Assembly: GCA_024403455.1 (NCBI GenBank)
Contig: JAKSRR010000016.1
Span: forward strand, 1 to 64,000
Direction of reading: 5' to 3'
DNA length: 64,000 nt
Source: Lachnospiraceae bacterium
GTDB lineage: Bacteria > Bacillota > Clostridia > Lachnospirales > Lachnospiraceae
Shown here: positions 1 through 64,000 of the stretch, one piece after another
How the letters are laid out: every line of letters starts with the position of its first letter
Numbering within the stretch: position 1 is the stretch's first letter
The notes under the pieces: model-generated
What the model saw: the letters and a program-made list of their open reading frames with translations, nothing else
What the model was told of the DNA's origin: nothing
Database searches by the model: none
Made by a program: the position numbers and the translations under genes

Positions 1-158
1 AACAGTTCTGGATCCTTTTCCTTTAATACAGCCTCCATCTCCTTATTGCCTATTGAAGATGCTGTATCAGGGTTCTTGCCAACCTCTGCCTTTTGCTGAT
101 AAAAATCACTACTAGAATAATAACCGCCATATGCATTTGTATTAATATTCATGCTCAT
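1..158 (-). CDS. Hypothetical protein, N-terminal part only
   Basis: A minus-strand reading frame starts at ATG 158, preceded by AAGGAGGGCGAAG, and stays open to the window edge (52 codons). The visible part begins MSMNINTNAYGGYYSSSDFY and is polar, with a lysine/glutamate-rich stretch; no signal peptide or membrane segment is visible. It lies 36 bp downstream of the FliD-like gene in the same direction, so it is probably the third gene of one operon. The family is not recognised and the C-terminus is outside the window. Confidence 0.7.
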   Translation of the reverse strand, partial: MSMNINTNAYGGYYSSSDFYQQKAEVGKNPDTASSIGNKEMEAVLKEKDPEL

Positions 159-194
159 ATCTTCGCCCTCCTTGGCTTCTGTTTTACTATTTAG

Positions 195-899
195 TTAAAT
201 CCATTTACTAAACATGCCCCATCCTGCATTCTGTATATACCCATTCTTTGAATACATTCCAGAATCCAATACTGTGTCTTTAGAGATTTCTTGTGCTTTT
301 TCCGCTATCTGAGAACCATAAGATGCTTTCCCACCAAAAATGGATTTTAGTGTTTTACCATCTACCTTTTTCAGTGCATCCTCATCCACAGATATTTTTC
401 CATCCTTATCTACATTAACACCAACTTTAGCTAATGCTCGTGACATAATATTTGTAAGACTTTTCATGTAGCTAGCAGTTTTCGAAATGTCCTTTGATGT
501 AACTTTAGATGCCTGATCGATCACATCATTATATTCATTTGCAAAAGACTTTATAGCATCAACTATTTTCGTGGTATCATACTCGCCATCTTTTGTTTCC
601 CACAAATCTTCCTTACCTAATGCCTCTGCTGCCGCTTTAAGACCATCAGACTCTTTCTTCATAGAATCAAGCGCCGGATTTACTTTCTCATAAGTTGTCT
701 TATCATCCCTCTGCGCTTTTAATGCAGACAATTCATCTTTTGCTTTCTTAATATCAGAAGCCATCTTTTTCTGTTCAGAATAATAAGACTTCATTAGTTT
801 TCTATAGCTTCCATTCTTCCTTGTAGCAAAATCACCATACAAGGAATTCATTGAGTTGGTTCCAAATAAGGAAGATATATTAAAGTTAAATCGTCTCAT
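195..899 (-). CDS. FliD-like coiled-coil protein
   Basis: A protein of 234 residues with no signal peptide. Residues about 35-100 are lysine/glutamate-rich and likely coiled coil. The C-terminal half (NIMSRALAKVGVNVDKDGKI and the following LKSIFGGKASYGSQIAEK) resembles the C-terminal region of flagellar cap proteins (FliD), but the full FliD architecture is missing because FliD is usually over 400 residues. ATG 899 was chosen over an in-frame GTG six bases upstream because AGGAG lies 7 bp before it. It sits 10 bp after the 910-1521 gene in an operon. A flagellar or secreted-filament role is inference; no other flagellar genes are in view. Confidence 0.65.
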   Translation of the reverse strand: MRRFNFNISSLFGTNSMNSLYGDFATRKNGSYRKLMKSYYSEQKKMASDIKKAKDELSALKAQRDDKTTYEKVNPALDSMKKESDGLKAAAEALGKEDLWETKDGEYDTTKIVDAIKSFANEYNDVIDQASKVTSKDISKTASYMKSLTNIMSRALAKVGVNVDKDGKISVDEDALKKVDGKTLKSIFGGKASYGSQIAEKAQEISKDTVLDSGMYSKNGYIQNAGWGMFSKWI

Positions 900-909
900 A
901 GGCACGCTC

Positions 910-1521
910 CTAAGATTCTACGCTTTTCTTTGATGCATAATACTCATCAAACATCTTATTGGCTTCATTGATAGTTTCTTGGCAAATATCAGGAAGTTTT
1001 CCACCCCATGCTTTCGTTGCTTTCTTAAATCCCTTCTCCATGGCAGCCTGCATTTCTTTCATTTTTTCAACATCATCTCCGGCCAGAGCGGATGCAAAAT
1101 CAAACAGTCTCTGCGAAGTCTGCTTTACACCCCAATAACCATCTTCTGAAATATCCTGTTTTGCCTTAGCAATATCTTCCGCAGTAACATTCTTAAGGTT
1201 TTCAGGAGAAAACATTTGAGATAGATTACTCACGTTCCCCTGTTTTGAAAGCATCTGACTAACAATACTTGATAGCTGATTCTTCTGATTAACCATATCC
1301 AGTTTCATCTTTTCAACCAGAGCCGCTCTGTCTTCTGCGCTCATTTTTTGAATAGAATAGGTTGGTTTCTTACCTGCTTCAGAAGATTTTTCATATACAG
1401 CCGCTACTGTTTCTTCCTTCTTTAATTCCTCCGTCTTTGGAGTATTTTCAGTCTTCTTTGTAGCATCTGTTGCATAGGTTGCATTTACATTAGATGCACC
1501 ATTTACACTCATATCACCCAT
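910..1521 (-). CDS. Hypothetical cytoplasmic protein
   Basis: A 203-residue protein starting at ATG behind a very strong AAAGGAGGTAAAT site. The first 60 residues are low-complexity (Asn, Thr, Lys, Glu) and probably disordered. Residues about 60-203 are helical, with a conserved-looking segment containing SEDGYWGVKQTSQRLFDFAS and a C-terminal KAWGGKLPDI motif. No signal peptide or membrane segment is seen. It is the first gene of a three-gene minus-strand operon with the FliD-like protein. I remember similar uncharacterised proteins in Lachnospiraceae but cannot assign a function. Confidence 0.7.
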   Translation of the reverse strand: MGDMSVNGASNVNATYATDATKKTENTPKTEELKKEETVAAVYEKSSEAGKKPTYSIQKMSAEDRAALVEKMKLDMVNQKNQLSSIVSQMLSKQGNVSNLSQMFSPENLKNVTAEDIAKAKQDISEDGYWGVKQTSQRLFDFASALAGDDVEKMKEMQAAMEKGFKKATKAWGGKLPDICQETINEANKMFDEYYASKKSVES

Positions 1522-1905
1522 ATTTACCTCCTTTGTTTTCTCTGTTTTTTCTTTACTGGGAGGTCCCCAAAATGCAGACCCCCCATTATAAAAATATGTG
1601 GTAGTACATTACACATAGTTTTATCGTGATCTTTTATTATGAATTCCGGGTATCCTGTCAGAAAAGACATATGGGAAAGACGATGGAAAGAAAGCCTTCC
1701 ATATCATGTTGCCTCAATCCTTGAGATTTGCATAGCCGAAATCCATTTCTGCCATATATTGCCACTGTTACAGATTCTTCTAATATTTGTATCGGTTCTA
1801 TCATCTGCGACTTTAGTGTTTTATCTTATTTTATACTACTTTATCCTACTTTTCAATATTGCATCTCACTTATTGCTATCATTAAACAAATATTGGAGGC
1901 AAAAT
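1522..1905. other. Intergenic region with GC-rich inverted repeat
   Basis: Divergent spacer between the minus-strand operon starting at 1521 and the plus-strand RHH gene at 1906. It contains an imperfect inverted repeat at about 1558-1584 (AGGTCC against AGACCCCCC) in an otherwise AT-rich stretch. An open frame at 1639-1905 runs in phase into the RHH gene, but its hydrophobic, low-complexity translation and the RBS at 1895 argue that it is not coding. Nothing else is recognised. Confidence 0.4.
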
Positions 1906-2067
1906 ATGCGACCGCTTAAAGATAAAATCAGTATAACAATAGATAGTGATATAGTTACCAAAATCAAAGATTTAGCAGAAGCTGATGATCGTTCCTTTAG
2001 CCAGTATATTAATATGGTGTTAAAAGAACATATTCAAAAGTCCACCAAGAAAACCACCAAAGCATAA
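1906..2067 (+). CDS. Small ribbon-helix-helix (Arc/MetJ-like) protein
   Basis: A 53-residue protein. The pattern of a short beta strand (DKISITIDSDI) followed by two helices, with S-F-S-Q-Y-I in the second helix, is typical of CopG/Arc ribbon-helix-helix DNA-binding proteins, which act as dimers. ATG 1906 was chosen because TTGGAGG lies 7 bp before it, although the frame is open upstream to 1639. It is a stand-alone gene on the plus strand with no toxin-like gene directly following, so a local or plasmid-type regulator is as likely as an antitoxin. Its target is unknown. Confidence 0.7.
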   Translation: MRPLKDKISITIDSDIVTKIKDLAEADDRSFSQYINMVLKEHIQKSTKKTTKA

Positions 2068-2172
2068 TCTTTCTTAAGAATACCAATCATTCCTGCTAAA
2101 AAGGAATCCTTTGGAATCTTTTAATATTATCCCATATAGCAAATGCAATATTAACTGTCTCTTCAAAAATAG

Positions 2173-2194
2173 AAACCATATTGCAAAATTGGAA
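2173..2194 (-). repeat. Single copy of LytTR-flanking repeat
   Basis: A 22-bp sequence with core ATATTGCAAAATTGG that is identical, base for base, to 3027-3048 upstream of the response regulator. It lies just beyond the 3' end of the regulator gene. Together the copies bracket the gene on both sides; see 3027-3066. Confidence 0.65.
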
Positions 2195-2227
2195 ATCCGT
2201 CTCATATTCTTTTTAGCAGTACTACTG

Positions 2228-2953
2228 TCAAAACTCCCCCCTCATTCGAATATAATAATCTTCTAACTCCTTGTAATATTTTTTAGAAACTGCTAGCGTA
2301 ATTCCTGGTATAAGCTCCGTATTATATCTGCACACACTCTTCATATATTCTTTATTTATGAGATAACTTTGATGTATTCTCATAAAGCCAAAACTTTCTA
2401 ACTTCTCTTGAACATGATCCAGACGATCATACATATAGTATTCTTTCAAATATCCAGTATTTTCCAAGACATAAAGAACAACCCTATGTGCCTTGCTTTC
2501 AGCATAAACGATCTTTGATGGCGAGATTGTAAGCACACCACCCTGAACATCAAAATCAATCCTATTTTCTCTTATTTGCATCTTATCTAATGCGCTACTT
2601 AAGCACTCATACAATGCATCCTCTATATCTTCTGCATTTTTAAGCAAGTATCTATGAGCATCAACTTTATAGCCTTCCATAGAATATTCTGCGCAGGCTG
2701 TCAGGAATACAATACAAGCATTGATTCCTTTTTTTCGCAGCAGATTAGCAACTTCCAAACCATTCATCTCATCCATGCTAATATCAAGAAAGATAATATC
2801 GTAATTGATTCTATAATCTTTTAATAGTTCTACACCTGATTTAAAGAGGTATAACGCATAATTGATATCCTTCTTTTCAAAGAATGATTCTATTAATTGC
2901 TTTTCTTTTTCTATATAAAATTTATCATCTTCACATATCGCGATTTTAACCAT
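2228..2953 (-). CDS. LytTR-family response regulator
   Basis: A 241-residue two-domain regulator. Residues 1-120 form a receiver domain with the acidic pair in IAICEDD and the phospho-acceptor Asp in IIFLDISMDEMNG. Residues about 140-240 form a LytTR DNA-binding domain (IVYAESKAHR, FMRIHQSYLIN). Start MVKIAICEDD (ATG 2953) fits the family better than the open frame 11 codons upstream. No sensor kinase or quorum peptide gene is adjacent, so it is an orphan in this window. Duplicated 15-bp sites at 3027-3066 just upstream, 20 bp apart, are good candidates for its own binding sites, giving autoregulation (inference). Confidence 0.9.
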   Translation of the reverse strand: MVKIAICEDDKFYIEKEKQLIESFFEKKDINYALYLFKSGVELLKDYRINYDIIFLDISMDEMNGLEVANLLRKKGINACIVFLTACAEYSMEGYKVDAHRYLLKNAEDIEDALYECLSSALDKMQIRENRIDFDVQGGVLTISPSKIVYAESKAHRVVLYVLENTGYLKEYYMYDRLDHVQEKLESFGFMRIHQSYLINKEYMKSVCRYNTELIPGITLAVSKKYYKELEDYYIRMRGEF

Positions 2954-3026
2954 AAACTCATAACCCCAATATAAAATTAAGGACACGAATCCTTTTATTT
3001 TTTATCGGTACATCTTCTTTATAGAT

Positions 3027-3066
3027 AAACCATATTGCAAAATTGGAACGAATATTGCAAAATTGG
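3027..3066 (-). promoter_or_regulatory. Direct-repeat candidate LytTR operator
   Basis: The 15-mer ATATTGCAAAATTGG occurs at 3032-3046 and again at 3052-3066, a 20-bp period or close to two helical turns. Paired direct repeats at about 21-bp spacing are the usual form of LytTR targets. The site is 74-113 bp upstream of the LytTR start codon. A third copy lies at 2173-2194. Function is inferred from position and spacing. Confidence 0.6.
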
Positions 3067-3070
3067 CAAC

Positions 3071-3105
3071 AAAAAAGGCCGAAGCGAAACATTTTCTCTC
3101 CGGCC
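3071..3105 (-). terminator. Intrinsic terminator after Rpn gene
   Basis: On the minus strand GGCCG and CGGCC form a stem followed by six T. It sits 40 bp after the stop of the 3145-4089 gene. Confidence 0.75.
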
Positions 3106-3144
3106 TAATAGTTATCTTTCCCTGGTATCTATACAAATTAATTT

Positions 3145-4089
3145 TTACAGTTGTTTCTTTAGTTCCTCGAGTTCCTCAGCCGAGCACTCCAAAACATCCA
3201 TGACTAGTTCATCTGAGAATTCGCGCTTTAACATGTTACGAAGTGTCGTTAAACGAGATTCTTGTTTTCCCCGCTCAAGACCTTCTGCTACGCCCTCAGC
3301 GCGTAAGCCTTCCAATCCTTTACACATGTTCACATCCTCCTTTTCTTCTCTTGGGAATCTGTAACTGGTAAACAGTTCTACTACTCTGATGACATCCTCC
3401 GACGCATACTGAAACAGTTCCTGTTTCATAATATTTTGTTTAATCATCTCGGTGTCTTCTGTGTACTTTAGAAATGTTACCACCTGTCTTAACTCTGAGT
3501 GGAACTGGTCTAATTCCTCTTCATTCATTTCCCTCGGGGAGATGAGATTTAACTTGTAGTCTATGGCATGAGATAATACTATCTCATCCACACCCTCATA
3601 CATCTCCCGAAGAGTTCTTGGTCCATCCCAAGGGGCCTCTCCAAAATAAAACACAAGAGTAATTACCGGAAGAAGTCTATCTTCCTTTGTAAATCCGCTC
3701 AGAAATTCTCCTGATGTTATCTGCTTGTCTGCCCTGGTTTCCTTTGCTCTCTTTGATACCTGTGATGACAGATTCATCATATCATAAAGCGCATTTCTAA
3801 CAGGCATTGCATAATGCACATCTGCTTGGGATTCTATTCCCAGTATACAGTAATTCAGTTTCCCGTCTGTCTTTACTGTACAAAGTTTTAATATATCACG
3901 AAGTTTAGTTACATCCACTGTTTTGCCACGGGCTGTCCCGAAAGGCAAGACAATTTCCTCTGGATCTCTTTCCTGTAAATCCTCAGGATGAATTACCTGC
4001 TTACCGTGATATAGAAATTGGTTGAAGGCATCTGCGAAATTCTCTGGTTTTCGCAGTAGCACTTTCGTTGCCGAATCCTTCTTTCCCAT
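3145..4089 (-). CDS. Rpn-family PD-(D/E)XK nuclease / putative transposase
   Basis: A 314-residue protein of the Rpn (recombination-promoting nuclease, transposase_31-like) family. The diagnostic stretch is YCILGIESQADVHYAMPVRN, with the Glu-Ser-Gln core, followed by LLPVITLVFYFGEAPWDGPRTL. The C-terminus ends in a glycine/glutamate-rich repeat (EGLRAEGVAEGLERGKQESR) that is common in this family. Start ATG 4089 is preceded by GGAGG. Rpn proteins in E. coli make double-strand DNA cuts and promote RecA-independent recombination; activity here is not shown. It is monocistronic with its own terminator and flanks the ADP-ribose island on the left, while a shorter relative (7702-8547) lies on the right. 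Confidence 0.85.
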   Translation of the reverse strand: MGKKDSATKVLLRKPENFADAFNQFLYHGKQVIHPEDLQERDPEEIVLPFGTARGKTVDVTKLRDILKLCTVKTDGKLNYCILGIESQADVHYAMPVRNALYDMMNLSSQVSKRAKETRADKQITSGEFLSGFTKEDRLLPVITLVFYFGEAPWDGPRTLREMYEGVDEIVLSHAIDYKLNLISPREMNEEELDQFHSELRQVVTFLKYTEDTEMIKQNIMKQELFQYASEDVIRVVELFTSYRFPREEKEDVNMCKGLEGLRAEGVAEGLERGKQESRLTTLRNMLKREFSDELVMDVLECSAEELEELKKQL

Positions 4090-4194
4090 AAACCTCCATT
4101 CTGATACCTGGAGGAAAGATACTAGCTTAATTATATATCATCTGACATGTATTGTGCACACCCCTTCTTTATAGCAACAGTATAAATGTCCCCT

Positions 4195-4812
4195 CTAATT
4201 GAACCGGTCATTCACATCATCAATCAGTTTCCCATTTGCAACACCTTTTTTAATGATGTTTTCATAGGTATACTCCCACAGTTTCTCCGCGCCAAGCTTT
4301 GAACGCTCATTTCGTTTTAGAACCTGACTAAGTTTTACACCATTTTCTTCCCAAGCTTTCCCATTCGTCATTCCCTGCAGCATAAGAGGCTGCATGTTAT
4401 CCATGGTTCTTGCAAATCTTGCTTCCGCTGTCTCTCCAGCCTCAAACTCCTCGAATAAACTTCTGTACTCATCTCCCTGTTTATCAGGCAGCAATCCATA
4501 CAGTCTTTCCGCAGCAGCTTTCTCTCTTTCCGCCTGAGTTTCCTTGCCTTTTTCATCATACGCATAGGTATCCCCTGCATCAATTTCCACAACATCATGC
4601 ATAAGAATCATTTTGAGAGTTTTCAGCAAATCAATCGGTTCATTAGAATACTCGCTTAACACGATTGCCATAACCGCCATATGCCATGCATGCTCTGCAT
4701 CATTTTCACGCCTTATACCATCATGGAGATATGTCATTCTTTTAATAAATTTTTCCGTATCTAGTTCACGGCAAAAATTCATCTGTTTTTCCAGTCTATC
4801 GGCTTCATTCAT
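4195..4812 (-). CDS. HD-domain phosphohydrolase (YfbR/HDDC2-like)
   Basis: A 205-residue HD-superfamily protein. The metal ligands appear in order: His in the start of the helix TYLHDGIRRENDAEHAWH, the His-Asp pair in ILMHDVVEIDAGD, and a later Asp in FARTMDNMQPLML. Relatives with this layout are 5'-deoxynucleotidases or related phosphohydrolases. The start is ATG 4812 behind AAGGAGAGG. It begins 26 bp after the macrodomain gene and is the last gene of an ADP-ribose/nucleotide-metabolism group, which suggests clean-up of nucleotide products (inference). Confidence 0.85.
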   Translation of the reverse strand: MNEADRLEKQMNFCRELDTEKFIKRMTYLHDGIRRENDAEHAWHMAVMAIVLSEYSNEPIDLLKTLKMILMHDVVEIDAGDTYAYDEKGKETQAEREKAAAERLYGLLPDKQGDEYRSLFEEFEAGETAEARFARTMDNMQPLMLQGMTNGKAWEENGVKLSQVLKRNERSKLGAEKLWEYTYENIIKKGVANGKLIDDVNDRFN

Positions 4813-4838
4813 GGTGCCTCTCCTTTGCCTCTAAATTG

Positions 4839-5360
4839 TTATAAACTTTCGTTTCTAAAAATCCGCATTCCCATATTTAAAATATCATCATCCAGGACCG
4901 CAAATGTAATCGCTAATTCTGCCATAACATTTTCCTGTAAAAAATCTTCGCATGCCTTTTTAGCCACTTCCCAGGCTTCCTCTTTGGGATATCCATAAAT
5001 TCCTGCGGAAATAAGCGGAAATGCTATAGATGCACAATGATTCTCCAACGCAAGCTGAAGTGCTTTTTTATAGGCTCCATATAACGCCACTTTTTCGCCA
5101 TGCTTGCCGCCTTGATATATTGGTCCTACTGCATGAATAATATATTTTGCATCCAAGTGAAATGCTTCTGTAATGACTGCGCTTCCAGTAGGGCAAACAC
5201 CAATCTTATCACAGGCATCTTGTAATTCACCATAACCTGCCGCTCTAAAAATAGCACCACATACACCGCCGCCAGCTTGTAGCCTGCTGTTTGCAGCATT
5301 CACTACAGCATCCACTTTTAGTCTTGTAATATCGCCTTTTACTATAGTAACTTTTTGCAT
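4839..5360 (-). CDS. Macrodomain protein (O-acetyl-ADP-ribose deacetylase-like)
   Basis: A 173-residue single macrodomain of the MacroD/YmdB type. Signatures are GDITRLKVDAVVNAANS (adenine and ribose binding), LQAGGGVCGAIFRAAG (the glycine-rich loop), YIIHAVGPIY and PLISAGIYGYPKEEA (diphosphate loop). These proteins bind ADP-ribose, and the MacroD class removes mono-ADP-ribose from acidic residues or deacetylates O-acetyl-ADP-ribose. It is cytosolic. It lies 74 bp after an ADP-ribosylglycohydrolase gene and 26 bp before an HD hydrolase gene, all on one strand, so a joint role in ADP-ribose reversal is likely. Confidence 0.9.
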   Translation of the reverse strand: MQKVTIVKGDITRLKVDAVVNAANSRLQAGGGVCGAIFRAAGYGELQDACDKIGVCPTGSAVITEAFHLDAKYIIHAVGPIYQGGKHGEKVALYGAYKKALQLALENHCASIAFPLISAGIYGYPKEEAWEVAKKACEDFLQENVMAELAITFAVLDDDILNMGMRIFRNESL

Positions 5361-5434
5361 TTTTTCACACCTTACTCTCTTTTATTACATATTAACATTC
5401 ACCATATTTTCATTCAATTCTACCCAATATTTCT

Positions 5435-6238
5435 TCATAATTCTGCTAGAAAAAGATCAAATCTATCCATAACCTCTGCCATATCAGCTTCGACTACAGT
5501 CCTACATTCTGCTCTTCTAATAAGTGGCATACCAAAGAAGCATTCTGCCATTGCACCTGCAATTGCTGCTATAGTGTCTGTATCTCCACCAAGAGAAACT
5601 GCATTTCTTACAACATCCTCATAGGATTCACCTTCAAAGAAGGAAATAAGCGCTTTGGGAAGAGAATCCATGCATGTCTCATCATGTCTGTGAAGTGCTC
5701 TCATTTCATCTACACTCTTTGAGATATCATAACCAAATTCTTTTGTAATATATTCCTTGATTTCATCCTTATTTGCACCAGTTCTAGCAAGGAACATAAC
5801 TGCAGCTGTACACTCAGCTCCTTTGATTCCCTCTGGATGGTTGTGGCTAACTTCTGCTGTAGCCTTTGCCACCTCTCTGGTTCTTTCAAGTGAATCATAT
5901 AACCAGCCTGCAGCGGATACTCTCATAGCAGAACCATTACCAAGACTGTTATAAGGTGTAGGCTCATCTGTAAGTACCCAGTGAATAAATCTTGCACCGT
6001 ATCCTGCATCAGGATATTTCTGTCCCCACTTCTTCATAGACTTGATGCATTCTTTTCTGATTACTTCTACATCAGCATCCTTGCCAGCATTCATAAGAGC
6101 TTCAGCAATAGCTACTGTCATAACAGAATCATCTGTCCAATTGCATCTGTTTGTGACGAATTCAAAATCCTTTGTCCAAGGACCTCTATCAAACTCAAAT
6201 CTGCTTCCTACTACATCACCTAAAATTGCTCCGTACAT
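5435..6238 (-). CDS. ADP-ribosylglycohydrolase family protein
   Basis: A 267-residue ARH/DraG-type hydrolase. The N-terminal GAILGDVVGSRFEF and RCNWTDDSVMT motif and the C-terminal SLGGDTDTIAAIAGAMAE supply the acidic residues that bind two metals in this family, and SLGNGSAMRVS is also conserved. Such enzymes remove ADP-ribose from arginine or other targets, or act on ADP-ribose derivatives. It is preceded by the macrodomain/HTH-like gene and followed by a macrodomain gene in the same direction. Its last 21 bp (5429-5449) recur at 7556-7576, which suggests an old duplication of this gene end. Confidence 0.9.
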   Translation of the reverse strand: MYGAILGDVVGSRFEFDRGPWTKDFEFVTNRCNWTDDSVMTVAIAEALMNAGKDADVEVIRKECIKSMKKWGQKYPDAGYGARFIHWVLTDEPTPYNSLGNGSAMRVSAAGWLYDSLERTREVAKATAEVSHNHPEGIKGAECTAAVMFLARTGANKDEIKEYITKEFGYDISKSVDEMRALHRHDETCMDSLPKALISFFEGESYEDVVRNAVSLGGDTDTIAAIAGAMAECFFGMPLIRRAECRTVVEADMAEVMDRFDLFLAEL

Positions 6239-6342
6239 ATCTCAAAACCTCACTTTCTTCAACCAACTACTGTTGTTTTCCTTGATCTGATATAAGAATA
6301 CATCACCAAGGCGATCCCAGGGTCTCCCAGTAGGAGACAATT

Positions 6343-6373
6343 AAAAAGACCGGAAACACATAAGTCTCCAGCC
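6343..6373 (-). terminator. Intrinsic terminator after macrodomain gene
   Basis: On the minus strand GGCTGGAG pairs with TTCCGGTC (with wobble pairs), followed by TTTTT. It begins 7 bp after the stop of the 6380-7480 gene. A second small hairpin, GTCTCC-CAGTA-GGAGAC at 6322-6338, follows it. Confidence 0.6.
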
Positions 6374-6379
6374 TTAATA

Positions 6380-7480
6380 TCAATTCCCTAGCAACGGTTG
6401 ATGGCAAATATAAAGCATCGAATTCACTTCATCAATATTGTACTGGCCTCTCTGCAAACACTGTATAACCAGCTTATCTCTTTTATCATAGGGATTAAAT
6501 GCCATATCCGCACTTGCTAAAAGTTCTTCTGCCTCTTCTAGTGAAAGCTTCAGTCCAATGCAAAAGCCAAGTACCGCCTTTTTCTTAGGAATCTTCGTAT
6601 CACCACACATAATCTTTGAAAAAGCTCCCTTTGTAACATTGGAACTTTTATAAACAGTTGTATTATCAAGATCCCTATCAATGATCAGTTTTAGTAAATG
6701 CTTTTGAAAAGGTAACTCTTCCTTGCCGTCATTCATATACAAACTCTTGTCAAATGAATGCTCATCAAATGGATTTTTATAAACAACTACTGTTTCTGGC
6801 AATTCACATTCATCAGAAAAATCCAGAACTCCTGTCGGTCTGTTTGCTGAATAGTATCGCTCATACTCTCGTTCTCTACAGAACCTACCTTTGATATGAT
6901 CAAATTCTTCCCGCTCGATACCATACTCATCCAAATGGGCTTTTATAACTTCTTCATCTGTAATAAATGACTCCACTTGGAAGAACAGATTTCTTGATAA
7001 CCTAAACGCTTTATCATCAAACACAACCAACTTTACCGTCATTTCTATGCCATCCTGCATAAGAAATGAACTAATCTCGCTCATAGCAATTTGAAGAGCT
7101 TTATCTTTTGGGAAGCCATACACTCCTGTAGCAATAAGAGGGAATACAACACTCTCACAGTCAAGTTCTGCCGCCTTTTCTAGTGGTTTTCGATAACAAC
7201 TTCTTAATATATCAAATTCGTCCTTATTACCACCTTCCCATATAGGACCAACTGTATGAATAATATATTTTGCATTCAAATCAAATGCCGGAGTAACTGC
7301 TATCTCACCTCTGGCAATATGACCTATCTTCTGTCGCTCCGAAAGAAGTTTCTCTTCACCTGCAGCCTTATATATAGCGCTGTCTGTCCCGCCACCAATA
7401 ACAGGCTTAGGATTAGCAGTATTAACTATGACATCCGCTTTCACCTTTGTAATATCATTTCGTATAATCTGAAATGGCAT
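6380..7480 (-). CDS. Macrodomain protein with C-terminal HTH-like extension
   Basis: A 366-residue protein, twice the size of a lone macrodomain. Residues 1-170 form the macrodomain, with NDITKVKADVIVNTANP, VIGGGTDSAIYKAAG, YIIHTVGPIW and PLIATGVYGFPKDKA. Residues about 180-260 are charged linker. Residues about 265-366 contain KSSNVTKGAFSKIM and VLGFCIGLKLSLEEAEELL, which look like a Cro/C1-type helix-turn-helix followed by a short helical tail. This suggests an ADP-ribose-sensing DNA-binding or partner-binding protein. Same macrodomain-plus-tail proteins are, from memory, widespread in Firmicutes. It is the leftmost partner of the ADP-ribosylglycohydrolase gene downstream. Confidence 0.85.
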   Translation of the reverse strand: MPFQIIRNDITKVKADVIVNTANPKPVIGGGTDSAIYKAAGEEKLLSERQKIGHIARGEIAVTPAFDLNAKYIIHTVGPIWEGGNKDEFDILRSCYRKPLEKAAELDCESVVFPLIATGVYGFPKDKALQIAMSEISSFLMQDGIEMTVKLVVFDDKAFRLSRNLFFQVESFITDEEVIKAHLDEYGIEREEFDHIKGRFCREREYERYYSANRPTGVLDFSDECELPETVVVYKNPFDEHSFDKSLYMNDGKEELPFQKHLLKLIIDRDLDNTTVYKSSNVTKGAFSKIMCGDTKIPKKKAVLGFCIGLKLSLEEAEELLASADMAFNPYDKRDKLVIQCLQRGQYNIDEVNSMLYICHQPLLGN

Positions 7481-7555
7481 CTCCCACGCCGCCTTTCATA
7501 ATTTAATAAAACACCCTGATCTTTTCGTTCCTTTGGTAACTTCTCCTTACGCAAA

Positions 7556-7576
7556 ATTTCTTCATAATTCTGCTAG
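7556..7576 (-). repeat. 21-bp copy of the ARH gene 3' end
   Basis: These 21 bases match 5429-5449 exactly, which is the last coding bases and stop region of the ADP-ribosylglycohydrolase. Here there is no open gene around it. It is best read as the relic of a duplicated ARH gene next to the second macrodomain gene, though a shared short recombination site cannot be excluded. Confidence 0.5.
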
Positions 7577-7616
7577 GAAAAAAGGAACAGACTGCCCCCT
7601 TGTCACTCTGTTCCTT
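7577..7616 (-). terminator. Intrinsic terminator after Rpn gene
   Basis: A ten-base stem, AAGGAACAGA with TCTGTTCCTT, is followed on the minus strand by TTTTTT. It lies 85 bp after the stop of the 7702-8547 gene. Confidence 0.8.
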
Positions 7617-7701
7617 CATCTCCAGGAGAATCTGTTTCCTTTGTGTTCATTTACGTGCACTAAAAATACACAACCAACTACACTCTTGCTAGAAACTTGT
7701 C

Positions 7702-8547
7702 TTACTGTTCTTTCTTGTTTAGCAGTTCAAGATAAGTCTCCCATTCGTTCTCAGGTACATCCATGAGCTGCAATGCTTTTTCTGCACTGCAATTCATGTT
7801 TTTCATTAATCCCGTCAAGGCAAAAAGTTTTCCTTCTTCCATTCCAGATGCATGCCCCTCTGCACGGCCTTCTGCGAGGCCACTTTCATGCCCCTTTGCA
7901 TACTCTTCCTGCATCAGTATCTCGAATTTCATAAACTCTTTCTTCCTTTCTTTGGATACCTTCTGCTTTGCTACTGCCTCGTCTAATCTTCTAGTAAAAT
8001 CGTCATTTGGCTTCCCACTGCTGATGAAATTTAAAAACTCCTTCATCTTCGGCGAGATATCATCCGCTTCCCCATCTGGCGTTAAAAAGACTTTGACAGC
8101 TTCGTCTCCTAATAGAATCGTCTTGTCTTCCAAACACACATTTTCAAAGCTATACTTGTGAAGTTTACCGCCTTTAATTGGGTTCTTACTACAAATAAAA
8201 ATAACGTATGATTTCTTCAGTTTCTGATACGCTGCGCCCTTCTCAATCAGATCAAGATCAATCATTCCCTGATAGTATCTTGTTCGCTTGGGAAGTTCTA
8301 GAACCGGAGCTGCCTGCATCTCAATATCGTATACAGTATTTTCTCCATCTTCTACATAGACATCTAGCCTTATTCCTTTTCCTTCATAAGCTACATCTAT
8401 GTTCTTTTGCTTTGTTCTTAACTGAATCCTATGAATCGGTTTTTCCAAAATGAGTTCGAGGAGTTCTTTACACAGATCCTCATTGTCTTCCAGGACTTTA
8501 CAGAACATAAAGTCGTCTACAAAACTTAGTTCTTCAAATGTTTTCAA
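7702..8547 (-). CDS. Rpn-family PD-(D/E)XK nuclease / putative transposase
   Basis: A 281-residue Rpn/PDDEXK_2-type protein. It opens with SFVDDFMFCKVLEDNEDLCK, and carries the catalytic pattern RLDVYVEDGENTVYDIEMQ (Asp, then Glu-X-Gln) and TRYYQGMIDLDLIEKG, all typical of the family. Residues about 215-245 are a Gly/Glu/Ala-rich heptad-like stretch. The start is TTG 8547, seven bases after AAGGAG; no better ATG is present. It has its own terminator. Members are often lineage-expanded and mobile-like. It lies between the ADP-ribose island and the defence operon, so the two Rpn genes may mark island edges (inference). Confidence 0.85.
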   Translation of the reverse strand: MKTFEELSFVDDFMFCKVLEDNEDLCKELLELILEKPIHRIQLRTKQKNIDVAYEGKGIRLDVYVEDGENTVYDIEMQAAPVLELPKRTRYYQGMIDLDLIEKGAAYQKLKKSYVIFICSKNPIKGGKLHKYSFENVCLEDKTILLGDEAVKVFLTPDGEADDISPKMKEFLNFISSGKPNDDFTRRLDEAVAKQKVSKERKKEFMKFEILMQEEYAKGHESGLAEGRAEGHASGMEEGKLFALTGLMKNMNCSAEKALQLMDVPENEWETYLELLNKKEQ

Positions 8548-8725
8548 TATCTATCTCCTTCCTGTAATGACGAAAACAGATATCTCCTGGATGAATAAAT
8601 TATATCATATGCATATTAACTAATCTCCTTTATAACAGTTTTATTGTATAATCCGTGGTTTCTCCACCAAATATAATTCCCTAGTGGTAGAATCTAAAGC
8701 GGCTAAATAATCCATACCTATACCG

Positions 8726-9605
8726 CTAAAAATTCTTAGGAAAATATTCTTTTCCCAACTGCCATAAATACTTATCTATTTCCTTTATATTATATTTTTG
8801 AAGTCCATAGAATCCTCTAAACTCTAATAAAATGTTCTTAAACCTTTTATAATTCTTTAAATCTGGCAATGAGAATAATGAAAATCCATCCTTTTTCTTA
8901 TAATACATGAGTACTTTCTCAACATAGCTATCATAAATCGGATAATCAAGCGGTTTATGATGGCTACAGTACTTTGTTGCAAAGGAGTAGAAGTTTTTTC
9001 TTTATCCCCTATTACAACAGCCTTAATATCATCAATAAGCGCCTCATCACCATTCTCTAGCCGATTATCGATATTTAGTTCTAAAATATGCTTAGCAACT
9101 GGGTATACAGAAAAAATGTTGGTACTATAAAAGTCGTTTAATGTAGCAACTTTTAATAAGACATCTGAAATATTTATATTATTGGGACACAATTCATAAA
9201 ACAATCTATTTAAGGCATCTTCCTGCAATCTATAGTTCTCAAGTTTTTCCCAATTATTAAGATAATATTCCACCAGTTCTATAGATGGCGTCGGTACAAA
9301 CGTACGAAAAAATTCTCTTACTTTTCTTAGATGCGACATATACCCTGAAGTACGTGCTAGAACATTATCTTTTGAACTTTTTACTAATACTTCTGATATC
9401 TCTCTTCTAGCATAGGTTTCAAACTCACCATCTTCACACTCAATAGCCTTCCAAAATACCTCACTTGATACCTTACTATACAAGAAAAAGCCATCCTGGC
9501 AGGAAGTTTGTATTGTTGTCGGCATAAAGTCGGTTTTCTTTAATATTCTCTATACTTTTCTCTTAACTGCGCTAAAGAGAGTTTTCTTAATTCTGAGTTC
9601 TTCAT
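8726..9605 (-). pseudogene. Fourth gene of defence operon, two frameshifts
   Basis: Reading from ATG 9605 (AGAGG upstream, 8 bp after the helicase stop), the frame MKNSELRKLSLAQLREKYRE ends at a stop near 9541. A one-base correction there continues into LKKTDFMPTTIQTSCQDGFF, open to 8857. A second one-base correction in the A6 run at 8994-8999 continues through YSFATKYCSHHKPLDYPIYD to the stop at 8726. The restored product would be about 293 residues. The N-terminal helix bundle resembles an accessory domain I remember in restriction-type proteins. The SFATKYCSHHKP region is reminiscent of helix-hairpin-helix OGG-fold proteins, weakly. As written the gene is broken; real decay or homopolymer sequencing error are both possible. 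Confidence 0.7.
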
Positions 9606-9613
9606 TTATTCCT

Positions 9614-12600
9614 CTATTTCTTATAAAAAGGACTTAAGTTTATGAAAAAGCTTTGCAAATTATCTAATTTCTTACTATTTTCAAATAGGTATTCTAATAA
9701 CTCTTCCTGACGAGCCTGACCTAGGGTAAGTCTATATAAAGAAAGTATCTTTATTAATCTCCTATAAGAAAGTGTATCCCTACTAAAAGGATATAAAGGA
9801 ACAATTCTTTCTATCTTTATCATATCCTCCGACTCTCTAAGTCCCCAGTATGGTATTAGATCAGAAGATGTTCCCTTCTTCTCCTTCTTTTTTGCCTTTT
9901 CAAATAAATCTTTCCATATATCGTCTTTTACAGAACTGCTTCCATATCGTTTTGCCACATTTTGCCTGATGACCAAACACTCAAATCTATTAATTCTACC
10001 TTCTCTTTGTTCTAAATCTATAGGGTTTGACGGAATATTCCAGTGTACTATACGTCTACAATAATTGTGAAAATCAAGCCCCTCCTGTCCTATAGATGTG
10101 GAAGCTAAAACAAAAGGTCTAAATGGCGAATTAAAAGCATTTCTAACAGCCTTTTTTCTATCTCCATCTTTTTCTTCATTATCCCCCCTTGTAAAAGCCG
10201 TTGCAAAATGGCTCCTCATATTGGCAGACTTATATTTAGGAGGCACCTTTTCCTCTTTATCCTTAGTGCTATGTTTTACTTTATGTGAAAACGAGTCAAA
10301 AGTATCTGCTTCATATACACTTGTTCTAAAGTCCATAGACTCTTTTACCATCTGATGAAGAGATTCTAACAAATTCTCGTTATCATCAATGCCATTTGTT
10401 AGCAAATGGGCATATTCATCATACATAGCCTGGAAATTACCACACTTACAATAGTTTAATACATTCTTCCAATGCGCATCTTCACTTTGCTTTCCACAAG
10501 CAATTTCTATAACGGCAGTAGATTCCGGCGTATTCATTCGATTGATAAACATTCGCCCTATTTGACTTGTTAAATAGTTCTTATTAAAAACTTCGTCCCC
10601 TGCATAATGATTATATGTTCGAAGCACGCATATACTAGGGGAAGCAAGTGCCATATCCGTAAGAACTTCCACCAGATCATCCGGCTTTTTCCCTAGGTTT
10701 AATGTTCCTTCACTTGTATACTCTTCATAGAACTTTCTAACTTGACTAATATGTGCCATGAACCCCTTTGTGCGGCTCTCTTTTTCCTCACCTTTACCAT
10801 AGGAAGCGATTTCTACGGTATGGTTTAGCCAGTTTGTAACGTAATCTTCATCATCCAAAAGTATCGGAACCATGTAGTACCATCTATTATCTGCTAAACC
10901 TGCATTCTTTCCCTCAAATCTACTTACGAGTTTTTCGATTTTGTTGGATACTTCTTTTTCAATTTCACTAAGTGACATTTTTTTGTTAAAACACTTAATT
11001 GGGTCATAACATCCGGCAAGCGTTTTAGACGGATATAAAAGTGTAAATAAACTCATTCCGCTAAGCGCTGAATCCTTAACTGAAAAATTTAATCGCTGAG
11101 ACGGATATCTTTTATCTCCATCCGTGAAATACTTTACTTCAATCTGCTTTTCGTTTTCCTTGAGTGCACCTATTGTTCTTCTCTCTGATTCATAAGATAT
11201 GAAAGAAGATATCATTCTAGGAACCATCTCCCAAGAAGAAAAAATAAGTGTTTTGGAAAATCCTGTCGTATTCTCATATACACCCTTAGGCTCATAGTAG
11301 GGAACGCACGGGGGAATCCATAAAAGAAGCTCTGCGCTATTCTTAAATACGCACTTCATTACTCGCGCCAAACGAGCATTATTTAATGGAAGTTTCTCAT
11401 AATTATCAATCGCCTTCTTGGAAATCCAAAGAGATTTTTTATCTATTTTCCCAAGTTCATATGGATGATTTGCGAAATACTCTTCTACCACCTTTTTAAG
11501 TTTATATTCCTTCATAAACGAAAAAAGGTATGGTGAAGATTTCACATAGTCAATAGGAACATTTATAGCCTTTCCCATACCATCTAATACTTTCTGGGCA
11601 TCTAAATAACTAATAATGTCCTCCTTAAGTACCTTAAGCGGCTCTTTTGCATCTGAAGAATCTATGATATCAGCATTTTCTTTTTCCGATATTCTCTCTG
11701 TACGACAAACATTTTCATACATAGCTTCTTCAGCTTCATTCTTTACTGAAAGAAAAGCCTCATCTCCACTTGTAAATTCCTTAAGTTTTACTGAATAGTT
11801 ATTCCATACTTCTTCAAAATTACTACCTTTCTCATAGTGTCTTAAAAAATCCATCACCGATAGAAATTCGTTAAAATGCTCGTCATTATTCGTTTCATCA
11901 ATTTCTTCTAGGGTTGAATACATCTTATAAGGCGTAGCTGATAATAAAAGCATACGAGGTGGCTTTTTCGCATTAAAAAACTTATCAGCAAGCATTCCAA
12001 CCTCAGAATCAATTTCAGCATTTAATAAGTACTTAAAACGCTGAAATTCATCCATAATAACTAGATCCGGTTCTAATCTATCAAGTGTAATCTTTGCAAA
12101 AATAAGCCTAAGCGCCATCACAATATCTCTATAATCCTTTGGATTATCTTTATTTTTCTTTATGCCCTTAAGACCACTTAACAAAGTACTTAAAAAACTC
12201 TTTCCCTCTTTATATACCTTCTGCAGTTCGCCGCTTAATTGATGAATCATATATTTAAGGTATTTTCCGCCGGTATGATTATTAACAAGTGCCACTTCTC
12301 TCTCGTAATAGTCTTTCCTATAAGGCCAGGCTTTGTTTGCATTATCAATCATCATCTCTTCTAAAGCTGATTCATACTTTTTTATCTCTGGAAGCCGCTT
12401 TAATATAGCAAACATTAATGCTCGCTCTCTTGCAGTACCAGTGCCTGAAGTAAGTCTAAAAGAAGTATCAGGGGTAAGCGGAATAAGCTGGATATAACCA
12501 TTTCTTAGTTCCACATCCTTCTCCTGCTTAAATATATTAAGATGCTGCATAGAAAGACGGGAATAGGACGCATCCTCACTCTTAATATCCCTTGTTATTC

Positions 12601-12880
12601 GTAATTTATTTAAATTCTGATCGGCGATAGCACTATTAGAACAGATATAGACAACCTTAACTAGATCATCCCCTTCTTCTTTTCTAAGTTTCGCAAATTT
12701 TGCAACCGTTCCTCTAGCAATAAGAGTTTTTCCAAGACCTACCTCATCAGAAACAAGCACTCTCTTCTTTCCGCTACGGAACAGATAATCAATTCGCTCA
12801 ACGGTAGCTTTCTGAAAATCTTTAAGTCCGGATATAACCATGTTTTCAATATCATCTAACATATCCTCAACTCTAGCCAT
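9614..12880 (-). CDS. SF2 helicase of a predicted defence operon
   Basis: A 1088-residue SNF2/DEAD-like superfamily 2 helicase. Motif I is DEVGLGKT (residues 45-52), motif II is DEFQ (277-280), motif III LLLSATPYKM follows, and motifs V and VI are TSIGQEGLDFHNYCRRIVHW and QREGRINRFE near residues 950-980. The insertion between the two RecA-like lobes is very long. No methylase or nuclease domain is apparent. ATG 12880 overlaps the PLD gene stop by 8 bp, so translation is coupled. With PLD and DUF6361 genes it forms a three-gene set like those described in anti-phage systems; the closest named system I can suggest is Azaca, which I cannot confirm. Confidence 0.9.
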   Translation of the reverse strand: MARVEDMLDDIENMVISGLKDFQKATVERIDYLFRSGKKRVLVSDEVGLGKTLIARGTVAKFAKLRKEEGDDLVKVVYICSNSAIADQNLNKLRITRDIKSEDASYSRLSMQHLNIFKQEKDVELRNGYIQLIPLTPDTSFRLTSGTGTARERALMFAILKRLPEIKKYESALEEMMIDNANKAWPYRKDYYEREVALVNNHTGGKYLKYMIHQLSGELQKVYKEGKSFLSTLLSGLKGIKKNKDNPKDYRDIVMALRLIFAKITLDRLEPDLVIMDEFQRFKYLLNAEIDSEVGMLADKFFNAKKPPRMLLLSATPYKMYSTLEEIDETNNDEHFNEFLSVMDFLRHYEKGSNFEEVWNNYSVKLKEFTSGDEAFLSVKNEAEEAMYENVCRTERISEKENADIIDSSDAKEPLKVLKEDIISYLDAQKVLDGMGKAINVPIDYVKSSPYLFSFMKEYKLKKVVEEYFANHPYELGKIDKKSLWISKKAIDNYEKLPLNNARLARVMKCVFKNSAELLLWIPPCVPYYEPKGVYENTTGFSKTLIFSSWEMVPRMISSFISYESERRTIGALKENEKQIEVKYFTDGDKRYPSQRLNFSVKDSALSGMSLFTLLYPSKTLAGCYDPIKCFNKKMSLSEIEKEVSNKIEKLVSRFEGKNAGLADNRWYYMVPILLDDEDYVTNWLNHTVEIASYGKGEEKESRTKGFMAHISQVRKFYEEYTSEGTLNLGKKPDDLVEVLTDMALASPSICVLRTYNHYAGDEVFNKNYLTSQIGRMFINRMNTPESTAVIEIACGKQSEDAHWKNVLNYCKCGNFQAMYDEYAHLLTNGIDDNENLLESLHQMVKESMDFRTSVYEADTFDSFSHKVKHSTKDKEEKVPPKYKSANMRSHFATAFTRGDNEEKDGDRKKAVRNAFNSPFRPFVLASTSIGQEGLDFHNYCRRIVHWNIPSNPIDLEQREGRINRFECLVIRQNVAKRYGSSSVKDDIWKDLFEKAKKKEKKGTSSDLIPYWGLRESEDMIKIERIVPLYPFSRDTLSYRRLIKILSLYRLTLGQARQEELLEYLFENSKKLDNLQSFFINLSPFYKK

Positions 12881-14768
12881 TTTCTTTCACCGCCTCTCTA
12901 AAGGTAGCGTATAGTTCCTTAAATCCATCAGGAATAATACCATCCTCTGATATCGCATCCATAAGTGCATCAATCTCTTTAAGTTTTCTAGGTGCTACAA
13001 GAGCTGTTTTAAGCATTTTTTCATATAAAGGGGTGAGCATTTCCACCTTCTTCTTTCCATCCTCACCATAAACAGATACGTCGCCTTCAGAAGACTCTAA
13101 CGCACTTAGTATCATATTCTCACCAAGAAGAAAGGATACATATCTAAAAAAACAGACATCGTCTTTAATGACAGAAGATATAACCGCTTTCTCCCTGTCT
13201 TCAGGTAAATTTCCTAAGCAGAACTTAACTACCCTTTGAACCATCTTTTTGTCATCTCTAACGGATATAACAAAAAACTCTGAAAGTTGTTCCTTGCATA
13301 AATTCTTAAAAACCATCTCTTTAGCTAAAACTACGTTGTTATCCTCGTTTTCAGATAAAAGTGGCTTAATAGACATCTGGTAGTCAGATTCAAAATCTTC
13401 CATTTCCAAATAAATTTCATAATTCTTATCTTTTTCCACAACCTTACCGGATGGGTTAAGTCTACAAAGTCTTTTTATCTCCGAATCTAATATATTATTT
13501 TCTTCTTTACTATTATCCTGGATATTTTCCAGAGAAGCTGGTTCAAACGGACATTCCAGTCCTCCTAACTCTCCACCGCAAATTTCACTAAAAAGTTTTT
13601 CTGCTCTTAAGCTATTTTTATCCCCCTCCAATTTGATCATAAATTCAATATTTCCGCATACTGCGTTATGAGACGCATTTAAAGATCCTAAATACAGATT
13701 CTTCTCATACGCAAAAACTTTCGCATGGACATCCTGTTGCTTAAACACGACCTGATTTTCTAATCCATTTAGCGTACTTTCCGATAATTTCTCCTCTTGT
13801 CTACTAAACTCACAGGCACTTTCACCATCTATGACATCGTCTTTCATCACAAATATCTTGAAGTTATCTGCATCTTCTTTCTTTAACTTACTTAGGGACT
13901 CTCTTCTGGTAACTAATATATAGTCGCTATTGCGAACAGTCCCCTTTTTATTATTAAAAAATCGAATAACATCACCGCTCAAAAACGGAGACATAATAAA
14001 GATTTCATGCTGACTAGTTCCCTTTATGTTTCCCTCATAGCCACTAAACAATGGATAATCTGTTATGGAGTACTCCCCGCCGCTACTTTTGGGAATACCT
14101 GTTGGAATAAATTCAAAATCAGAAAATTCTTTATCTGCCACCCTAAAATGAATATAGGGTAATTCTTCAATTATCTTCTTTATCTTCCTTATTTTTTCTT
14201 TCTCCAGGGGCGTGTTTCCAAGATTTTTAGACAGAAATACTAAAAAGTCACAGATAGGAATATTCTTCTCTGTGTATATGGGATTTTCTTCTTTTATTCC
14301 GTCAAGATAAAAGGAAACATCCCAGCTTCTATCGAAGGTAAGATTACGACTAAGAATGATAATTCTATATAAAGGCATATCCTTTTCATCTACATACCTA
14401 ATAATCCAGAATTTCGGATGAAACGATGAATAGGACGTATTTTTTCTAGCCTTAACATTAGAAACTTGATATACCATCTGTTCTAATAAAATATAAAGCG
14501 GCGAAACCTTTCCAGGCATATGAATCTGTCCGTTTTCGCAAAAGAGTGCTATCTTATCCCCTGTTGTCCTAAGAGCTTCTAAAAGACATACTGGATTATT
14601 AAGAAGTTCACTATCTGTTTCCGCTGATAAACCAAGAGCAAGACATGCGCCTACTAGCGCATCAAAATCAAGGGAATAGGTTGTCGCAACTGCAAAATTA
14701 AAGTCATACCCTACAGGTGGGGATAGTATTTCACCATAGTCAAGTCTTTCATTACTAGGATTAAGCAT
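12873..14768 (-). CDS. Phospholipase D-like protein of defence operon
   Basis: A protein of about 631 residues with two HKD-like half-sites. The first has HPKFWIIRY followed by IILSRNLTFDRSWD; the second has DVHAKVFAYEKNLYLGSLN followed by ASHNA. This two-site arrangement is that of PLD-superfamily nucleases, which also appear in restriction and DISARM-type systems. ATG 14768 overlaps the DUF6361 stop by 8 bp; an in-frame GTG 6 bases upstream is the alternative. Its own stop overlaps the helicase start. The rest of the chain has no recognised domain. It probably supplies the DNA-cutting or nucleic-acid-binding part of the system (inference). Confidence 0.85.
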   Translation of the reverse strand: MLNPSNERLDYGEILSPPVGYDFNFAVATTYSLDFDALVGACLALGLSAETDSELLNNPVCLLEALRTTGDKIALFCENGQIHMPGKVSPLYILLEQMVYQVSNVKARKNTSYSSFHPKFWIIRYVDEKDMPLYRIIILSRNLTFDRSWDVSFYLDGIKEENPIYTEKNIPICDFLVFLSKNLGNTPLEKEKIRKIKKIIEELPYIHFRVADKEFSDFEFIPTGIPKSSGGEYSITDYPLFSGYEGNIKGTSQHEIFIMSPFLSGDVIRFFNNKKGTVRNSDYILVTRRESLSKLKKEDADNFKIFVMKDDVIDGESACEFSRQEEKLSESTLNGLENQVVFKQQDVHAKVFAYEKNLYLGSLNASHNAVCGNIEFMIKLEGDKNSLRAEKLFSEICGGELGGLECPFEPASLENIQDNSKEENNILDSEIKRLCRLNPSGKVVEKDKNYEIYLEMEDFESDYQMSIKPLLSENEDNNVVLAKEMVFKNLCKEQLSEFFVISVRDDKKMVQRVVKFCLGNLPEDREKAVISSVIKDDVCFFRYVSFLLGENMILSALESSEGDVSVYGEDGKKKVEMLTPLYEKMLKTALVAPRKLKEIDALMDAISEDGIIPDGFKELYATFREAVKENG

Positions 14769-15984
14769 ACTCACCTACCCCGCTTTCAAAAATATCCTTT
14801 ATGATGACTTTTGCATTACCAAATCTGTACTCCAAATAAGTTCCTGCAAACCACTTATTTACGTCAAATTCACCTGGGTGTGCCGTTTTCACACTCTTAT
14901 ACTTTTTAAGACTGTATTCTCTTTTGCAAATACTATCCTTTAATCCTTCTAAATCATCTTTTGCCATGCACTTTTGACAGTCAAATAAAAAGTCGGCTAG
15001 GCTCGAGTCCTTACCAACAGAAACCCTACTAAGAATAGCCATCATATCCACTTTCGAAAGTTTTGCAAAAGAGGGTCTAATGTTTTCCATTTCTTTATTA
15101 GCCTTCTTATTCTTGCCGTTTGAAACAATCAGGTTATAAATCACCCTAAGAGCATATGAAAAATCAGAGAAATCGGCTGCGAGACAATAGTCTCTTTGTA
15201 TTTCATCTGGAAAAAGTTTGATTGCTCCTTCCAACTCTTGAAAATCTTTCACTTTAAGAATATTTCTAAGGTTATTCCTTAAAATATACGAAAGCATAGA
15301 ATCTGGAAATGCAGTACATATGCATTCTTTTAGAAATTCCCCTTCTTCTTTCGTAAGTTTCATATGATAGTCATTACGCCAGTCAGTCCTATATGTGGGC
15401 ACTTTCCAGTAAGAACGTCTTCTAATATCCCCTGCTCCAGCATCATCATATTCTTTAGCGGCTTGAGACTCCTTTTTTCTGCTATCATCTTTTATATTGC
15501 CAACATTTATTCTTTCTTTTGTCTGTTTTTCGGCGCAAAGTACCTTAATATATTCAGAAATAGAGAGATTACTTTTTTTAAAAATGCCGTACTGTCTAAG
15601 TCCCGCCCAGTAAACCTCTGAGGGTGGTCTTTTTACCCAGCTTCCACCACTAAGGGATCTTTTACCAATAACACCTTCTTCACTCGCGTTTTCAGCAATA
15701 AAATGTTCTCCACAATCTTTTTCCGCCTTATCCAGCGCTTTTTTCATTTCATAAGGATTAACTTCCTTACTTCTTTCAAAATCCTTAAATATATATGACA
15801 CAACAAAAAAATACTTTGCTCTTGTCTGGATAGTAGACGTGCCAGGAAAAAAGATGTTAGCAAAGCCGTCTCTTACCGAAGCTATTCCTAATTCATCAAG
15901 TACTCCTGGCTCTGAAAGTAAACTTAGTACATCCAAAACCTTACTTCTTTCTGTTTTCGAAAAATCAATCCATCCTAAAGGCAT
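14761..15984 (-). CDS. DUF6361 family protein, first gene of defence operon
   Basis: A 407-residue protein starting LGWIDFSKTERSKVLDVLS, followed by the conserved block NIFFPGTSTIQTRAKYFFVV, which I recognise as the DUF6361 signature. Biochemical activity is unknown. There is no signal peptide and the content is mainly alpha-helical. The start is ATG 15984 with AGGA nearby. It is first in the operon, followed by PLD, helicase and the broken fourth gene with 8-bp overlaps at two junctions. A 207-nt leader precedes it and contains a short peptide frame and terminator, so expression may be controlled by attenuation. Confidence 0.85.
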   Translation of the reverse strand: MPLGWIDFSKTERSKVLDVLSLLSEPGVLDELGIASVRDGFANIFFPGTSTIQTRAKYFFVVSYIFKDFERSKEVNPYEMKKALDKAEKDCGEHFIAENASEEGVIGKRSLSGGSWVKRPPSEVYWAGLRQYGIFKKSNLSISEYIKVLCAEKQTKERINVGNIKDDSRKKESQAAKEYDDAGAGDIRRRSYWKVPTYRTDWRNDYHMKLTKEEGEFLKECICTAFPDSMLSYILRNNLRNILKVKDFQELEGAIKLFPDEIQRDYCLAADFSDFSYALRVIYNLIVSNGKNKKANKEMENIRPSFAKLSKVDMMAILSRVSVGKDSSLADFLFDCQKCMAKDDLEGLKDSICKREYSLKKYKSVKTAHPGEFDVNKWFAGTYLEYRFGNAKVIIKDIFESGVGEYA

Positions 15985-16123
15985 TTGTCCTATAATTCCT
16001 TCTAATAAGTACTATTTTCTAAAGATATCAATTAAATTACCCTTTTTCATCTCGCCAATGCATCCCCCCATTGACATGACTCTTTTCTCCCAACATAGCT
16101 GCACTTTTCTTCGAAATACACAT

Positions 16124-16151
16124 AAAAAAGCCCCTTAGTTATTTCTAAAGG
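16124..16151 (-). terminator. Terminator hairpin in leader of defence operon
   Basis: On the minus strand CCTTTAG pairs with CTAAGGGG (one wobble pair) and is followed by TTTTTT. It lies about 140 bp before the DUF6361 start and after a promoter at 16218, so it would stop transcripts before the operon. The stem's 3' side overlaps the stop of the leader frame 16135-16191. Confidence 0.6.
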
Positions 16152-16191
16152 TCTTCATAACAATCACAGAATATGTTCTCATTTTATCCAT
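16135..16191 (-). CDS. Putative 18-residue leader peptide
   Basis: A short frame, MDKMRTYSVIVMKTFRNN, begins at ATG 16191 about 15 bp downstream of an AGGAGTGAGG site and ends with TAA inside the 3' part of the terminator stem. Promoter, leader frame, terminator and structural genes follow one another as in an attenuator. A ribosome stalled in the last codons would cover the 5' arm of the terminator. The peptide has no recognised stalling motif. It could be a chance frame. Confidence 0.4.
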   Translation of the reverse strand: MDKMRTYSVIVMKTFRNN

Positions 16192-16217
16192 CGCAACCCT
16201 CACTCCTAATATTAGTG

Positions 16218-16226
16218 ATTATACCA
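16218..16226 (-). promoter_or_regulatory. Extended -10 promoter of defence operon
   Basis: The minus strand reads TGGTATAAT, a perfect extended -10 element, 27 bp before the leader start codon. The -35 region at about 16241-16246 is poor, as extended -10 promoters allow. Transcription would start near 16211. Confidence 0.6.
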
Positions 16227-16373
16227 TAAACCGCTTATGCCCACGGCTGCTCATCAGTTTCCAGCGCATTCTTTATCAGCTGTTTTAAATTAATTTATTA
16301 TATCAAACCGTCTTCATTTTTGAGGGTTCTTTATGACACTCATTTGCTATCTTTCCATAACAAAGCATTTTCT

Positions 16374-16402
16374 AAAAAAGAAGGTCCCTTTTAGGACCTT
16401 CT
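16374..16402 (-). terminator. Intrinsic terminator of 16506-16793 gene
   Basis: The nine-base stem AGAAGGTCC with GGACCTTCT is followed on the minus strand by TTTTTT. It is 104 bp after the gene stop. Between here and 16227 no gene is seen. Confidence 0.75.
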
Positions 16403-16505
16403 AGACTACGCTATTAAAATACTCCCACGATACCTGCAATTGTCTCTTCAGAATCAGTTTCCACATTGACCCTGTGGTTGATTTTAAGGTTCCTTCATCC
16501 ATCCT

Positions 16506-16793
16506 TTAGTTATTTCCATCTCGGCATACAATCCCCTCTCCCAAACTCACAATATCGTCATTTATGAGTACCTTAAACACATACGGAATATGAGATTTTC
16601 GATTAGGCGCACTGCTATAATACGAATAATTGTCGTAGAACTCCTGTGCATATTCTAAAATTGAATTTGCCAACTGCTGTCTTGCATCTTCTTCGTTCTT
16701 TCCATTTACGATAATATCTATCTCATTTAACGAGATCGTAACTGAATAGTCTGGCTCAACAAATCGGTCGGCAGTAAAATTAATATTATCCAA
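16506..16793 (-). CDS. Small antitoxin-like hypothetical protein
   Basis: A 95-residue protein starting at TTG 16793 with GAGGTGA seven bases upstream; no ATG start is available. Residues 8-50 read as strands then a helix (VEPDYSVTISLNEIDIIVNG followed by NEEDARQQLANSILEYAQEF). This alternation of a strand pair and an amphipathic helix, and a C-terminal VFKVLINDD segment, recalls antitoxin or immunity-type small proteins. No toxin is adjacent; the next gene upstream (16856-17131) is another small protein. No function can be assigned. Confidence 0.6.
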   Translation of the reverse strand: MDNINFTADRFVEPDYSVTISLNEIDIIVNGKNEEDARQQLANSILEYAQEFYDNYSYYSSAPNRKSHIPYVFKVLINDDIVSLGEGIVCRDGNN

Positions 16794-16855
16794 AATATCA
16801 CCTCACAGAATACCATATCACAATCACATTACCACTACGCTAGAATCTGCTAGCT

Positions 16856-17131
16856 TCACATCAATTTAACTTGTAGCGCATTCCATAATTGGTCGTAATC
16901 TCTTCCGCTTAATTTAACCTCCGAATTCAATCTTGAAAGCATTCGATACGCATTTGTTTCTGACACTTCTTGTGTACTGTGTGATGTAACTCCCAGTCGA
17001 TTTCCGGTTCCCCAATCTTCTTCCCATGTAACAATCTCAGCCACATATCCCTGGGAACCATCATTCTCAAATACTTCAATATGATATCCTTCTGTATCAT
17101 TTTGTACGCTGCAAATTAATCTTTTACTCAT
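16856..17131 (-). CDS. Small hypothetical protein
   Basis: A 91-residue soluble protein, beginning MSKRLICSVQNDTEGYHIEV, with GGGAGACAAAA before ATG 17131. The frame remains open further upstream to 17212, but that part overlaps the end of the membrane-protein gene and has no RBS. The sequence contains two Trp-rich beta-like segments (AEIVTWEEDWGTG). No family recognised. It follows the membrane protein gene 17163-17735 with a 31-bp gap and is probably cotranscribed. Confidence 0.6.
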   Translation of the reverse strand: MSKRLICSVQNDTEGYHIEVFENDGSQGYVAEIVTWEEDWGTGNRLGVTSHSTQEVSETNAYRMLSRLNSEVKLSGRDYDQLWNALQVKLM

Positions 17132-17162
17132 TTTTGTCTCCCAATATACAGACCAATAACTA

Positions 17163-17735
17163 TTAAGAAATATGCGCATGTGCAATAGAACTGTGAATAG
17201 CAATAGCAACAATCACATCAATGATTGTAACTATTAGTCCAAACGTCAGCAGTTTCTTTATCCCTTGGTTGGTTGATAATGCCCTTGGATTTCCTATAGG
17301 AGAATGCAAATACTGCACCTGACCAAGTGGATGCTTCACCGCGCAGTCTGCCACTTTTTCTGGTGGAAACTTAAACTGTACAGCTTCACCATTTATGTTT
17401 ACGTTATAAATGGGAACTGCACATTCAATCACATTGGGATCCTCTTTTCCTGGCATATAGTCATAGCCTACGCAGACAGCCTGTTTTTTCCCAGATATAT
17501 ACGCCACTAGCAAAATCGGATATACAAGACCAAATGGAACCGTTACAACTAACATCATCAGATGGGCATTATCAATCACAAGACCGATGATGGAAAGAAC
17601 GGGAAGGATAATAAAAGGGATAACTACGCTCAAAAATATCCCCATGTGCTTGCCATATTTTTCCTTTTTTCTGCAGATGGAAATAGTACATCCAACTCCT
17701 AGCAGCAATTCTGCTCCGATTAAGAAATATATCAT
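17163..17735 (-). CDS. Membrane protein, unknown function
   Basis: A 190-residue integral membrane protein. Hydrophobic segments lie at about residues 1-20, 32-54, 60-82 and 165-188. The soluble loop between segments 3 and 4 (residues 85-160, with CVGYDYMPGKEDPNVIECAV and VNINGEAVQFKFPPEK) has the strand-rich look of DUF3592-type loops. Start ATG 17735 directly follows GGAGAGAGG. No partner indicates a role; the two small genes downstream may belong to the same transcript. Confidence 0.65.
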   Translation of the reverse strand: MIYFLIGAELLLGVGCTISICRKKEKYGKHMGIFLSVVIPFIILPVLSIIGLVIDNAHLMMLVVTVPFGLVYPILLVAYISGKKQAVCVGYDYMPGKEDPNVIECAVPIYNVNINGEAVQFKFPPEKVADCAVKHPLGQVQYLHSPIGNPRALSTNQGIKKLLTFGLIVTIIDVIVAIAIHSSIAHAHIS

Positions 17736-17884
17736 CCTCTCTCCAATCCTTTTCTCGCAAGATACCTCAAATGCTATGAAAGCAGCATCTCAGCGCTTTT
17801 ACGGATTTGTTTTTCAGTCACTTCTCAATTAAATTTTACCACTTGTTCCCCGATAATACCTTGTCCGTCCATAAAAACAGCTAT

Positions 17885-18535
17885 TTACCTTCCCATTCCC
17901 TTATGAATCATTTCCATATATTCTGCGTAGGAAATATGTTCACCACCCATACTTTCCAAATGTTCCGTATGAAATTGACAGTCAATGAATACGAAGTTCT
18001 GCTCTTGCAAAAATTCTGCTAATAGAACCAGCGCAATCTTGGAACCATTCTCCTTAAGCGTAAACATACTCTCTCCGAAAAAACACTTTCCAATAGATAC
18101 ACCATAGAGCCCGCCAGCCAGTTCCTGATCCACATATGCCTCCACCGATACAGCTAACTGTTCCTTGTGGAAATGATAATAGGCTTCCTCCATCTCATCC
18201 GTAATCCAGGTACCTTCCTGTTCTCGCAGTACCCGGCACCGATGCATCGTGTCCTTAAAATCCCTATTATATTTGATAGCAATGTCATGTTTACGCATAA
18301 ACTTCTTTAAAGAATGCGATACATGAATGTTCTCTGGTCTTATGATAAATCTTTCCTTCGGACACCACCAAAGATAGGGTTCCCCTGGATTAAACCAAGG
18401 AAAAATACCATTTGTGTATGCAAGAAATAATCTTTCCACCGATAAATCACCACCGATAGCAAGAAGGCCATCCTCTTCGGCAAGAGATGGATTAGGAAAA
18501 TAAATTTTATCTTTTTCCAATTGAAATACTGGCAT
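17885..18535 (-). CDS. aat: Leucyl/phenylalanyl-tRNA-protein transferase
   Basis: A 216-residue Aat. It attaches Leu or Phe from aminoacyl-tRNA to N-terminal Lys or Arg of proteins, making N-degrons. Family signatures are IYFPNPSLAEEDGLLAIGGD near the start, NGIFPWFNPGEPYLWWCPKERF, and GLYGVSIGKCFFGESMF plus FIDCQFHTEHLESMGGEHIS. Length and order match the family. ATG 18535 aligns with known N-termini better than the open frame eight codons upstream. No ClpS gene is in view, although ClpC and a ClpP are elsewhere in the window. Aat is less usual in Firmicutes than in Proteobacteria. Confidence 0.95.
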   Translation of the reverse strand: MPVFQLEKDKIYFPNPSLAEEDGLLAIGGDLSVERLFLAYTNGIFPWFNPGEPYLWWCPKERFIIRPENIHVSHSLKKFMRKHDIAIKYNRDFKDTMHRCRVLREQEGTWITDEMEEAYYHFHKEQLAVSVEAYVDQELAGGLYGVSIGKCFFGESMFTLKENGSKIALVLLAEFLQEQNFVFIDCQFHTEHLESMGGEHISYAEYMEMIHKGMGR

Positions 18536-18577
18536 AACTAATTTCTCTTTCGCAATCATACGCTGTTATTAAAATGC

Positions 18578-18600
18578 AAAAGCACCTAAACAGGTGCTTT
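18578..18600 (-). terminator. Hairpin after NERD gene
   Basis: AAAGCACCT and AGGTGCTTT form a nine-base stem with a four-base loop, followed on the minus strand by TTGCATTTT. It is 29 bp after the NERD gene stop and before aat. Confidence 0.65.
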
Positions 18601-18628
18601 ATGAGCCGTACATCATAGACCTAACTCT

Positions 18629-19315
18629 TCACTTCATAGTAAACTTGCATTTGGGGTAGTTACTACATCCTCGAAACTTTCCGTAGGGTCCCTGCCTTTC
18701 AATCAATTTCCCACTACATTCAGGGCATATCCCTTCCCTTACTTTAAATTCTTTTAATATTTTCTCACTCTTTACTAGTTCTACATGTTTTACTTTGTTT
18801 ACTAGATTACTTTTTTGTTTTCCCGCAGTAATTGTATTCACAATCTCATGCACCTGATCGATTGTAAATACTTCCTTTTGGTACTTCCTAATAGTTGAGA
18901 GTAATTGTTCAATACGTATTGTCGGCTGCGTTGCCGTGATATTCGTCGCCTGTGTTCCTATAAAAACCACCATAGAGATAAATCTGTCGTTGGGAAGTTT
19001 CAGTAGTTCCTGTAACGTCACAATATGACCAAAGTTCTGCCTATGTGGATTCTTGAAAAAGTATTTTTTACCATATATACTTTGACACCACTCCTCGCGC
19101 TGTTCATCTCCAATAATTATTCCTTTATAATTCTTAGCTTCAATAACAAAAATTCCATAAATAGAAACAAGAACATGATCTATTTGCACAGACTTCTTTG
19201 GTGTCAAAATCAACACATCATTGATAAGAACATAACGCTCTTTATCTAACTGTTTTAAGAGTCCCGATATTCTTATTTCCCCAACCGTTCCCTTAACCGA
19301 TGAATATATTGACAT
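18629..19315 (-). CDS. NERD-domain nuclease-related protein with Zn ribbon
   Basis: A 228-residue protein. Residues 1-120 form a NERD domain (nuclease-related, PD-(D/E)XK-like): GTVGEIRISGLL, then DHVLVSIYGIFVIEAKNYKG with the Asp and Glu-Ala-Lys, and HRQNFGHIVTLQELLKL. Residues about 195-228 are a topoisomerase I-type zinc finger, with cysteines in ICPECSGKL and CSNYPKCKF. Both parts point to DNA. It follows the iteron-controlled ATPase gene by 57 bp in the same direction, which suggests a two-gene unit. The arrangement parallels the ATPase/PD-(D/E)XK operon at 49085-52537. Confidence 0.9.
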   Translation of the reverse strand: MSIYSSVKGTVGEIRISGLLKQLDKERYVLINDVLILTPKKSVQIDHVLVSIYGIFVIEAKNYKGIIIGDEQREEWCQSIYGKKYFFKNPHRQNFGHIVTLQELLKLPNDRFISMVVFIGTQATNITATQPTIRIEQLLSTIRKYQKEVFTIDQVHEIVNTITAGKQKSNLVNKVKHVELVKSEKILKEFKVREGICPECSGKLIERQGPYGKFRGCSNYPKCKFTMK

Positions 19316-19372
19316 TCATTTTCTCCATAGATAAGGCTGTGACTTCACTAATCCATGAGCAATAATTTCTAC

Positions 19373-20416
19373 TCATCTTTCCACCTGATACTGTACGTAG
19401 TTTTCAAATCTCGGTAAGCGCATTCGCAAAACGCCACGCGTAGAAACATCAAGGATGCCTTTATCTCTAAGCCTACTTCTATACTGAGAAAACTCATTTT
19501 TCTTTTTCTTACTTTTTTCTAATAACTCACTGACATCCATCGAGCTCCGATTCGCCATAAGTGATAAATACCACTGATCCGTTTTGGATAATTCTGACCA
19601 GATTTTGTCATAGACATATTTAGCCAACGCCATATCATACTGCGCAATAACTTCTTCGGTTAGTTTCTTCTCATCGCTCTCCCATACATATTTCCCAAGT
19701 ACTTGATACGCAAACGGATAACCCTTTGTAGCTAATGCAAGTTCCATAGCATCATCATCTGAAATATTGAATATTTTTTTATAATTCATTTTTACAAGAG
19801 TGATATTCAATGGTTCCATCTCATATTTAGGCGCCCTATATAAAAAAGTCAGTGTTTCCTCATTTTCAAGATTATGAACATTTTCGTATAATCCGGCCAT
19901 TAAGAGATATATTGGTAGTTCCTGTCTTATCATTATTTGAAAGGTACTAACAAGCTGTTTCATGTAGTTATTATTTGTAACCTCATCTACAGAAACCAAT
20001 AACTTTCTATTACTTTTCTTAACCTCTTTCAATATAATTTCCAAAGCTGACTCAATATCTGCTATAGGAGGCTTCTTTTCTACTGCCACTCCTATCCCAA
20101 ATCCCGTAAGATTCAAATTCGCCTGTGCAAATTTCCTAACAAATTCATCTCTATCATATAGCTTTGCCACCAAACTCTGTAACATATCCCGTTCTGTACT
20201 CAGGTCAACGACAATCCACTTTTTGTCTTCTTTCAGCTGTTTTTCTATGGCTGTCATCGTAACAGTCTTTCCTGACCCTCTTATGCCAGTCAGCATAAAA
20301 CAAGAGTTCTGAACAATATCTGCGTTCATCTCATCAACGATTTCTTCTATAATCAATTGTCTTTCGATATACTGATAAGGAACAATCCCAAAGTTAATTG
20401 CGAAGGGGTTTTTCAT
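19373..20416 (-). CDS. Orc1/Cdc6-like P-loop ATPase with C-terminal winged-helix-like domain
   Basis: A 347-residue AAA-superfamily ATPase. Walker A is GIRGSGKT (residues about 44-51), Walker B is KLLVSVDEVTNNN (about 140), and FLYRAPKYEMEPLN looks like sensor 1 or the lid region. Residues about 275-347 (MDVSELLEKSKKKKNEFSQY, RLRDKGILDVSTRGVLRM) look like a winged helix, as in Orc1/Cdc6-type proteins. It is clearly paralogous to 51500-52537 (shared NPF/NPY start, GIRGSGKT/GVRGSGKT, YLLM-GLYEN, FLYRAPK). Three pairs of repeats (20418-20493) start two bases before the ATG; the first contains the AGGAG ribosome site. A NERD nuclease gene follows. Confidence 0.85.
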   Translation of the reverse strand: MKNPFAINFGIVPYQYIERQLIIEEIVDEMNADIVQNSCFMLTGIRGSGKTVTMTAIEKQLKEDKKWIVVDLSTERDMLQSLVAKLYDRDEFVRKFAQANLNLTGFGIGVAVEKKPPIADIESALEIILKEVKKSNRKLLVSVDEVTNNNYMKQLVSTFQIMIRQELPIYLLMAGLYENVHNLENEETLTFLYRAPKYEMEPLNITLVKMNYKKIFNISDDDAMELALATKGYPFAYQVLGKYVWESDEKKLTEEVIAQYDMALAKYVYDKIWSELSKTDQWYLSLMANRSSMDVSELLEKSKKKKNEFSQYRSRLRDKGILDVSTRGVLRMRLPRFENYVQYQVER

Positions 20417-20417
20417 T

Positions 20418-20493
20418 TATATACTCCTATATACTTTGTTTTATTTTATATACTCCTATATACTTTGTTTTATTTTATATACTCCTATATACT
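20418..20493 (-). repeat. 29-bp iteron array of ATPase gene
   Basis: The 8-mer TATATACT occurs six times, at 20418, 20428, 20447, 20457, 20476 and 20486. The pattern is 8 bp, 2-bp spacer CC, 8 bp, 11-bp linker, so each pair repeats every 29 bp. On the coding strand the spacer supplies AGGAG, so the first unit also carries the ribosome binding site. The array fills most of the 102 bp between the ATPase start and the next gene. Candidate operator for the ATPase itself. Confidence 0.85.
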
Positions 20494-20518
20494 TTCGTCA
20501 AGCAGCATCCATTCCCTC

Positions 20519-21754
20519 TTAATAGAAATTTGCGAAGTATGCATCCACCGCTTCAGGTGTGACACTGGTGTATGAAATGGTTACTGCTCCCGACTGATTT
20601 GTTGTAGCAGCTGCATCATATTCGGCAGAAGATACAGCTTGCCCATAGAGAACATAATCATTAAAGTCTACGACACCATCATCTCCCATATATTCACCGG
20701 TTTCATAATCATAAAATTTGACTGACATATAGTGACTTTGTATCCACTCAAACTGTCCACCAGGCAGGCACCTTACTGCACTCTCCCCCGTCCACTGAAC
20801 CTCACCAGCACCTTCATAGTCCGGGTCATCAAACCAGATTACATTATCTTTAATCATGGTTGGCTGGCCATCAAAACCATAGGCATCAAATCCCGTGCCG
20901 TTCCAAATACAAATTTCCGAAAGCATTTTACAGCGCAGTCCTAAAAAGCCATAAATGATTAAATCAAGATCCCCATCCAGGTCCACATCCCATAAAGCAA
21001 ACTCCGCTCCATACATAACGGATCCTGATGCAGAATTAAAACAATCCCACTGTGAATCTCTATTATTCCTCAGGTAATCTGCATAAGCCTTTAAATAGCT
21101 ATAATCCACCTGCTCTGGTATCATTTCTGGTTCTGGAGCCATTGGCATATTTTCATCTTCCCACACAGGCAGTTCTATTTCGTGAGGTGTATCATCAAAG
21201 AAAAATGGAATTACACCTGGCGATATTTTGAGTTTAATATCTTCCATCAGTTCTGGACTCGTTTCCACCAATTGCTGCACATAATCTTCTGCCACCTGAA
21301 TGATTGCCGCAGCTTCTGTCTGCTCATAACCTACTGCCAGAATCTCTATGGCCTTATCTATGAGGCCTATTCCTGCATTTGCCTCTGCGAGGCCAATGTA
21401 AGCATCCACATTCTTTGGATCAATTTCGATGATTTTTTCATAGGTCGCTATAGCCTGCGCATAGTCCATTTCATCCAGATATGCTCTGGCATCTTTCATG
21501 TATCGCTTTGTCTTTGCCTCAGGTCTATTGTAAAGTAGGATTCCTAGAACGATTCCTGCACAAAGAATCACCGACACAATGACCGGTATAATCCACCACT
21601 TCTTTTTCTTTGATTTCTGAGAACTAGACGCCCCCGTTAAAATCATTGACGTTTCCATTTTATTCGCCGAAACTAATGGCTGCACTGCTTGCCCACAGCT
21701 GACGCAAAATTTGGAATCATTATCAATCTGTTTTCCACAATGTTCACAAAACAT
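20519..21754 (-). CDS. Zinc-ribbon membrane protein with TPR and FG-GAP-like region
   Basis: A protein of about 411 residues. Residues 1-20 are a zinc ribbon (FCEHCGKQIDNDSKFCVSCG). One membrane segment follows at about 50-72 (WWIIPVIVSVILCAGIVLGI), then a TPR-like repeat (ARAYLDEMDYAQAIATYEKI) at 85-150. The C-terminal half contains FALWDVDLDGDLDLIIYGFL, a calcium-binding FG-GAP/dockerin-like Asp motif. ATG 21754 was taken instead of an upstream GTG. The TPR part is similar to 39792-40991. The zinc ribbon is probably cytoplasmic and the rest extracellular. Function unknown. Confidence 0.75.
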   Translation of the reverse strand: MFCEHCGKQIDNDSKFCVSCGQAVQPLVSANKMETSMILTGASSSQKSKKKKWWIIPVIVSVILCAGIVLGILLYNRPEAKTKRYMKDARAYLDEMDYAQAIATYEKIIEIDPKNVDAYIGLAEANAGIGLIDKAIEILAVGYEQTEAAAIIQVAEDYVQQLVETSPELMEDIKLKISPGVIPFFFDDTPHEIELPVWEDENMPMAPEPEMIPEQVDYSYLKAYADYLRNNRDSQWDCFNSASGSVMYGAEFALWDVDLDGDLDLIIYGFLGLRCKMLSEICIWNGTGFDAYGFDGQPTMIKDNVIWFDDPDYEGAGEVQWTGESAVRCLPGGQFEWIQSHYMSVKFYDYETGEYMGDDGVVDFNDYVLYGQAVSSAEYDAAATTNQSGAVTISYTSVTPEAVDAYFANFY

Positions 21755-21783
21755 ATCTTCACTCTTTTCTTTCACAAAATCAT

Positions 21784-21809
21784 AAAAAAGACTTCCCCGC
21801 GGAAGTCTT
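21784..21809 (-). terminator. Intrinsic terminator of GGDEF gene
   Basis: AAGACTTCC-CCGC-GGAAGTCTT is followed by TTTTTT on the minus strand, 5 bp after the diguanylate cyclase stop. Confidence 0.85.
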
Positions 21810-21813
21810 CTTT

Positions 21814-23445
21814 CTACCGGGGTAATTCCCCACCCTTTAATTCCCTTTTATTCTCATACATTCGCTCATCTGCCAGTTTAAACAGAGCATCATAATCTTC
21901 TCCATCCGCCGGACAATCTGCAAATCCGCTGGCTACGCACACCTGTGAGACATCATCCTTATCAAGAGGCTGACGCATATGCGACTGGAAGTCTTCCAGA
22001 TACTTTGTGCGCTTTGCATAACTAGCGCCTTCGATAATGATTGCAAACTCATCACCACCGATACGGAAGTAACTATTGTTCGGGAATTCCTTCCAAATTA
22101 AATTCGCTGCTGCCAGAAGAAGTTCATCCCCCTTTTCGTGACCATACTTATCATTGATATACTTCAGATTATTAACATCCAAAACAACCACAGCATACGG
22201 TGTCTGCGTCTTTTTATACTCTTCCTGTAATTGCTCCACATACTGCAGATAAAATGCCTTGTTATAAAATCCCGTTAGGCCATCCTTCTGCGCCATGTTA
22301 TTGATGTAGCTGAGATATTTTCTTGTATTCTCTGCCATTAAGGAAACATTTTCAGTAAGTACCTGTAGTTCGTCCTGGGAATCACATGTGGCACTGGCAT
22401 CCCAGTCTCCATCCGCATAACGTCTTGTTACCGCTGTTAAATCCGCAATAGGATTCGTGATTCGATTAGAAATACGGGCAACAACCATATAGGTGAGAAC
22501 TAGCGCAACGACGATGATAATGACACCTAGGATAATAATAAGATTTCTCTGCTTATAAATTTCTCTACTGTCCGCATAGACGATCAGCTTCATTCCATTT
22601 TGTAAAGTTGCATAGGTAAGGCGCAGATCATGTCCACCTGTCTTACAACTAATCAACTCCTGAGATGTTTCCTCTGCCACCAGTTTTTCACGGAAATCAT
22701 CCGTAATACTATCACGCAGAGCATCACATTCTTTATAGTAAAGAGCATCTACACCTGTGCTGTAAAGACATGCGCCGTCATCTTCGTACAAATCAACCTC
22801 TTCCACAAGCTCAATAAGTCTCTCGAAGTCAACGTCCATACCTACGACACCTAGCAATCGACCATTATCATACATAGGCAATACATATGAAATCATGTTC
22901 GCTTCAAGATTACCATTATAGTAAGTGTCCATCCACATCGGCTCTCCTGCCTCGACCGGAATGTAATACCATCCTACGTACTCTGCCTCACTAGGATCAA
23001 AATCATATAAATCTGTGATCTCATGCTCTTCCATTTTGCCATGGCCAGCACGGACATTAAAAAAGCCCGTCACACCGTTGCCTGTAAGTTCTGGATTGAG
23101 GCGATAGTATACCGTCATACTACCAGCAGTTTTATCAGCAATTTCTGCTGCCAAACGTTTATATTCACTGATAAATGCATCACACTTTTCCGAATCCGCC
23201 AGTTCCTCATAGGAAGGTCTCATTTTTTCTGCCAGAACATACATGTTCTGCACTGCCAGTTCAATGAGCGAAAGCTGTCCATTGATTTTTTGCGACTGCG
23301 CTCGGCAAGCCTCACCTAAAAGACGCTCTGCATTCTTTCTGGAATAATTATTGGTTATAAATATATTCACAAGAATCATAACTACTGATAACACAGCAAT
23401 ACTGATACCAAATAGTCTATGTATTCTTTGTTTAATTGATTTCAT
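21814..23445 (-). CDS. Membrane sensor diguanylate cyclase (GGDEF)
   Basis: A protein of about 543 residues. It has an N-terminal membrane segment (GISIAVLSVVMILVNIFITN), a large extracellular ligand-binding region of CACHE type (about residues 40-300, with LLGVVGMDVDFERLIELVEE near its end), a second membrane segment (IIILGVIIIVVALVLTYMVV), a HAMP domain and a GGDEF domain. The active motif RIGGDEFAIIIEG is intact and the substrate region DGLTGFYNKAF precedes it. It should make cyclic di-GMP from two GTP. ATG 23445 follows GGTGGAGC; the open frame 7 codons upstream lacks an RBS. No effector gene is adjacent. Confidence 0.92.
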   Translation of the reverse strand: MKSIKQRIHRLFGISIAVLSVVMILVNIFITNNYSRKNAERLLGEACRAQSQKINGQLSLIELAVQNMYVLAEKMRPSYEELADSEKCDAFISEYKRLAAEIADKTAGSMTVYYRLNPELTGNGVTGFFNVRAGHGKMEEHEITDLYDFDPSEAEYVGWYYIPVEAGEPMWMDTYYNGNLEANMISYVLPMYDNGRLLGVVGMDVDFERLIELVEEVDLYEDDGACLYSTGVDALYYKECDALRDSITDDFREKLVAEETSQELISCKTGGHDLRLTYATLQNGMKLIVYADSREIYKQRNLIIILGVIIIVVALVLTYMVVARISNRITNPIADLTAVTRRYADGDWDASATCDSQDELQVLTENVSLMAENTRKYLSYINNMAQKDGLTGFYNKAFYLQYVEQLQEEYKKTQTPYAVVVLDVNNLKYINDKYGHEKGDELLLAAANLIWKEFPNNSYFRIGGDEFAIIIEGASYAKRTKYLEDFQSHMRQPLDKDDVSQVCVASGFADCPADGEDYDALFKLADERMYENKRELKGGELPR

Positions 23446-23527
23446 AGCTCCACCTACATACGCCACAGCGATTTTAAGGACGCTTTATGTTAGATTCGCG
23501 ACCGCTTCGCTTGTCGCTCATTATGTT

Positions 23528-23703
23528 AAGATACATAGGGCAAAAGCCTTGAAGACTCGACGAGCTTGCTCATAAGAGTCTGAAAACGGCTTTATGACCC
23601 TCAAAAACATGAGAATGTAGCCATTTTCGCAAGAAAATGTGCGGAATTCGAATGTTTTTAGAGATTTCGAGAGTGCAACGCACGAAGAAATCTCATGTAT
23701 CTT
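23528..23703 (+). ncRNA. Multi-branched structured element, copy 1
   Basis: A 176-bp stretch with almost continuous complementarity. Outer arms AAGATACAT (23528-23536) and ATGTATCTT (23695-23703) close it. Inside are AAAGCC/GGCTTT enclosing AGACTC/GAGTCT and GAGC-TT-GCTC; then CATTTTC-GCAA-GAAAATG with a GNRA loop (23622-23639); then GAGATTTC/GAAATCTC enclosing GTGC-AAC-GCAC. The element at 38993-39149 has the same order of hairpins and shares short segments such as ACATGAG and GCGAATG/CGAATG. A structured RNA or a hairpin-rich MITE are both possible. The plus strand is given by analogy with copy 2. Confidence 0.55.
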
Positions 23704-23708
23704 CCTTT

Positions 23709-23743
23709 TGTATGATAATGTCACCAAGTGACATTATCATACA
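23709..23743. repeat. 16-bp perfect inverted repeat
   Basis: TGTATGATAATGTCAC and GTGACATTATCATACA are perfect 16-bp arms around a 3-bp loop. It lies 38 bp beyond the phosphoesterase gene stop and next to the structured element. There is no T-run, so it is not a good terminator. It could be an operator or the end of a mobile hairpin element. Confidence 0.65.
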
Positions 23744-23781
23744 TTATACACCTTATGTTCTCGGTTCTGATGATTTTCCCG

Positions 23782-24261
23782 TTATAAGTAGTAGTGCTGG
23801 CAAGTCACTTCGCCATTGTCCAACAAAGTCAGTACTGCATAGGAGGGTTTTCGATTGGACTGTCTGGGGCTAGATAGACTTCCTGGATTAACAATCAAAA
23901 TACCATCTTCCTCTTTGCATAATGGCACATGCGTATGTCCGAAGCACACAACGGTTGCCCCATGATCTATGGCAATACTTTTAATCAGGTTAGTACCGGC
24001 ATTAACACCATACACATGCCCATGACTTACAAAAAACTTTCTCCCCTGAAAAACAGGCATAATTTCATCTCGCAGAGTACCATCATAATCACAATTCCCT
24101 GCCACCACATAAAGCGGCAGACCCGTAATACTCTCCACGTCTTCCGGAATACAACAGATATCCCCGCAGTGAATGACGGCATCCAAATCTTTCTCTCGCT
24201 CCATGACCTCATACAGATTGCCCAAATACCGATGGGTATCGCTAATTACTAATATCCTCAC
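23782..24261 (-). CDS. YfcE-type metallophosphoesterase
   Basis: A 159-residue calcineurin-like phosphoesterase of the YfcE/MJ0936 family. Metal ligands are in order: VISDTH, HCGDICCIPEDVE, VAGNCDYDG, FVSHGHVYG and CFGHTHVPL. These enzymes cleave phosphodiesters in a Mn2+/Ni2+-dependent way; the natural substrate is often unknown. Its start overlaps the stop of the YdcF-like lipoprotein gene by one base (position 24261), so they are translationally coupled. It is the last gene of a chain with that gene and the MmcQ-MGMT fusion. Confidence 0.9.
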   Translation of the reverse strand: MRILVISDTHRYLGNLYEVMEREKDLDAVIHCGDICCIPEDVESITGLPLYVVAGNCDYDGTLRDEIMPVFQGRKFFVSHGHVYGVNAGTNLIKSIAIDHGATVVCFGHTHVPLCKEEDGILIVNPGSLSSPRQSNRKPSYAVLTLLDNGEVTCQHYYL

Positions 24262-25151
24262 TATCTTCTGCCCTGCTTTCTATTGTATAGTTCTTTGAGT
24301 TGTTCCCCTTCCGTCTGTCTGGAATATCTGCTATTTCGTCCGGCATCATATCCAACACTTCCAACCACAGACAGATCTGATTTACCATCTAAAATCGCAT
24401 CAGCTGCAAATAATATTGCTCCCAAAGAAACATGATAGTCACTACTAACCATTATTAATTCTTTTACCTCTGGATAGTCTTCCTGCAAAATGTCACAGGA
24501 GAAAAGTGCATTCTCCACCGTTGTTCTTGAGTTATTTTCGATAATAATTCTATCTTCCTCTATACCATGGTCTAAAAGCCATGCCGCCATACAGCCCGCC
24601 TCCGTTGCCAGCGGATTATTCATCGCTGTTCCTCCACCAGTTACTAACACTTTGGCCGAGGGAAGGGCATTTGCACATTCTAGAGCAGTTTGTAAGCGTC
24701 CTACCAGTTCTTCTTTCATGGTTCCATCCGCTTCTAACTGAAATCCCAGAACCACAATACAGCAGTTTTCGCTATCCTCCATAACCTTCACTGTGCTGAC
24801 ATCCTGCACATAGTTTTCCTGATTGCTATGATCCCAAAAGGCAAAAATTCTATCTATCCTTTCCGCCATATCTGCATCCACCGTCTGCAACTGCTGCAGC
24901 AATGCAACATAATGGAGATTTCCACGTTCTTTATCATCTATACATTCTAGAGCCAGTCTATTCGTCTGCTCCCAGATACTTTCTTCCGTATCTTGGTCCT
25001 GTTCTAACCAGCTATTTTCTATCTCTTCCCCATTCGCTAAGTTATCATCTGCACTTTTTTCTTTTGTAGCACATCCTAAAAACATACCGCTGCACAGAAG
25101 CAGCGTTCCTACCATGCCGATAAACCTTCTTTTATGACTCCACCATTCCAT
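24261..25151 (-). CDS. YdcF/DUF218-type lipoprotein
   Basis: A 296-residue protein with a signal peptide and lipobox (LLLCSGMFLGC, Cys at about residue 27). The mature part carries the DUF218/YdcF fold: VVLGFQLEADGTMKEELVGR, KVLVTGGGTAMNNPLATEAG, IIIENNSRTTVENALFS and MVSSDYHVSLGAILFA. YdcF/SanA-type proteins are envelope-related; a binding role for S-adenosylmethionine is reported for one. Here it appears to be anchored on the outside face of the membrane. The start overlaps the upstream MmcQ-MGMT gene end by 20 bp. Confidence 0.85.
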   Translation of the reverse strand: MEWWSHKRRFIGMVGTLLLCSGMFLGCATKEKSADDNLANGEEIENSWLEQDQDTEESIWEQTNRLALECIDDKERGNLHYVALLQQLQTVDADMAERIDRIFAFWDHSNQENYVQDVSTVKVMEDSENCCIVVLGFQLEADGTMKEELVGRLQTALECANALPSAKVLVTGGGTAMNNPLATEAGCMAAWLLDHGIEEDRIIIENNSRTTVENALFSCDILQEDYPEVKELIMVSSDYHVSLGAILFAADAILDGKSDLSVVGSVGYDAGRNSRYSRQTEGEQLKELYNRKQGRR

Positions 25152-25761
25152 ATTTCTTCAAATCCACTTTTCCGCCAACTACAACAATGCCATCCGCTTC
25201 TAATAATTTGGCTTGTGCACCAGCACCGCCAAACGCAAACTCTCCAGCCAGCTCGCCCTTTCCATTCACCACACGATAGCAAGGAATGTGTTCTGGATCC
25301 TTGTTCTTGTGAAGTGCATTTCCCACAGCCCTAGCCATCTTTTTATCTCCAGCCATTTCAGCCACCTGTCCATAGGTCGCAACTTTCCCTTTGGGAATCT
25401 TCTTTACCGCCTCATATATCCTTTTTGTCGGGCTATCAGAAACAAGATCATAGCTTTCCGCAATCATTCTCTTGATTTCTTCTGTCGGTACGGTCCCATC
25501 CAAAATGATTGTGTTCCAGTGTTCCTTATTTAGATGCCACCCCGCCTGTACGGAAGGATACTGTGACCGCCAAAAATCACGCCAAGCAGGATCAGGCTTA
25601 ACATTAATATTCACATAGCCATTTCTCTCATAAATCCACAAAAATACCTTCTTTGTTTCTTTTATCCTGATCACCTGCCAGTTTGGATCTTTAAATGGCA
25701 TATCTAAAAATGTCCCTGGAAAAGACACTCCATAATTTACAACTTCTTCTCTTGTTTGCAC
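25132..25761 (-). CDS. MmcQ/YjbR - MGMT fusion protein
   Basis: A two-domain protein. Residues about 1-115 match MmcQ/YjbR-like DNA-binding proteins (YGVSFPGTFLDMPFKDPNWQ, WHLNKEHWNTIILDG). Residues about 125-200 match the O6-alkylguanine DNA alkyltransferase core (IPKGKVATYGQVAEMAG, ARAVGNALHKN, IPCYRVVNGKGEL). The motif reads PCYRVV, so the acceptor Cys is kept but the usual His is Tyr. It probably repairs or flags alkylated bases. GTG 25761 is chosen because AGAGGAAAGG lies about 7 bp upstream; alternatives are ATG 25800 or 25797. Domain order and the fused pair hint that MmcQ supplies DNA binding. Confidence 0.85.
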   Translation of the reverse strand: MQTREEVVNYGVSFPGTFLDMPFKDPNWQVIRIKETKKVFLWIYERNGYVNINVKPDPAWRDFWRSQYPSVQAGWHLNKEHWNTIILDGTVPTEEIKRMIAESYDLVSDSPTKRIYEAVKKIPKGKVATYGQVAEMAGDKKMARAVGNALHKNKDPEHIPCYRVVNGKGELAGEFAFGGAGAQAKLLEADGIVVVGGKVDLKKYGMVES

Positions 25762-25827
25762 TGTTTTGCCTTTCCTCTCTGCAAAAAGCCTTTTCATCAT
25801 GCAGGTCAGTGCGCCGCAAGGCACACC

Positions 25828-25860
25828 CAAAAAGTGAGTGCGCTGTTCACGCACTCACTT
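25828..25860 (-). terminator. Intrinsic terminator after thioredoxin
   Basis: AAGTGAGTGCG and CGCACTCACTT form an 11-bp stem with a 7-base loop, followed on the minus strand by TTT. It is 18 bp after the thioredoxin stop. Confidence 0.8.
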
Positions 25861-25877
25861 CCAAAATCATTTTTTCT

Positions 25878-26189
25878 TTAGTCTAGCAATTTCAGCACGG
25901 ATTCTTTTGGCTGGTATCCAACAGATGTCTTTACCAGTTTTCCATCTTTCACTACAGCAAGCATGGGGATGCTGGATACACTAAAGCGTGCGGCCAGTTC
26001 TGGTTCTTCATCTACATTCACTTTGCAAACTTTTACCTTTCCATCCAGTTCCTCAGCAAGTTCCGCAATCACAGGTCCAAGCATCTGGCATGGTCCGCAC
26101 CAGGTTGCCCAAAAATCAATCAATACCGGTATCTCCGATGCCTTCACTTCCTTCTCAAAATTATCTTTTGTAATCTTTATTTCAGCCAT
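25878..26189 (-). CDS. trxA: Thioredoxin
   Basis: A 103-residue thioredoxin with the redox site WATWCGPCQM, the conserved IDFWA strand before it and the cis-proline loop SSIPML. It is a cytosolic disulfide reductase. Start ATG 26189 follows AAGGAGATAGT; a longer frame to 26216 has no RBS. A 65-residue protein with three Cys pairs, like the catalytic subunit of ferredoxin-thioredoxin reductase, lies 59 bp upstream in the same direction. This suggests the thioredoxin may be reduced by a ferredoxin-linked route besides NADPH (inference). Confidence 0.95.
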   Translation of the reverse strand: MAEIKITKDNFEKEVKASEIPVLIDFWATWCGPCQMLGPVIAELAEELDGKVKVCKVNVDEEPELAARFSVSSIPMLAVVKDGKLVKTSVGYQPKESVLKLLD

Positions 26190-26248
26190 ACTATCTCCTT
26201 TCAGAGGACGTTTCAATTAGGAAGCAGAACCTCTTCTCTTTCATCATC

Positions 26249-26446
26249 TTACTTTTCTTTGTAATACAACATACAGTGGCAAAAGCCTTCAAATTCAGGA
26301 TCCGCAATCTGTTCCCTGAACTCTTTACACATACATTTTGTATCTTCCGTCCTCTCCACTCGGCAAGGACAATATCCGCCCGTTCTTTTCAGCCCTTCTT
26401 TTACAACATTTGCAATCTGTTCATCAGAATTCACTGAAATCTTCAT
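26249..26446 (-). CDS. Ferredoxin-thioredoxin reductase catalytic chain-like protein
   Basis: A 65-residue protein with cysteine pairs CPC (26-28), CMC (38-40) and CHC (56-58), in the order of the FTR catalytic subunit, which uses a [4Fe-4S] cluster and a redox-active disulfide. The spacing (9 and 15 residues) differs from the usual 16 and 8, so the cluster geometry may differ. The protein is about half the usual length. A CKEFREQ stretch follows the second pair. It is upstream of trxA by 59 bp in the same direction, which makes thioredoxin the likely partner. No FTR variable chain is seen. Confidence in the homology is moderate. Confidence 0.75.
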   Translation of the reverse strand: MKISVNSDEQIANVVKEGLKRTGGYCPCRVERTEDTKCMCKEFREQIADPEFEGFCHCMLYYKEK

Positions 26447-26453
26447 ATAACCA

Positions 26454-26648
26454 CTACTCCTCTACATAATAACTAGTAACTGTGGATGCATTAATCTCTG
26501 CGATTTCTCGTTTCCCGTTGATATAGTCTGCGTAAATTTCCCACAAATCCATATCACAATCTTCCATTCCTTCGTCTGCTGGAATCCAAGTTTTTATGAG
26601 TTCAATTCTTTCTTCTTTTGTCGTATCTTTGATTAATGTTGATTTCAT
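26454..26648 (-). CDS. Small hypothetical protein
   Basis: A 64-residue acidic protein from ATG 26648, preceded by GGAGCAGGAGTT. It contains RIELIKTWIPADEGMEDCDM and IYADYINGKREIAEINAST. The open frame extends 20 codons further upstream, but that part overlaps the terminator hairpin of the next gene. It lies 7 bp before the FTR-like gene and is probably cotranscribed with trxA. Function unknown. Confidence 0.6.
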   Translation of the reverse strand: MKSTLIKDTTKEERIELIKTWIPADEGMEDCDMDLWEIYADYINGKREIAEINASTVTSYYVEE

Positions 26649-26682
26649 AACTCCTGCTCCCACTCCTACGCTAAATATAGAG

Positions 26683-26704
26683 AAAAGGCCGTTTATAAGG
26701 CCTT
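26683..26704 (-). terminator. Terminator of G1P dehydrogenase gene
   Basis: AAGGCC-GTTTATAA-GGCCTT followed by TTTT on the minus strand. It lies between the dehydrogenase stop and the start of the 26454-26648 gene. Confidence 0.65.
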
Positions 26705-26724
26705 CCATCTACCATCAATTCACA

Positions 26725-26797
26725 GGGACACTCTTGTCCCAGAGGGACGCTCTTGTGCCCGGGTCAACGTCTTCGTTGACCCTAAGGACACGTCCCC
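26725..26797. repeat. Cluster of short hairpins
   Basis: GGGACA-CTCT-TGTCCC (26725-26740) and GGGTCAACG-TCTT-CGTTGACCC (26761-26782) stand in tandem, separated by a related GGGACG stretch. They follow the dehydrogenase stop. Palindromes built on GGGAC and GGTCAACG recur, from memory, in intergenic DNA of Clostridia. Probable dispersed palindromic repeat; no coding signal. Confidence 0.5.
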
Positions 26798-26801
26798 AAT
26801 G

Positions 26802-27860
26802 TTACTCTGCCATGCGATCATATATTTGATCAAGCCACTCTCTATTTAAATCAGTGCTATCTAGGATAGAAATTCTTCCTGGTCTGGTACCTGCTGCCTT
26901 CATCCAACAATCTGCAAAAATGTCCTTGGTCATACCATAGCTGCCAGGATTCATATCTAGACCGTATTCCTTGCAAACCTTTAATAATGGTTCTTCATCT
27001 CTTCCCTGGAATACACATGCCCCCACACTACCCAGTGCAACCGCCTGTCCATGGGATAATTTAATTTCAGGATAGTACTCTTCTACCGCATGGGCAAAGA
27101 GATGCTCACTACCACTACAGGGTCTGGAAGATCCTGCGATTTCCATAGCGAGACCACCCATTACTAAACTTCTGGATAAGATTCTAATAAATGTTTTGCT
27201 ACATAAATTTTTATCATCACAGTGATAGACACTATCAAAAGCCATACGGGCAATGGCGTAGGCAAAGTCATCCACTGGCTTTCCAGCCTTTTCTGCTGCC
27301 ATCTTCCAATCAAACAATGCCGTATGCTTACTAATGGTGTCACCAATGCCGGACAATGTCTGTCCTTTGGGTGCGTTGATAATCATATCTGTATCTACCA
27401 AAATCGCAGTCGGAATCTTACAAGGTAACGTCTTACGATGTGCCCCCTCTGTACCAAGTACAGAAAATGGCGAAGCCAAGGAATCATTACTTAATGTGGT
27501 TGGAAGGCAGATATACACCGCTTTACTAACAAATGCAACATACTTTGCAACATCCAAGACACGGCCTCCACCAAATCCAATAATCACCTTAACATCTTCG
27601 ATGCATACTTTCTTTGCAATAGAGACAGCCTGATCATAATCCGCAATACCAATATCATAAATCTCTGCGCCGCCAAAATCCTTCTGAATCTCTGCCACCT
27701 TGTCCGCATATAAATTGTGCAGAAATTCTTCTGTAACTATTAAGCTTTTCTGTCCTTTAATTTCCGGGAGATACTTCGCTACCGTTTCATCCACATGTTC
27801 AAAAACACCCTCTTCTACAACAAGGCACAAAGGCAAATTAAATCTAGTATGCTGGTTCAT
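26802..27860 (-). CDS. sn-Glycerol-1-phosphate dehydrogenase-like protein
   Basis: A 352-residue iron/zinc alcohol-dehydrogenase-type protein of the EgsA/AraM class. The NAD-binding loop GFGGGRVLDVAKYVA, the PTTLSNDSLASPFSVL stretch and the metal ligands GIGDTISKHTALFDW, RPCSGSEHLFAHAVE and LSHGQAVALGSVGA are in the order of that class. These enzymes reduce dihydroxyacetone phosphate to sn-glycerol-1-phosphate. In Bacillus, AraM does this to make phosphoglycerol ethers; the role in a clostridial cell is unclear. The start is ATG 27860. It has its own terminator and is not in an obvious operon. Confidence 0.85.
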   Translation of the reverse strand: MNQHTRFNLPLCLVVEEGVFEHVDETVAKYLPEIKGQKSLIVTEEFLHNLYADKVAEIQKDFGGAEIYDIGIADYDQAVSIAKKVCIEDVKVIIGFGGGRVLDVAKYVAFVSKAVYICLPTTLSNDSLASPFSVLGTEGAHRKTLPCKIPTAILVDTDMIINAPKGQTLSGIGDTISKHTALFDWKMAAEKAGKPVDDFAYAIARMAFDSVYHCDDKNLCSKTFIRILSRSLVMGGLAMEIAGSSRPCSGSEHLFAHAVEEYYPEIKLSHGQAVALGSVGACVFQGRDEEPLLKVCKEYGLDMNPGSYGMTKDIFADCWMKAAGTRPGRISILDSTDLNREWLDQIYDRMAE

Positions 27861-27875
27861 TTTTTCTCTCCTTCA

Positions 27876-28793
27876 TTACTCTAATATAATCTGGTAACAC
27901 TCTTCTTCGCCAAAACAAATTCTGGCATATCCGCCAGCTGGGGAATACTCATATTCATAACTATAATATGCCATGGTGGGCATGAATAACTCCACCTTCG
28001 TCCCCTGCTCATCCTCTGTCACTGTCAAAACACCATTTTCTGTTGCAAAGATAAAATCCTCATACTTTTCAGGACTTAATACTCTCTGCAAGTCAGCAAG
28101 CTGCTGCTCACTATAAGTAGCCTGCAAAATACCATCATTGGTATATGCCGGTGCGTCTTTCGTAAATTCACCGTCAATAGACACATTCATACCAAACCCA
28201 AGATCGGAAGAACTGCCAGTGGCGCACACCTCCATCATATCATCCTCAAATATAAAGGCAATATATTCTGGCTCATCACCATAATCATACTCTGCGATAG
28301 CAACATAATCATTCACGAACTTCGCCGTTCCTTCGTAAAGTCCAGAATGTGAAAAATACGTCATCTCTGCCACTACTTCAAAAGAATCCGCTGTCACATC
28401 ACTGATGGTAATCACACCATAATAACCAGAATGCGTATTGGTACGATTCCAGGTTCCTTCGGCATTGGTAGCAAAATCATAAACTCCCTGATAGGTTAAT
28501 GCAGCCACATAGGCATCTACATCCCCCGAAGAAAGTGTATCTACTGCCGTGAATCCTTGGTTCTCTACACTACTATCATCCTCTCCAGAATCATTTCCCT
28601 CCGGCGTTGTTGTCTCAATTTCATCCTGATTAGCCTCTTCTTCGAGTACGGCTACATTCTCTTGTTCTGTAATATCCTCTTTATCCTCTTCTACCAGTAC
28701 TTCTTCTGGCGTAGGTTCCTCACCATTATTCTTGTTTCCGCAGGCTGTCAGCAAAACGAGAGCCATCGTACAAAGCAATGCTTTTCTTTTCAT
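27876..28793 (-). CDS. Lipoprotein, unknown function
   Basis: A 305-residue secreted lipoprotein starting MKRKALLCTMALVLLTACGN with lipobox LTAC. Residues about 25-90 are a Glu/Asp-rich spacer. The remainder is strand-rich (ALTYQGVYDFATNAEGTWNR, YYGVITISDVTADSFEVVAE), resembling a small extracellular beta domain. ATG 28793 follows GGGAGGAAGAACTG. The dehydrogenase gene starts 15 bp downstream (27860) on the same strand, so they could share a transcript. No substrate or partner is evident. Confidence 0.7.
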   Translation of the reverse strand: MKRKALLCTMALVLLTACGNKNNGEEPTPEEVLVEEDKEDITEQENVAVLEEEANQDEIETTTPEGNDSGEDDSSVENQGFTAVDTLSSGDVDAYVAALTYQGVYDFATNAEGTWNRTNTHSGYYGVITISDVTADSFEVVAEMTYFSHSGLYEGTAKFVNDYVAIAEYDYGDEPEYIAFIFEDDMMEVCATGSSSDLGFGMNVSIDGEFTKDAPAYTNDGILQATYSEQQLADLQRVLSPEKYEDFIFATENGVLTVTEDEQGTKVELFMPTMAYYSYEYEYSPAGGYARICFGEEECYQIILE

Positions 28794-28875
28794 CAGTTCT
28801 TCCTCCCAAAGTAACACGATTGGTATTATGTTACCTTTTACTATTATAATGAATCTTTCCTATTTCCCCAAATAT

Positions 28876-28922
28876 AAAAATACCTTCTTTGCTGAACTTA
28901 ACTTTGTCCAGCAAAGAAGGTA
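28876..28922 (-). terminator. Strong terminator of clostripain gene
   Basis: TACCTTCTTTGCTG and CAGCAAAGAAGGTA form a 14-bp stem followed by TTTTT on the minus strand. It is 46 bp after the clostripain gene stop. Confidence 0.9.
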
Positions 28923-28968
28923 CATATCAGCATAAATTTCTAGACCATCTTCTACAATGGCCGAATAC

Positions 28969-31194
28969 TTAGTCTTCTACGTAGAAGTACACTTCACCAT
29001 CTTCTACATTAAACCATACATATTCCGTTGTGTAGTAATCTCCATAGGTATCATCAATATAGTAACCGTATGCATAATCTGCATCCTCCATGATACCATA
29101 GCTAATCACATCACCCTTGCTGTAGGTATATTCATAACCAAGATAAACGAACTCTTCATCGGAATCACCAGATGCAGAGATTGCATCATATACAGGAACA
29201 ATCACATCCCCATTCTGCAGTTTGTATACATCTCTTGCAGCCATACCATTGGAATCCACACCATCCCAAGCGCCATCAATAGTGATATCACCAGTGCTAT
29301 AGTTTACAGTAAAACGAAGATTGGTATCCTTTCCATTAATTCTTACAGGAGAAGTATAAATACCATAATCTTCCTGCTCATCTACAATGTAAGCACAGAG
29401 ATTCTGTCCATCCGGTAAAGAGAACCAGTAGCCATCAAATAAGTCATAAACCTCACCAGTACTCCAATCCACCTGCAAGCAGTCTGTGGTAACACCAAGA
29501 CTAATCAAATCTTCCCCATCACTGCTAAGCTGATATACAAAACATTGTACCGATACTGCATTATTTAATCCATTATCATCCAGCACAAATACATAGCTAC
29601 CATCCTCATCTAGTGCAGGCTTCTGTGCAAAGGTAATTAAAGAACTGTTACCGGACTGCTCAACATCACTATAGTAGTCATAATAGTCATCGTCATCATC
29701 ACTATAAGCATAGTTGCCATCTTCATCTTCGGTATAACTGTAATCACCCCAGTCATCATAATCTGCTTCACTATAGTTTGAAATATCACCCGCATTAGCA
29801 GCACCATAAGCAACAAGATCTACAATACCAAGGTAATAAGGGCTGGTAGAAATCTCACGGAATGCAGAAAGTTCCTGAGAACCCTGAATCATAATAGGAT
29901 AATACATGGAAAGTCCAGAAGCGCCACTATGATCTGAGCCATTAACAACATAGACCATCGCATCCTTTAATGCATCCGTAACCGTGCTTGCGCCTGCTGC
30001 CTGTCCTGCACATGCATTTACAAAGCCGCCAAGGTCAATCATGTTCGTATAACCTTCGGCCTTATTGTTGCCTCCGAAATTGTCTACATTTCTGCAGTTT
30101 CTTACGATTTCATTCAGTCCAGTGTCCGTGTTTGCAACTTCATGCAATCCCTGGCTGAAGTTGTTGAATGCAACTAACAAAGTATCAATCTTGGAAAGGT
30201 CCGTAATAGAGAAGGTGGCACCAGATTCCTCATCAATCTGTTTGCAGCAGTCATAAAAGCTCTTTGCTACCGTAATACCAAGATCTGCACCATCGGCATA
30301 ACTGTTGCTTCCTAAATAATTTCCAATAGCCGTGTAATCCCATCCATAACCAGGCTCTGTTTCCTCGGACGCGTACATATAGTTTGCATAGGTTGCAACC
30401 ACATTAGCGGTTTCCAAAGTCGCCATCAGGCAGGCATCAAAACCGATAAATTCAAACTTTTCAGTCATCTTATCGCTAACGCCAAGAAGGGCCGCATCGA
30501 TTTCTCGAAGGCTAAGAGAATCTCCATCCTTTCTTTCATCAAAGCATACACCACTGACACTTCCGCCACCATGGTTCCAGAAAACAAGGCCCATATTGCC
30601 AGCAGGATAATTTGCAACACCCCAACTAACGAAATCTGCTAGGGTCGCACTATCTGACATATTTGCATCGCTCTTCTGATCCACAAGTTCAATATCACCG
30701 TCGCAAATGACATAGCGTTCTGTCTTGTTGGCATCAACATCATTCTCCCAACTGTAGGCGCCACCCGTCTGCACAACAAACTTCACGTCCTGTGTGGTGG
30801 ATGCGGACTGCATTTCTTCCATATCCATGGAACCCATACCATTCTCACTCTCTAAGTCAGAACCACAAAGATACACAAAGATAGTCCAGGTTCCATCCTC
30901 ACCCATAGGAACATTCTGGCTCATTTTTCCGTTATTTCGAACAATATTTAGGTTACCTGTATTCTCTACCGACATACGAACGCTGGCGTCTGTACGAGTC
31001 TGTACATCAGGTGTACCGCTATTGCTTCCACCCTGGTTGTCATCCTCTTCGTCATCTTCATCCCAGTCGTCCCAATCATCTTCCCAGTCGAAGTCATCAT
31101 CATCCCAATCATCGTCACTGGCACCGCAGCCAGAAAGAACGGTTGCAGAAGTCATGACCATTCCTAAAAACAGCGCTAATACTCTTTTCTTCAT
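28969..31194 (-). CDS. Clostripain-family (C11) cysteine peptidase lipoprotein
   Basis: A protein of about 741 residues. A signal peptide with lipobox (TVLSGC) is followed by a strongly acidic spacer (DDDWDDDDFDWEDDWDDWDE). The C11 domain spans about residues 105-430, with the catalytic His in GLVFWNHGGGSVSG and the catalytic Cys in FEFIGFDACLMATLETANVV. The C-terminal half is beta-rich and acidic (about 500-741), likely a surface-binding domain. C11 enzymes cut after Arg or Lys and often need self-processing. ATG 31194 follows GAGGAGAATATT. A strong terminator ends it; it looks monocistronic. Confidence 0.9.
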   Translation of the reverse strand: MKKRVLALFLGMVMTSATVLSGCGASDDDWDDDDFDWEDDWDDWDEDDEEDDNQGGSNSGTPDVQTRTDASVRMSVENTGNLNIVRNNGKMSQNVPMGEDGTWTIFVYLCGSDLESENGMGSMDMEEMQSASTTQDVKFVVQTGGAYSWENDVDANKTERYVICDGDIELVDQKSDANMSDSATLADFVSWGVANYPAGNMGLVFWNHGGGSVSGVCFDERKDGDSLSLREIDAALLGVSDKMTEKFEFIGFDACLMATLETANVVATYANYMYASEETEPGYGWDYTAIGNYLGSNSYADGADLGITVAKSFYDCCKQIDEESGATFSITDLSKIDTLLVAFNNFSQGLHEVANTDTGLNEIVRNCRNVDNFGGNNKAEGYTNMIDLGGFVNACAGQAAGASTVTDALKDAMVYVVNGSDHSGASGLSMYYPIMIQGSQELSAFREISTSPYYLGIVDLVAYGAANAGDISNYSEADYDDWGDYSYTEDEDGNYAYSDDDDDYYDYYSDVEQSGNSSLITFAQKPALDEDGSYVFVLDDNGLNNAVSVQCFVYQLSSDGEDLISLGVTTDCLQVDWSTGEVYDLFDGYWFSLPDGQNLCAYIVDEQEDYGIYTSPVRINGKDTNLRFTVNYSTGDITIDGAWDGVDSNGMAARDVYKLQNGDVIVPVYDAISASGDSDEEFVYLGYEYTYSKGDVISYGIMEDADYAYGYYIDDTYGDYYTTEYVWFNVEDGEVYFYVED

Positions 31195-31286
31195 AATATT
31201 CTCCTCTTCCATTTCTTTTCATCCCATCATAATAACTCTTTGCATATTCTTCAATACCTAATGCATAAAAGTCAAGATTCGGGCAC

Positions 31287-31315
31287 AAAAAAACGGGCAC
31301 CTGGCTCGGTACCCG
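31287..31315 (-). terminator. Terminator of CbbX-like gene
   Basis: CGGGTACC pairs with GGTGCCCG on the minus strand (one G-T wobble) and is followed by seven T, 9 bp after the CbbX-like gene stop. Confidence 0.85.
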
Positions 31316-31323
31316 CATAAACA

Positions 31324-32715
31324 CTAAATACTAATCTTTTCAAGATCCTCTGCTTCTAATGTAGATAACTGTTCCTTTGTAGGTTCTGACAAAGTCACTA
31401 CTCTGGTTGCGTGATTGGTAATGGCCTTTTCTAAGTAGTTACGCACATCACGAGCATTTGCAAAATTCTCTGGGCGAACCTCAAAACGCTTTGTAAAGAA
31501 ATCCAGCGCCACCTTCTCTGCTTCTTCCGAAAGCTTATAGTCCTGCTTCTTACAGTTCATCTGCAGAATCTTGAACTGCTCTTCCGGCGTATAGTCCTCG
31601 AACATAATGTACTTATTGAAACGGCTCTTCAGTCCAGGGTTGGAATTAATGAAGGACTCCATCAAATCCGGATAGCCTGCAACGATGACAATAAGATCAT
31701 CTCTATGATCCTCCATCGCTTTTAATAAGGTATCTACCGCTTCCTGGCCAAAATCGCCCTCACCCTTACCAACATTTAAGGTGTATGCCTCATCGATAAA
31801 GAGAATACCGCCAAGGGCAGAAGAAATCACTTCCTGTGTCTGAATTGCCGTCTGTCCGATGTATCCCTTTACAAGACCAGAACGATCCACTTCCACCAGC
31901 TGACCGCCCTTTAAGATTCCCATATTCTTATAGATATCTGCAAGGATTCTGGCAACAGTGGTCTTACCAGTACCTGGATTTCCAGAAAATACCATATGCT
32001 TGCTAACCCCAGACATTTTCATATCCTGGGCCTGACGAAGCTTCTGAACCTTTAACAAATTCACTAGGCTGTTAATCTCTTCCTTAACAGCAGTGAGTCC
32101 CACCATGTTATTGAAGTCTTCTAACAGTTTCTCTAGTTTCTGGGGATCCGCTTCCACTTTTTCTCCCGTTTCGGCGATCATTTCCGGAGCAAATGCTTTA
32201 TTGATTGTTGGAACGCCTACACCAAATTCTTTTAAGAACTCGTCCAACTTTCTGGTATAAACTGTTAATTTTCTAGCACCTGCTTCCGAAGGGTCTGTTT
32301 GCGCAGCCATCATAGCCTGTCCAAACATCTTGTAAGTATCTACAATGATTTGCGCCTTCTGGTGCTTATACTTATCATTAGGTACTAACTTCTTTGCATC
32401 CGCAAGAACGCAATACTTTAATACGCGAGGAATCTGCTTTCCATATTCCTGTGGCGTAATCTTTTCCCTATACTTTACAGCCTTCAGTTCTTCCACTGCC
32501 GGACAAGCACCTAAGCACTTTGCAATGCAGTCTCTTTCATTCTGACTAATATCCCCGTCAGCATCAGAAAGATATACTCCGAATTTAATCAATCCGTAAC
32601 GAAAAGTCTCGTTAATATGGCTATCTGCATCTAGATCCGATACCTCATAATCCTTTAGGATTGTGCAGATATCTTCACAGTATCCTATCATTTGTTCCAA
32701 GTTGTTTTCTTGCAT
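31324..32715 (-). CDS. CbbX/SpoVK-like AAA+ ATPase with TerB-like N-terminus
   Basis: A 463-residue protein. Residues about 30-120 have a TerB-like helical domain (LSDADGDISQNERDCIAKCL). The AAA+ module at about 195-440 has GLTAVKEEINSLVNLLKVQK, Walker A FSGNPGTGKTTVA, Walker B GGILFIDEAY, ALGG and GLKSRFNKYI. This resembles CbbX and SpoVK remodelling ATPases. Its substrate is unknown. It lies 40 bp after the CobW-type gene. The same AAA+ class appears twice in the 53073-55886 protein. Confidence 0.85.
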   Translation of the reverse strand: MQENNLEQMIGYCEDICTILKDYEVSDLDADSHINETFRYGLIKFGVYLSDADGDISQNERDCIAKCLGACPAVEELKAVKYREKITPQEYGKQIPRVLKYCVLADAKKLVPNDKYKHQKAQIIVDTYKMFGQAMMAAQTDPSEAGARKLTVYTRKLDEFLKEFGVGVPTINKAFAPEMIAETGEKVEADPQKLEKLLEDFNNMVGLTAVKEEINSLVNLLKVQKLRQAQDMKMSGVSKHMVFSGNPGTGKTTVARILADIYKNMGILKGGQLVEVDRSGLVKGYIGQTAIQTQEVISSALGGILFIDEAYTLNVGKGEGDFGQEAVDTLLKAMEDHRDDLIVIVAGYPDLMESFINSNPGLKSRFNKYIMFEDYTPEEQFKILQMNCKKQDYKLSEEAEKVALDFFTKRFEVRPENFANARDVRNYLEKAITNHATRVVTLSEPTKEQLSTLEAEDLEKISI

Positions 32716-32754
32716 AATTCTTCCTACCTGTGTGCAGGCTCTCCTTTGACCATT

Positions 32755-33684
32755 TTAGAAGCCAATAATCTCCTGCTTCGGTTTTGTTGTTTTCTCAACT
32801 TTCTTTGCATAAAGCATAGGACCTTCGCCCTTATAAGGTGCAAAATATTCCACCTTCAGCTCTGCCTTTACCTTAACCCAATCCTTTTCTTTTAGATGCG
32901 CTACCTTATCCCATTTGCATGCATAGCCAAGGAATGTCATATCGTCTGCGCAGCAAGTCATCGCCATACGACCTGGTACAAAATGTTCTCCATCAAATAC
33001 AGGCGGCTTCATAACCTGTCCCACAAATTCAATTTCTTTATTCATGTAGCGTTCCGGATGATCCATGGTATCCATATACCAAATACCAAAGGTCTCATCC
33101 GTAAGAACCAACGGATTATCCTTTAAATCGTAAGGAAGATCTTCTTCAAAAATCTCATTAATCTCTCCCTCTTTGTTTTCAAATACAACATCTGCCGTAG
33201 CATTAACTGCTTTGATGTTTCGTCTGTAGGTTGCCAGATTCTCCATCACACTATCACAGCGGTTAAAAATAATCAGCTCGGATTTTCTAACCATCTCTGC
33301 CACTAAAGATTTCATGTTGTTATAGTAGGTTGGGAAAGTTGATGCATCAATACAAGTAATCTGCTGCTCCACTGTCCAGTTCGCAGGAAGCTGCAAATCC
33401 TTGTTGTTCCACATACCGTTATACTCCACAACGATACGCTCTGGCTTCCAATCTTTCTCTAACTGTGTCAGCTTTTCAACAGTAAAGTCTTCCTGATTTT
33501 CAATCTTTTCTACAATCACCTTGGCATTTTTAAGAACCTGGTCATCATACTCTTCTTCACCTTCTTCACAGAGAATCAGTAAAGTAGTCCCTTTAATCTG
33601 AAAATACTGCTGTGCTAGGGTGTACTTTAAAAACTGGGTCTTTCCACTTTCCAGAAAGCCATTGATAAAATAGACCGGTTTCAT
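32755..33684 (-). CDS. CobW-like GTPase with TIGR03943-type C-terminus
   Basis: A 309-residue protein. The N-terminal half is a G3E/CobW-like P-loop domain (FINGFLESGKTQFL as Walker A, RIVVEYNGMW, IIFNRCD as a GTP-specificity motif), lacking the CxCC metal motif seen in the upstream protein. The C-terminal part (EFVGQVMKPPVFDGEHFVPG, MTCCADDMTFLGYACKW) looks like the domain of permease-associated metal proteins (TIGR03943-like). ATG 33684 was selected because GGGAGG lies before it. It follows the His-rich GTPase with a 26-bp gap, so both probably handle the same metal. Confidence 0.8.
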   Translation of the reverse strand: MKPVYFINGFLESGKTQFLKYTLAQQYFQIKGTTLLILCEEGEEEYDDQVLKNAKVIVEKIENQEDFTVEKLTQLEKDWKPERIVVEYNGMWNNKDLQLPANWTVEQQITCIDASTFPTYYNNMKSLVAEMVRKSELIIFNRCDSVMENLATYRRNIKAVNATADVVFENKEGEINEIFEEDLPYDLKDNPLVLTDETFGIWYMDTMDHPERYMNKEIEFVGQVMKPPVFDGEHFVPGRMAMTCCADDMTFLGYACKWDKVAHLKEKDWVKVKAELKVEYFAPYKGEGPMLYAKKVEKTTKPKQEIIGF

Positions 33685-33710
33685 TTTTGCCTCCCGCTTA
33701 AACAATCCCA

Positions 33711-34946
33711 TTATTTACTAAATAACGCGTCAATCGCGTCCTCCTTAAGTTCTGCACCGATTACACAAAGCTTACCTGTTGTCTGTGCAACGCCATCTCT
33801 GACAGAACGTTCCTCAGGTACATAATCAAAGAAGATCCAACCACCCTGTTCAGAAGGAACCATACCCTTTGCTCGCAGGATGGTACCATAGTCACCGCTA
33901 TCCAGCTTGCTAAGTATTGTCTCAATTTCTTCCTTGCTGTACTTCTGAGGGGTTTCCTTGCCCCAAGAAGTAAATACCTCATCAGCATGATGATGGTGAT
34001 GATCGTGACAACCACAGGTACAGTCCGGACCGTGATCATGATGATGTTCGTGATCATGGTCGTGATGATGGTGTTCGTGCTCTTCTTCGTCATGATGATG
34101 TCCACAGCTACACTCACCATCGTGGTGATGATGCTCATGGTCGTGATCATGATGGTGATGTTCATGCTCGTGATCGTGGTCGTGATGATGGTGTTCGTGC
34201 TCTTCTTCATCATGGTGATGTCCACAACCGCACTCACCATCGTGGTGATGATGCTCATGTTCGTGATCGTGGTCATGATCATGGTGGTGATGTTCATGCT
34301 CATGTTCTCTGTGCGCAAGTACTTCTGCTAACATCTCGTCAGCAAGACTCTTTCCACCTTCTATAGCTTCTAACAACTGGGCTCCCGTAATGTCTTCCCA
34401 AGGCGTAGTTACGATGGTTGCCTTTGCATTATGCTCCTTTAACAGTGCATCCACCATCTGTAGCTTCTCATCATTCATGCCAGAAGTACGACTTAAAATA
34501 ATAGCGCCAGCATGTTCAACCTGGTTCACAAAAAACTCACCAAAGTTTTTAACATACATTTTGGCTTTAGATGCATCCACAACTGCGATAGCACTATTTA
34601 ATACCACGCCATCTCCTAATGCTGCATCATTCACTGCCTTCATAACATCAGAAAGCTTACCTACACCAGAAGGTTCGATGATGATACGATCCGGCGTATA
34701 CTTGTCTAATACCTCTTTTAAGGAAGTTCCAAAATCTCCTACTAAAGAGCAGCAGATACATCCGCTGTTCATCTCTTTAATTTCAATACCTGCTTCTTCT
34801 AAAAATCCACCATCGATACCGATTTCACCGAACTCGTTCTCAATCAGAACTACCTGCTCGTCCTTAAACGCCTCCCCTAAAAGTTTCTTAATCAGGGTTG
34901 TCTTTCCAGCACCTAAAAATCCGGAAATAATATCAATCTTTGTCAT
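33711..34946 (-). CDS. G3E/CobW metallochaperone GTPase with His-rich insert
   Basis: A 411-residue GTPase. Walker A is SGFLGAGKTTLI, the metal-binding motif is NSGCICCSL (CxCC), and IIIEPSGVG and the switch region follow. Between the GTPase and the C-terminal CobW domain is an insert of about 110 residues (residues 215-325) made almost only of His, Asp, Glu and a few Cys in repeated blocks such as HDHEHEHHHHD and DGECGCGHHHDEEE. The pattern is known from zinc/nickel chaperones (YjiA/ZNG1 type). The C-terminus is WIFFDYVPEERSVRDG. It leads an operon with the next CobW-like gene. A zinc role is likely, not shown. Confidence 0.9.
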   Translation of the reverse strand: MTKIDIISGFLGAGKTTLIKKLLGEAFKDEQVVLIENEFGEIGIDGGFLEEAGIEIKEMNSGCICCSLVGDFGTSLKEVLDKYTPDRIIIEPSGVGKLSDVMKAVNDAALGDGVVLNSAIAVVDASKAKMYVKNFGEFFVNQVEHAGAIILSRTSGMNDEKLQMVDALLKEHNAKATIVTTPWEDITGAQLLEAIEGGKSLADEMLAEVLAHREHEHEHHHHDHDHDHEHEHHHHDGECGCGHHHDEEEHEHHHHDHDHEHEHHHHDHDHEHHHHDGECSCGHHHDEEEHEHHHHDHDHEHHHDHGPDCTCGCHDHHHHHADEVFTSWGKETPQKYSKEEIETILSKLDSGDYGTILRAKGMVPSEQGGWIFFDYVPEERSVRDGVAQTTGKLCVIGAELKEDAIDALFSK

Positions 34947-34972
34947 TGTCTTTCGTTCCTTCTTTCTAACAA

Positions 34973-35545
34973 CTATACTTCTTTGCTCTGATCAGCCTTT
35001 ACAAGATCCTTTGTCTGCTTATTAAAGAACAACATAGATAATAAGTCCGTAATACCACCAAAGAGAAGACCAATGCCTAAGAACATGAATAACATGTCAT
35101 TAAACATCTCCGGCTTAATAATCATTAATACTGCAAAAACGATATTGATACCGGCACTCACCATGACAGGAATCCAGGTATTGGCATTCATACGCAGGAG
35201 GTCAAATGCATTCTGCAGTTTGGCAACACCACTATATAAAACAACAATGCCAAGTACAGTAGGCACAACTGCCGCAATCATATCGCCTCTGATAAATGCA
35301 AGAACACCCAGGATAATTGCAAAGATACCAGTCGTTAAATCCTTGCGGTAGAAATCTTTACGTACATCCTTACGAAGATACTGAATAATATAGAAAATAC
35401 CAATCATCATGATTGCTGCTGCCACAACCGTCATAATGAACTCCTGCACCTTGCGAGGCCAGATTACAAGAATCAGACCGCAAAGAATGAGTGCAATACT
35501 CGTCATCATAGGGGCGGGAATACCTTTTTTCTTTTCTTCTTCCAT
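34973..35545 (-). CDS. DUF308 (HdeD-like) membrane protein
   Basis: A 190-residue membrane protein with six hydrophobic segments starting at about residues 14, 37, 72, 93, 124 and 147. Typical phrases are ALILCGLILVIWPRKVQEFI and GIGLLFGGITDLLSMLFF. This layout and length match the DUF308/HdeD family. Start ATG 35545 follows AAAGGAGAATTATT. It precedes the His-rich GTPase gene by 26 bp in the same direction and is likely the first gene of that operon; the link to metal handling is unproven. Confidence 0.85.
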   Translation of the reverse strand: MEEEKKKGIPAPMMTSIALILCGLILVIWPRKVQEFIMTVVAAAIMMIGIFYIIQYLRKDVRKDFYRKDLTTGIFAIILGVLAFIRGDMIAAVVPTVLGIVVLYSGVAKLQNAFDLLRMNANTWIPVMVSAGINIVFAVLMIIKPEMFNDMLFMFLGIGLLFGGITDLLSMLFFNKQTKDLVKADQSKEV

Positions 35546-35621
35546 AATAATTCTCCTTTACCAAATAAGTTTTATTTACATCCAAAAACATCAATAATAT
35601 AAGTACTTTCACAACAGTTTA

Positions 35622-35630
35622 ATTATACCA
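35622..35630 (-). promoter_or_regulatory. Extended -10 promoter of DUF308-CobW operon
   Basis: The minus strand reads TGGTATAAT, 77 bp before the DUF308 start. No good -35 was seen. Confidence 0.5.
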
Positions 35631-35665
35631 TAATTAACACTGGTATAGCACCAATACCGCAGTTC

Positions 35666-36796
35666 CTAAAGAACTCTTTGCAACTTAAAAGCGTCATCTA
35701 ATACAAGAAGTTTTGCTCGTCCTCCTACCTTAATTTCACCGCAGTCTTCTGCCATTTCTAACGCTCTCGCCGGCGTTCTCGTTGCCGCTAGTACCGCATC
35801 CTTCGCTGGTACACCCATTGCAATTGCTTCCTGCACACATCCTAGCAGGCTTGTTACACTGCCGGCTTTTGCCCCGCTCTTTGTTAATGCCAGCTTCCCT
35901 TGCACGCTAATTTTCTGTCCACCAAGATCATAGATGCCATCCGGCATCCCCATAGCACGCATGCTGTCACTAATTAAAATCACATGCTCAGGTCCTAAAC
36001 TTGAAAAGGCCTTAAGCACTCGCTCACTATTATTGTGCACGCCATCACAGATCAGTTCCGCATAAACGTCACCATCCTCGGCGGCTGCATCTAAAATCTC
36101 TTCATAGTTTGGCATGGCATTATACAAGTGAGTAATTCTCCGTACTCCCTCCGCAAAAGCCCTTCTTGCCTGTTCTCCATCGGCAGTAGTATGTCCCAAT
36201 GAGAAACGAACCTCATTTCGAAATTTTGCTACCAATGCTAGTGCCCCTGGCAACTCTGGTGCCAACGATACAACCTTGCATAATCCTTTCGCTTCGTTTA
36301 ATACCGCATCCAAAAAGGTAGCATCTGGAAGCTTCAGGTAGTCTGGATTCTGTGCCCCAATTTTCTCGGGATGAAAAAATGGCCCTTCCAAATAAAAACC
36401 ACAAAAGGTGCCATTATATCGGGACTTATATTTTACAAGCGTCTTTGTAGCCTTTAGTATCTGCTCCTTGGGCAAAGTCATAGTAGCTGGACAAAGATAC
36501 AGCGAACCTTCTTTTCGTTCTACTTCTTCAATCCTAGAAAGCGCCTCCTGTTCCCCATCAGAAAAGTCAGCACCAGCACCGCCATGAAAATGTGTGTCTA
36601 CCAGTCCTGGAATGATATATTTCCCTTCCACATCCAGCACACACTCTTTCGGCAGTCTTTCCACTTCACCGATATAATCCCCACGATTCGATTTAGGAAA
36701 GACTGCGCTAATTCTGCCTTCTGCAACAAGTACATCTGCCTTTATAAAGGTTCCATTCACAAAAACTGTTCCATTTTGTAAAAGGTAGTCCTGCAT
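35666..36796 (-). CDS. nagA: N-acetylglucosamine-6-phosphate deacetylase
   Basis: A 376-residue amidohydrolase. Metal and catalytic residues are in IPGLVDTHFHGGAG (HxH), FYLEGPFFHP (Glu), VRFSLGHTTADG (His), THLYNAMPNY (His) and ILISDSMRAMG (Asp). It removes acetate from GlcNAc-6-P before NagB, linking amino-sugar catabolism and peptidoglycan recycling. The length and motif order match the family. ATG 36796 overlaps the previous gene's stop (TAATG). No nagB or PTS gene is adjacent. Confidence 0.95.
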   Translation of the reverse strand: MQDYLLQNGTVFVNGTFIKADVLVAEGRISAVFPKSNRGDYIGEVERLPKECVLDVEGKYIIPGLVDTHFHGGAGADFSDGEQEALSRIEEVERKEGSLYLCPATMTLPKEQILKATKTLVKYKSRYNGTFCGFYLEGPFFHPEKIGAQNPDYLKLPDATFLDAVLNEAKGLCKVVSLAPELPGALALVAKFRNEVRFSLGHTTADGEQARRAFAEGVRRITHLYNAMPNYEEILDAAAEDGDVYAELICDGVHNNSERVLKAFSSLGPEHVILISDSMRAMGMPDGIYDLGGQKISVQGKLALTKSGAKAGSVTSLLGCVQEAIAMGVPAKDAVLAATRTPARALEMAEDCGEIKVGGRAKLLVLDDAFKLQRVL

Positions 36797-37470
36797 TATT
36801 CCTCCGTTACCTCTGCATCTAGAACCATATAGCTTCGTTCCCTATAAAAGCGTCCTGCCGCAATCTCCAACAAAATGAGTGCCACTGCATAATATATAGC
36901 TGCTCCCCAGAGAATTTGATAGAACCATACCACTTCCTTGATGACCATTGCTAAAAAGCCGAACATCATGATGATAATTGTTACGTTATTGTCTTGATGA
37001 TTGTGTACGTTCTCCGATGCATGTCCAAAACACATGGCATATTCAAACACTGCTAGCGTGTGGAAAATAAGAGCAACGAAATAAATCCCATAGGTCAGTC
37101 TATATCGGTAGTTCCCATTCAGCAGGAATGGAATCAATTCATAGAACAAATCAATTCCAAACGCCACACACAAATAGGGCACAGGACGTCTAAAAATCTT
37201 CCTTGCGCTCTTTTTCTGCCCCTTAACATTCCAAAAGAAGCAGCAGGAAACGATGAGACTAAGGTATCCCAAAAGATCTGGAAAAAGATCCAGCTGCCAT
37301 ACATCACCTCTTACTTGTTCAATAACCATTGCTACCGTTTCTGGTGCCTGATTCTTAAAGGATTCAAAGGCCGGATAGTATATACCGGTGGGAATCCTAA
37401 TATCCACAATACACAGAAAGAGTCCGAGTATTCCAAAAATTAATCCATATTTTTTTCTGTCTTTTTGCAT
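36796..37470 (-). CDS. Membrane protein, unknown function
   Basis: A 224-residue protein with about six hydrophobic segments (LIFGILGLFLCIVDI, YLSLIVSCCFFW, YGIYFVALIFHTLAVFEYAM, TIIIMMFGFLAMVIKEVVWF, ILWGAAIYYAVALILLEIA among them). It has a short soluble N-terminus and ends in an acidic tail. The stop overlaps nagA by one base and radA lies 8 bp upstream, so it is cotranscribed with both. No family recognised. Confidence 0.7.
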   Translation of the reverse strand: MQKDRKKYGLIFGILGLFLCIVDIRIPTGIYYPAFESFKNQAPETVAMVIEQVRGDVWQLDLFPDLLGYLSLIVSCCFFWNVKGQKKSARKIFRRPVPYLCVAFGIDLFYELIPFLLNGNYRYRLTYGIYFVALIFHTLAVFEYAMCFGHASENVHNHQDNNVTIIIMMFGFLAMVIKEVVWFYQILWGAAIYYAVALILLEIAAGRFYRERSYMVLDAEVTEE

Positions 37471-37478
37471 AGTCCCTC

Positions 37479-38867
37479 TTACTTTTTAAACAGATAACGT
37501 TCTGCATCCTTCACTGTTTCCACCGGAATGTATTCAATCCCTTTCATCTTTTTGATACGGTCTTCACATACCTTCGGAAACATAATTCTGGTAAACCCCA
37601 GCTTTACAGCCTCTGCCACTCTGGTCTCGGCCTGCGAAACAGCGCGAACTTCTCCCGATAGACCAACTTCACCAAAGACCATCATTTCCTTATCCACTGG
37701 GAGTTCTTTATCACTAGACAATATGGCAACCACAATTGCAAGATCCAGTGCCGGCTCCGTTATCTTTAATCCACCGGCAATATTTACATAAGCATCGCAA
37801 TTCCCCATGGAATGATGCAGTCTCTTTTCAATCACTGCCATCAATAAGTTCACACGTCCTAAATCTGCACCAATGGTCTGTCTTCTGGGGATTCCAAAAT
37901 TGGTTCCGCACACTAGTGCCTGCAGTTCTAGAAGCAGCGGTCTAGTTCCTTCCATAGAGCAGGTAGTTACACTGCCAGCTGCATCCACAGCACGCCCATT
38001 CAGCATAAACTCCGACGGATTTTCCACTTCCACCAGACCTTCCTCTCGCATTTCAAATACGCCAATCTCATTGGTAGATCCGAAACGATTCTTCACTCCG
38101 CGAAGCAGCCTATAGGAAGCGTGCCTGTCTCCCTCAAAATAGAGAACTGTGTCTACCATATGCTCTAATACGCGAGGTCCTGCTACCGTGCCTTCCTTTG
38201 TGACATGTCCTACAATAAATACCGAAACGCCAAGGCTCTTGGAAATCTGCAATAGCACAGCAGTCGATTCTCTCACCTGGGATACCGATCCCGGGGATCC
38301 GGATATTTCTTCATTGTACATCGTCTGGATGGAGTCGATAATCATAACATCCGGCTTTTCCTCCCTAACTGCATCTGCAATATAGGTAAGATTTGTCTCA
38401 CATAGTAATTTTAAGGAAGTACCAAAAGTTCCAATGCGTTCTGCACGCATCTTAATCTGCTTCAAGCTTTCCTCGCCAGATACATAAAGTACTTTTGTTG
38501 CCTGCAATGATAGAAGTCTGCACATCTGCAAAAGTAACGTTGACTTTCCAATCCCTGGATCACCGCCAACTAACGTTAAGGACCCAGGAACGATTCCTCC
38601 GCCCAGTACGCGATCTAGTTCTGCAATCCCCGAAGATAATCTATCTTCTTCCTTTAGGGTTACTTCATCCAAATATACTGGTTTAGCCCGTCCTACACCA
38701 GAGCGTTCTGCAAATACTGCACTCTGCACCTTACTTTTAGAGACAACTTCTTCTGTCATGGTATTCCATGCACCACAGGCAGGACACTTTCCATACCAAG
38801 TAGGACTATCCGCTCCACATTCTTTACAAAAAAACACCGTCTTGACTTTTGTCTGCTTTGCTGCCAT
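37479..38867 (-). CDS. radA: DNA repair protein RadA/Sms
   Basis: A 462-residue RadA. Residues 1-40 are a C4 zinc finger (FFCKECGADSPTWYGKCPAC). The RecA-like core has Walker A VGGDPGIGKSTLLLQ and Walker B PDVMIIDSIQTM. The RadA-specific KNRFGSTNEIGVFEM loop is intact and the C-terminal Lon-like domain (TIGADLGRVNLLMAV, VGLSGEVRAVSQAE) is full length. RadA processes recombination intermediates as a DnaB-type branch-migration helicase. It is the first gene of a radA/membrane protein/nagA operon. Confidence 0.97.
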   Translation of the reverse strand: MAAKQTKVKTVFFCKECGADSPTWYGKCPACGAWNTMTEEVVSKSKVQSAVFAERSGVGRAKPVYLDEVTLKEEDRLSSGIAELDRVLGGGIVPGSLTLVGGDPGIGKSTLLLQMCRLLSLQATKVLYVSGEESLKQIKMRAERIGTFGTSLKLLCETNLTYIADAVREEKPDVMIIDSIQTMYNEEISGSPGSVSQVRESTAVLLQISKSLGVSVFIVGHVTKEGTVAGPRVLEHMVDTVLYFEGDRHASYRLLRGVKNRFGSTNEIGVFEMREEGLVEVENPSEFMLNGRAVDAAGSVTTCSMEGTRPLLLELQALVCGTNFGIPRRQTIGADLGRVNLLMAVIEKRLHHSMGNCDAYVNIAGGLKITEPALDLAIVVAILSSDKELPVDKEMMVFGEVGLSGEVRAVSQAETRVAEAVKLGFTRIMFPKVCEDRIKKMKGIEYIPVETVKDAERYLFKK

Positions 38868-38962
38868 TTTACCTCACCCTTTTATCCTTATTTCCGGGTT
38901 TCACTCACTACTAATTTTAGCAAGAATCGAACCTTTGTTCAACAATCTGCATTCCTATTTTA

Positions 38963-38991
38963 TTGCACTTTTCGTAGGATTTCGTTATAAT
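38963..38991 (+). promoter_or_regulatory. Sigma-A-type promoter of SEC-C gene
   Basis: TTGCAC (38963-38968), a 17-bp spacer and TATAAT (38986-38991). Transcription would start at about 38998, at the first arm of the structured element, so that element would be the 5' leader of the SEC-C mRNA. Confidence 0.7.
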
Positions 38992-38992
38992 G

Positions 38993-39149
38993 TTTGTAAC
39001 TATTCAGAGCCAAGCAAATTCTCAAAAATTTGCGAATCATGCTTGCATGAGTGAGCAAGTTTTTGGGAATTTATTTGGCAAAGTAACCACATGAGCAAAA
39101 GGAAAGCGGCGAAGCTGCGATTTTGCGAATGAGGCTGAATAGTTACAAA
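38993..39149 (+). ncRNA. Multi-branched structured element, copy 2
   Basis: A closing stem of 15 bp, TTTGTAACTATTCAG with CTGAATAGTTACAAA, surrounds two branched hairpins. The first has GCCAA...TTGGC, AAATTC/GAATTT and CATGC-TT-GCATG. The second has GCAAAA/TTTTGC around an AGC/GCT stem. Architecture and several short segments (ACATGAG, GCGAATG) match 23528-23703. It lies directly behind a promoter, between 38991 and the SEC-C gene start at 39207, where a riboregulator would be expected. I cannot assign it to a known class. Confidence 0.6.
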
Positions 39150-39206
39150 ATATTTGAGCCCATTATTGGGCCACAATATTAAGATAACAAATAAAGGAGA
39201 TTTTCC

Positions 39207-39713
39207 ATGACACTTTTAGAACAGTGGAGAAACAAAGCCTACGATCAGAATGGTGACAGAGGGGCAATCAAAAAGCTTTGGACAAACTATTTCAATGAAG
39301 AGAAGCGCGTATATAAGATTCTTTTAGCAACTCCCGATGAAGTTGTTTCCGGTACTGTAAAGGAACTTGCTGAAAAGTTCTCTCTTACTGTAGAATTCAT
39401 GGTCGCTTTCTTAGATGGTATCAACGACAGTTTGAAAGAGCCCAACCCCATTGAGACCATGGATGAGAACACCACCGTACAGCTCGGTTTCGATAAGGAA
39501 ACACTTTATAAGAACATGGTATACAACGAGGCTGATTGGCTTTACAACCTTCCTGAATGGAATAACATCTTCGAAGAAGCAAAGCGCAAGCAGTTATACA
39601 GAGAGCAGAAGCTTTCTACTACCGTGAAGAACGAAGAGAAGAAAGTATATCCTAATGATCCCTGCCCCTGTGGAAGCGGCAAGAAGTACAAGAAGTGCTG
39701 CATGAACAAATAA
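39207..39713 (+). CDS. SEC-C motif protein
   Basis: A 168-residue protein. The first 130 residues are helical (MTLLEQWRNKAYDQNGDRGA, ETLYKNMVYNEADWLYNL). It ends with the SEC-C zinc motif PCPCGSGKKYKKCC, as in SecA tails and many small proteins that bind ribosomes or proteins. ATG 39207 follows AAAGGAGATTTTCC. It is monocistronic, controlled by the promoter at 38963 and a structured leader, and ends in a bidirectional terminator. It is one of few plus-strand genes in this part of the window. Confidence 0.85.
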   Translation: MTLLEQWRNKAYDQNGDRGAIKKLWTNYFNEEKRVYKILLATPDEVVSGTVKELAEKFSLTVEFMVAFLDGINDSLKEPNPIETMDENTTVQLGFDKETLYKNMVYNEADWLYNLPEWNNIFEEAKRKQLYREQKLSTTVKNEEKKVYPNDPCPCGSGKKYKKCCMNK

Positions 39714-39729
39714 TTTCTTTGAAACTTAA

Positions 39730-39757
39730 AAGTACCGGCTGATGCCGGTACTTTTTT
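39730..39757. terminator. Bidirectional terminator
   Basis: AAGTACCGGC-TGAT-GCCGGTACTT, with T-runs on both strands, between the convergent SEC-C (plus) and DUF6273 (minus) genes. Confidence 0.9.
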
Positions 39758-39791
39758 ATGCGTTCGTTTTGTTCCTATAATTCCCAACGAA

Positions 39792-40991
39792 CTACATTCC
39801 TACTCTTATCACAGGACGCACACCTTGAAGATTATTCGTAGCACTGCCAATGACATAGACCATACCTTTAAAATCTACATTTGCTGCAAGGTAGCTGCTA
39901 AATCCTGGTGAACGCAACCACCACCAGCCGCCACCACCAGCCGGGCTATTCGTAGTAAGAATACCATTAGACTTTTCATTACACAATTCTGCGTAACTAC
40001 TTTCATCCATATTTCCATCATTATGCTTTCCCCAGTCTTCCATAGTCACACCAAAGTACTGCTCAACTTCCGCTAATGACAACAGATATACCTTATCCTG
40101 CGTATTTCCTCCCCCTGCTGGATATTCTTCTGTTCCTGGCTTATTATAGCCATGTCCTCCTGGTGCTCCAAAATACGGATTATCTTCATTCGTACAAGTT
40201 GTTGTTTGAATATATGATTTTTGTTCATCAGAAAATGCAGCACTATAAAACTCATTATTTAACCACATTCTTATGTCACTATTCTCCCATACCACAGTCC
40301 TGTTTTCATAGTTATAAGCCCAATTATCTAATATGTACTTACTCAATAACGTTACTGTATTTCCATCATTAAAAAGTACAATCCACTCGATAGGCTCTTC
40401 TGGTTCACTATTTTTCACTGCCGGATAGGCTTTTCCATCCTTCCAGCCATACTCTCTCCTTGTAAAACCATAAGTTCCATAGGTCACCTCGTCCCACACA
40501 TTTGCATTTAAAATTTCTTCAACAGACATGCAAACAAGACCTGTTTCTTCCTTCTTTTTCTCTTCGATGGTGATCTGAAGCTCCACCAAATACTGTTCTC
40601 CTGTTTCAGCTATACCTTGTTCTAATGCCTCTATAGCCTTATCAAAATATTCTCTCGCGGCGACAATATCTCCTGTGACAATTGCCTCCTCTGCCATTGC
40701 TACATAAGTATTCGCCAAACCTTCATAAGCTGCAACATTCTTCGGTGTAATCTCAATAACCCTTGTATAGGATGCAATGGCCATTTCATACTCCATTTCA
40801 TCCAAATACTGTCTAGCCATTGCTAACTCCTTCTTCGCCTTTGCTTCGGGAGTTGCATTTGCCACCATAAAGAAAATAAATGAAATGATTCCTACCAGTA
40901 GAACGCCACCAACAATAAAAAAAGGAAGTTTATCCTTCTTTCGCTTTGCATCCTTCATAGGCATTTTTACTTGTTCATTTTGGTTACTCAT
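39792..40991 (-). CDS. TPR and DUF6273 membrane protein
   Basis: A 399-residue protein. A short cytoplasmic Lys-rich part is followed by a membrane segment at about 24-44 (LPFFIVGGVLLVGIISFIFF), a TPR pair at about 55-130 (ARQYLDEMEYEMAIASYTRV) and a C-terminal DUF6273 domain (IEWIVLFNDGNTVTLLSKYI, GGWWWLRSPGFSSYLAANV, GVRPVIRV). The membrane plus TPR region parallels 20519-21754, with a different C-terminal domain. Its role is unknown; the DUF6273 domain is likely extracellular. It ends toward a terminator shared with the SEC-C gene. Confidence 0.85.
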   Translation of the reverse strand: MSNQNEQVKMPMKDAKRKKDKLPFFIVGGVLLVGIISFIFFMVANATPEAKAKKELAMARQYLDEMEYEMAIASYTRVIEITPKNVAAYEGLANTYVAMAEEAIVTGDIVAAREYFDKAIEALEQGIAETGEQYLVELQITIEEKKKEETGLVCMSVEEILNANVWDEVTYGTYGFTRREYGWKDGKAYPAVKNSEPEEPIEWIVLFNDGNTVTLLSKYILDNWAYNYENRTVVWENSDIRMWLNNEFYSAAFSDEQKSYIQTTTCTNEDNPYFGAPGGHGYNKPGTEEYPAGGGNTQDKVYLLSLAEVEQYFGVTMEDWGKHNDGNMDESSYAELCNEKSNGILTTNSPAGGGGWWWLRSPGFSSYLAANVDFKGMVYVIGSATNNLQGVRPVIRVGM

Positions 40992-41074
40992 TATTTCTTA
41001 TTCCTTACCAAAAACAATGACAGTCCCTTGTCACAGAATCGATCTCATCTGTCTCAAAGGACTGTCTAATTTCC

Positions 41075-42280
41075 CTAAATTCCGAGCACTTCTTTGATAT
41101 ATGCACCCAAGTATCTAGGAATATAGGTACCGTATTGTTCCAAACACCCTGGATGAGAAATAATAAAGGATGCCAAATCGAAATCAGGGTGTGCTGGCCT
41201 AAATGCCCACATACCATAAACCATGTAGTGATCAAATAGTTTCTCTGGATCAGTTCCTACAGTAGCTGCCACATCCGGATTCATCTGTACGTAGTATACG
41301 GGATCAAATACAAGATCACGATACATACGCATCAGTGTTACATTATAATCGTTCACTGTGGTTGCATAATCACCTTCTACAGAATTGTTTCTCCACATTG
41401 CACGCATTGCATAATATCTAGGGTGCGTACGCCAACCAGCTTCAATGGAATACATAGTTGTCCAGTTCATAGCAACATTGGGATAGGTTGCCTGCAGACG
41501 CATTCTATCTTCATCACTTACGCCAGATCTGGTAAACCAAAGTCTCTGTAATTTCGGAAAATGAAGTAATGGATCAATGCTGTTAATTCCACTAAAGATA
41601 ACGCTTACATTTAAATCTACAATATTTTCACAGTACGCAAGAGGTGTCAAATCGCTGACTCTGGTACAGAACACTTCAAAATACATTAAGTTCGGAAGAT
41701 CTGCTACAGGACGAATATCGGTCAACCAGTTATTGGACGACATAATAAGTACGCGAAGATTCGGACAATTTCGCAGTACAGAGATATCTGTTATTTTATT
41801 ATGTCCTACATCTAAGCCTACTAAATCTTTACAATACTTTAATACCTGAATATCTTCATTATCTAATGCTATGGCAGGATAAGAACACTGTAGTGTAGAG
41901 AATGCAATGGTATCTGTACGCAGACTCCACTTCTTCATATGTACTACCCAGACAAACTTTACCTGTGGGAAAATGTTCTGCAACACCTCCATCTGCTCAT
42001 TGGATAGGTTACTATTGCTTAAATCCACATAGGCGAGATTCGGAAGCGCTGCTAGTTCCAAGATAAACTGATTTAAATCAGCAATCTGTGCACCAGCCAA
42101 ATTAAGCAACTGCATATCCTCTGCTACCACATGTCCTGCTACGGTTACTGTACTAGCAGCCTTTGCCTCGCTGGTTCCATACAAATATAATCCAGTGATA
42201 ACAACAGCGAATGCTATCAGAATCCTTCCAGCTCTCTTCATTGCGGCAAAGCCATCCGTTGTCTTGTTCCTTTTCTTCAT
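41075..42280 (-). CDS. Secreted leucine-rich-repeat protein
   Basis: A 401-residue protein with an N-terminal signal (AGRILIAFAVVITGLYLYG) and no sorting motif. Residues about 45-275 contain LRRs of the internalin type: LNLAGAQIADLNQFILELAA, YVDLSNSNLSNEQ, GLDVGHNKITDISVLRNCP, DIRPVADLPNLMYFEVFCTR and LTPLAYCENIVDLNVSV. The final 120 residues (YRDLVFDPVYYVQMNPDVAA) resemble a repeat found in clostridial cell-surface proteins. Probably an extracellular adhesion or binding protein. ATG 42280 follows GAGGAGAAA. Confidence 0.85.
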   Translation of the reverse strand: MKKRNKTTDGFAAMKRAGRILIAFAVVITGLYLYGTSEAKAASTVTVAGHVVAEDMQLLNLAGAQIADLNQFILELAALPNLAYVDLSNSNLSNEQMEVLQNIFPQVKFVWVVHMKKWSLRTDTIAFSTLQCSYPAIALDNEDIQVLKYCKDLVGLDVGHNKITDISVLRNCPNLRVLIMSSNNWLTDIRPVADLPNLMYFEVFCTRVSDLTPLAYCENIVDLNVSVIFSGINSIDPLLHFPKLQRLWFTRSGVSDEDRMRLQATYPNVAMNWTTMYSIEAGWRTHPRYYAMRAMWRNNSVEGDYATTVNDYNVTLMRMYRDLVFDPVYYVQMNPDVAATVGTDPEKLFDHYMVYGMWAFRPAHPDFDLASFIISHPGCLEQYGTYIPRYLGAYIKEVLGI

Positions 42281-42378
42281 CTAGATTTTTTCTCCTCACG
42301 ATTTCTAAATCTTGCCCAAGCATAATACAGAGACACTCCCCTGCGTCTCTATAACATCATTGCTCCAGCAACATCCTT

Positions 42379-42407
42379 AAAAAAGCCCCACAGTTACCTG
42401 TGGGGCC
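42379..42407 (-). terminator. Strong intrinsic terminator
   Basis: GCCCCACAG-GTAA-CTGTGGGGC followed by TTTTTT on the minus strand, 17 bp after the 42425-42838 gene. Confidence 0.95.
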
Positions 42408-42424
42408 TCTTTGCCAAGATTTAA

Positions 42425-42838
42425 TTATGCTTTCTTAACCATAACTTCTACTTCGCCCGCACCAGCTAATTCTACGGAAAGACTTACCTTTCCACCCATC
42501 TTAGAGGTAACGCTACCAGTAGATACGCCATTCACGGAAACCTTATATTCGGTATCATCAGCAAGTCCTAATGTAATAGATGCATCGGTTGGACCTTCTA
42601 CTTTAAACTTCATTCCATTGTCTAACTCTGTGAAGTCTGTTACAGAAGTACCAGGTACAGACTCATACAGTACCATACCATTCTTCTCTAATCTGGTGAT
42701 TTCCTGAAAGGTCTTTACCTTCAGTACGTCTTCACCATGTTTAAAATCTTCTACTTTAGACTTTGTTGCTAATGTGTAATCTCCAAAGCTAACACTGCCA
42801 TTTGCTTCTGCTCTTAATAATTCCTTTACAACAGCCAT
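42425..42838 (-). CDS. Conserved beta-rich protein
   Basis: A 137-residue soluble protein from ATG 42838 with GGAGG upstream. It is strand-rich: RAEANGSVSFGDYTLATKSK, FQEITRLEKNGMVLYESVPG and a second half made of valine/threonine-rich strands (MGGKVSLSVELAGAGEVEVM). Similar proteins in Lachnospiraceae are, from memory, sometimes labelled endosialidase chaperone, which I do not trust. The open frame upstream to 42934 has no coding character. It follows the DUF2779 gene by about 113 bp on the opposite end and is monocistronic. Confidence 0.7.
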   Translation of the reverse strand: MAVVKELLRAEANGSVSFGDYTLATKSKVEDFKHGEDVLKVKTFQEITRLEKNGMVLYESVPGTSVTDFTELDNGMKFKVEGPTDASITLGLADDTEYKVSVNGVSTGSVTSKMGGKVSLSVELAGAGEVEVMVKKA

Positions 42839-42951
42839 TCTAGTGATCCTCCAAAATACTCTGTAGTAGTAACCCATGCGGTCCTCTAGACCTACTATTA
42901 TTATACTAAAAATAAGCATTTTTGTGGATAGCAAAAGGCAAAGATTTTTGA

Positions 42952-44427
42952 TTATAGCATCGCTTTTAATACCTCAAGTACCTTTACCATAGCAAGCGTA
43001 TCCAACCGGCAGTACGCAAGAAGATTCTTACGTATTATAGCAATTTCTTCCTGGGAATGATTCGGCAAATCAGCAAATGCATTCATTGCTTCCATCCCAT
43101 TATGCACGCCCTCAAGACTATGATAGTCAAGCTCCGGGTCACCAGAACATAATGCCGGAAGTACATATTTAATAGAATAGGAACCTGCAAATTCCTTGCA
43201 GTAATATGCCTGACAGGAAAAAGGCGTCATTAAATCCTTAATGTTCTTATGAATATTCATAAGATGGTCAGAAAGATCAGGATATAGCGCAGCAAGCTTC
43301 GCAATCACACCTTTTTCAAAGCCCATGTTGTAGGCCAGCGTACACACATCCATAGGAATATCTCGTACCAACTGCTCCGCTAACGCACGTCTCGGGTCGG
43401 TGCCTTCCTTTGCCAAGAATTCATAGTGTTCCAGTTCACCTTCTTCCTTGGACATAACATGAAGGGAGTACTGAAAGGGAATCTGGTTATAGGGTGATAC
43501 TCCATCATATTCAGGAATAGCCTGTTGGAAAGTTTCAAAATCCAGAAAATATAAAGGATATGTAAGCGAATCCACAAAGTTCTTTATCTCGGCTTTATCA
43601 ACTTTAGCAGGAAGATTGTAATACTCCGTCTCTACCTGACATTTTTGCTTCTCTGTGATGGTTACATTTTTCTTAATAACGTCCTGAAATGTCACCACAC
43701 CTTGCTTATATAATTCAAACTTTCGCTTGTCAGTCATTCCGCTAATATCGAATACACTGGGACTCTGTATATGCTTTGAACAGTACTTAAAATACACGCA
43801 TTCATAGGGTTGCATGCAGTTCATACAGATATCCCTTGCTGGTTCTTCTGTACTGTTCATATAGTCTTTTATCTCTGCAATTTTAGCCTGTACTTCTTCC
43901 TGCTTTGCCCTGCAAAGTTCTGTGCAGTCTTCCAGCACAAATAACTTTTTAAGCTCTAATTCTCCATGGCGCACATATTTATTATTAATATGCATATTGT
44001 AGACTTTCTTTACATTTAGCCCACAGCCAGTAAGAACATACATCTGATATGCCATATCATCAACATAAATATCATGAAGTTTTGTGGAGCTCTTTACTTC
44101 TACAATCTCTACGCCATCGGAGGATACTCTCAGAATGTCTACACTACAGAAGTTTCCATCATATGCAAAGGATGCTTCACATATATTTTCTACACCAGCT
44201 GCCAGTAATTCCTGGGTTTTCTGTAGCATTATGGACTTGTCAACTTCATAAGGCACTTCCACGAAGTCACCAAAATAGCTCATAGCCAAATCCCCAACCA
44301 CATTTCCATTTTCTAAAACAGATTCATTAATGCAAGATGTATCAGCCTCCTCCGGCTTATGAGCATCCATCCAAAGCATCTTATTGCACTGCACCGCGCG
44401 AGTATATTTAGACTTAGATAAATTCAT
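42952..44427 (-). CDS. DUF2779 nuclease (Cas4-like fused to DnaQ-like)
   Basis: A 491-residue protein. Residues about 60-125 carry a PD-(D/E)XK region (FCSVDILRVSSDGVEIVEVKSS, with Asp, Glu and Lys) and Cys-rich parts (CMNCMQPYECVYFKYCSKH), as in Cas4/RecB-type nucleases with an Fe-S cluster. The C-terminal half contains LYFLDFETFQQAIPEYDG, a DnaQ-like 3'-5' exonuclease start (Asp-Glu), and CRLDTLAMVKV near the end with its later Asp. The DUF2779 family combines these. It is likely a DNA exonuclease for repair or defence. It stands alone, with ATG 44427 after AAAGGAGAC. Confidence 0.85.
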   Translation of the reverse strand: MNLSKSKYTRAVQCNKMLWMDAHKPEEADTSCINESVLENGNVVGDLAMSYFGDFVEVPYEVDKSIMLQKTQELLAAGVENICEASFAYDGNFCSVDILRVSSDGVEIVEVKSSTKLHDIYVDDMAYQMYVLTGCGLNVKKVYNMHINNKYVRHGELELKKLFVLEDCTELCRAKQEEVQAKIAEIKDYMNSTEEPARDICMNCMQPYECVYFKYCSKHIQSPSVFDISGMTDKRKFELYKQGVVTFQDVIKKNVTITEKQKCQVETEYYNLPAKVDKAEIKNFVDSLTYPLYFLDFETFQQAIPEYDGVSPYNQIPFQYSLHVMSKEEGELEHYEFLAKEGTDPRRALAEQLVRDIPMDVCTLAYNMGFEKGVIAKLAALYPDLSDHLMNIHKNIKDLMTPFSCQAYYCKEFAGSYSIKYVLPALCSGDPELDYHSLEGVHNGMEAMNAFADLPNHSQEEIAIIRKNLLAYCRLDTLAMVKVLEVLKAML

Positions 44428-44513
44428 ATTGTGTCTCCTTTGTTTTCTTTGTTTTGATAATTTGAGAATATCATACCCATAGTCGATACGTGTGCAATAT
44501 TTTCGAACCGAAG

Positions 44514-45077
44514 TTAGGCGCAGATTTTATCTGCCAAACCGTAGCTAACTGCATCTGGCGCTTTCATAAAATTGTCACGTTCTGTGTCATTCGCAATTTC
44601 GGCAATATCCTTTCCTGTATTGATTGCCAGAATCTCATGAAGCATCCGTTTTGTCTCCGTGATATGTTTAGCAGCAATAATCATATCTGTCGCCTGCCCC
44701 TGGGAGCTTCCAAGGGGCTGATGAATCATCACCTCTGCATGAGGAAGAACCATTCTTTTCCCTTTTGCGCCTCCCGATAAAATCACAGCACCCATGCTGG
44801 CAGCCATCCCTGTACAGATAGTTACTACATCCGATTTTAGGTACTGCATAGTATCATAGATAGACATGCCTGCCGTTACTGATCCACCAGGACTATTAAT
44901 ATAAAGGAAAATATCATCGTGATTGATCGAGTCCAAATATAATAGCTGCGCCACGATAGATACTGCCATCTCTTCATTTACTTCACCCACTAAGTGAATA
45001 ATTCTGCTTTCAAGGTTACAAGAAAATATATCCTTGCCTCTGCCATCTTTTTCATAAACAATTGGATTAATAACCAT
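44514..45077 (-). CDS. ClpP-type serine protease, accessory copy
   Basis: A 187-residue ClpP. The catalytic triad is present: Ser94 in [11 protein letters not shown], His119 in VMIHQPLG and Asp168 in TERDNFM. Oligomer features such as [16 protein letters not shown] are intact. It is unlike the usual housekeeping clpP context (clpX, tig): it follows a DnaB-like gene with an 11-bp overlap and a sigma4-like gene before that. This points to a specialised copy. A proteolytic partner (ClpC is elsewhere at 57315) is possible but unproven. Confidence 0.9.
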
Positions 45078-45795
45078 CGTTTTCTACCTCCCTGTTATCT
45101 TTTGCAATAATAAGCTCTGTGTTTGAATTCCCATCCTCACCTAAATAAAAACTTTCCTTATACAATAAGATTGCAGTATCTACATAATCCTTAATCTCCT
45201 CCCATGCACCGGTATCCGATAATCGTGGTCTGTGATCCTCTCGGTAATCTGGTTGTCTTCGAAGCTGTGCTGTCACGAGTACCGGAATATCAAACTCCTC
45301 TGCGATTTTCTTCAGCTGCTTATAGGTATTTTTCACTCTATTTCTACTAAAGGTGTCCTCCGCCTCATTTTCTGTCGAAGATAAAAGTTGAAGATAATCC
45401 ACAATAAGAGCCTTCACTTTTGTATAAGGATTCTTCATCAGTTTCTTAATCTTCGCTTTTATTGGAGGAATGGTATTGTCTTCTATCACCACCAGCTTTT
45501 TCAGAGATTCTTCGGTTTGCGAACATCTTATTTTCTCCATAACTTGGGAAGCGCTCATTTTAAGACTGCAGAACACTGTTTTGTTCTCATAGTGATTCAT
45601 AATTCCGCTGCAAATCTCTAATGCAAGCGTCGATTTTCCCATCGTCGGTCTTCCGGCCACTAAATAAAGGCAACCTCGCCTTAGTCCACCACCTATTTGA
45701 GAGTCAAGTTTATCAACCCCCGTTTCAACGATTCTTTCTAACTTTTTTATGCTGGCAAGAAACTGCTCCATAATATCTCGTTCTTTATCACACAT
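45067..45795 (-). CDS. Stand-alone DnaB-helicase C-terminal domain protein
   Basis: A 242-residue protein equal to the RecA-like C-terminal part of Dna[21 protein letters not shown], Walker [11 protein letters not shown], Walker [10 protein letters not shown] and a later [20 protein letters not shown]. The DnaB N-terminal domain is missing, so it is half the usual length. Start ATG 45795 has AAAGGAGGACAG. It overlaps the following clpP by 11 bp and the sigma4-like gene precedes it by 22 bp. It may act as a regulatory or mobile-element ATPase and not as a replication helicase. This could be phage or plasmid derived. Confidence 0.85.
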
Positions 45796-45817
45796 GACTG
45801 TCCTCCTTTTCTAAAGA

Positions 45818-46144
45818 CTATAATTGGTCATCGTGCAGAGCCATATACAAACCGAAAGATTGGTTTGGATGACTCATCCAGCGAATCGCATCCTCTTTTA
45901 TGCAATGAATATCATTTAGTTTTTTCGAAAGCATCTTTCCAACTTGCGGCATGGAATATTTCTTTCCATGAAATCCATATAGGTATTCAATAACAATTTT
46001 CTGCTCTGCTGAAAGCAAGGCCAAGAGCTTATCCACTTCCGAAACAATGCGCTCATGTCTCTCTGGGATAATTCTGTCAGCGTAATCTTTAAGTACTATT
46101 CTTGCTATGGTTTCATGTGGCTTTAGAATCTGTTCATTTTCCAT
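45818..46144 (-). CDS. Sigma-70 region 4-like protein
   Basis: A 108-residue protein from ATG 46144. Residues about 45-90 contain SAEQKIVIEYLYGFHGKKYS and MPQVGKMLSKKLNDIHCIKE, a helix-turn-helix resembling sigma-70 region 4 with GK-MPQ in the turn. No region 2 is present, so it is either a truncated sigma factor or a region-4-type regulator. Upstream is a divergent promoter region with a 16-bp palindrome. It leads the operon with the DnaB-like and ClpP genes, so it may control or accompany them. Confidence 0.65.
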   Translation of the reverse strand: MENEQILKPHETIARIVLKDYADRIIPERHERIVSEVDKLLALLSAEQKIVIEYLYGFHGKKYSMPQVGKMLSKKLNDIHCIKEDAIRWMSHPNQSFGLYMALHDDQL

Positions 46145-46214
46145 CTGATGTACATCCTTTCTACTTAATTTTGAATTGTGATAGAAATCATACAACTTCT
46201 TATATTTTGCTGTG

Positions 46215-46246
46215 TTGAATTTTTTCGAACCAGATTATATAATCTG
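46215..46246 (+). promoter_or_regulatory. Promoter with overlapping palindromic operator
   Basis: TTGAAT (46215-46220), 17 bp, TATAAT (46238-46243) drive the plus-strand regulator at 46316. The palindrome CAGATTATATAATCTG (46231-46246) overlaps the -10 box. A second inverted repeat, ACTGCA-TATGT-TGCAGT, lies at 46277-46293. The site is between divergent operons, so one protein could control both. I infer that the regulator binds it. Confidence 0.65.
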
Positions 46247-46315
46247 TGTAAGTTTAATGTTCTGTAATTTGAGATTACTGCATATGTTGCAGTCACACAT
46301 TTTATAAGGTGATTT

Positions 46316-47428
46316 ATGGGTAAAGTATCTGTCAGACGTTCTGGAATCATTGAATATCTTAGTGAACATGGTTGTGTGGAAAGGGAAGAATTATGGACGC
46401 ACTTCGGAATTAGTGAAAATAGATTATGTGAAGACTTAAAGGCTTTGCAAGTAAATGGCTATCAGTTTGATAGCGCTAGACCAAAGTACATTTCACTACT
46501 TACTGTGCAAGATCCTGGCGCTAATATTTATGAACCTATTACCACTTCCGTACTTCGCAAATGGTTTTTACTTGCCTGGGTTTCCATATGTGGTGAAATG
46601 CATACGGATTTATACTACAACATGGATGATCACATTGGTCAGAAAAAAGTTTATGACAGTCTTTGCAAACTATATAGTCACATCTATAAACCAGATGATC
46701 CCAAGAAGCTTACCTACACATTAAACACCTTCCACCGTGATGTCAGAGAGCTCTGCAGAGATGGTGAGTTATCCTGTGATACTAATCAGCTTTTCAAAGA
46801 AAAATTCGTCTTTCGTCAGAAGGATACTCCCACTTTGGTTATTATCAAAGAGAGCTTAGTATCCAGAATATTGTTTGCGCTAAATGAATTGGATCAGAAC
46901 AATCCCCATGTCCAGAGCCTGCGAAAGAAACTGTTTATCGCTTATCCCAATAGTGATCTTTCTGATAGCAATCCCTATGCCCGTTGCCAAAATCCGAAAA
47001 TCAAAAGTGTCTACGACAGAATCAGCACCCTGGTCGCATTTACCTCTATTACGGATTCGCCCTATAAGGTTGATTATATATCCCAGAATACAGGACTCCC
47101 TGCAGCACAAATTCGAAAGGATTTTAAAGCACTCCCCAACAATATTGGAAGACGACTCTTTAGCCGAAGTGGCTTTAAAACAAGCATATTCCTCAGAGAT
47201 ATGCCCAAAATGAGCATTCTTTCCAATTTGTATTCTGGTAAAAATCATCGAATTCTATACTTACCAGCTGAAGAATACCAGCTATATAAGGCCCTTAGAA
47301 ATTTAAGTTTTATACTCGGCGAAGATTGTAATATGCATGACGAAGAAAAGGTACTCATGAACTATGGTGGAAAAACTGGCTGGTATATGGATGTTGAAGA
47401 TTTGTGGTACGACTCGCAACTTAACTAA
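46316..47428 (+). CDS. HTH transcriptional regulator (DeoR-like, WYL-less)
   Basis: A 370-residue protein. Residues 1-55 (MGKVSVRRSGIIEYLSEHGC, REELWTHFGISENRLCEDLK) are a DeoR-type winged helix. The long C-terminal part includes a second HTH-like segment near residues 240-270 (YKVDYISQNTGLPAAQIRKD FKALPNN), but I see no clear WYL signature. ATG 46316 follows AAGGTGATTT. It is divergent to the sigma4/DnaB/ClpP operon with a palindrome between them. It precedes 47499-48731 by 70 bp, which may be its partner or target. The effector is unknown. Confidence 0.75.
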   Translation: MGKVSVRRSGIIEYLSEHGCVEREELWTHFGISENRLCEDLKALQVNGYQFDSARPKYISLLTVQDPGANIYEPITTSVLRKWFLLAWVSICGEMHTDLYYNMDDHIGQKKVYDSLCKLYSHIYKPDDPKKLTYTLNTFHRDVRELCRDGELSCDTNQLFKEKFVFRQKDTPTLVIIKESLVSRILFALNELDQNNPHVQSLRKKLFIAYPNSDLSDSNPYARCQNPKIKSVYDRISTLVAFTSITDSPYKVDYISQNTGLPAAQIRKDFKALPNNIGRRLFSRSGFKTSIFLRDMPKMSILSNLYSGKNHRILYLPAEEYQLYKALRNLSFILGEDCNMHDEEKVLMNYGGKTGWYMDVEDLWYDSQLN

Positions 47429-47498
47429 ATGTGAAGCTACATTCTTTTAACCTCAAGATTTCGAAATAGTTTTCTGCTTAAAATGGAGATACAACACA

Positions 47499-48731
47499 AT
47501 GACTAATAAAAATAACTATGAAATCATAATCAACGATGCATCTAGCGATATGGGCATACCCTCTTACGAAGGAAAATATAAGCATAAACCTGGTGAGCAT
47601 TTTGTTTACATTCCCGTATCCTTTATAGTTTCTGAAAATAGGGCTTACATATGTGTTACTGACAGTGATGCTCCTACTGAAAGAATTCTAGATTTCTCTG
47701 CAGATGAAATCCGAGATACCCTTCGAAAAACGTATCTGTATCACCTACTTCATTTTGGTAAAGAACTGACTCCTGCAAAAATGACACTTCGCATCGATGG
47801 TCAGGAGTATATTTATGACGACACAACGTCGAATTTTCCATTTATGTTTTCCATGCTTCGTGTCCCATCAGATTTTCATCTCACCTCCTTTGCAGAAGAA
47901 CTGATTCTGAAAATTATTAAGGAAAGTAAATCCATGCAGTTTAAAAAAGATGAATATGCCTGCCTATATGCTTTCCTCGGTGGTCTCGGAAAAGAACATT
48001 ATAATGATCAGTTCATATATTTCTGGACAGCAATTAACGCCTACTACAATTTAATAGCAAAAGAATATAATACGAAGCTAGGTGTTGGCCTAGATGCAGA
48101 TGCCACTTATCAGCTTTTGGACGAAAATGATCAGAAAACCATCAAAAGAATTCTGTCGCTGGGTGGTGACGAGAAAAACATGCACGCCCTGTCTCTTCTT
48201 TACTCTCGTGACACAACAATAAAAAAAGCTAGACCAACCATGCTTAGGAACTTTGATCCTAATGCGGTAAAAGACAGACGTTCCGATGAAAATTTCATTA
48301 TTATTACCATGTCCACCTGGTTCTGTGAATGGCAGCAATGGGAGGACATGCTGCATTCTTTAAAAACTTTGGATGCAAACGATGAACATCTTATTAGTCT
48401 GAAAGAATCTATCTTTGATAAACTACGCTTTAAGCATATTGATCCCTATGCCTGGGTAACCTTCAAGTTTCCCTATATCTTCCGCTGCAACAGTTTTCAT
48501 GGCTCCAGAGCCTATCTTGCCTTTGCAGGATATAATGAACCAGAGCTTAAAATGGTTCAGGGCATGTGCTACGCTATGAGAGATTTTCTCAATGAAAATA
48601 TTAAGAATGTGTTTGAGAAAGAACTACTGAACGAAGATGCTTACAAGAAAATTCGATTCATGTGCGCGAATTACCAGAATACACAATATGAATCGGACGC
48701 AGTGCAGCGTTTTCTCAAGACATTACGGTAG
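47499..48731 (+). CDS. Hypothetical protein, HEPN-like central segment
   Basis: A 410-residue soluble protein. The N-terminal part is strand-rich (HFVYIPVSFIVSENRAYICV). The middle, around residues 165-190, contains YNDQFIYFWTAINAYYNLIA, which resembles helix 1 of ApeA/HEPN-type domains; the expected RxxxxH site was not found, so this is weak. The remainder has no recognised motif. ATG 47499 follows GGAGATACAACACA. It is cotranscribed with the upstream HTH regulator. A defence or stress role is inferred from context only. Confidence 0.55.
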   Translation: MTNKNNYEIIINDASSDMGIPSYEGKYKHKPGEHFVYIPVSFIVSENRAYICVTDSDAPTERILDFSADEIRDTLRKTYLYHLLHFGKELTPAKMTLRIDGQEYIYDDTTSNFPFMFSMLRVPSDFHLTSFAEELILKIIKESKSMQFKKDEYACLYAFLGGLGKEHYNDQFIYFWTAINAYYNLIAKEYNTKLGVGLDADATYQLLDENDQKTIKRILSLGGDEKNMHALSLLYSRDTTIKKARPTMLRNFDPNAVKDRRSDENFIIITMSTWFCEWQQWEDMLHSLKTLDANDEHLISLKESIFDKLRFKHIDPYAWVTFKFPYIFRCNSFHGSRAYLAFAGYNEPELKMVQGMCYAMRDFLNENIKNVFEKELLNEDAYKKIRFMCANYQNTQYESDAVQRFLKTLR

Positions 48732-48762
48732 AAACGTGTGCCGCAAGGCGTACCTATAAGAT

Positions 48763-48784
48763 GGGCAGACCAACTGGTCTGCCC
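48763..48784. terminator. Hairpin terminator
   Basis: GGGCAGACCA-AC-TGGTCTGCCC with an AT-rich tail toward plus. It is 32 bp after the 47499-48731 gene and next to the small membrane gene that ends at 48793. Confidence 0.65.
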
Positions 48785-48792
48785 TATTTTCA

Positions 48793-48951
48793 TTATTTCA
48801 CTTTTTCTTCCACCAGCCTTTTCACATTTACAATGATTGCGACCACCGCAACTAGTAGGCTGAAAAATAGTGCCACTGGGTATTTTATAGATACTAGTAT
48901 AGATAAGATAAATAAGATTTCGATAATACCATTGATATTTGTTTTATACAT
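48793..48951 (-). CDS. Small two-helix membrane protein
   Basis: A 52-residue hydrophobic protein from ATG 48951, preceded by AAGGTGGGGATGTGGT. Two membrane segments are visible: about residues 9-24 (IIEILFILSILVSIKY) and 25-42 (PVALFFSLLVAVVAIIVN), ending in a charged KRLVEEKVK tail. It sits between two accessory operons. Such peptides can be toxins, regulators of membrane complexes or chance frames; the RBS and charge distribution favour a real gene. Confidence 0.5.
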   Translation of the reverse strand: MYKTNINGIIEILFILSILVSIKYPVALFFSLLVAVVAIIVNVKRLVEEKVK

Positions 48952-49084
48952 ACCACATCCCCACCTTTCTTAGTTTATGTTAGAAAGGCATTATAACATA
49001 TGGAATATTACGGGGTAAACAATTTCGTGATATCATATTACGAAAACTAATCACTTTTAGATGCTTTTTTACCGCTCCGAATAA

Positions 49085-50851
49085 TCATCTTTCAAAAACA
49101 TCTTTCACGAAGGCATCTCCCAGTTTAAAAAGATTCAAGCCGTTTCTTGTCACTTCAATTAAATCACTAGAAAAATCAGATATTAAATCATCTCTGTCTC
49201 GCTGTGTAATCACTGACTTACTATTAATCTTGTATTCTAACGCCAACGTCCAACGAAATGTCATGGCTTTATTATTAGATTTGGAAAAGTACTCTTTAAT
49301 ATCTTTTTTTACTTCAACGTATTCTTTAGATTCTTTCCCATCTACACCAGGATAAATTTCACGAATCATTTTTAGAACATCGGACTCATTATCTATTAAT
49401 TTAGGCGCATATATTCTACCAATTGTTTTCTTTCTGTAATCTTCCTCCCAATACTTTTTTAATTTTTTAATATTATCTTTAGAATAATCAAATATAAAAT
49501 TCTTTATCGTCGCTCCACTACCTTGAGCATGACCATCCAGCATATTATACTCTATCCAGATTTTACAACCTTTTTTATACTCTTTGTCTAAGCATTCACT
49601 AAAATATTCAAAATTATCATAAGCCCATTCGCACCAATTTCTTGCCAAATCTGTTTGGGACCCACAATAAATAAGTACCTTATAATCTCCATATTTAGCA
49701 GTATAGTCTATTTCATTTAAATACTGCTTAACTTTTTTAATAATTTCATAATCCTTACTACGTTTAGAAAAATCCAAAAAATCTTTGATTGCTAATTTAT
49801 ATCCATATGGATCAGAAACACCCGCTTTACCAAAATGGTATTGTATCAGATTATCATTAATACTTGATTTCAAATCTCTAATAACAGGTTCGTGTTGATA
49901 TTTTTCTTTATTCACCACAGTTTCTAACACATTCTTAACAATCTCCTCGTTATGTTCAACTTGTAAATTTCTTGTATATGTTTCAAATATTCTCTTACCC
50001 TCCATAAGTTTAGCATTCAAATTCTTTAGTAAATGTATGTCTTCCCCATATTCTATATTTTCGATGATAACCTTCTCTACATCCGAATTAAACTTATCAT
50101 ATGTTTCGTCCAATATTTCAATGTATTTTCTAATATATGTGATGGCTTCGTTGTCTTCTTTATCTTTGATTAAAGTCTCCAGTATGTTCCTTACCTTTTC
50201 ATAATCAATTAACTCATAACCTTCATATCTAAGATTCTTTATATCCTTTTGCTCTCCTAACCACCAATTAGCAGGTTCATTTATATCAAGAAAAACAAAG
50301 TAATTGTCATATTCCGGATACGGATACTTGGCATTTATATAATGTCTATATCTTTGACATTGCCAATCATGTTCTCCAGAACCAAACTTATTTTCTATTG
50401 TAATTGTGAAATCGTTACCTTCAATAAAAATATCTATCTTCTTATTCTTGTTCGATTTATTTTCAGTCTCTTCTTCAGCAACATTTGTCTTAGTTTTTCT
50501 TCTGTTACTAATTTCTTTTTCCAATTTTTTATTGTCATCAAATAGCTTTTTATTTTTAATATCTTTCATATAGTGATCAAAAAAAACTGGATCTGCTGCA
50601 ACCTCTGTCTCAATTGTTACCCAATTTTCAAGTTTTTTGTTCCAATCAACATTCACAAAAATACTTTTAAAAAAAGCAATAGCAAAATCTGACTTTAAGC
50701 CATGTATTTCTCTTTTATCGAATAACCACGCAAGCGTATTGGAATGTCGAATTTCATGATCTCCATTTCTCATCACCTTAAAAGGGTTAAAATGATCCAC
50801 ATAAGTAATATCTTCCAAAATTCTAATTGCATTTTTTTCCTTTTCTATCAT
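49085..50851 (-). CDS. PD-(D/E)XK nuclease (PF14281-type), long copy
   Basis: A 588-residue protein of the PD-(D/E)XK superfamily. N-terminal features are EIRHSNTLAWLFDKREIHGL, then IDIFIEGNDFTITIENKFGS (Asp and Glu-X-Lys) and EHDWQCQRYRHYINAKYPYP. These match the PDDEXK_4-type (PF14281) nucleases. The C-terminal 350 residues are helical with no recognised domain. It starts 29 bp inside the previous nuclease gene. It is third in an operon after the iteron-controlled ATPase and a broken nuclease copy. Target DNA is unknown. Confidence 0.85.
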   Translation of the reverse strand: MIEKEKNAIRILEDITYVDHFNPFKVMRNGDHEIRHSNTLAWLFDKREIHGLKSDFAIAFFKSIFVNVDWNKKLENWVTIETEVAADPVFFDHYMKDIKNKKLFDDNKKLEKEISNRRKTKTNVAEEETENKSNKNKKIDIFIEGNDFTITIENKFGSGEHDWQCQRYRHYINAKYPYPEYDNYFVFLDINEPANWWLGEQKDIKNLRYEGYELIDYEKVRNILETLIKDKEDNEAITYIRKYIEILDETYDKFNSDVEKVIIENIEYGEDIHLLKNLNAKLMEGKRIFETYTRNLQVEHNEEIVKNVLETVVNKEKYQHEPVIRDLKSSINDNLIQYHFGKAGVSDPYGYKLAIKDFLDFSKRSKDYEIIKKVKQYLNEIDYTAKYGDYKVLIYCGSQTDLARNWCEWAYDNFEYFSECLDKEYKKGCKIWIEYNMLDGHAQGSGATIKNFIFDYSKDNIKKLKKYWEEDYRKKTIGRIYAPKLIDNESDVLKMIREIYPGVDGKESKEYVEVKKDIKEYFSKSNNKAMTFRWTLALEYKINSKSVITQRDRDDLISDFSSDLIEVTRNGLNLFKLGDAFVKDVFER

Positions 50852-51486
50852 TTCTTTTAATCATATCCTTTCTTGTGATTAAACTAATTGTTAATTTATT
50901 GTCTGTTTTTCTTTCTTTTTCAGTTGATATTATATCACCCAGAATATCTCTTATAGTTTCATAAGAAATAAAATCAAATTCCGCATACCTACTTTTATGC
51001 ATGTAATCAAAGTCTTTAGGTTTATCTATATCAAGAAATATAAACCTATTATTTGCCTTTCTTTCACCATATTCTCCCTCCACATAATTCCTATAATCTT
51101 CACATTGGCCACCATGCGCTTCTGATCCATACTTATTCTCTATTGTACAAGTAAAATCTTCTCCAATGATTAATATATCTATTCTGCGTCTATCAATCCC
51201 ATCTTCCCTCTGCTTTTCGCCATTAATTCTCTGTTCAAGGATAATACGTTCTATTTTCCCTGCATCTGGAATATGATCTTTATCTTCAAATGCCTTATCA
51301 AAAAACCGTTGTGCAAATTTTTCTTCGAAACCATGACTTGCCAGAGGATTTAATAACCAGCTCAAAAAAATCGAGTGTTTATTTTCCATCGCCTCCTGTC
51401 TCAAAATCTTAAAAATATTTTGAGAACTATTGTCTATCCTTTTTATTTTCCTTTATCTGATTTTTATATTCTTCAAGTAACTGCAT
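50823..51486 (-). pseudogene. PD-(D/E)XK nuclease, short copy with N-terminal frameshift
   Basis: ATG 51486 (AAAGGA upstream, 14 bp after the ATPase stop) begins MQLLEEYKNQIKENKKDRQ and stops at 51427-51429. Removing one base from the T5 run on the plus strand at 51440-51444 continues into RIDNSSQNIFKILRQEAMEN and then the intact nuclease part (HSIFLSWLLNPLASHGFEEK, IDILIIGEDFTCTIENKYGS). The intact core is 51404-50823, 193 residues, shorter than its neighbour. The active-site Asp and Glu-Asn-Lys are kept. Either the gene is inactivated or the base is a sequencing error. Confidence 0.65.
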
Positions 51487-51499
51487 AATTTTTTCCTTT

Positions 51500-52537
51500 C
51501 TACGCTTCCCTTACAAACTCCGCAAACAGTGGCAATGTGAATTTAACATATCCTCTTAGTTCTCCGCTCACAATCCCCTTCTTAATAAGTCTGTTTCTAT
51601 AGGGATTAAACTCATTTGTTTCCCAGCCTAGCACTTCTCTGATATCCTGCACTTTTCCCGATTCCACTTCTGCTACTGCTAAGGCAAGTTCTCTATCTTT
51701 CGATGACAGCTCAGACCATATCTTTTCATATACATATTCCGACAGATACTGTCTGTAATCATCTATAACATTTTTATAGTCACCACCATTAGCATAGGTT
51801 AGATATCCAAGCACCTGGAATGCGTAAGAATAGCCACAGGTTAACTTCGCCATTTCATGCGCATCCTCTTTTGAAACCTCTAAGACCTTCTGATAGTTGC
51901 TTGCAATCGCGCTCATATTTAGCGGCTTCATCGGTGACTTAGGCGCCCTATAGAGAAATGTTAAATTTTTTTCGTCCTGTAGTTCACTGATATTCTCGTA
52001 TAGGCCTGTCATCAAGAGATAGATTGGCGCATCCTGTCTAACAAATATTTGAAACGCCCCAGCAAACGCCCTCATATATTCATTATTCACCGCTTCATCA
52101 ACGGTAATTAAAAGTTTCTTCTTATGCTTCTTTAACGACTTAAGCATCGCAGTAATGGCTGTTTCCATATCAACGATTTTCGCGGTTTTCTTAACTTTCA
52201 CATCAATTCCAAATAAAGAAAGACTAATATCTAGTGATTTAAAAAATTCACTGACCGCATTATTGCTATATAGTTTCGCGCCTAAACTTTGAAGCATATC
52301 CGTAGAAGAGTTAAGCTCTACGGTAATCCAATCCTCTTCTTCCTCCAGCCTATTCTTGATAGAAGACATCAGTACTGTCTTGCCCGATCCACGCACACCG
52401 GTAAATATAAATACCTGGTTTGATGGTAGATCCTCTTCAAAGGCTTCAATAATTGCATCCGTCTGCAACAATCTGGATATCTGCTGCGTTGGTTCTTTCC
52501 CAAACGTAAGCGTATAAGGGTTTGCTTTTTTTCTCAT
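51500..52537 (-). CDS. Orc1/Cdc6-like P-loop ATPase with C-terminal winged-helix-like domain
   Basis: A 345-residue paralogue of 19373-20416. Walker A is GVRGSGKTVLM (residues about 46-56), Walker B is KLLITVDEAVNNEYM, then YLLMTGLYENISELQDEKNL and FLYRAPKSPMKPLN. The C-terminal 75 residues (VQDIREVLGWETNEFNPYRN, RLIKKGIVSGELRGYVKFTL) look like a winged helix. ATG 52537 is covered by the first repeat of an iteron array (52537-52612) of the same geometry as at 20418, but different sequence. It is followed by two PD-(D/E)XK nuclease genes. Divergent plus-strand operon begins at 52744. Confidence 0.88.
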   Translation of the reverse strand: MRKKANPYTLTFGKEPTQQISRLLQTDAIIEAFEEDLPSNQVFIFTGVRGSGKTVLMSSIKNRLEEEEDWITVELNSSTDMLQSLGAKLYSNNAVSEFFKSLDISLSLFGIDVKVKKTAKIVDMETAITAMLKSLKKHKKKLLITVDEAVNNEYMRAFAGAFQIFVRQDAPIYLLMTGLYENISELQDEKNLTFLYRAPKSPMKPLNMSAIASNYQKVLEVSKEDAHEMAKLTCGYSYAFQVLGYLTYANGGDYKNVIDDYRQYLSEYVYEKIWSELSSKDRELALAVAEVESGKVQDIREVLGWETNEFNPYRNRLIKKGIVSGELRGYVKFTLPLFAEFVREA

Positions 52538-52612
52538 TTACTGTCCTTTACTGTTTTTAACTATTTTTACTGTCGTTTACTGTTTTGGTTATATTTTACT
52601 GTCGTTTACTGT
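52537..52612 (-). repeat. 29-bp iteron array of second ATPase gene
   Basis: TTTACTGT occurs six times, at 52537, 52547, 52566, 52576, 52595 and 52605. The layout, 8 bp, 2-bp spacer, 8 bp, 11-bp linker, 29-bp period, equals that of the other ATPase gene. On the coding strand the first unit's CC spacer gives AAAGGA, the likely ribosome site. The first repeat overlaps the start codon's first base. Candidate binding site for the ATPase. Confidence 0.85.
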
Positions 52613-52743
52613 TTATGTAAAGCCGTAAATTCCTACCTTGTTAGTTCGAATATTTTCAACACGTATCACACGTCTATTTTCTATAATGCTCTCATACTTA
52701 AATCGGAGACACAAAATACCCACCAAAAAAGGAGAATAAAAAT

Positions 52744-53043
52744 ATGACTACTGTATCTAAAAAAGTTATGAACTCCACCTACACTGGCGGCATTACAGAA
52801 GAAGATTTCTTAGACTATTTTCGCAAGCACTATGATGACTATTTATATCACTGCGCACTCTCCTATCCCTCTGCTGCCATTTTGGAGCTAGTGCTGGAAT
52901 ATATCAACACCCGTCCTCTGGATGAACTAGGTGACTTAATGGATGACGACCAGGCAATCAATGACTTCTATGATGTTCTATTTAAAAAGTACTATGACAA
53001 GTTAACGAAGATCTGTGAAGACGAACTTCAATATTACATGTAA
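52744..53043 (+). CDS. Small acidic hypothetical protein
   Basis: A 99-residue acidic, helical protein (Asp/Glu and Tyr rich, e.g. EEDFLDYFRKHYDDYLYHCA). No known domain. ATG 52744 follows AAAAAGGAGAATAAAAAT. A TATAAT box at 52682-52687 is a possible -10. It is the first gene of a plus-strand operon with a tandem AAA+ protein and a third protein, 29 bp upstream of the AAA+ gene. It could be a substrate or adaptor of that ATPase (inference). Confidence 0.65.
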   Translation: MTTVSKKVMNSTYTGGITEEDFLDYFRKHYDDYLYHCALSYPSAAILELVLEYINTRPLDELGDLMDDDQAINDFYDVLFKKYYDKLTKICEDELQYYM

Positions 53044-53072
53044 AACAGCCACTATTATCGAAAGGAGCATCT

Positions 53073-55886
53073 ATGAGATATTACGAATTTTCTATAAAAA
53101 TTAACGAAGACGCCGTATTAAGATCCACCAAAAGAGAGGTTGGATATGCAGAAAACACGCTTTCTGGCTTGAATCAGTTTCTCTACAAGCATGCCATTCA
53201 AAACATGTATGCCTTTGCCTATAGCAAAGACAATTCTTTAGTAGGAATTGCTGTATGCTTTGATGAAAGGCAAGTTTCTCTTAGTACTGTCTCAGACAGT
53301 ATGAATGCCCTTCTGAGTGAACTGGATTCCAGCTTCGTAATGGCTGAACCTTTTACCGAGATCACAAGATTTCAGTTTCGAGACAACATGAACGAAGCCC
53401 GCAGAAAAGAGTATACAGTTACTCGTCACAAAATGATTGATTTTTCCAAGCTGGACATGCTGGAATATGATGAAGATCGTCGCTTCTTCTTTAACTTTCA
53501 GGAACAGCTGATTCCTGAAGCCACACCTGCCATTCATGAGATTTATGATCAAAGCCTCAAAATGGAACTAGATAACATCTCTGCGCATAAAGACTCTATC
53601 CACAGCGATGTCATTCTTGTTCATTACATTATATCTGCAAAAAGCCAAATGGCTATAGAAGATATCGCAACTATACTTACGCACAGACTATATGATTGTG
53701 GACGACTCTCATCAAAGAGAATTGAAATAGTCAGTGAAATCAGCACCTCCCTATATAAGAAAAAACACTTTGAATCTATCGTGGATGATTCCCATGGCGG
53801 TGCTGTCATCATCGATACATCTGCTAAGCTTGGCGAAAGTCCATCTGCCTATTTGCAGTCCTGCGAATATATCGCAGACATTATTAAAAAGAATAAGAAC
53901 GAGTGTCTCTTTATCTTTGCAAACCGCTTGGGTGCACCATCCTTTGCCTATCAGATTCTTTCAAGAATCGAGCGCAGTTTGAACTTATTGCCAATCAAAG
54001 AAGGCTATGGAGATCGTAGGGCTGCTGAGGACTACCTTCGTGCATTAGTGGAAGCATCTGCTTTTTCTGCACATGCAGATAAAGTGAATGCATTTATGAA
54101 TAGCCAGAAAGCCGTCTCATTTTCTCAAAGCGACATTTTAGAAGCTATGGATCAGTTTGAAACATGGGCAGTAAATCAGGATGCTTCTGGCGCCTATAGT
54201 TTTAGAAATGTAGGCGAGCTTTTACTAGGACACGAAAAATATGTTTCATCGCCCAGTCAAAGGTTAGAAGAAATGATTGGTCTTCAGAATGTAAAAGAGC
54301 AAATTCGTGAGATTATTGCTGCCAACATTGTTGACCGCGAAAGACGTCAAAGACGCGGTTCTACATATGAAGCCAGAGCTATGCATATGATTTTCGCTGG
54401 AAATCCTGGTACCGCCAAAACCACTGTTGCAAAACTGTTTGGTCAAATTGCAAAGGAAAACCATCTACTCAAAAGCGGTGTCTTTGTTGAAAAATCCGGC
54501 ACCAACCTGTTTAGTAATGGTGAAAATAGTATCGCCAGTATTTTCGAAGAAGCCAAAGGGGGCATCCTCTTTATTGATGAAGCCTATGCCATCCCAACCT
54601 CGCAGGCTATCACATCTCTGATTCAGGAGATGGAGAATCACCGTGATGAAGTGGTTACAATTTTGGCTGGATACAATAACAGTATGAAAGCTTTCTTAAA
54701 GCGAAATGATGGATTAAAAAGCCGCATTCCATACTGGATTGATTTTCCAGACTATACAGTGGATGAACTCGTAGATATTTTAAAACTCATGCTTAAAGAC
54801 AGAGGTTTTGAAGCCACACCGGAAGGTTTAAAAGCTGCTTACTATGATTTTGACAAAGCTATTGTACTTGAGAATTTTGGAAATGGCCGCTATGTACGAA
54901 ATTATCTTGAGGACACAATCAAGAAGCAATCTACTAGATTATACGCTGGAAGAAAGGCTGTGGAAAATGTTTCCGATAAATCTTTATTCACCTTAGAAGC
55001 CAGAGATTTTAATCCCGCCTATGAAGTTCCTGTGGATCCGTCTGGAAAAACAGCCAAGGAAAAGCTGGATTCCATGATTGGACTTACATCCGCCAAGAAG
55101 GTTCTCCATAAAGCGATTGCTAGTTTTAAAATGAGAAAAATATATAACGAACGCGGACTAACCTTTGATAAACCAACCATGCACATGGTTTTCACCGGTA
55201 ACCCTGGTACTGCCAAGACGACTACTGCAAGACTGATTGCACAGATTCTTAAGGATGAAAATATTCTTTCCTCTGGAGCCTTTGTGGAAGCAGGCCGTGC
55301 CGATCTCATCGGCACATTTGTTGGACAAACTGCACCCCTTGTAAAAGAACAGTTTAAAAAAGCGCGAGGTGGTGTCTTATTCATTGATGAAGCCTATTCT
55401 TTATTTGATTCCTATAATGGCTATGGTGATGAAGCAATTAATACCATTGTGCAGGAGATGGAAAATCATCGTGAAGATGTGGTCGTAATCTTTGCTGGTT
55501 ATCCTGATGAGATGAATCAGTTTCTTGATCGGAACCCTGGCATGCGATCCCGTATTGCTTTTCATGTTAACTTTGAGGATTATTCTGCTGATGAGCTTGT
55601 TAGCATCACAAAGCTCATGCTTACTGACAAGCACATGAAAGCGACCGATGCTGCCTTAGAAAAGCTTAGCAGCATTTATGACGCAGTCCCTAAGGATACA
55701 GCCTTCGGTAATGGACGCTTTGTAAGACAGATTCTGGAGGAAGCTTCCATGAATCTTGCAGAGCGAATAATTACTCTTCCTACTACCAAATTAAGCAAGA
55801 AAAAACTTACAACAATAGAAGTAGTAGATATCCCTGATTACAATCAAACCGCTCATACAAAACCACACATCGGTTTTGCTGTATAA
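53073..55886 (+). CDS. Tandem CbbX/SpoVK-like AAA+ ATPase
   Basis: A 937-residue protein. Residues about 1-390 are an unrecognised N-terminal region. Two AAA+ modules follow. Module 1 (about 400-620): GLQNVKEQIREIIAANIV, Walker A FAGNPGTAKTTVA, Walker B GGILFIDEAY, GLKSRIPYWIDF. Module 2 (about 665-890): GLTSAKKVLHKAIASFKMRK, FTGNPGTAKTTTA, GGVLFIDEAY, GMRSRIAFHV. Both Walker motifs are intact in each. Two modules in one chain of this class are unusual; they would probably form a double-ring or intramolecular remodelling machine. RBS GAAAGGAGCATCT. Neighbours suggest that it serves the 99- and 197-residue proteins. Confidence 0.88.
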   Translation: MRYYEFSIKINEDAVLRSTKREVGYAENTLSGLNQFLYKHAIQNMYAFAYSKDNSLVGIAVCFDERQVSLSTVSDSMNALLSELDSSFVMAEPFTEITRFQFRDNMNEARRKEYTVTRHKMIDFSKLDMLEYDEDRRFFFNFQEQLIPEATPAIHEIYDQSLKMELDNISAHKDSIHSDVILVHYIISAKSQMAIEDIATILTHRLYDCGRLSSKRIEIVSEISTSLYKKKHFESIVDDSHGGAVIIDTSAKLGESPSAYLQSCEYIADIIKKNKNECLFIFANRLGAPSFAYQILSRIERSLNLLPIKEGYGDRRAAEDYLRALVEASAFSAHADKVNAFMNSQKAVSFSQSDILEAMDQFETWAVNQDASGAYSFRNVGELLLGHEKYVSSPSQRLEEMIGLQNVKEQIREIIAANIVDRERRQRRGSTYEARAMHMIFAGNPGTAKTTVAKLFGQIAKENHLLKSGVFVEKSGTNLFSNGENSIASIFEEAKGGILFIDEAYAIPTSQAITSLIQEMENHRDEVVTILAGYNNSMKAFLKRNDGLKSRIPYWIDFPDYTVDELVDILKLMLKDRGFEATPEGLKAAYYDFDKAIVLENFGNGRYVRNYLEDTIKKQSTRLYAGRKAVENVSDKSLFTLEARDFNPAYEVPVDPSGKTAKEKLDSMIGLTSAKKVLHKAIASFKMRKIYNERGLTFDKPTMHMVFTGNPGTAKTTTARLIAQILKDENILSSGAFVEAGRADLIGTFVGQTAPLVKEQFKKARGGVLFIDEAYSLFDSYNGYGDEAINTIVQEMENHREDVVVIFAGYPDEMNQFLDRNPGMRSRIAFHVNFEDYSADELVSITKLMLTDKHMKATDAALEKLSSIYDAVPKDTAFGNGRFVRQILEEASMNLAERIITLPTTKLSKKKLTTIEVVDIPDYNQTAHTKPHIGFAV

Positions 55887-55914
55887 GCACATATTTGCTA
55901 AGGAGGAAATGCCT

Positions 55915-56508
55915 ATGCTCAAAGATAATAAACACAATTCAAAAATTAATCAGTGTACCTTTTCATCTTTGCCCCTGGTAGAAGTCTATCATAAGCTCTG
56001 CTTGTTAGATGCACCCTATCTGTGGGTGAAATGTTCGAGTCTGCCAGAAGAGCTCTACTATATCGAAGATATTCAGACGCTTGCAGGAGTACTGTCTGGC
56101 TGGTGGAATAACAGCGGTTGGGAATTGCCCGGAAGGTGTGATGACATCATTCGATTATGTTTGGTAAGAATACGTAATAATAAAAAATATGTTATAGAAC
56201 GTGATATCAAATTCCATCTAACCATTCCTAAAGACGAGAGAACAGCTGATGAACTATTAAACAGCGCCGACATACGCATTCCAACACCAGAGGAGCTTCT
56301 TTGTGAACCATATGAAGATGGCATACCTGGACATATAATTACCAAAGAAGAAATAGAATGCATACAAAAACAAAAAGCTAAGCAGGCTGAAAAAGAGTTT
56401 CAAACGCTCCGGTTTCAAAATGAGGTTTATGCAGATATAATTAAGCAACTGACTTATAAAATGAATACGAACCAGTCTAGAATGCATGCTTTGGAAAAAG
56501 GAATCTAA
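55915..56508 (+). CDS. Hypothetical protein, third gene of tandem AAA+ operon
   Basis: A 197-residue soluble protein. ATG 55915 lies 8 bp after AAGGAGG; ATG 55909 is an alternative. The frame upstream overlaps the AAA+ gene's end. It contains YLWVKCSSLPEELYYIEDIQ, a Trp-rich GWWNNSGWELPGR segment and a C-terminal Lys/Glu/Gln helix that may be coiled coil. No family recognised. A terminator follows it. Confidence 0.65.
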   Translation: MLKDNKHNSKINQCTFSSLPLVEVYHKLCLLDAPYLWVKCSSLPEELYYIEDIQTLAGVLSGWWNNSGWELPGRCDDIIRLCLVRIRNNKKYVIERDIKFHLTIPKDERTADELLNSADIRIPTPEELLCEPYEDGIPGHIITKEEIECIQKQKAKQAEKEFQTLRFQNEVYADIIKQLTYKMNTNQSRMHALEKGI

Positions 56509-56509
56509 A

Positions 56510-56534
56510 AAAGGGGTAGCAGCGCTACCCCTTT
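56510..56534. terminator. Bidirectional terminator
   Basis: AAAGGGGTAGC-AGC-GCTACCCCTTT between the plus-strand tandem AAA+ operon and the minus-strand zinc-ribbon gene, with T-runs on both sides. Confidence 0.9.
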
Positions 56535-56554
56535 CTTAAGTTCAAAAAGCTGAA

Positions 56555-57208
56555 CTAGTTAACAAACATATGTGCTCTCTTATCAAAGTAAATCTTGTTT
56601 GCAATAATCATACCGATGGAAACTGCAATGTTAATAATCAGATTTGCAGAACCTGCAAAAGTCTTAATAACGATGGAAGCAATCAGCACATATAAAATGG
56701 TAAGTGCCATATTTACAAGATAGATGAAAGTAATAAACTTAGGACCATCTTTCTTAAATGCTGCAAGCTTCATTCTGGTAACGATATCAAGTGCTGATAC
56801 ACCAAAGCAGCAAATACCAAATAAGATATCTAATACACGCATACCAGGGAATACGGCATATACAAAACTTGCACCAAAAGCGCCGCCATACTGTGCACCT
56901 GCCATGGTAGAAATACCATTGATGATGTTCATTACTGCACTGAAGAAAAGTGCAAAGAAAATCAGGAACTTATACCAGTTCATAGGCATATCATATACCT
57001 GATTGGTAGGCTGTGCGAAAATCTGCTGACCAAAAGCCTGGAAACCGTTCATCGGCTGGCCGTTGTTCATCTGCTGGTTAGGCATTCCCTGCTGACCATA
57101 ATTCATCTGCTGCTGGTTAGGCATTCCCTGCTGCTGCACAGGAGTACCGCATCCTGGACAGAACTGTACACCATCAGGTACGTTCGTTCCACATACTGGA
57201 CATGTCAT
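56555..57208 (-). CDS. Zinc-ribbon membrane protein with Gln/Asn-rich repeat
   Basis: A 217-residue protein. Residues 1-23 are a zinc ribbon (CPVCGTNVPDGVQFCPGCGT). Residues 26-70 are Gln/Asn/Met-rich repeats (QQGMPNQQQMNYGQQGMPN). Residues about 80-215 contain four membrane segments (FLIFFALFFSAVMNIINGIS, FPGMRVLDILFGICCFGVSA and two more). Function is unknown. Start ATG 57208 follows GAAAGGGG, with an extended -10 promoter at 57273-57301. Confidence 0.75.
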   Translation of the reverse strand: MTCPVCGTNVPDGVQFCPGCGTPVQQQGMPNQQQMNYGQQGMPNQQMNNGQPMNGFQAFGQQIFAQPTNQVYDMPMNWYKFLIFFALFFSAVMNIINGISTMAGAQYGGAFGASFVYAVFPGMRVLDILFGICCFGVSALDIVTRMKLAAFKKDGPKFITFIYLVNMALTILYVLIASIVIKTFAGSANLIINIAVSIGMIIANKIYFDKRAHMFVN

Positions 57209-57272
57209 AACATTAATCCCCTTTCGTTTTTAAAAAAAATGTTTGTGAATAAATTGTGTTCACGTTGCCTTT

Positions 57273-57301
57273 ATTGTACCATTTTGCCTGCTATTTCTCA
57301 A
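57273..57301 (-). promoter_or_regulatory. Promoter of zinc-ribbon gene
   Basis: Minus strand TTGAGA (57296-57301), 17-bp spacer and TACAAT (57273-57278) preceded by TGG, an extended -10 element. It lies in the gap after clpC. Confidence 0.7.
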
Positions 57302-57314
57302 TATAGAACTTATA

Positions 57315-59768
57315 CTACTGCACAGTTTTGAAAATAATCTTGTCATCCTTCAAAGAGCAGTTTACCTTATCCCCAGGATGGATATTTCCTGATAGTAATT
57401 CATCCGCCAGTTTATCTTCCAAGCAGGTCTGAATTGCTCTCTTTAGTGGTCTTGCACCCATTTTTAAATCGGTGTGCTTTTCCACAATATAATCCTTTAC
57501 GTTCTTTGCAACTGACAAACTGATCTCCATTTGAGACTTGCAACGATCTGCTAATATCTTAACCTGCAAGGAAATGATACGATCCATATCCTTCTTCGTT
57601 AGCGGATGGAATACAATCATTTCATCAATTCGGTTGATGAACTCTGGCTTAAAGAGACGTTTCACTTCCTCCATAACACCACTCTTCATCTTTTTATAAT
57701 CGGCTTCCTCATCCTTCTTAGCAGTAAATCCCAAATTCTTTGGTTCTACGATCTGCTTCGCACCAGCATTACTGGTCATAATCAAAATCGTATTTCTAAA
57801 GGACACCTTTCGTCCCTTAGAGTCCGTAATCTGTCCGTCGTCCAGCACCTGCAGAAGCATATTAAACACGTCAGGATGTGCCTTCTCGATTTCATCAAAT
57901 AGGACAACACTATAGGGATTACGGCGTACCTTTTCAGATAACTGTCCCCCTTCTTCATGTCCCACATATCCTGGAGGAGAACCTATCATCTTCGCGACAG
58001 AATGAGCTTCCATGTACTCACTCATATCTACTCGAATCATAGCATTCTCATCCCCAAAGACAAGCTCTGCTAACGCTTTACTAAGTTCCGTCTTACCTAC
58101 ACCGGTAGGTCCTAAAAACAGAAAAGAACCAAGCGGGCGTTTGGGATCCTGCAGTCCTACTCTGCCTCTGCGAATTGCTCTGGCCACAGCATTCACTGCT
58201 TCTTCCTGTCCTATCACTCGCTTATGAAGATTATCTTCTAACTTCATCAGACGAGCACTTTCTTTTTCGGCCAATCGTTTCACTGGAATCTTCGTCCAAA
58301 TACTTACCACTTCGGCAATGGCATTTTCATCCACCTGATAAGCCTTCCCTGCAAGCTTCTTCTCATAGATAGCCTGCTGCTTCTCCAGTTTCTTACGAAG
58401 TTTTGCCTGCTCAGCCCGTAACTCTCCGGCTTGCATAAAGGCTTCAATCTTAATAGAACGTTCTATCTGATCATTCTTTTTAGCGATTTCTTCCTCTAAC
58501 TCTTTTAGTACTGGCGGCACAACCATTCCCTTTAACTTTGCCGCAGATGCTGCTTCATCAATTAAATCAATGGCTTTGTCCGGAAGATTTCTATCGGAAA
58601 TATAACGCTCTGAAAGACGTGCTGCAGCCTCTAAAGCTTCCGGAAGAATGGTAATTCCATGGTGCTGCTCATACTTATGGACAATCCCCTGTAGGATTCG
58701 TATGGTCTCCTCAACGGAAGGAACTTCCACTGTAACTGGCTGGAATCTTCTTTCCAGCGCTGCATCCTTTTCGAAATACTTTCTATACTCTCCGATGGTG
58801 GTTGCACCAATAAGCTGAATCTCACCACGAGCTAAGGAGGGCTTTAAAATATTGGAAGCATCGATTGCTCCCTCAGCACCACCGGCACCAATAATGGTAT
58901 GAATCTCGTCTAAAAACAAAATAATGTTGCCATCCCTGATGACTTCATTCATTACTTTTTTAATACGATCTTCAAACTCACCACGATACTTACTTCCAGC
59001 TACCATTCCCGAAAGATCTAGCGTTACCACCCGTTTATTCTTGATTGTATCCGGCACGTCACCACTAACAATACGATTGGCAAGTCCTTCCACAATGGCA
59101 GTCTTTCCAACACCAGGTTCGCCCACTAGACAAGGATTATTCTTTGTTCGTCTGGAAATAATCTGAATAACTCTTCTAATTTCCTCTTCTCTTCCAACAA
59201 CTGGATCCAGTTTTCCCTCTTTCGCAAGCGCTGTAAGATCCCTGCTGTATTGATCTAGCGTTCCTGTACCTGCTTTTTTCTTAGTCTTACGTTCATTAAG
59301 TTCTTCCGCTCTTACCTCATCCGAAAGTCCCATTACCATAAGAATATGTGCATACATTTTAGGAATAGATATTCCCATAGCAGCCAATAGTCTGGCCCCT
59401 ACGCCATCCCCTTCATTTAAAATTGCAAGAAGAAGATGCTCTGTACCCGTAGCTGCACCAGGTGATAGTTTCTTTGCCAGTCTGTGACTATCTTCCAGAA
59501 CATGCTGTGCTCTGGGAGAATAACCGCTTCTCTCTTTCAAAAGAAGACCATCCTGCCCTGTTACGGTTTCGCTGATGAGTTCAATAATACGATCCTCTTC
59601 AGCATGGAAATCACGAAGCACCATGGCCGCTACACCGGTCTGCTCTCTAATGAGTCCAAGAAGGATGTGTTCTGATCCTATATAGCCTGCATGAAGGCTC
59701 TTTGCAGCCTTTTCTGCCAGCGCTAAGGCAGTCTTTGCTTTATTTGTAAAATCTGCTTCGAATATCAT
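57315..59768 (-). CDS. clpC: ATP-dependent Clp protease ATP-binding subunit ClpC
   Basis: An 817-residue ClpC. N-terminal Clp repeats ([40 protein letters not shown]), D1 with [13 protein letters not shown] and [20 protein letters not shown], a short middle domain with the UVR-like stretch [20 protein letters not shown], and D2 with [14 protein letters not shown] and [13 protein letters not shown]. It unfolds proteins for ClpP. The usual neighbours ctsR, mcsA and mcsB are absent. The length is full. It has no obvious CtsR box. It might also serve the accessory ClpP at 44514. Confidence 0.97.
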
Positions 59769-59789
59769 TGATTAGCCTCTGTTCTCTTT

Positions 59790-59821
59790 CAAAAACAGCC
59801 TCAGGATAATCCTGGGGCTGT
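59790..59821 (-). terminator. Terminator of SH3-domain gene
   Basis: ACAGCC with CAGG/CCTG and GGCTGT forms a long stem followed by TTTTT on the minus strand, 38 bp after the 59860-61047 stop. Confidence 0.8.
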
Positions 59822-59859
59822 CTACTTTCTTTACATATCGAATCCCGATACCGTTTATT

Positions 59860-61047
59860 TTATTCCTCAGGCTTCTTTACACGTGGAGTACGTACTACTT
59901 TACGTCCATCAGGAAGCTGAATAATATCCCTACCATCAGCAGTTCTGCCAATAATCTTCTGACCAGCCTGAGAGGAAGTTGCACGAACTACCTGTCTGCC
60001 ATCTGCCATACGGATAATCTCACGACCATCCGATGTGTGACCAACTACCTTCGCACCAGCAGGGAGGTTACCTGCAGCAGGCGTTCTCTTAGGAGCCACT
60101 ACTGGTTCATCGTCCTCATCATCGTCATCGTCGTCTTCATCTTCATCGTCGTCATCGTCATCATTGCGGCGAGATGCAAAAACACTTCTTCTGCGAGGTC
60201 TTTCATCCTCTTCGTCTTCATCATCGTCATCGTCGTCTTCATCTTCATCGTCATCATCGTCGTCGTAAGAAGAACCACGGTTGAGTAACTTGAATCCCAT
60301 AATCGCAGTAATTACAATTAATACCACCGTAATTCCTACAAAGATAAAGAAAATCGGCTTTGCAATACCTTCGGTTTTTGTATCAGCCGTTGTTTCAGCA
60401 TTTGCATTATCAGAAGAAACGGTTACAGGCTGCATAAAGGATGCATAGCGCATGTAACTGTTTTCCTTTTCATCCCAAATATACCAACCAACAGATCCTG
60501 TAGGGGAAGTAGCATACATCAAGAAAAATTCACCATCCGTCCATGCAGGTGTTTCCTGACCATTTGCAGAAATCTTAATTTCCGAAAATCCTGCAGGGAT
60601 AGCACTAGGAACTTCATCTGTCATCATAGGGTTGATTGTTGAGAATGAGTAATCAGATCCAGCTGCTCCGGTATCCTGAGGTTCCTGGGGCTCCGGCTCT
60701 TCTGGTTCTGGTTCTTCTACAGCACCACTTGCAGTTACTGTAACTAAGTCAGATCGGATGTAACCTGTCTTAGCTTCACCACCAACCTCAAACGAAATAG
60801 CATACCAGGTACTTCCATCTGCCCCCTGTTTACTTCCAGTAACTTTCAGGTCTACAGTATTGTTAATTTCACAAACAATAGCATAATTGGTACCAGCATC
60901 GGAACGAACGTTTGCTGCATCACCCTTTACACGCACCGTATCGCCTTCTTTTGCGGTTGCATAAGCTATCATGGAAAGCCCTAAGGTTAACACGAGCATC
61001 ATGACTACGCCAAGTATTCTTGTTACGCGACTTGTCTTTGTCTTCAT
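59860..61047 (-). CDS. SH3-domain membrane protein with acidic low-complexity tail
   Basis: A 395-residue protein. Signal peptide (VVMMLVLTLGLSMIAYATA), bacterial SH3 domain at about residues 35-105 (VRVKGDAANVRSDAGTNYAI, WYAISFEVGGEAKTGYIRSD), a second beta region, a membrane segment at about 228-250 (PIFFIFVGITVVLIVITAIM) and then a cytoplasmic Asp/Glu-rich tail with two Asp runs. The tail ends in a duplicated motif (HTSDGREIIRMADGRQVVR and RTADGRDIIQLPDGRKVVR). It could sense wall peptides outside and contact a partner inside. It is monocistronic. Confidence 0.8.
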   Translation of the reverse strand: MKTKTSRVTRILGVVMMLVLTLGLSMIAYATAKEGDTVRVKGDAANVRSDAGTNYAIVCEINNTVDLKVTGSKQGADGSTWYAISFEVGGEAKTGYIRSDLVTVTASGAVEEPEPEEPEPQEPQDTGAAGSDYSFSTINPMMTDEVPSAIPAGFSEIKISANGQETPAWTDGEFFLMYATSPTGSVGWYIWDEKENSYMRYASFMQPVTVSSDNANAETTADTKTEGIAKPIFFIFVGITVVLIVITAIMGFKLLNRGSSYDDDDDDEDEDDDDDDEDEEDERPRRRSVFASRRNDDDDDDEDEDDDDDDEDDEPVVAPKRTPAAGNLPAGAKVVGHTSDGREIIRMADGRQVVRATSSQAGQKIIGRTADGRDIIQLPDGRKVVRTPRVKKPEE

Positions 61048-61108
61048 TTTAACTTATTTCTCCTTTGTCCTGTTTTATCAGTCTATCTACAAGATTCAGT
61101 TATCTTTG

Positions 61109-62380
61109 CTATGCTTCGTCGATTGCCTTACCGATATCATTTCTCTTGTACTTATTCTCAAAAGAAATCCACTCGGTTGCTTCGTAAGCTTTCTTTCTTG
61201 CTTCCTTTAGGTCCGCACCTTTTGCCGTAACACCAAGGACACGTCCGCCATTTGTATAGAAGATACCATCCTCTTTCTTGGTTCCTGCATGGAAGCAGAA
61301 ATAATCATCCTTATCATCAAATGCTTCTAATCCGCTGATGGCTTTTCCTTTCTCATAGTGTTCAGGATATCCATCGCTTGCAAGAATGACACATACTGCA
61401 GCATTGTCCTCAAACTGTAAATCTACCTGATCCAGGGTTCCATCTACACAGGCCTGCATTACTTCTATTATATCATTTTTCATACGTGGAAGTACAACCT
61501 GTGCTTCCGGATCACCAAATCTGGCATTGTACTCTAATACCTTAGGACCATCCGGTGTCAGCATCAAACCAAAGAAGATAATTCCCTTAAAGGTTCTCCC
61601 CTCTGCTGCCATAGCATCTACCGTCTTCTGATAAATGTTCGCCTTGCAGAATGCATCCACCTCTTCTGTATAGAAAGGACTTGGAGAAAAGGTTCCCATA
61701 CCACCAGTATTCAATCCCTGGTCTCCATCCTTCGCACGCTTATGATCCTGGGCAGAGGTCATGGTCTTAATAGTCTTACCATCACAGTAAGAAAGTACTG
61801 AAACTTCACGTCCGGTCATGAATTCTTCAATAACCATGTTATTGCCGGCACTACCGAACTTCTTATCTTCCATAATGGACTTTACACCTTCCAGTGCCTC
61901 TTCCTTGGTGTTGCAAATAAGTACACCCTTTCCAAGAGCAAGTCCATCTGCCTTTAATACAATAGGATACTTGGCTGTTTCTAAATATGCAGCTGCTTTC
62001 TTTGCATCATCAAAGTTCTCATACGCTGCCGTCGGAATGCCATACTTTTTCATAAGGTCTTTAGAAAAGGCCTTACTTCCTTCCAAGATTGCCGCATTCT
62101 TTCTCGGACCAAAGGTCTTGATTCCAGCCGCTTCTAGCACATCCACAAGACCGCCTACCAGAGGATCATCCATTCCGACAATAACAAAATCAATGCCCTC
62201 TTCCTTTGCGAAGTCTCTGATTTTTTCAAATTCCATGGCACCAATGGGAACACAGGTTGCAATCTCACCAATACCTGCATTTCCAGGAGCGCAGTAAATC
62301 TTCTCAACCTGGCTACTCTTTTTTACGCTCATGGCAATCGCATGTTCTCTGCCACCACTACCTACGATTAATACCTTCAC
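61109..62380 (-). CDS. purD: Phosphoribosylamine-glycine ligase
   Basis: A 423-residue ATP-grasp enzyme that joins phosphoribosylamine to glycine, second step of purine synthesis. Signatures are VLIVGSGGREHAIAM, GPRKNAAILEGSKAFSKDLM, DGLALGKGVLICNT and EFMTGREVSVLSYCDG, with VLEYNARFGDPEAQVVLPRM as the magnesium site. The start is GTG 62380 with GGAGG 8 bp upstream. It follows purN by 18 bp in the operon purM-purN-purD. Confidence 0.97.
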   Translation of the reverse strand: MKVLIVGSGGREHAIAMSVKKSSQVEKIYCAPGNAGIGEIATCVPIGAMEFEKIRDFAKEEGIDFVIVGMDDPLVGGLVDVLEAAGIKTFGPRKNAAILEGSKAFSKDLMKKYGIPTAAYENFDDAKKAAAYLETAKYPIVLKADGLALGKGVLICNTKEEALEGVKSIMEDKKFGSAGNNMVIEEFMTGREVSVLSYCDGKTIKTMTSAQDHKRAKDGDQGLNTGGMGTFSPSPFYTEEVDAFCKANIYQKTVDAMAAEGRTFKGIIFFGLMLTPDGPKVLEYNARFGDPEAQVVLPRMKNDIIEVMQACVDGTLDQVDLQFEDNAAVCVILASDGYPEHYEKGKAISGLEAFDDKDDYFCFHAGTKKEDGIFYTNGGRVLGVTAKGADLKEARKKAYEATEWISFENKYKRNDIGKAIDEA

Positions 62381-62398
62381 GAAACGCCTCCGCTCACT

Positions 62399-62992
62399 TT
62401 ATATTTCATTATTGGCAATCATATCAATTGCCTTTGGAAGAAGAACCCACTCTGCCTCTTCCATAATTCTCTGCTGTAAATCTTTTGGGGTATCCCCTGC
62501 TTTCACTTCCACAGCCTTCTGAAGAATAATCGGTCCTGTGTCAGTGCCTTCATCCACATAATGTACCGTTGCTCCAGATACCTTTACACCGCGAGCCAAC
62601 GCTGCCTCATGAACCTTTAATCCGTAGTAACCAGTACCACAGAAAGAGGGAATGAGAGATGGATGAATATTAATTATCTTTCCGGCATACTTCTGAATCA
62701 TCTTGGGCGGAATAACAACCAAAAATCCTGCCAAAACAATCAAGTCAGGCTGTGCTGCATCTACCGCATCCAGTAGCGCTTCATTAAATGCGTCTCTGTC
62801 TGCATACTCTTTGGGAGATACACACACACCTTCAACACCAGCATTCTTTGCTCGTTCCAAAGCATATACACCAGGATTATTACTAATGACACGAACTACT
62901 TCGGCATTGCGAATCGTGCCATCTGCTACTCTATCTAATATTGCCTGTAAATTGGTGCCGCCACCGGACACACATACAAGAACTCTTAGCAT
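62399..62992 (-). CDS. purN: Phosphoribosylglycinamide formyltransferase
   Basis: A 197-residue PurN that transfers a formyl group from 10-formyl-THF to GAR, third step of purine synthesis. It has [59 protein letters not shown] and [18 protein letters not shown], containing the catalytic Asn/His/Asp residues. ATG 62992 overlaps the purM stop by 7 bp. Confidence 0.97.
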
Positions 62993-64000
62993 AAGGTTAC
63001 ACCCTTCTCGCCAGCAACAACTTCACCAACAATAAATGCCTTCTCACCAGCAGCTTCAATAGCCTTAACAGTCTTATCTGCATCAGCGCTATCTACTGCA
63101 AGAACCATACCAAGTCCCATATTATAGGTGTTATACATCATCTGATCTTCAATAGATCCCGTCTTCTGCAGAAGCTTAAAGATAGGAGGTACTTCATAGC
63201 TATTTAGGAGCACCTTCGCATTAACGCCTTCCGGAAGCATTCTAGGAATATTCTCATAGAAACCACCGCCAGTAATATGGCTACATCCTTTGATGGTTAC
63301 GCCTGCATCCTGCACACTCTTCATAGCCTTTACGTAAATCTTAGTAGGTGCAATAAGCGCATCTCCAAGAGTCATTCCAAGTTCATCACAATATCTGGAA
63401 AGTGCAACCTCAGTCATGGGGAATACCTTACGTACCAAAGAGAAACCATTGCTATGAACACCGGAAGATGCAATACCAATCAAGGTATCTCCAGCAGCAA
63501 TTGTCTTTCCTGTAATCATTTTCTTTTCATCTACAAGGCCAACCGCAAAACCAGCAAGGTCATATTCATCAAGAGGCATAAGACCTGGGTGCTCTGCCGT
63601 CTCACCACCAATCAAAGCGCAACCAGCCTGCTTACATCCTTCTGCAACACCACTAACGATAGTTGCAATCTTTTCAGGATAGTTCTTTCCACAAGCAATA
63701 TAGTCCAAGAAGAACAGCGGCTCACCACCTGCACAAGCAACATCGTTTACACACATCGCTACGCAGTCAATACCGATGGTATCGTGCTTATCCATTAAGA
63801 AAGCAAGCTTAACTTTGGTACCACAACCATCTGTACCTGATAAAAGAATGGGCTTTTCCATATCTTTAATCTTGCTCAAATCAAAGGCACCTGAGAAACC
63901 ACCAAGACCTCCCAGAACTTCGGGACGGAAGGTTTCCTTTACATATTTTTTCATTAATTCAACGGACTGATATCCTGCTTCAATATCAACGCCAGCTTTC
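62986..64000 (-). CDS. purM: Phosphoribosylformylglycinamidine cyclo-ligase, 5' partial
   Basis: The protein continues past the window edge; visible part is 338 codons. The N-terminal stretch [20 protein letters not shown] precedes [20 protein letters not shown], so the internal ATG 63954 is not the start. Features are [48 protein letters not shown] and [17 protein letters not shown], typical of PurM, which makes AIR. It leads the purM-purN-purD run, with a 7-bp overlap to purN. The true start lies beyond 64000. Confidence 0.95.

Follow-up and report, generated by a model that had tools for sequence, protein, structure and literature searches.

The question raised by this locus is what constitutes its functional unit. 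A gene encoding an AAA+ ATPase lies between an array of short direct repeats on its 5′ side and a NERD-domain gene on its 3′ side, and the initial annotation of the window (the whole stretch of DNA analysed, 64,000 nucleotides from a Lachnospiraceae bacterium of gut or rumen type) had taken the repeats, the ATPase and the nuclease together as one self-regulated module. Comparison with the relatives of the ATPase leads to a smaller unit, comprising the array plus the ATPase, of which a nuclease is not regularly part.

The features of the two modules in the window are collected in Table 1. The six copies of an 8-mer originally noted ahead of the module A ATPase gene are present as six AGTATATA boxes, arranged as three 29-bp units with two boxes 10 bp apart in each (TRF score 160). 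The likeness that had been drawn with module B holds equally; this has six ACAGTAAA boxes with identical 10/19-bp spacing, and PDDEXK_4 open reading frames (ORFs) downstream. The last box of module B and the start codon overlap by one base. In module A the gap between the ATPase and NERD genes is 57 bp. A third paralogue in the same genome (G000:C6:47894-48913) has ten GTTGTAAA-type boxes.

Table 1. Positions of the components of modules A and B in the window.
Feature	Position	Strand	Remarks
Module A AAA+ ATPase with C-terminal winged helix	19373..20416	-	347 aa; from translation, conserved residues, AlphaFold model and fold matches
Module A gene with NERD domain and Top1 zinc ribbon	18629-19315	-	downstream of ATPase
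Module A private array, six AGTATATA boxes	20418..20493	-	start spacing 10, 19, 10, 19, 10
Module A probable −35, TTGACG	20496..20501	-	directly upstream of box 1; letters and place checked
Module A probable −10, TATAAA	20474..20479	-	16-bp spacer; overlaps second box from upstream end; assigned by eye
Module B AAA+ ATPase	51500..52537	-	345 aa; 43-44% identity to module A ATPase
Module B private array, six ACAGTAAA boxes	52537..52612	-	start spacing 10, 19, 10, 19, 10, as in module A
Module B probable −35, TTTACA	52616..52621	-	upstream of array; assigned by eye, letters and place checked
Module B probable −10, TAAAAT	52593..52598	-	17-bp spacer; overlaps second box from upstream end; assigned by eye
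Module B PDDEXK_4 ORFs, two	50823-51404 and 49085-50851		downstream of ATPase

The module A ATPase has a Walker A motif (G44xRGxGKT51) and a Walker B motif (D144-E145). Invariant positions in both alignments include the lysine of Walker A, the aspartate of Walker B (D144) and R194. In the AlphaFold model (pLDDT 93.6, pTM 0.89) there is a winged helix, with the recognition helix formed by residues 306-318. The best Foldseek match is the P. abyssi Walker-type ATPase 2qen (E 2.1e-10). The early assignment of an Orc1/Cdc6-like fold with a C-terminal winged helix is upheld by matches to archaeal Cdc6/Orc chains, the best of which span 2.9e-10 to 1.8e-9 (1fnn_A 2.9e-10, 2qby_A 6.6e-10 and 1w5t_C 1.8e-9), with modest TM-scores of 0.39-0.53; 2qby is an origin-bound archaeal pair. 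Further fold matches are to STAND/NLR proteins and to TnsC structures. At the level of sequence the Pfam ORC-CDC6-like family is matched at E 0.26 only, by P0002, and is absent among the matches listed for P0001, while a PDB profile search gave Orc1 at E 0.91 only. Against ATPase_2 (PF01637) the two window proteins score 30.0 and 32.2 bits, compared with a cut-off of 33.2, and the third paralogue scores 38.9. Neither Pfam nor the model gives an effector or sensor domain beyond the AAA+ and winged-helix parts. PADLOC returned weak matches only, the best (2.8e-5) covering residues 25-75 of P0002, together with longer, weaker ones to mad8. The median dN/dS is 0.04 over those close pairs for which dS was usable (28 of 97), and the ATPase is therefore under strong purifying selection.

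The relatives were gathered by protein similarity alone, the presence of an array playing no part. Removal of 14 redundant and 15 partial proteins gave a full-length non-redundant set of 191, from which two were left out and 189 had enough upstream sequence. Four or more boxes are found upstream in 177 of these 189, and these 177 form the covariation set; seven of the 12 members with fewer than four boxes are distant relatives, and within the close subfamily 171 of 176 have the array. The array is thus a constant partner of the ATPase, as had been proposed at the outset. In a first-pass set (124 relatives from 136), six or more matches to one 8-mer lie upstream in 101 of the 124, compared with 4/401 control ORFs and 15/372 shuffles.

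The geometry of the array is regular. In the 177 members 639 of 1102 box intervals are exactly 10 bp and 233 of 1102 are 19 bp, where the site finder favoured spacings of 9-11, 18-20 and 28-30 bp equally. The slot is ~9.7 bp, such that two boxes and one empty slot make 29 bp, and the median number of boxes per array is seven. The sequence of the box varies by subfamily (CAGTAAA, AGTTATAAC, AATTATGAA, GTTGTGGAA, AGATATAAA and others) while the spacing is constant. A detector of this layout gave 312 raw matches in 2.39 Mb of loci (both strands counted) compared with 0 in codon-block shuffles. These merge into 178 arrays, of which 172 lie directly 5′ of a family gene or fragment; the proportion is not a genome-wide rate, as the loci were fetched around family genes, and it comes from a somewhat larger set in which overlapping or duplicate loci are counted. 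No boxes above background are found at the 3′ end of the ATPase gene (n = 177).

Some arrays have no family gene behind them. Just 3′ of the third paralogue an array of TCTAACAA boxes with 10/19-20 spacing (L033 6805-6873, on G000:C6) is convergent to the paralogue gene; it has no gene of its own, and its boxes differ from those of the paralogue. Other solo arrays lie at L074 4162-4249, L326 3099-3160, L309 2341-2399 (low complexity) and L133 4217-4296 (near a contig end). These five distinct arrays are most easily read as relics, which they possibly are. A relative with 27% identity on a viral contig (L183) has six boxes upstream of position 4998 with a spacing of 11/21 rather than 10/19. The geometry of the array may thus depend on the protein subfamily.

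The array sits on a sigma-A-type promoter. In a sample of 140 relatives of <80% identity, the first box is preceded by TTGACA (at most one mismatch) starting 8 bp away in 9 members, 7 bp away in 23 and 6 bp away in 8; no other listed offset has more than four. It was on the basis of this family-wide peak that the −35 element of module A was called. A −35 match (at most one mismatch) near the first box is present in only 44 of the 140, with a background of 261/2720. With the usual spacer the −10 element falls on box 2, as read by eye in printed examples. In the small sample of three pairs that could be compared, 2 of 152 box positions are mutated against 13 of 96 in the spacers.

The arrays appear private to their genes. 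In the 2.23-Mb genome (82% complete) there are three exact AGTATATA box pairs, all within the module A array, and for all three paralogues no exact box pair was found away from its own gene in that 82%-complete genome. The exact pair of the L234 box is likewise found nowhere else in G436. A regulon was considered and rejected, since none of the four arrays, in the two genomes, has an exact box pair beyond its own gene. Box pairs with one or two mismatches are few elsewhere; for modules A and B they are about as many as in reversed controls, and for the third paralogue and L234 the numbers of weaker matches are too small to compare with the control. Self-regulation, which the initial annotation had suggested, would be the likeliest role, given the position of the array on the promoter and four arrays having no other exact targets. 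Within genomes, equal boxes in two paralogues occur in 0 of 95 pairs compared with 2.0 expected (P 0.13, not significant; a duplicate, identical on two G135 contigs, had been removed beforehand), and avoidance of shared boxes is suggestive only.

The covariation of the recognition helix with the box was analysed in four ways; the tests are mixed in strength, and the covariation is partly phylogenetic. Raw mutual information gives a weak signal (P 0.024 for the winged helix and P 0.017 for helix 303-318), and its highest-ranking column belongs to the AAA domain. When pairs are contrasted and AAA identity is controlled for, change of the box is coupled more strongly to columns of the winged helix than to the others (P 2.9e-6, for pairs that are non-independent); the helix alone gives P 0.044, and column 310, located inside helix 306-318 of the model, is first of 315. 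In nearest-neighbour prediction of the box from 24-residue segments, 306-329 is best of 66 at an identity limit of 0.6 and 296-319 is best of 66 at 0.5; at 0.45 the helix region is not best. The nearest neighbour by whole protein predicts the box about as well (1.71 vs 1.68; 2.41 vs 2.50). Over 85 disjoint pairs the helix gives P 0.0075 and ranks 8 of 84 segments, and other segments of the protein also track box change. Because of this covariation, the divergence of the boxes by subfamily and the lack of other exact targets, it is quite likely that the ATPase itself reads the boxes.

A same-strand gene lies within 300 bp downstream of the ATPase gene in 108 of the 177 array-bearing members. 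Thirty of these 108 first downstream genes were scanned by Pfam; none matches a family named as a nuclease and five match nothing. The 30 include one PHP phosphoesterase, one UvrD helicase and one AAA_14-DUF4143 protein, none of which was counted as a nuclease; DUF4143 we take to be nuclease-like in fold. When all 108 are tallied by family, DUF4143 accounts for three and NERD and PDDEXK_4 for two at most each, and the window itself supplies one NERD and one PDDEXK_4 to this tally. The pairing of ATPase and nuclease as originally read therefore fails as a general rule on these neighbour counts, and the neighbouring nuclease genes look coincidental. The tabulation of homologues that the initial annotation had proposed is thus divided in its outcome, the repeats near the gene standing (177/189) and a nuclease as first downstream gene not (0/30 sampled). 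When as many as three neighbours per side were clustered, no conserved set emerged; clusters of 28 and 21 proteins, the two largest, occupy mixed positions, and the largest group in the same place comprises eight sugar transferases. Many of the sampled neighbours are housekeeping genes and some match defence genes, and there are PDC-S26-type nucleases beside module B. A three-gene operon at 9614-15984 of the window has PADLOC matches to ZacC, ZacB and ZacA (E 0, 9.6e-141 and 2.3e-85); this Zac defence operon is 2.6 kb from the module A NERD gene.

Near-identical copies of array and gene occur at unrelated sites, the shared sequence being bounded by the array on one side and by a point shortly past the stop codon on the other. 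L228 and L229 have 97.8 and 97.6% DNA identity to L238 at unlike sites; the homology in L238 starts at the outermost box (~63 bp before the start codon) and stops 15 bp past the stop codon. In the pair L110 and L230 (95.5%) the edges are 101 bp upstream and 0 bp after the stop, and for L036 and L142 (90.7%) they are 130 bp upstream and 19 bp after it. Across the different-site pairs overall the homology ends at the ATPase stop codon or within 27 bp beyond. Among the remaining close pairs, some have only one flank in common, and others match on both sides of the gene and seem to be orthologues. The same cassette, of ~1120 bp, is present in G1002, G526, G967 and G547 and is truncated in G977 and G981. 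In G975, G972 and G436 the corresponding site lacks the cassette, and its flanks are 91-96% identical.

At the single site compared (L363, L346 and L364) the position of the cassette is taken by 51-66 bp of intergenic DNA in the relatives without it, and neither a clean insertion nor a target duplication was seen. Gain of the cassette would be a simpler explanation than its loss, the direction not being proven. For module A, a DNA search of 40 relatives for empty sites gave diverged matches only. The shared cassette does not have the make-up of a DNA transposon or insertion sequence; it contains the ATPase gene only and no recombinase, and no terminal inverted repeats were noticed by eye. A 63-bp sequence located ~60 bp to the left of the L238 cassette recurs, with 85-95% identity, elsewhere in the genome of L238 and in several more genomes of the Butyrivibrio group; the neighbour of this cassette may be a small dispersed repeat.

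The ATPase family is patchy in its distribution, with several copies in some genomes and with decayed fragments. The family-level sample has a match in 39 of 200 genomes (single-protein search, E 0.001) and the order-level sample in 47 of 392 (profile search, E 1e-10), the order being Lachnospirales to judge from the record names. In the phylum sample five of 398 genomes match; four of the five are in the same family and the fifth is a weak partial match. The genome studied here is included in each of these counts. A profile scan of named records confirmed at least 549 stretches, where the same kind of scan with the single protein P0001 gave no matches. The best 80 of these at least 549 have mostly Lachnospiraceae, Butyrivibrio, Pseudobutyrivibrio, Roseburia and Blautia titles, and some are metagenome bins labelled Clostridia, Eubacteriales, Bacilli, Bacteroides or bacterium only. 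An origin in viruses was rejected, as viral contigs hold only two distant relatives. The family is apparently undescribed as a large group of mobile DNA-binding ATPase genes with private arrays; a literature search covering titles and the starts of abstracts (preprints and most subscription papers lie outside it) gave no description of it.

These observations are best accommodated by an AAA+ ATPase that is mobile, regulates its own gene and assembles on its private array, a reading to which we assign a probability of roughly 0.6. In this reading binding, autorepression, head-to-tail assembly, a role for ATP, and the mode of movement and purpose of the cassette are inferred. The locus would be a self-contained mobile cassette of ~1.1-1.2 kb, running from a promoter through the box array and including one ATPase gene, with the sigma-A promoter threaded through direct 8-10-bp boxes. 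The recognition helix (306-318) of the ATPase would read the boxes. Since the repeats are direct and occupy slots of ~9.7 bp (10/10/9 or 10/19), neighbouring subunits would probably pack side by side along a single face of the DNA in head-to-tail order. As box 2 overlaps the −10 element, such an assembly would exclude RNA polymerase and so repress its own gene, and ATP binding or hydrolysis may make and break it. The cassettes would have been disseminated through Lachnospiraceae and their close relatives, with helix and box diversifying as a pair such that subfamilies read different boxes. The eventual function may be self-control of a selfish gene, defence by the gene alone or a role akin to that of an initiator. 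Simple autorepression would require fewer boxes than the median of seven.

This excess of boxes over the need of a plain operator would suit a replication initiator with its iterons, in which the array would act in cis for replication or maintenance, the ATPase would be the initiator dedicated to it, and autorepression would be a by-product of initiator binding. The Orc1/Cdc6-like fold is in keeping with this, as are gene-adjacent repeats that differ between paralogues, with several per genome at different sites. Yet the array is placed on a bacterial promoter as expected of an operator, the Pfam ORC-CDC6-like match is at E 0.26 only (P0002), and among the neighbours examined, which are not conserved, neither a replicon nor a helicase-loading partner was seen; the initiator is thus rather unlikely. 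We consider improbable, too, a minimal single-gene chromosomal element of mobile replication or maintenance type, where an Orc1/Cdc6-like protein and an iteron array would make up a recombinase-free unit of ~1.1 kb, and incompatibility between iterons would drive diversification of helix and box into a readable recognition code. A solitary defence gene would be an autorepressed AAA+/STAND-like sensor that is released from the array on phage infection and acts alone. The patchy distribution, the multiple copies in some genomes, the decayed fragments, the STAND/NLR fold matches, the ZacABC operon near module A and the PDC-S26-type nucleases by module B would all suit such a sensor. Nonetheless it is unlikely, for the protein has no effector or sensor domain besides AAA+ and winged helix, the best PADLOC match is 2.8e-5, and many sampled neighbours are housekeeping genes.

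If the arrays were operators of a different conserved regulator, the ATPase would be merely a regulated gene, and it would not surprise that raw mutual information fails to single out the winged helix or that other segments track the change of box. Such a shared trans-acting regulator is very unlikely, because it leaves unexplained both the divergence of the boxes along with the ATPase subfamily and exact pairs occurring nowhere else in two genomes; moreover, at two of the three identity limits no other single segment predicts the box as well as the recognition-helix region does. A two-component module of ATPase and downstream nuclease, with the array controlling both, describes both modules of the window, where the 57-bp gap would permit co-transcription, and nuclease-like neighbours may hide among the five of 30 genes lacking a Pfam match and the three of 108 with DUF4143. 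As a general rule it is largely refuted and in our judgement extremely improbable. None of the 30 genes matches a nuclease-named family, the two window families reach two of 108 at most, neighbours are not conserved, and the cassette homology stops at the ATPase stop codon or at most 27 bp after it. It could be a local arrangement in one strain.

The autoregulated ATPase with its private array resembles several known systems in part. In iteron-controlled plasmid Rep systems direct repeats lie upstream of the gene for a winged-helix reader. The repeats here are likewise upstream of the gene for their putative reader, and autorepression and incompatibility would follow; the differences are that the protein is an AAA+ ATPase and not a Rep protein, that the cassettes are chromosomal, and that no replicon was seen. 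ATPase_2 (PF01637), which we take to be the Pfam family of 2qen, is brought close by the 2qen fold match (E 2.1e-10) and by the borderline Pfam score of the window proteins. Arrays as a general trait of ATPase_2 were rejected, since inspection by eye of 29 other PF01637 loci in the class revealed no regular 10/19 array; L395 was excluded from these, as it belongs to the array-bearing family. None of the 29 matches the family profile better than E 0.002, placing them outside the family, and 19 of the 21 strongest PF01637 matches differ in having open frames of 464-531 aa. TnsC and, presumably, IstB as an AAA+ regulator of transposition beside it share the character of an AAA+ ATPase that binds DNA, as predicted for the present protein, and TnsC structures are among its fold matches. 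The present family differs from them in having no conserved partner gene, a sequence-specific box array and no inverted repeats noticed by eye.

Haloarchaeal orc/cdc6 genes lie beside their own origin recognition boxes (ORB) in multi-origin genomes (PMC3528665, PMC3936714). The likeness extends to an AAA+ and winged-helix fold, to recognition repeats beside the gene itself, and to several diverse pairs per genome at different genome sites. The present ATPase family is in contrast bacterial, with direct 8-10-bp boxes, 10/19-bp spacing and a sigma-A-type promoter; it is not recognised by sequence as Orc1/Cdc6, the likeness being known here from fold and gene layout. By analogy, archaeal Orc1/Cdc6 with ORB may be regarded as the closest functional precedent found, with no claim to membership of that family.

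Nearly all the members examined, in a family of at least 549 stretches, seem to carry upstream a record of their own DNA target. If this is true, a protein-DNA recognition code would be readable from sequence. A cassette the size of one gene, which includes no gene for a recombinase, occurs at unrelated positions in related genomes and raises the questions of its means of movement and its purpose, and the tempting reading of the locus as an ATPase-nuclease module is corrected. Two further features were observed in the window. A Clostridiales-1 RNA (RF01699) is located at 23529-23702 on the plus strand with 110 bits. At 34036-34308 there are ATGATCATGGTC-type tandem repeats within the minus-strand ORF 33711-34946, where they probably encode a His/Asp-rich stretch.
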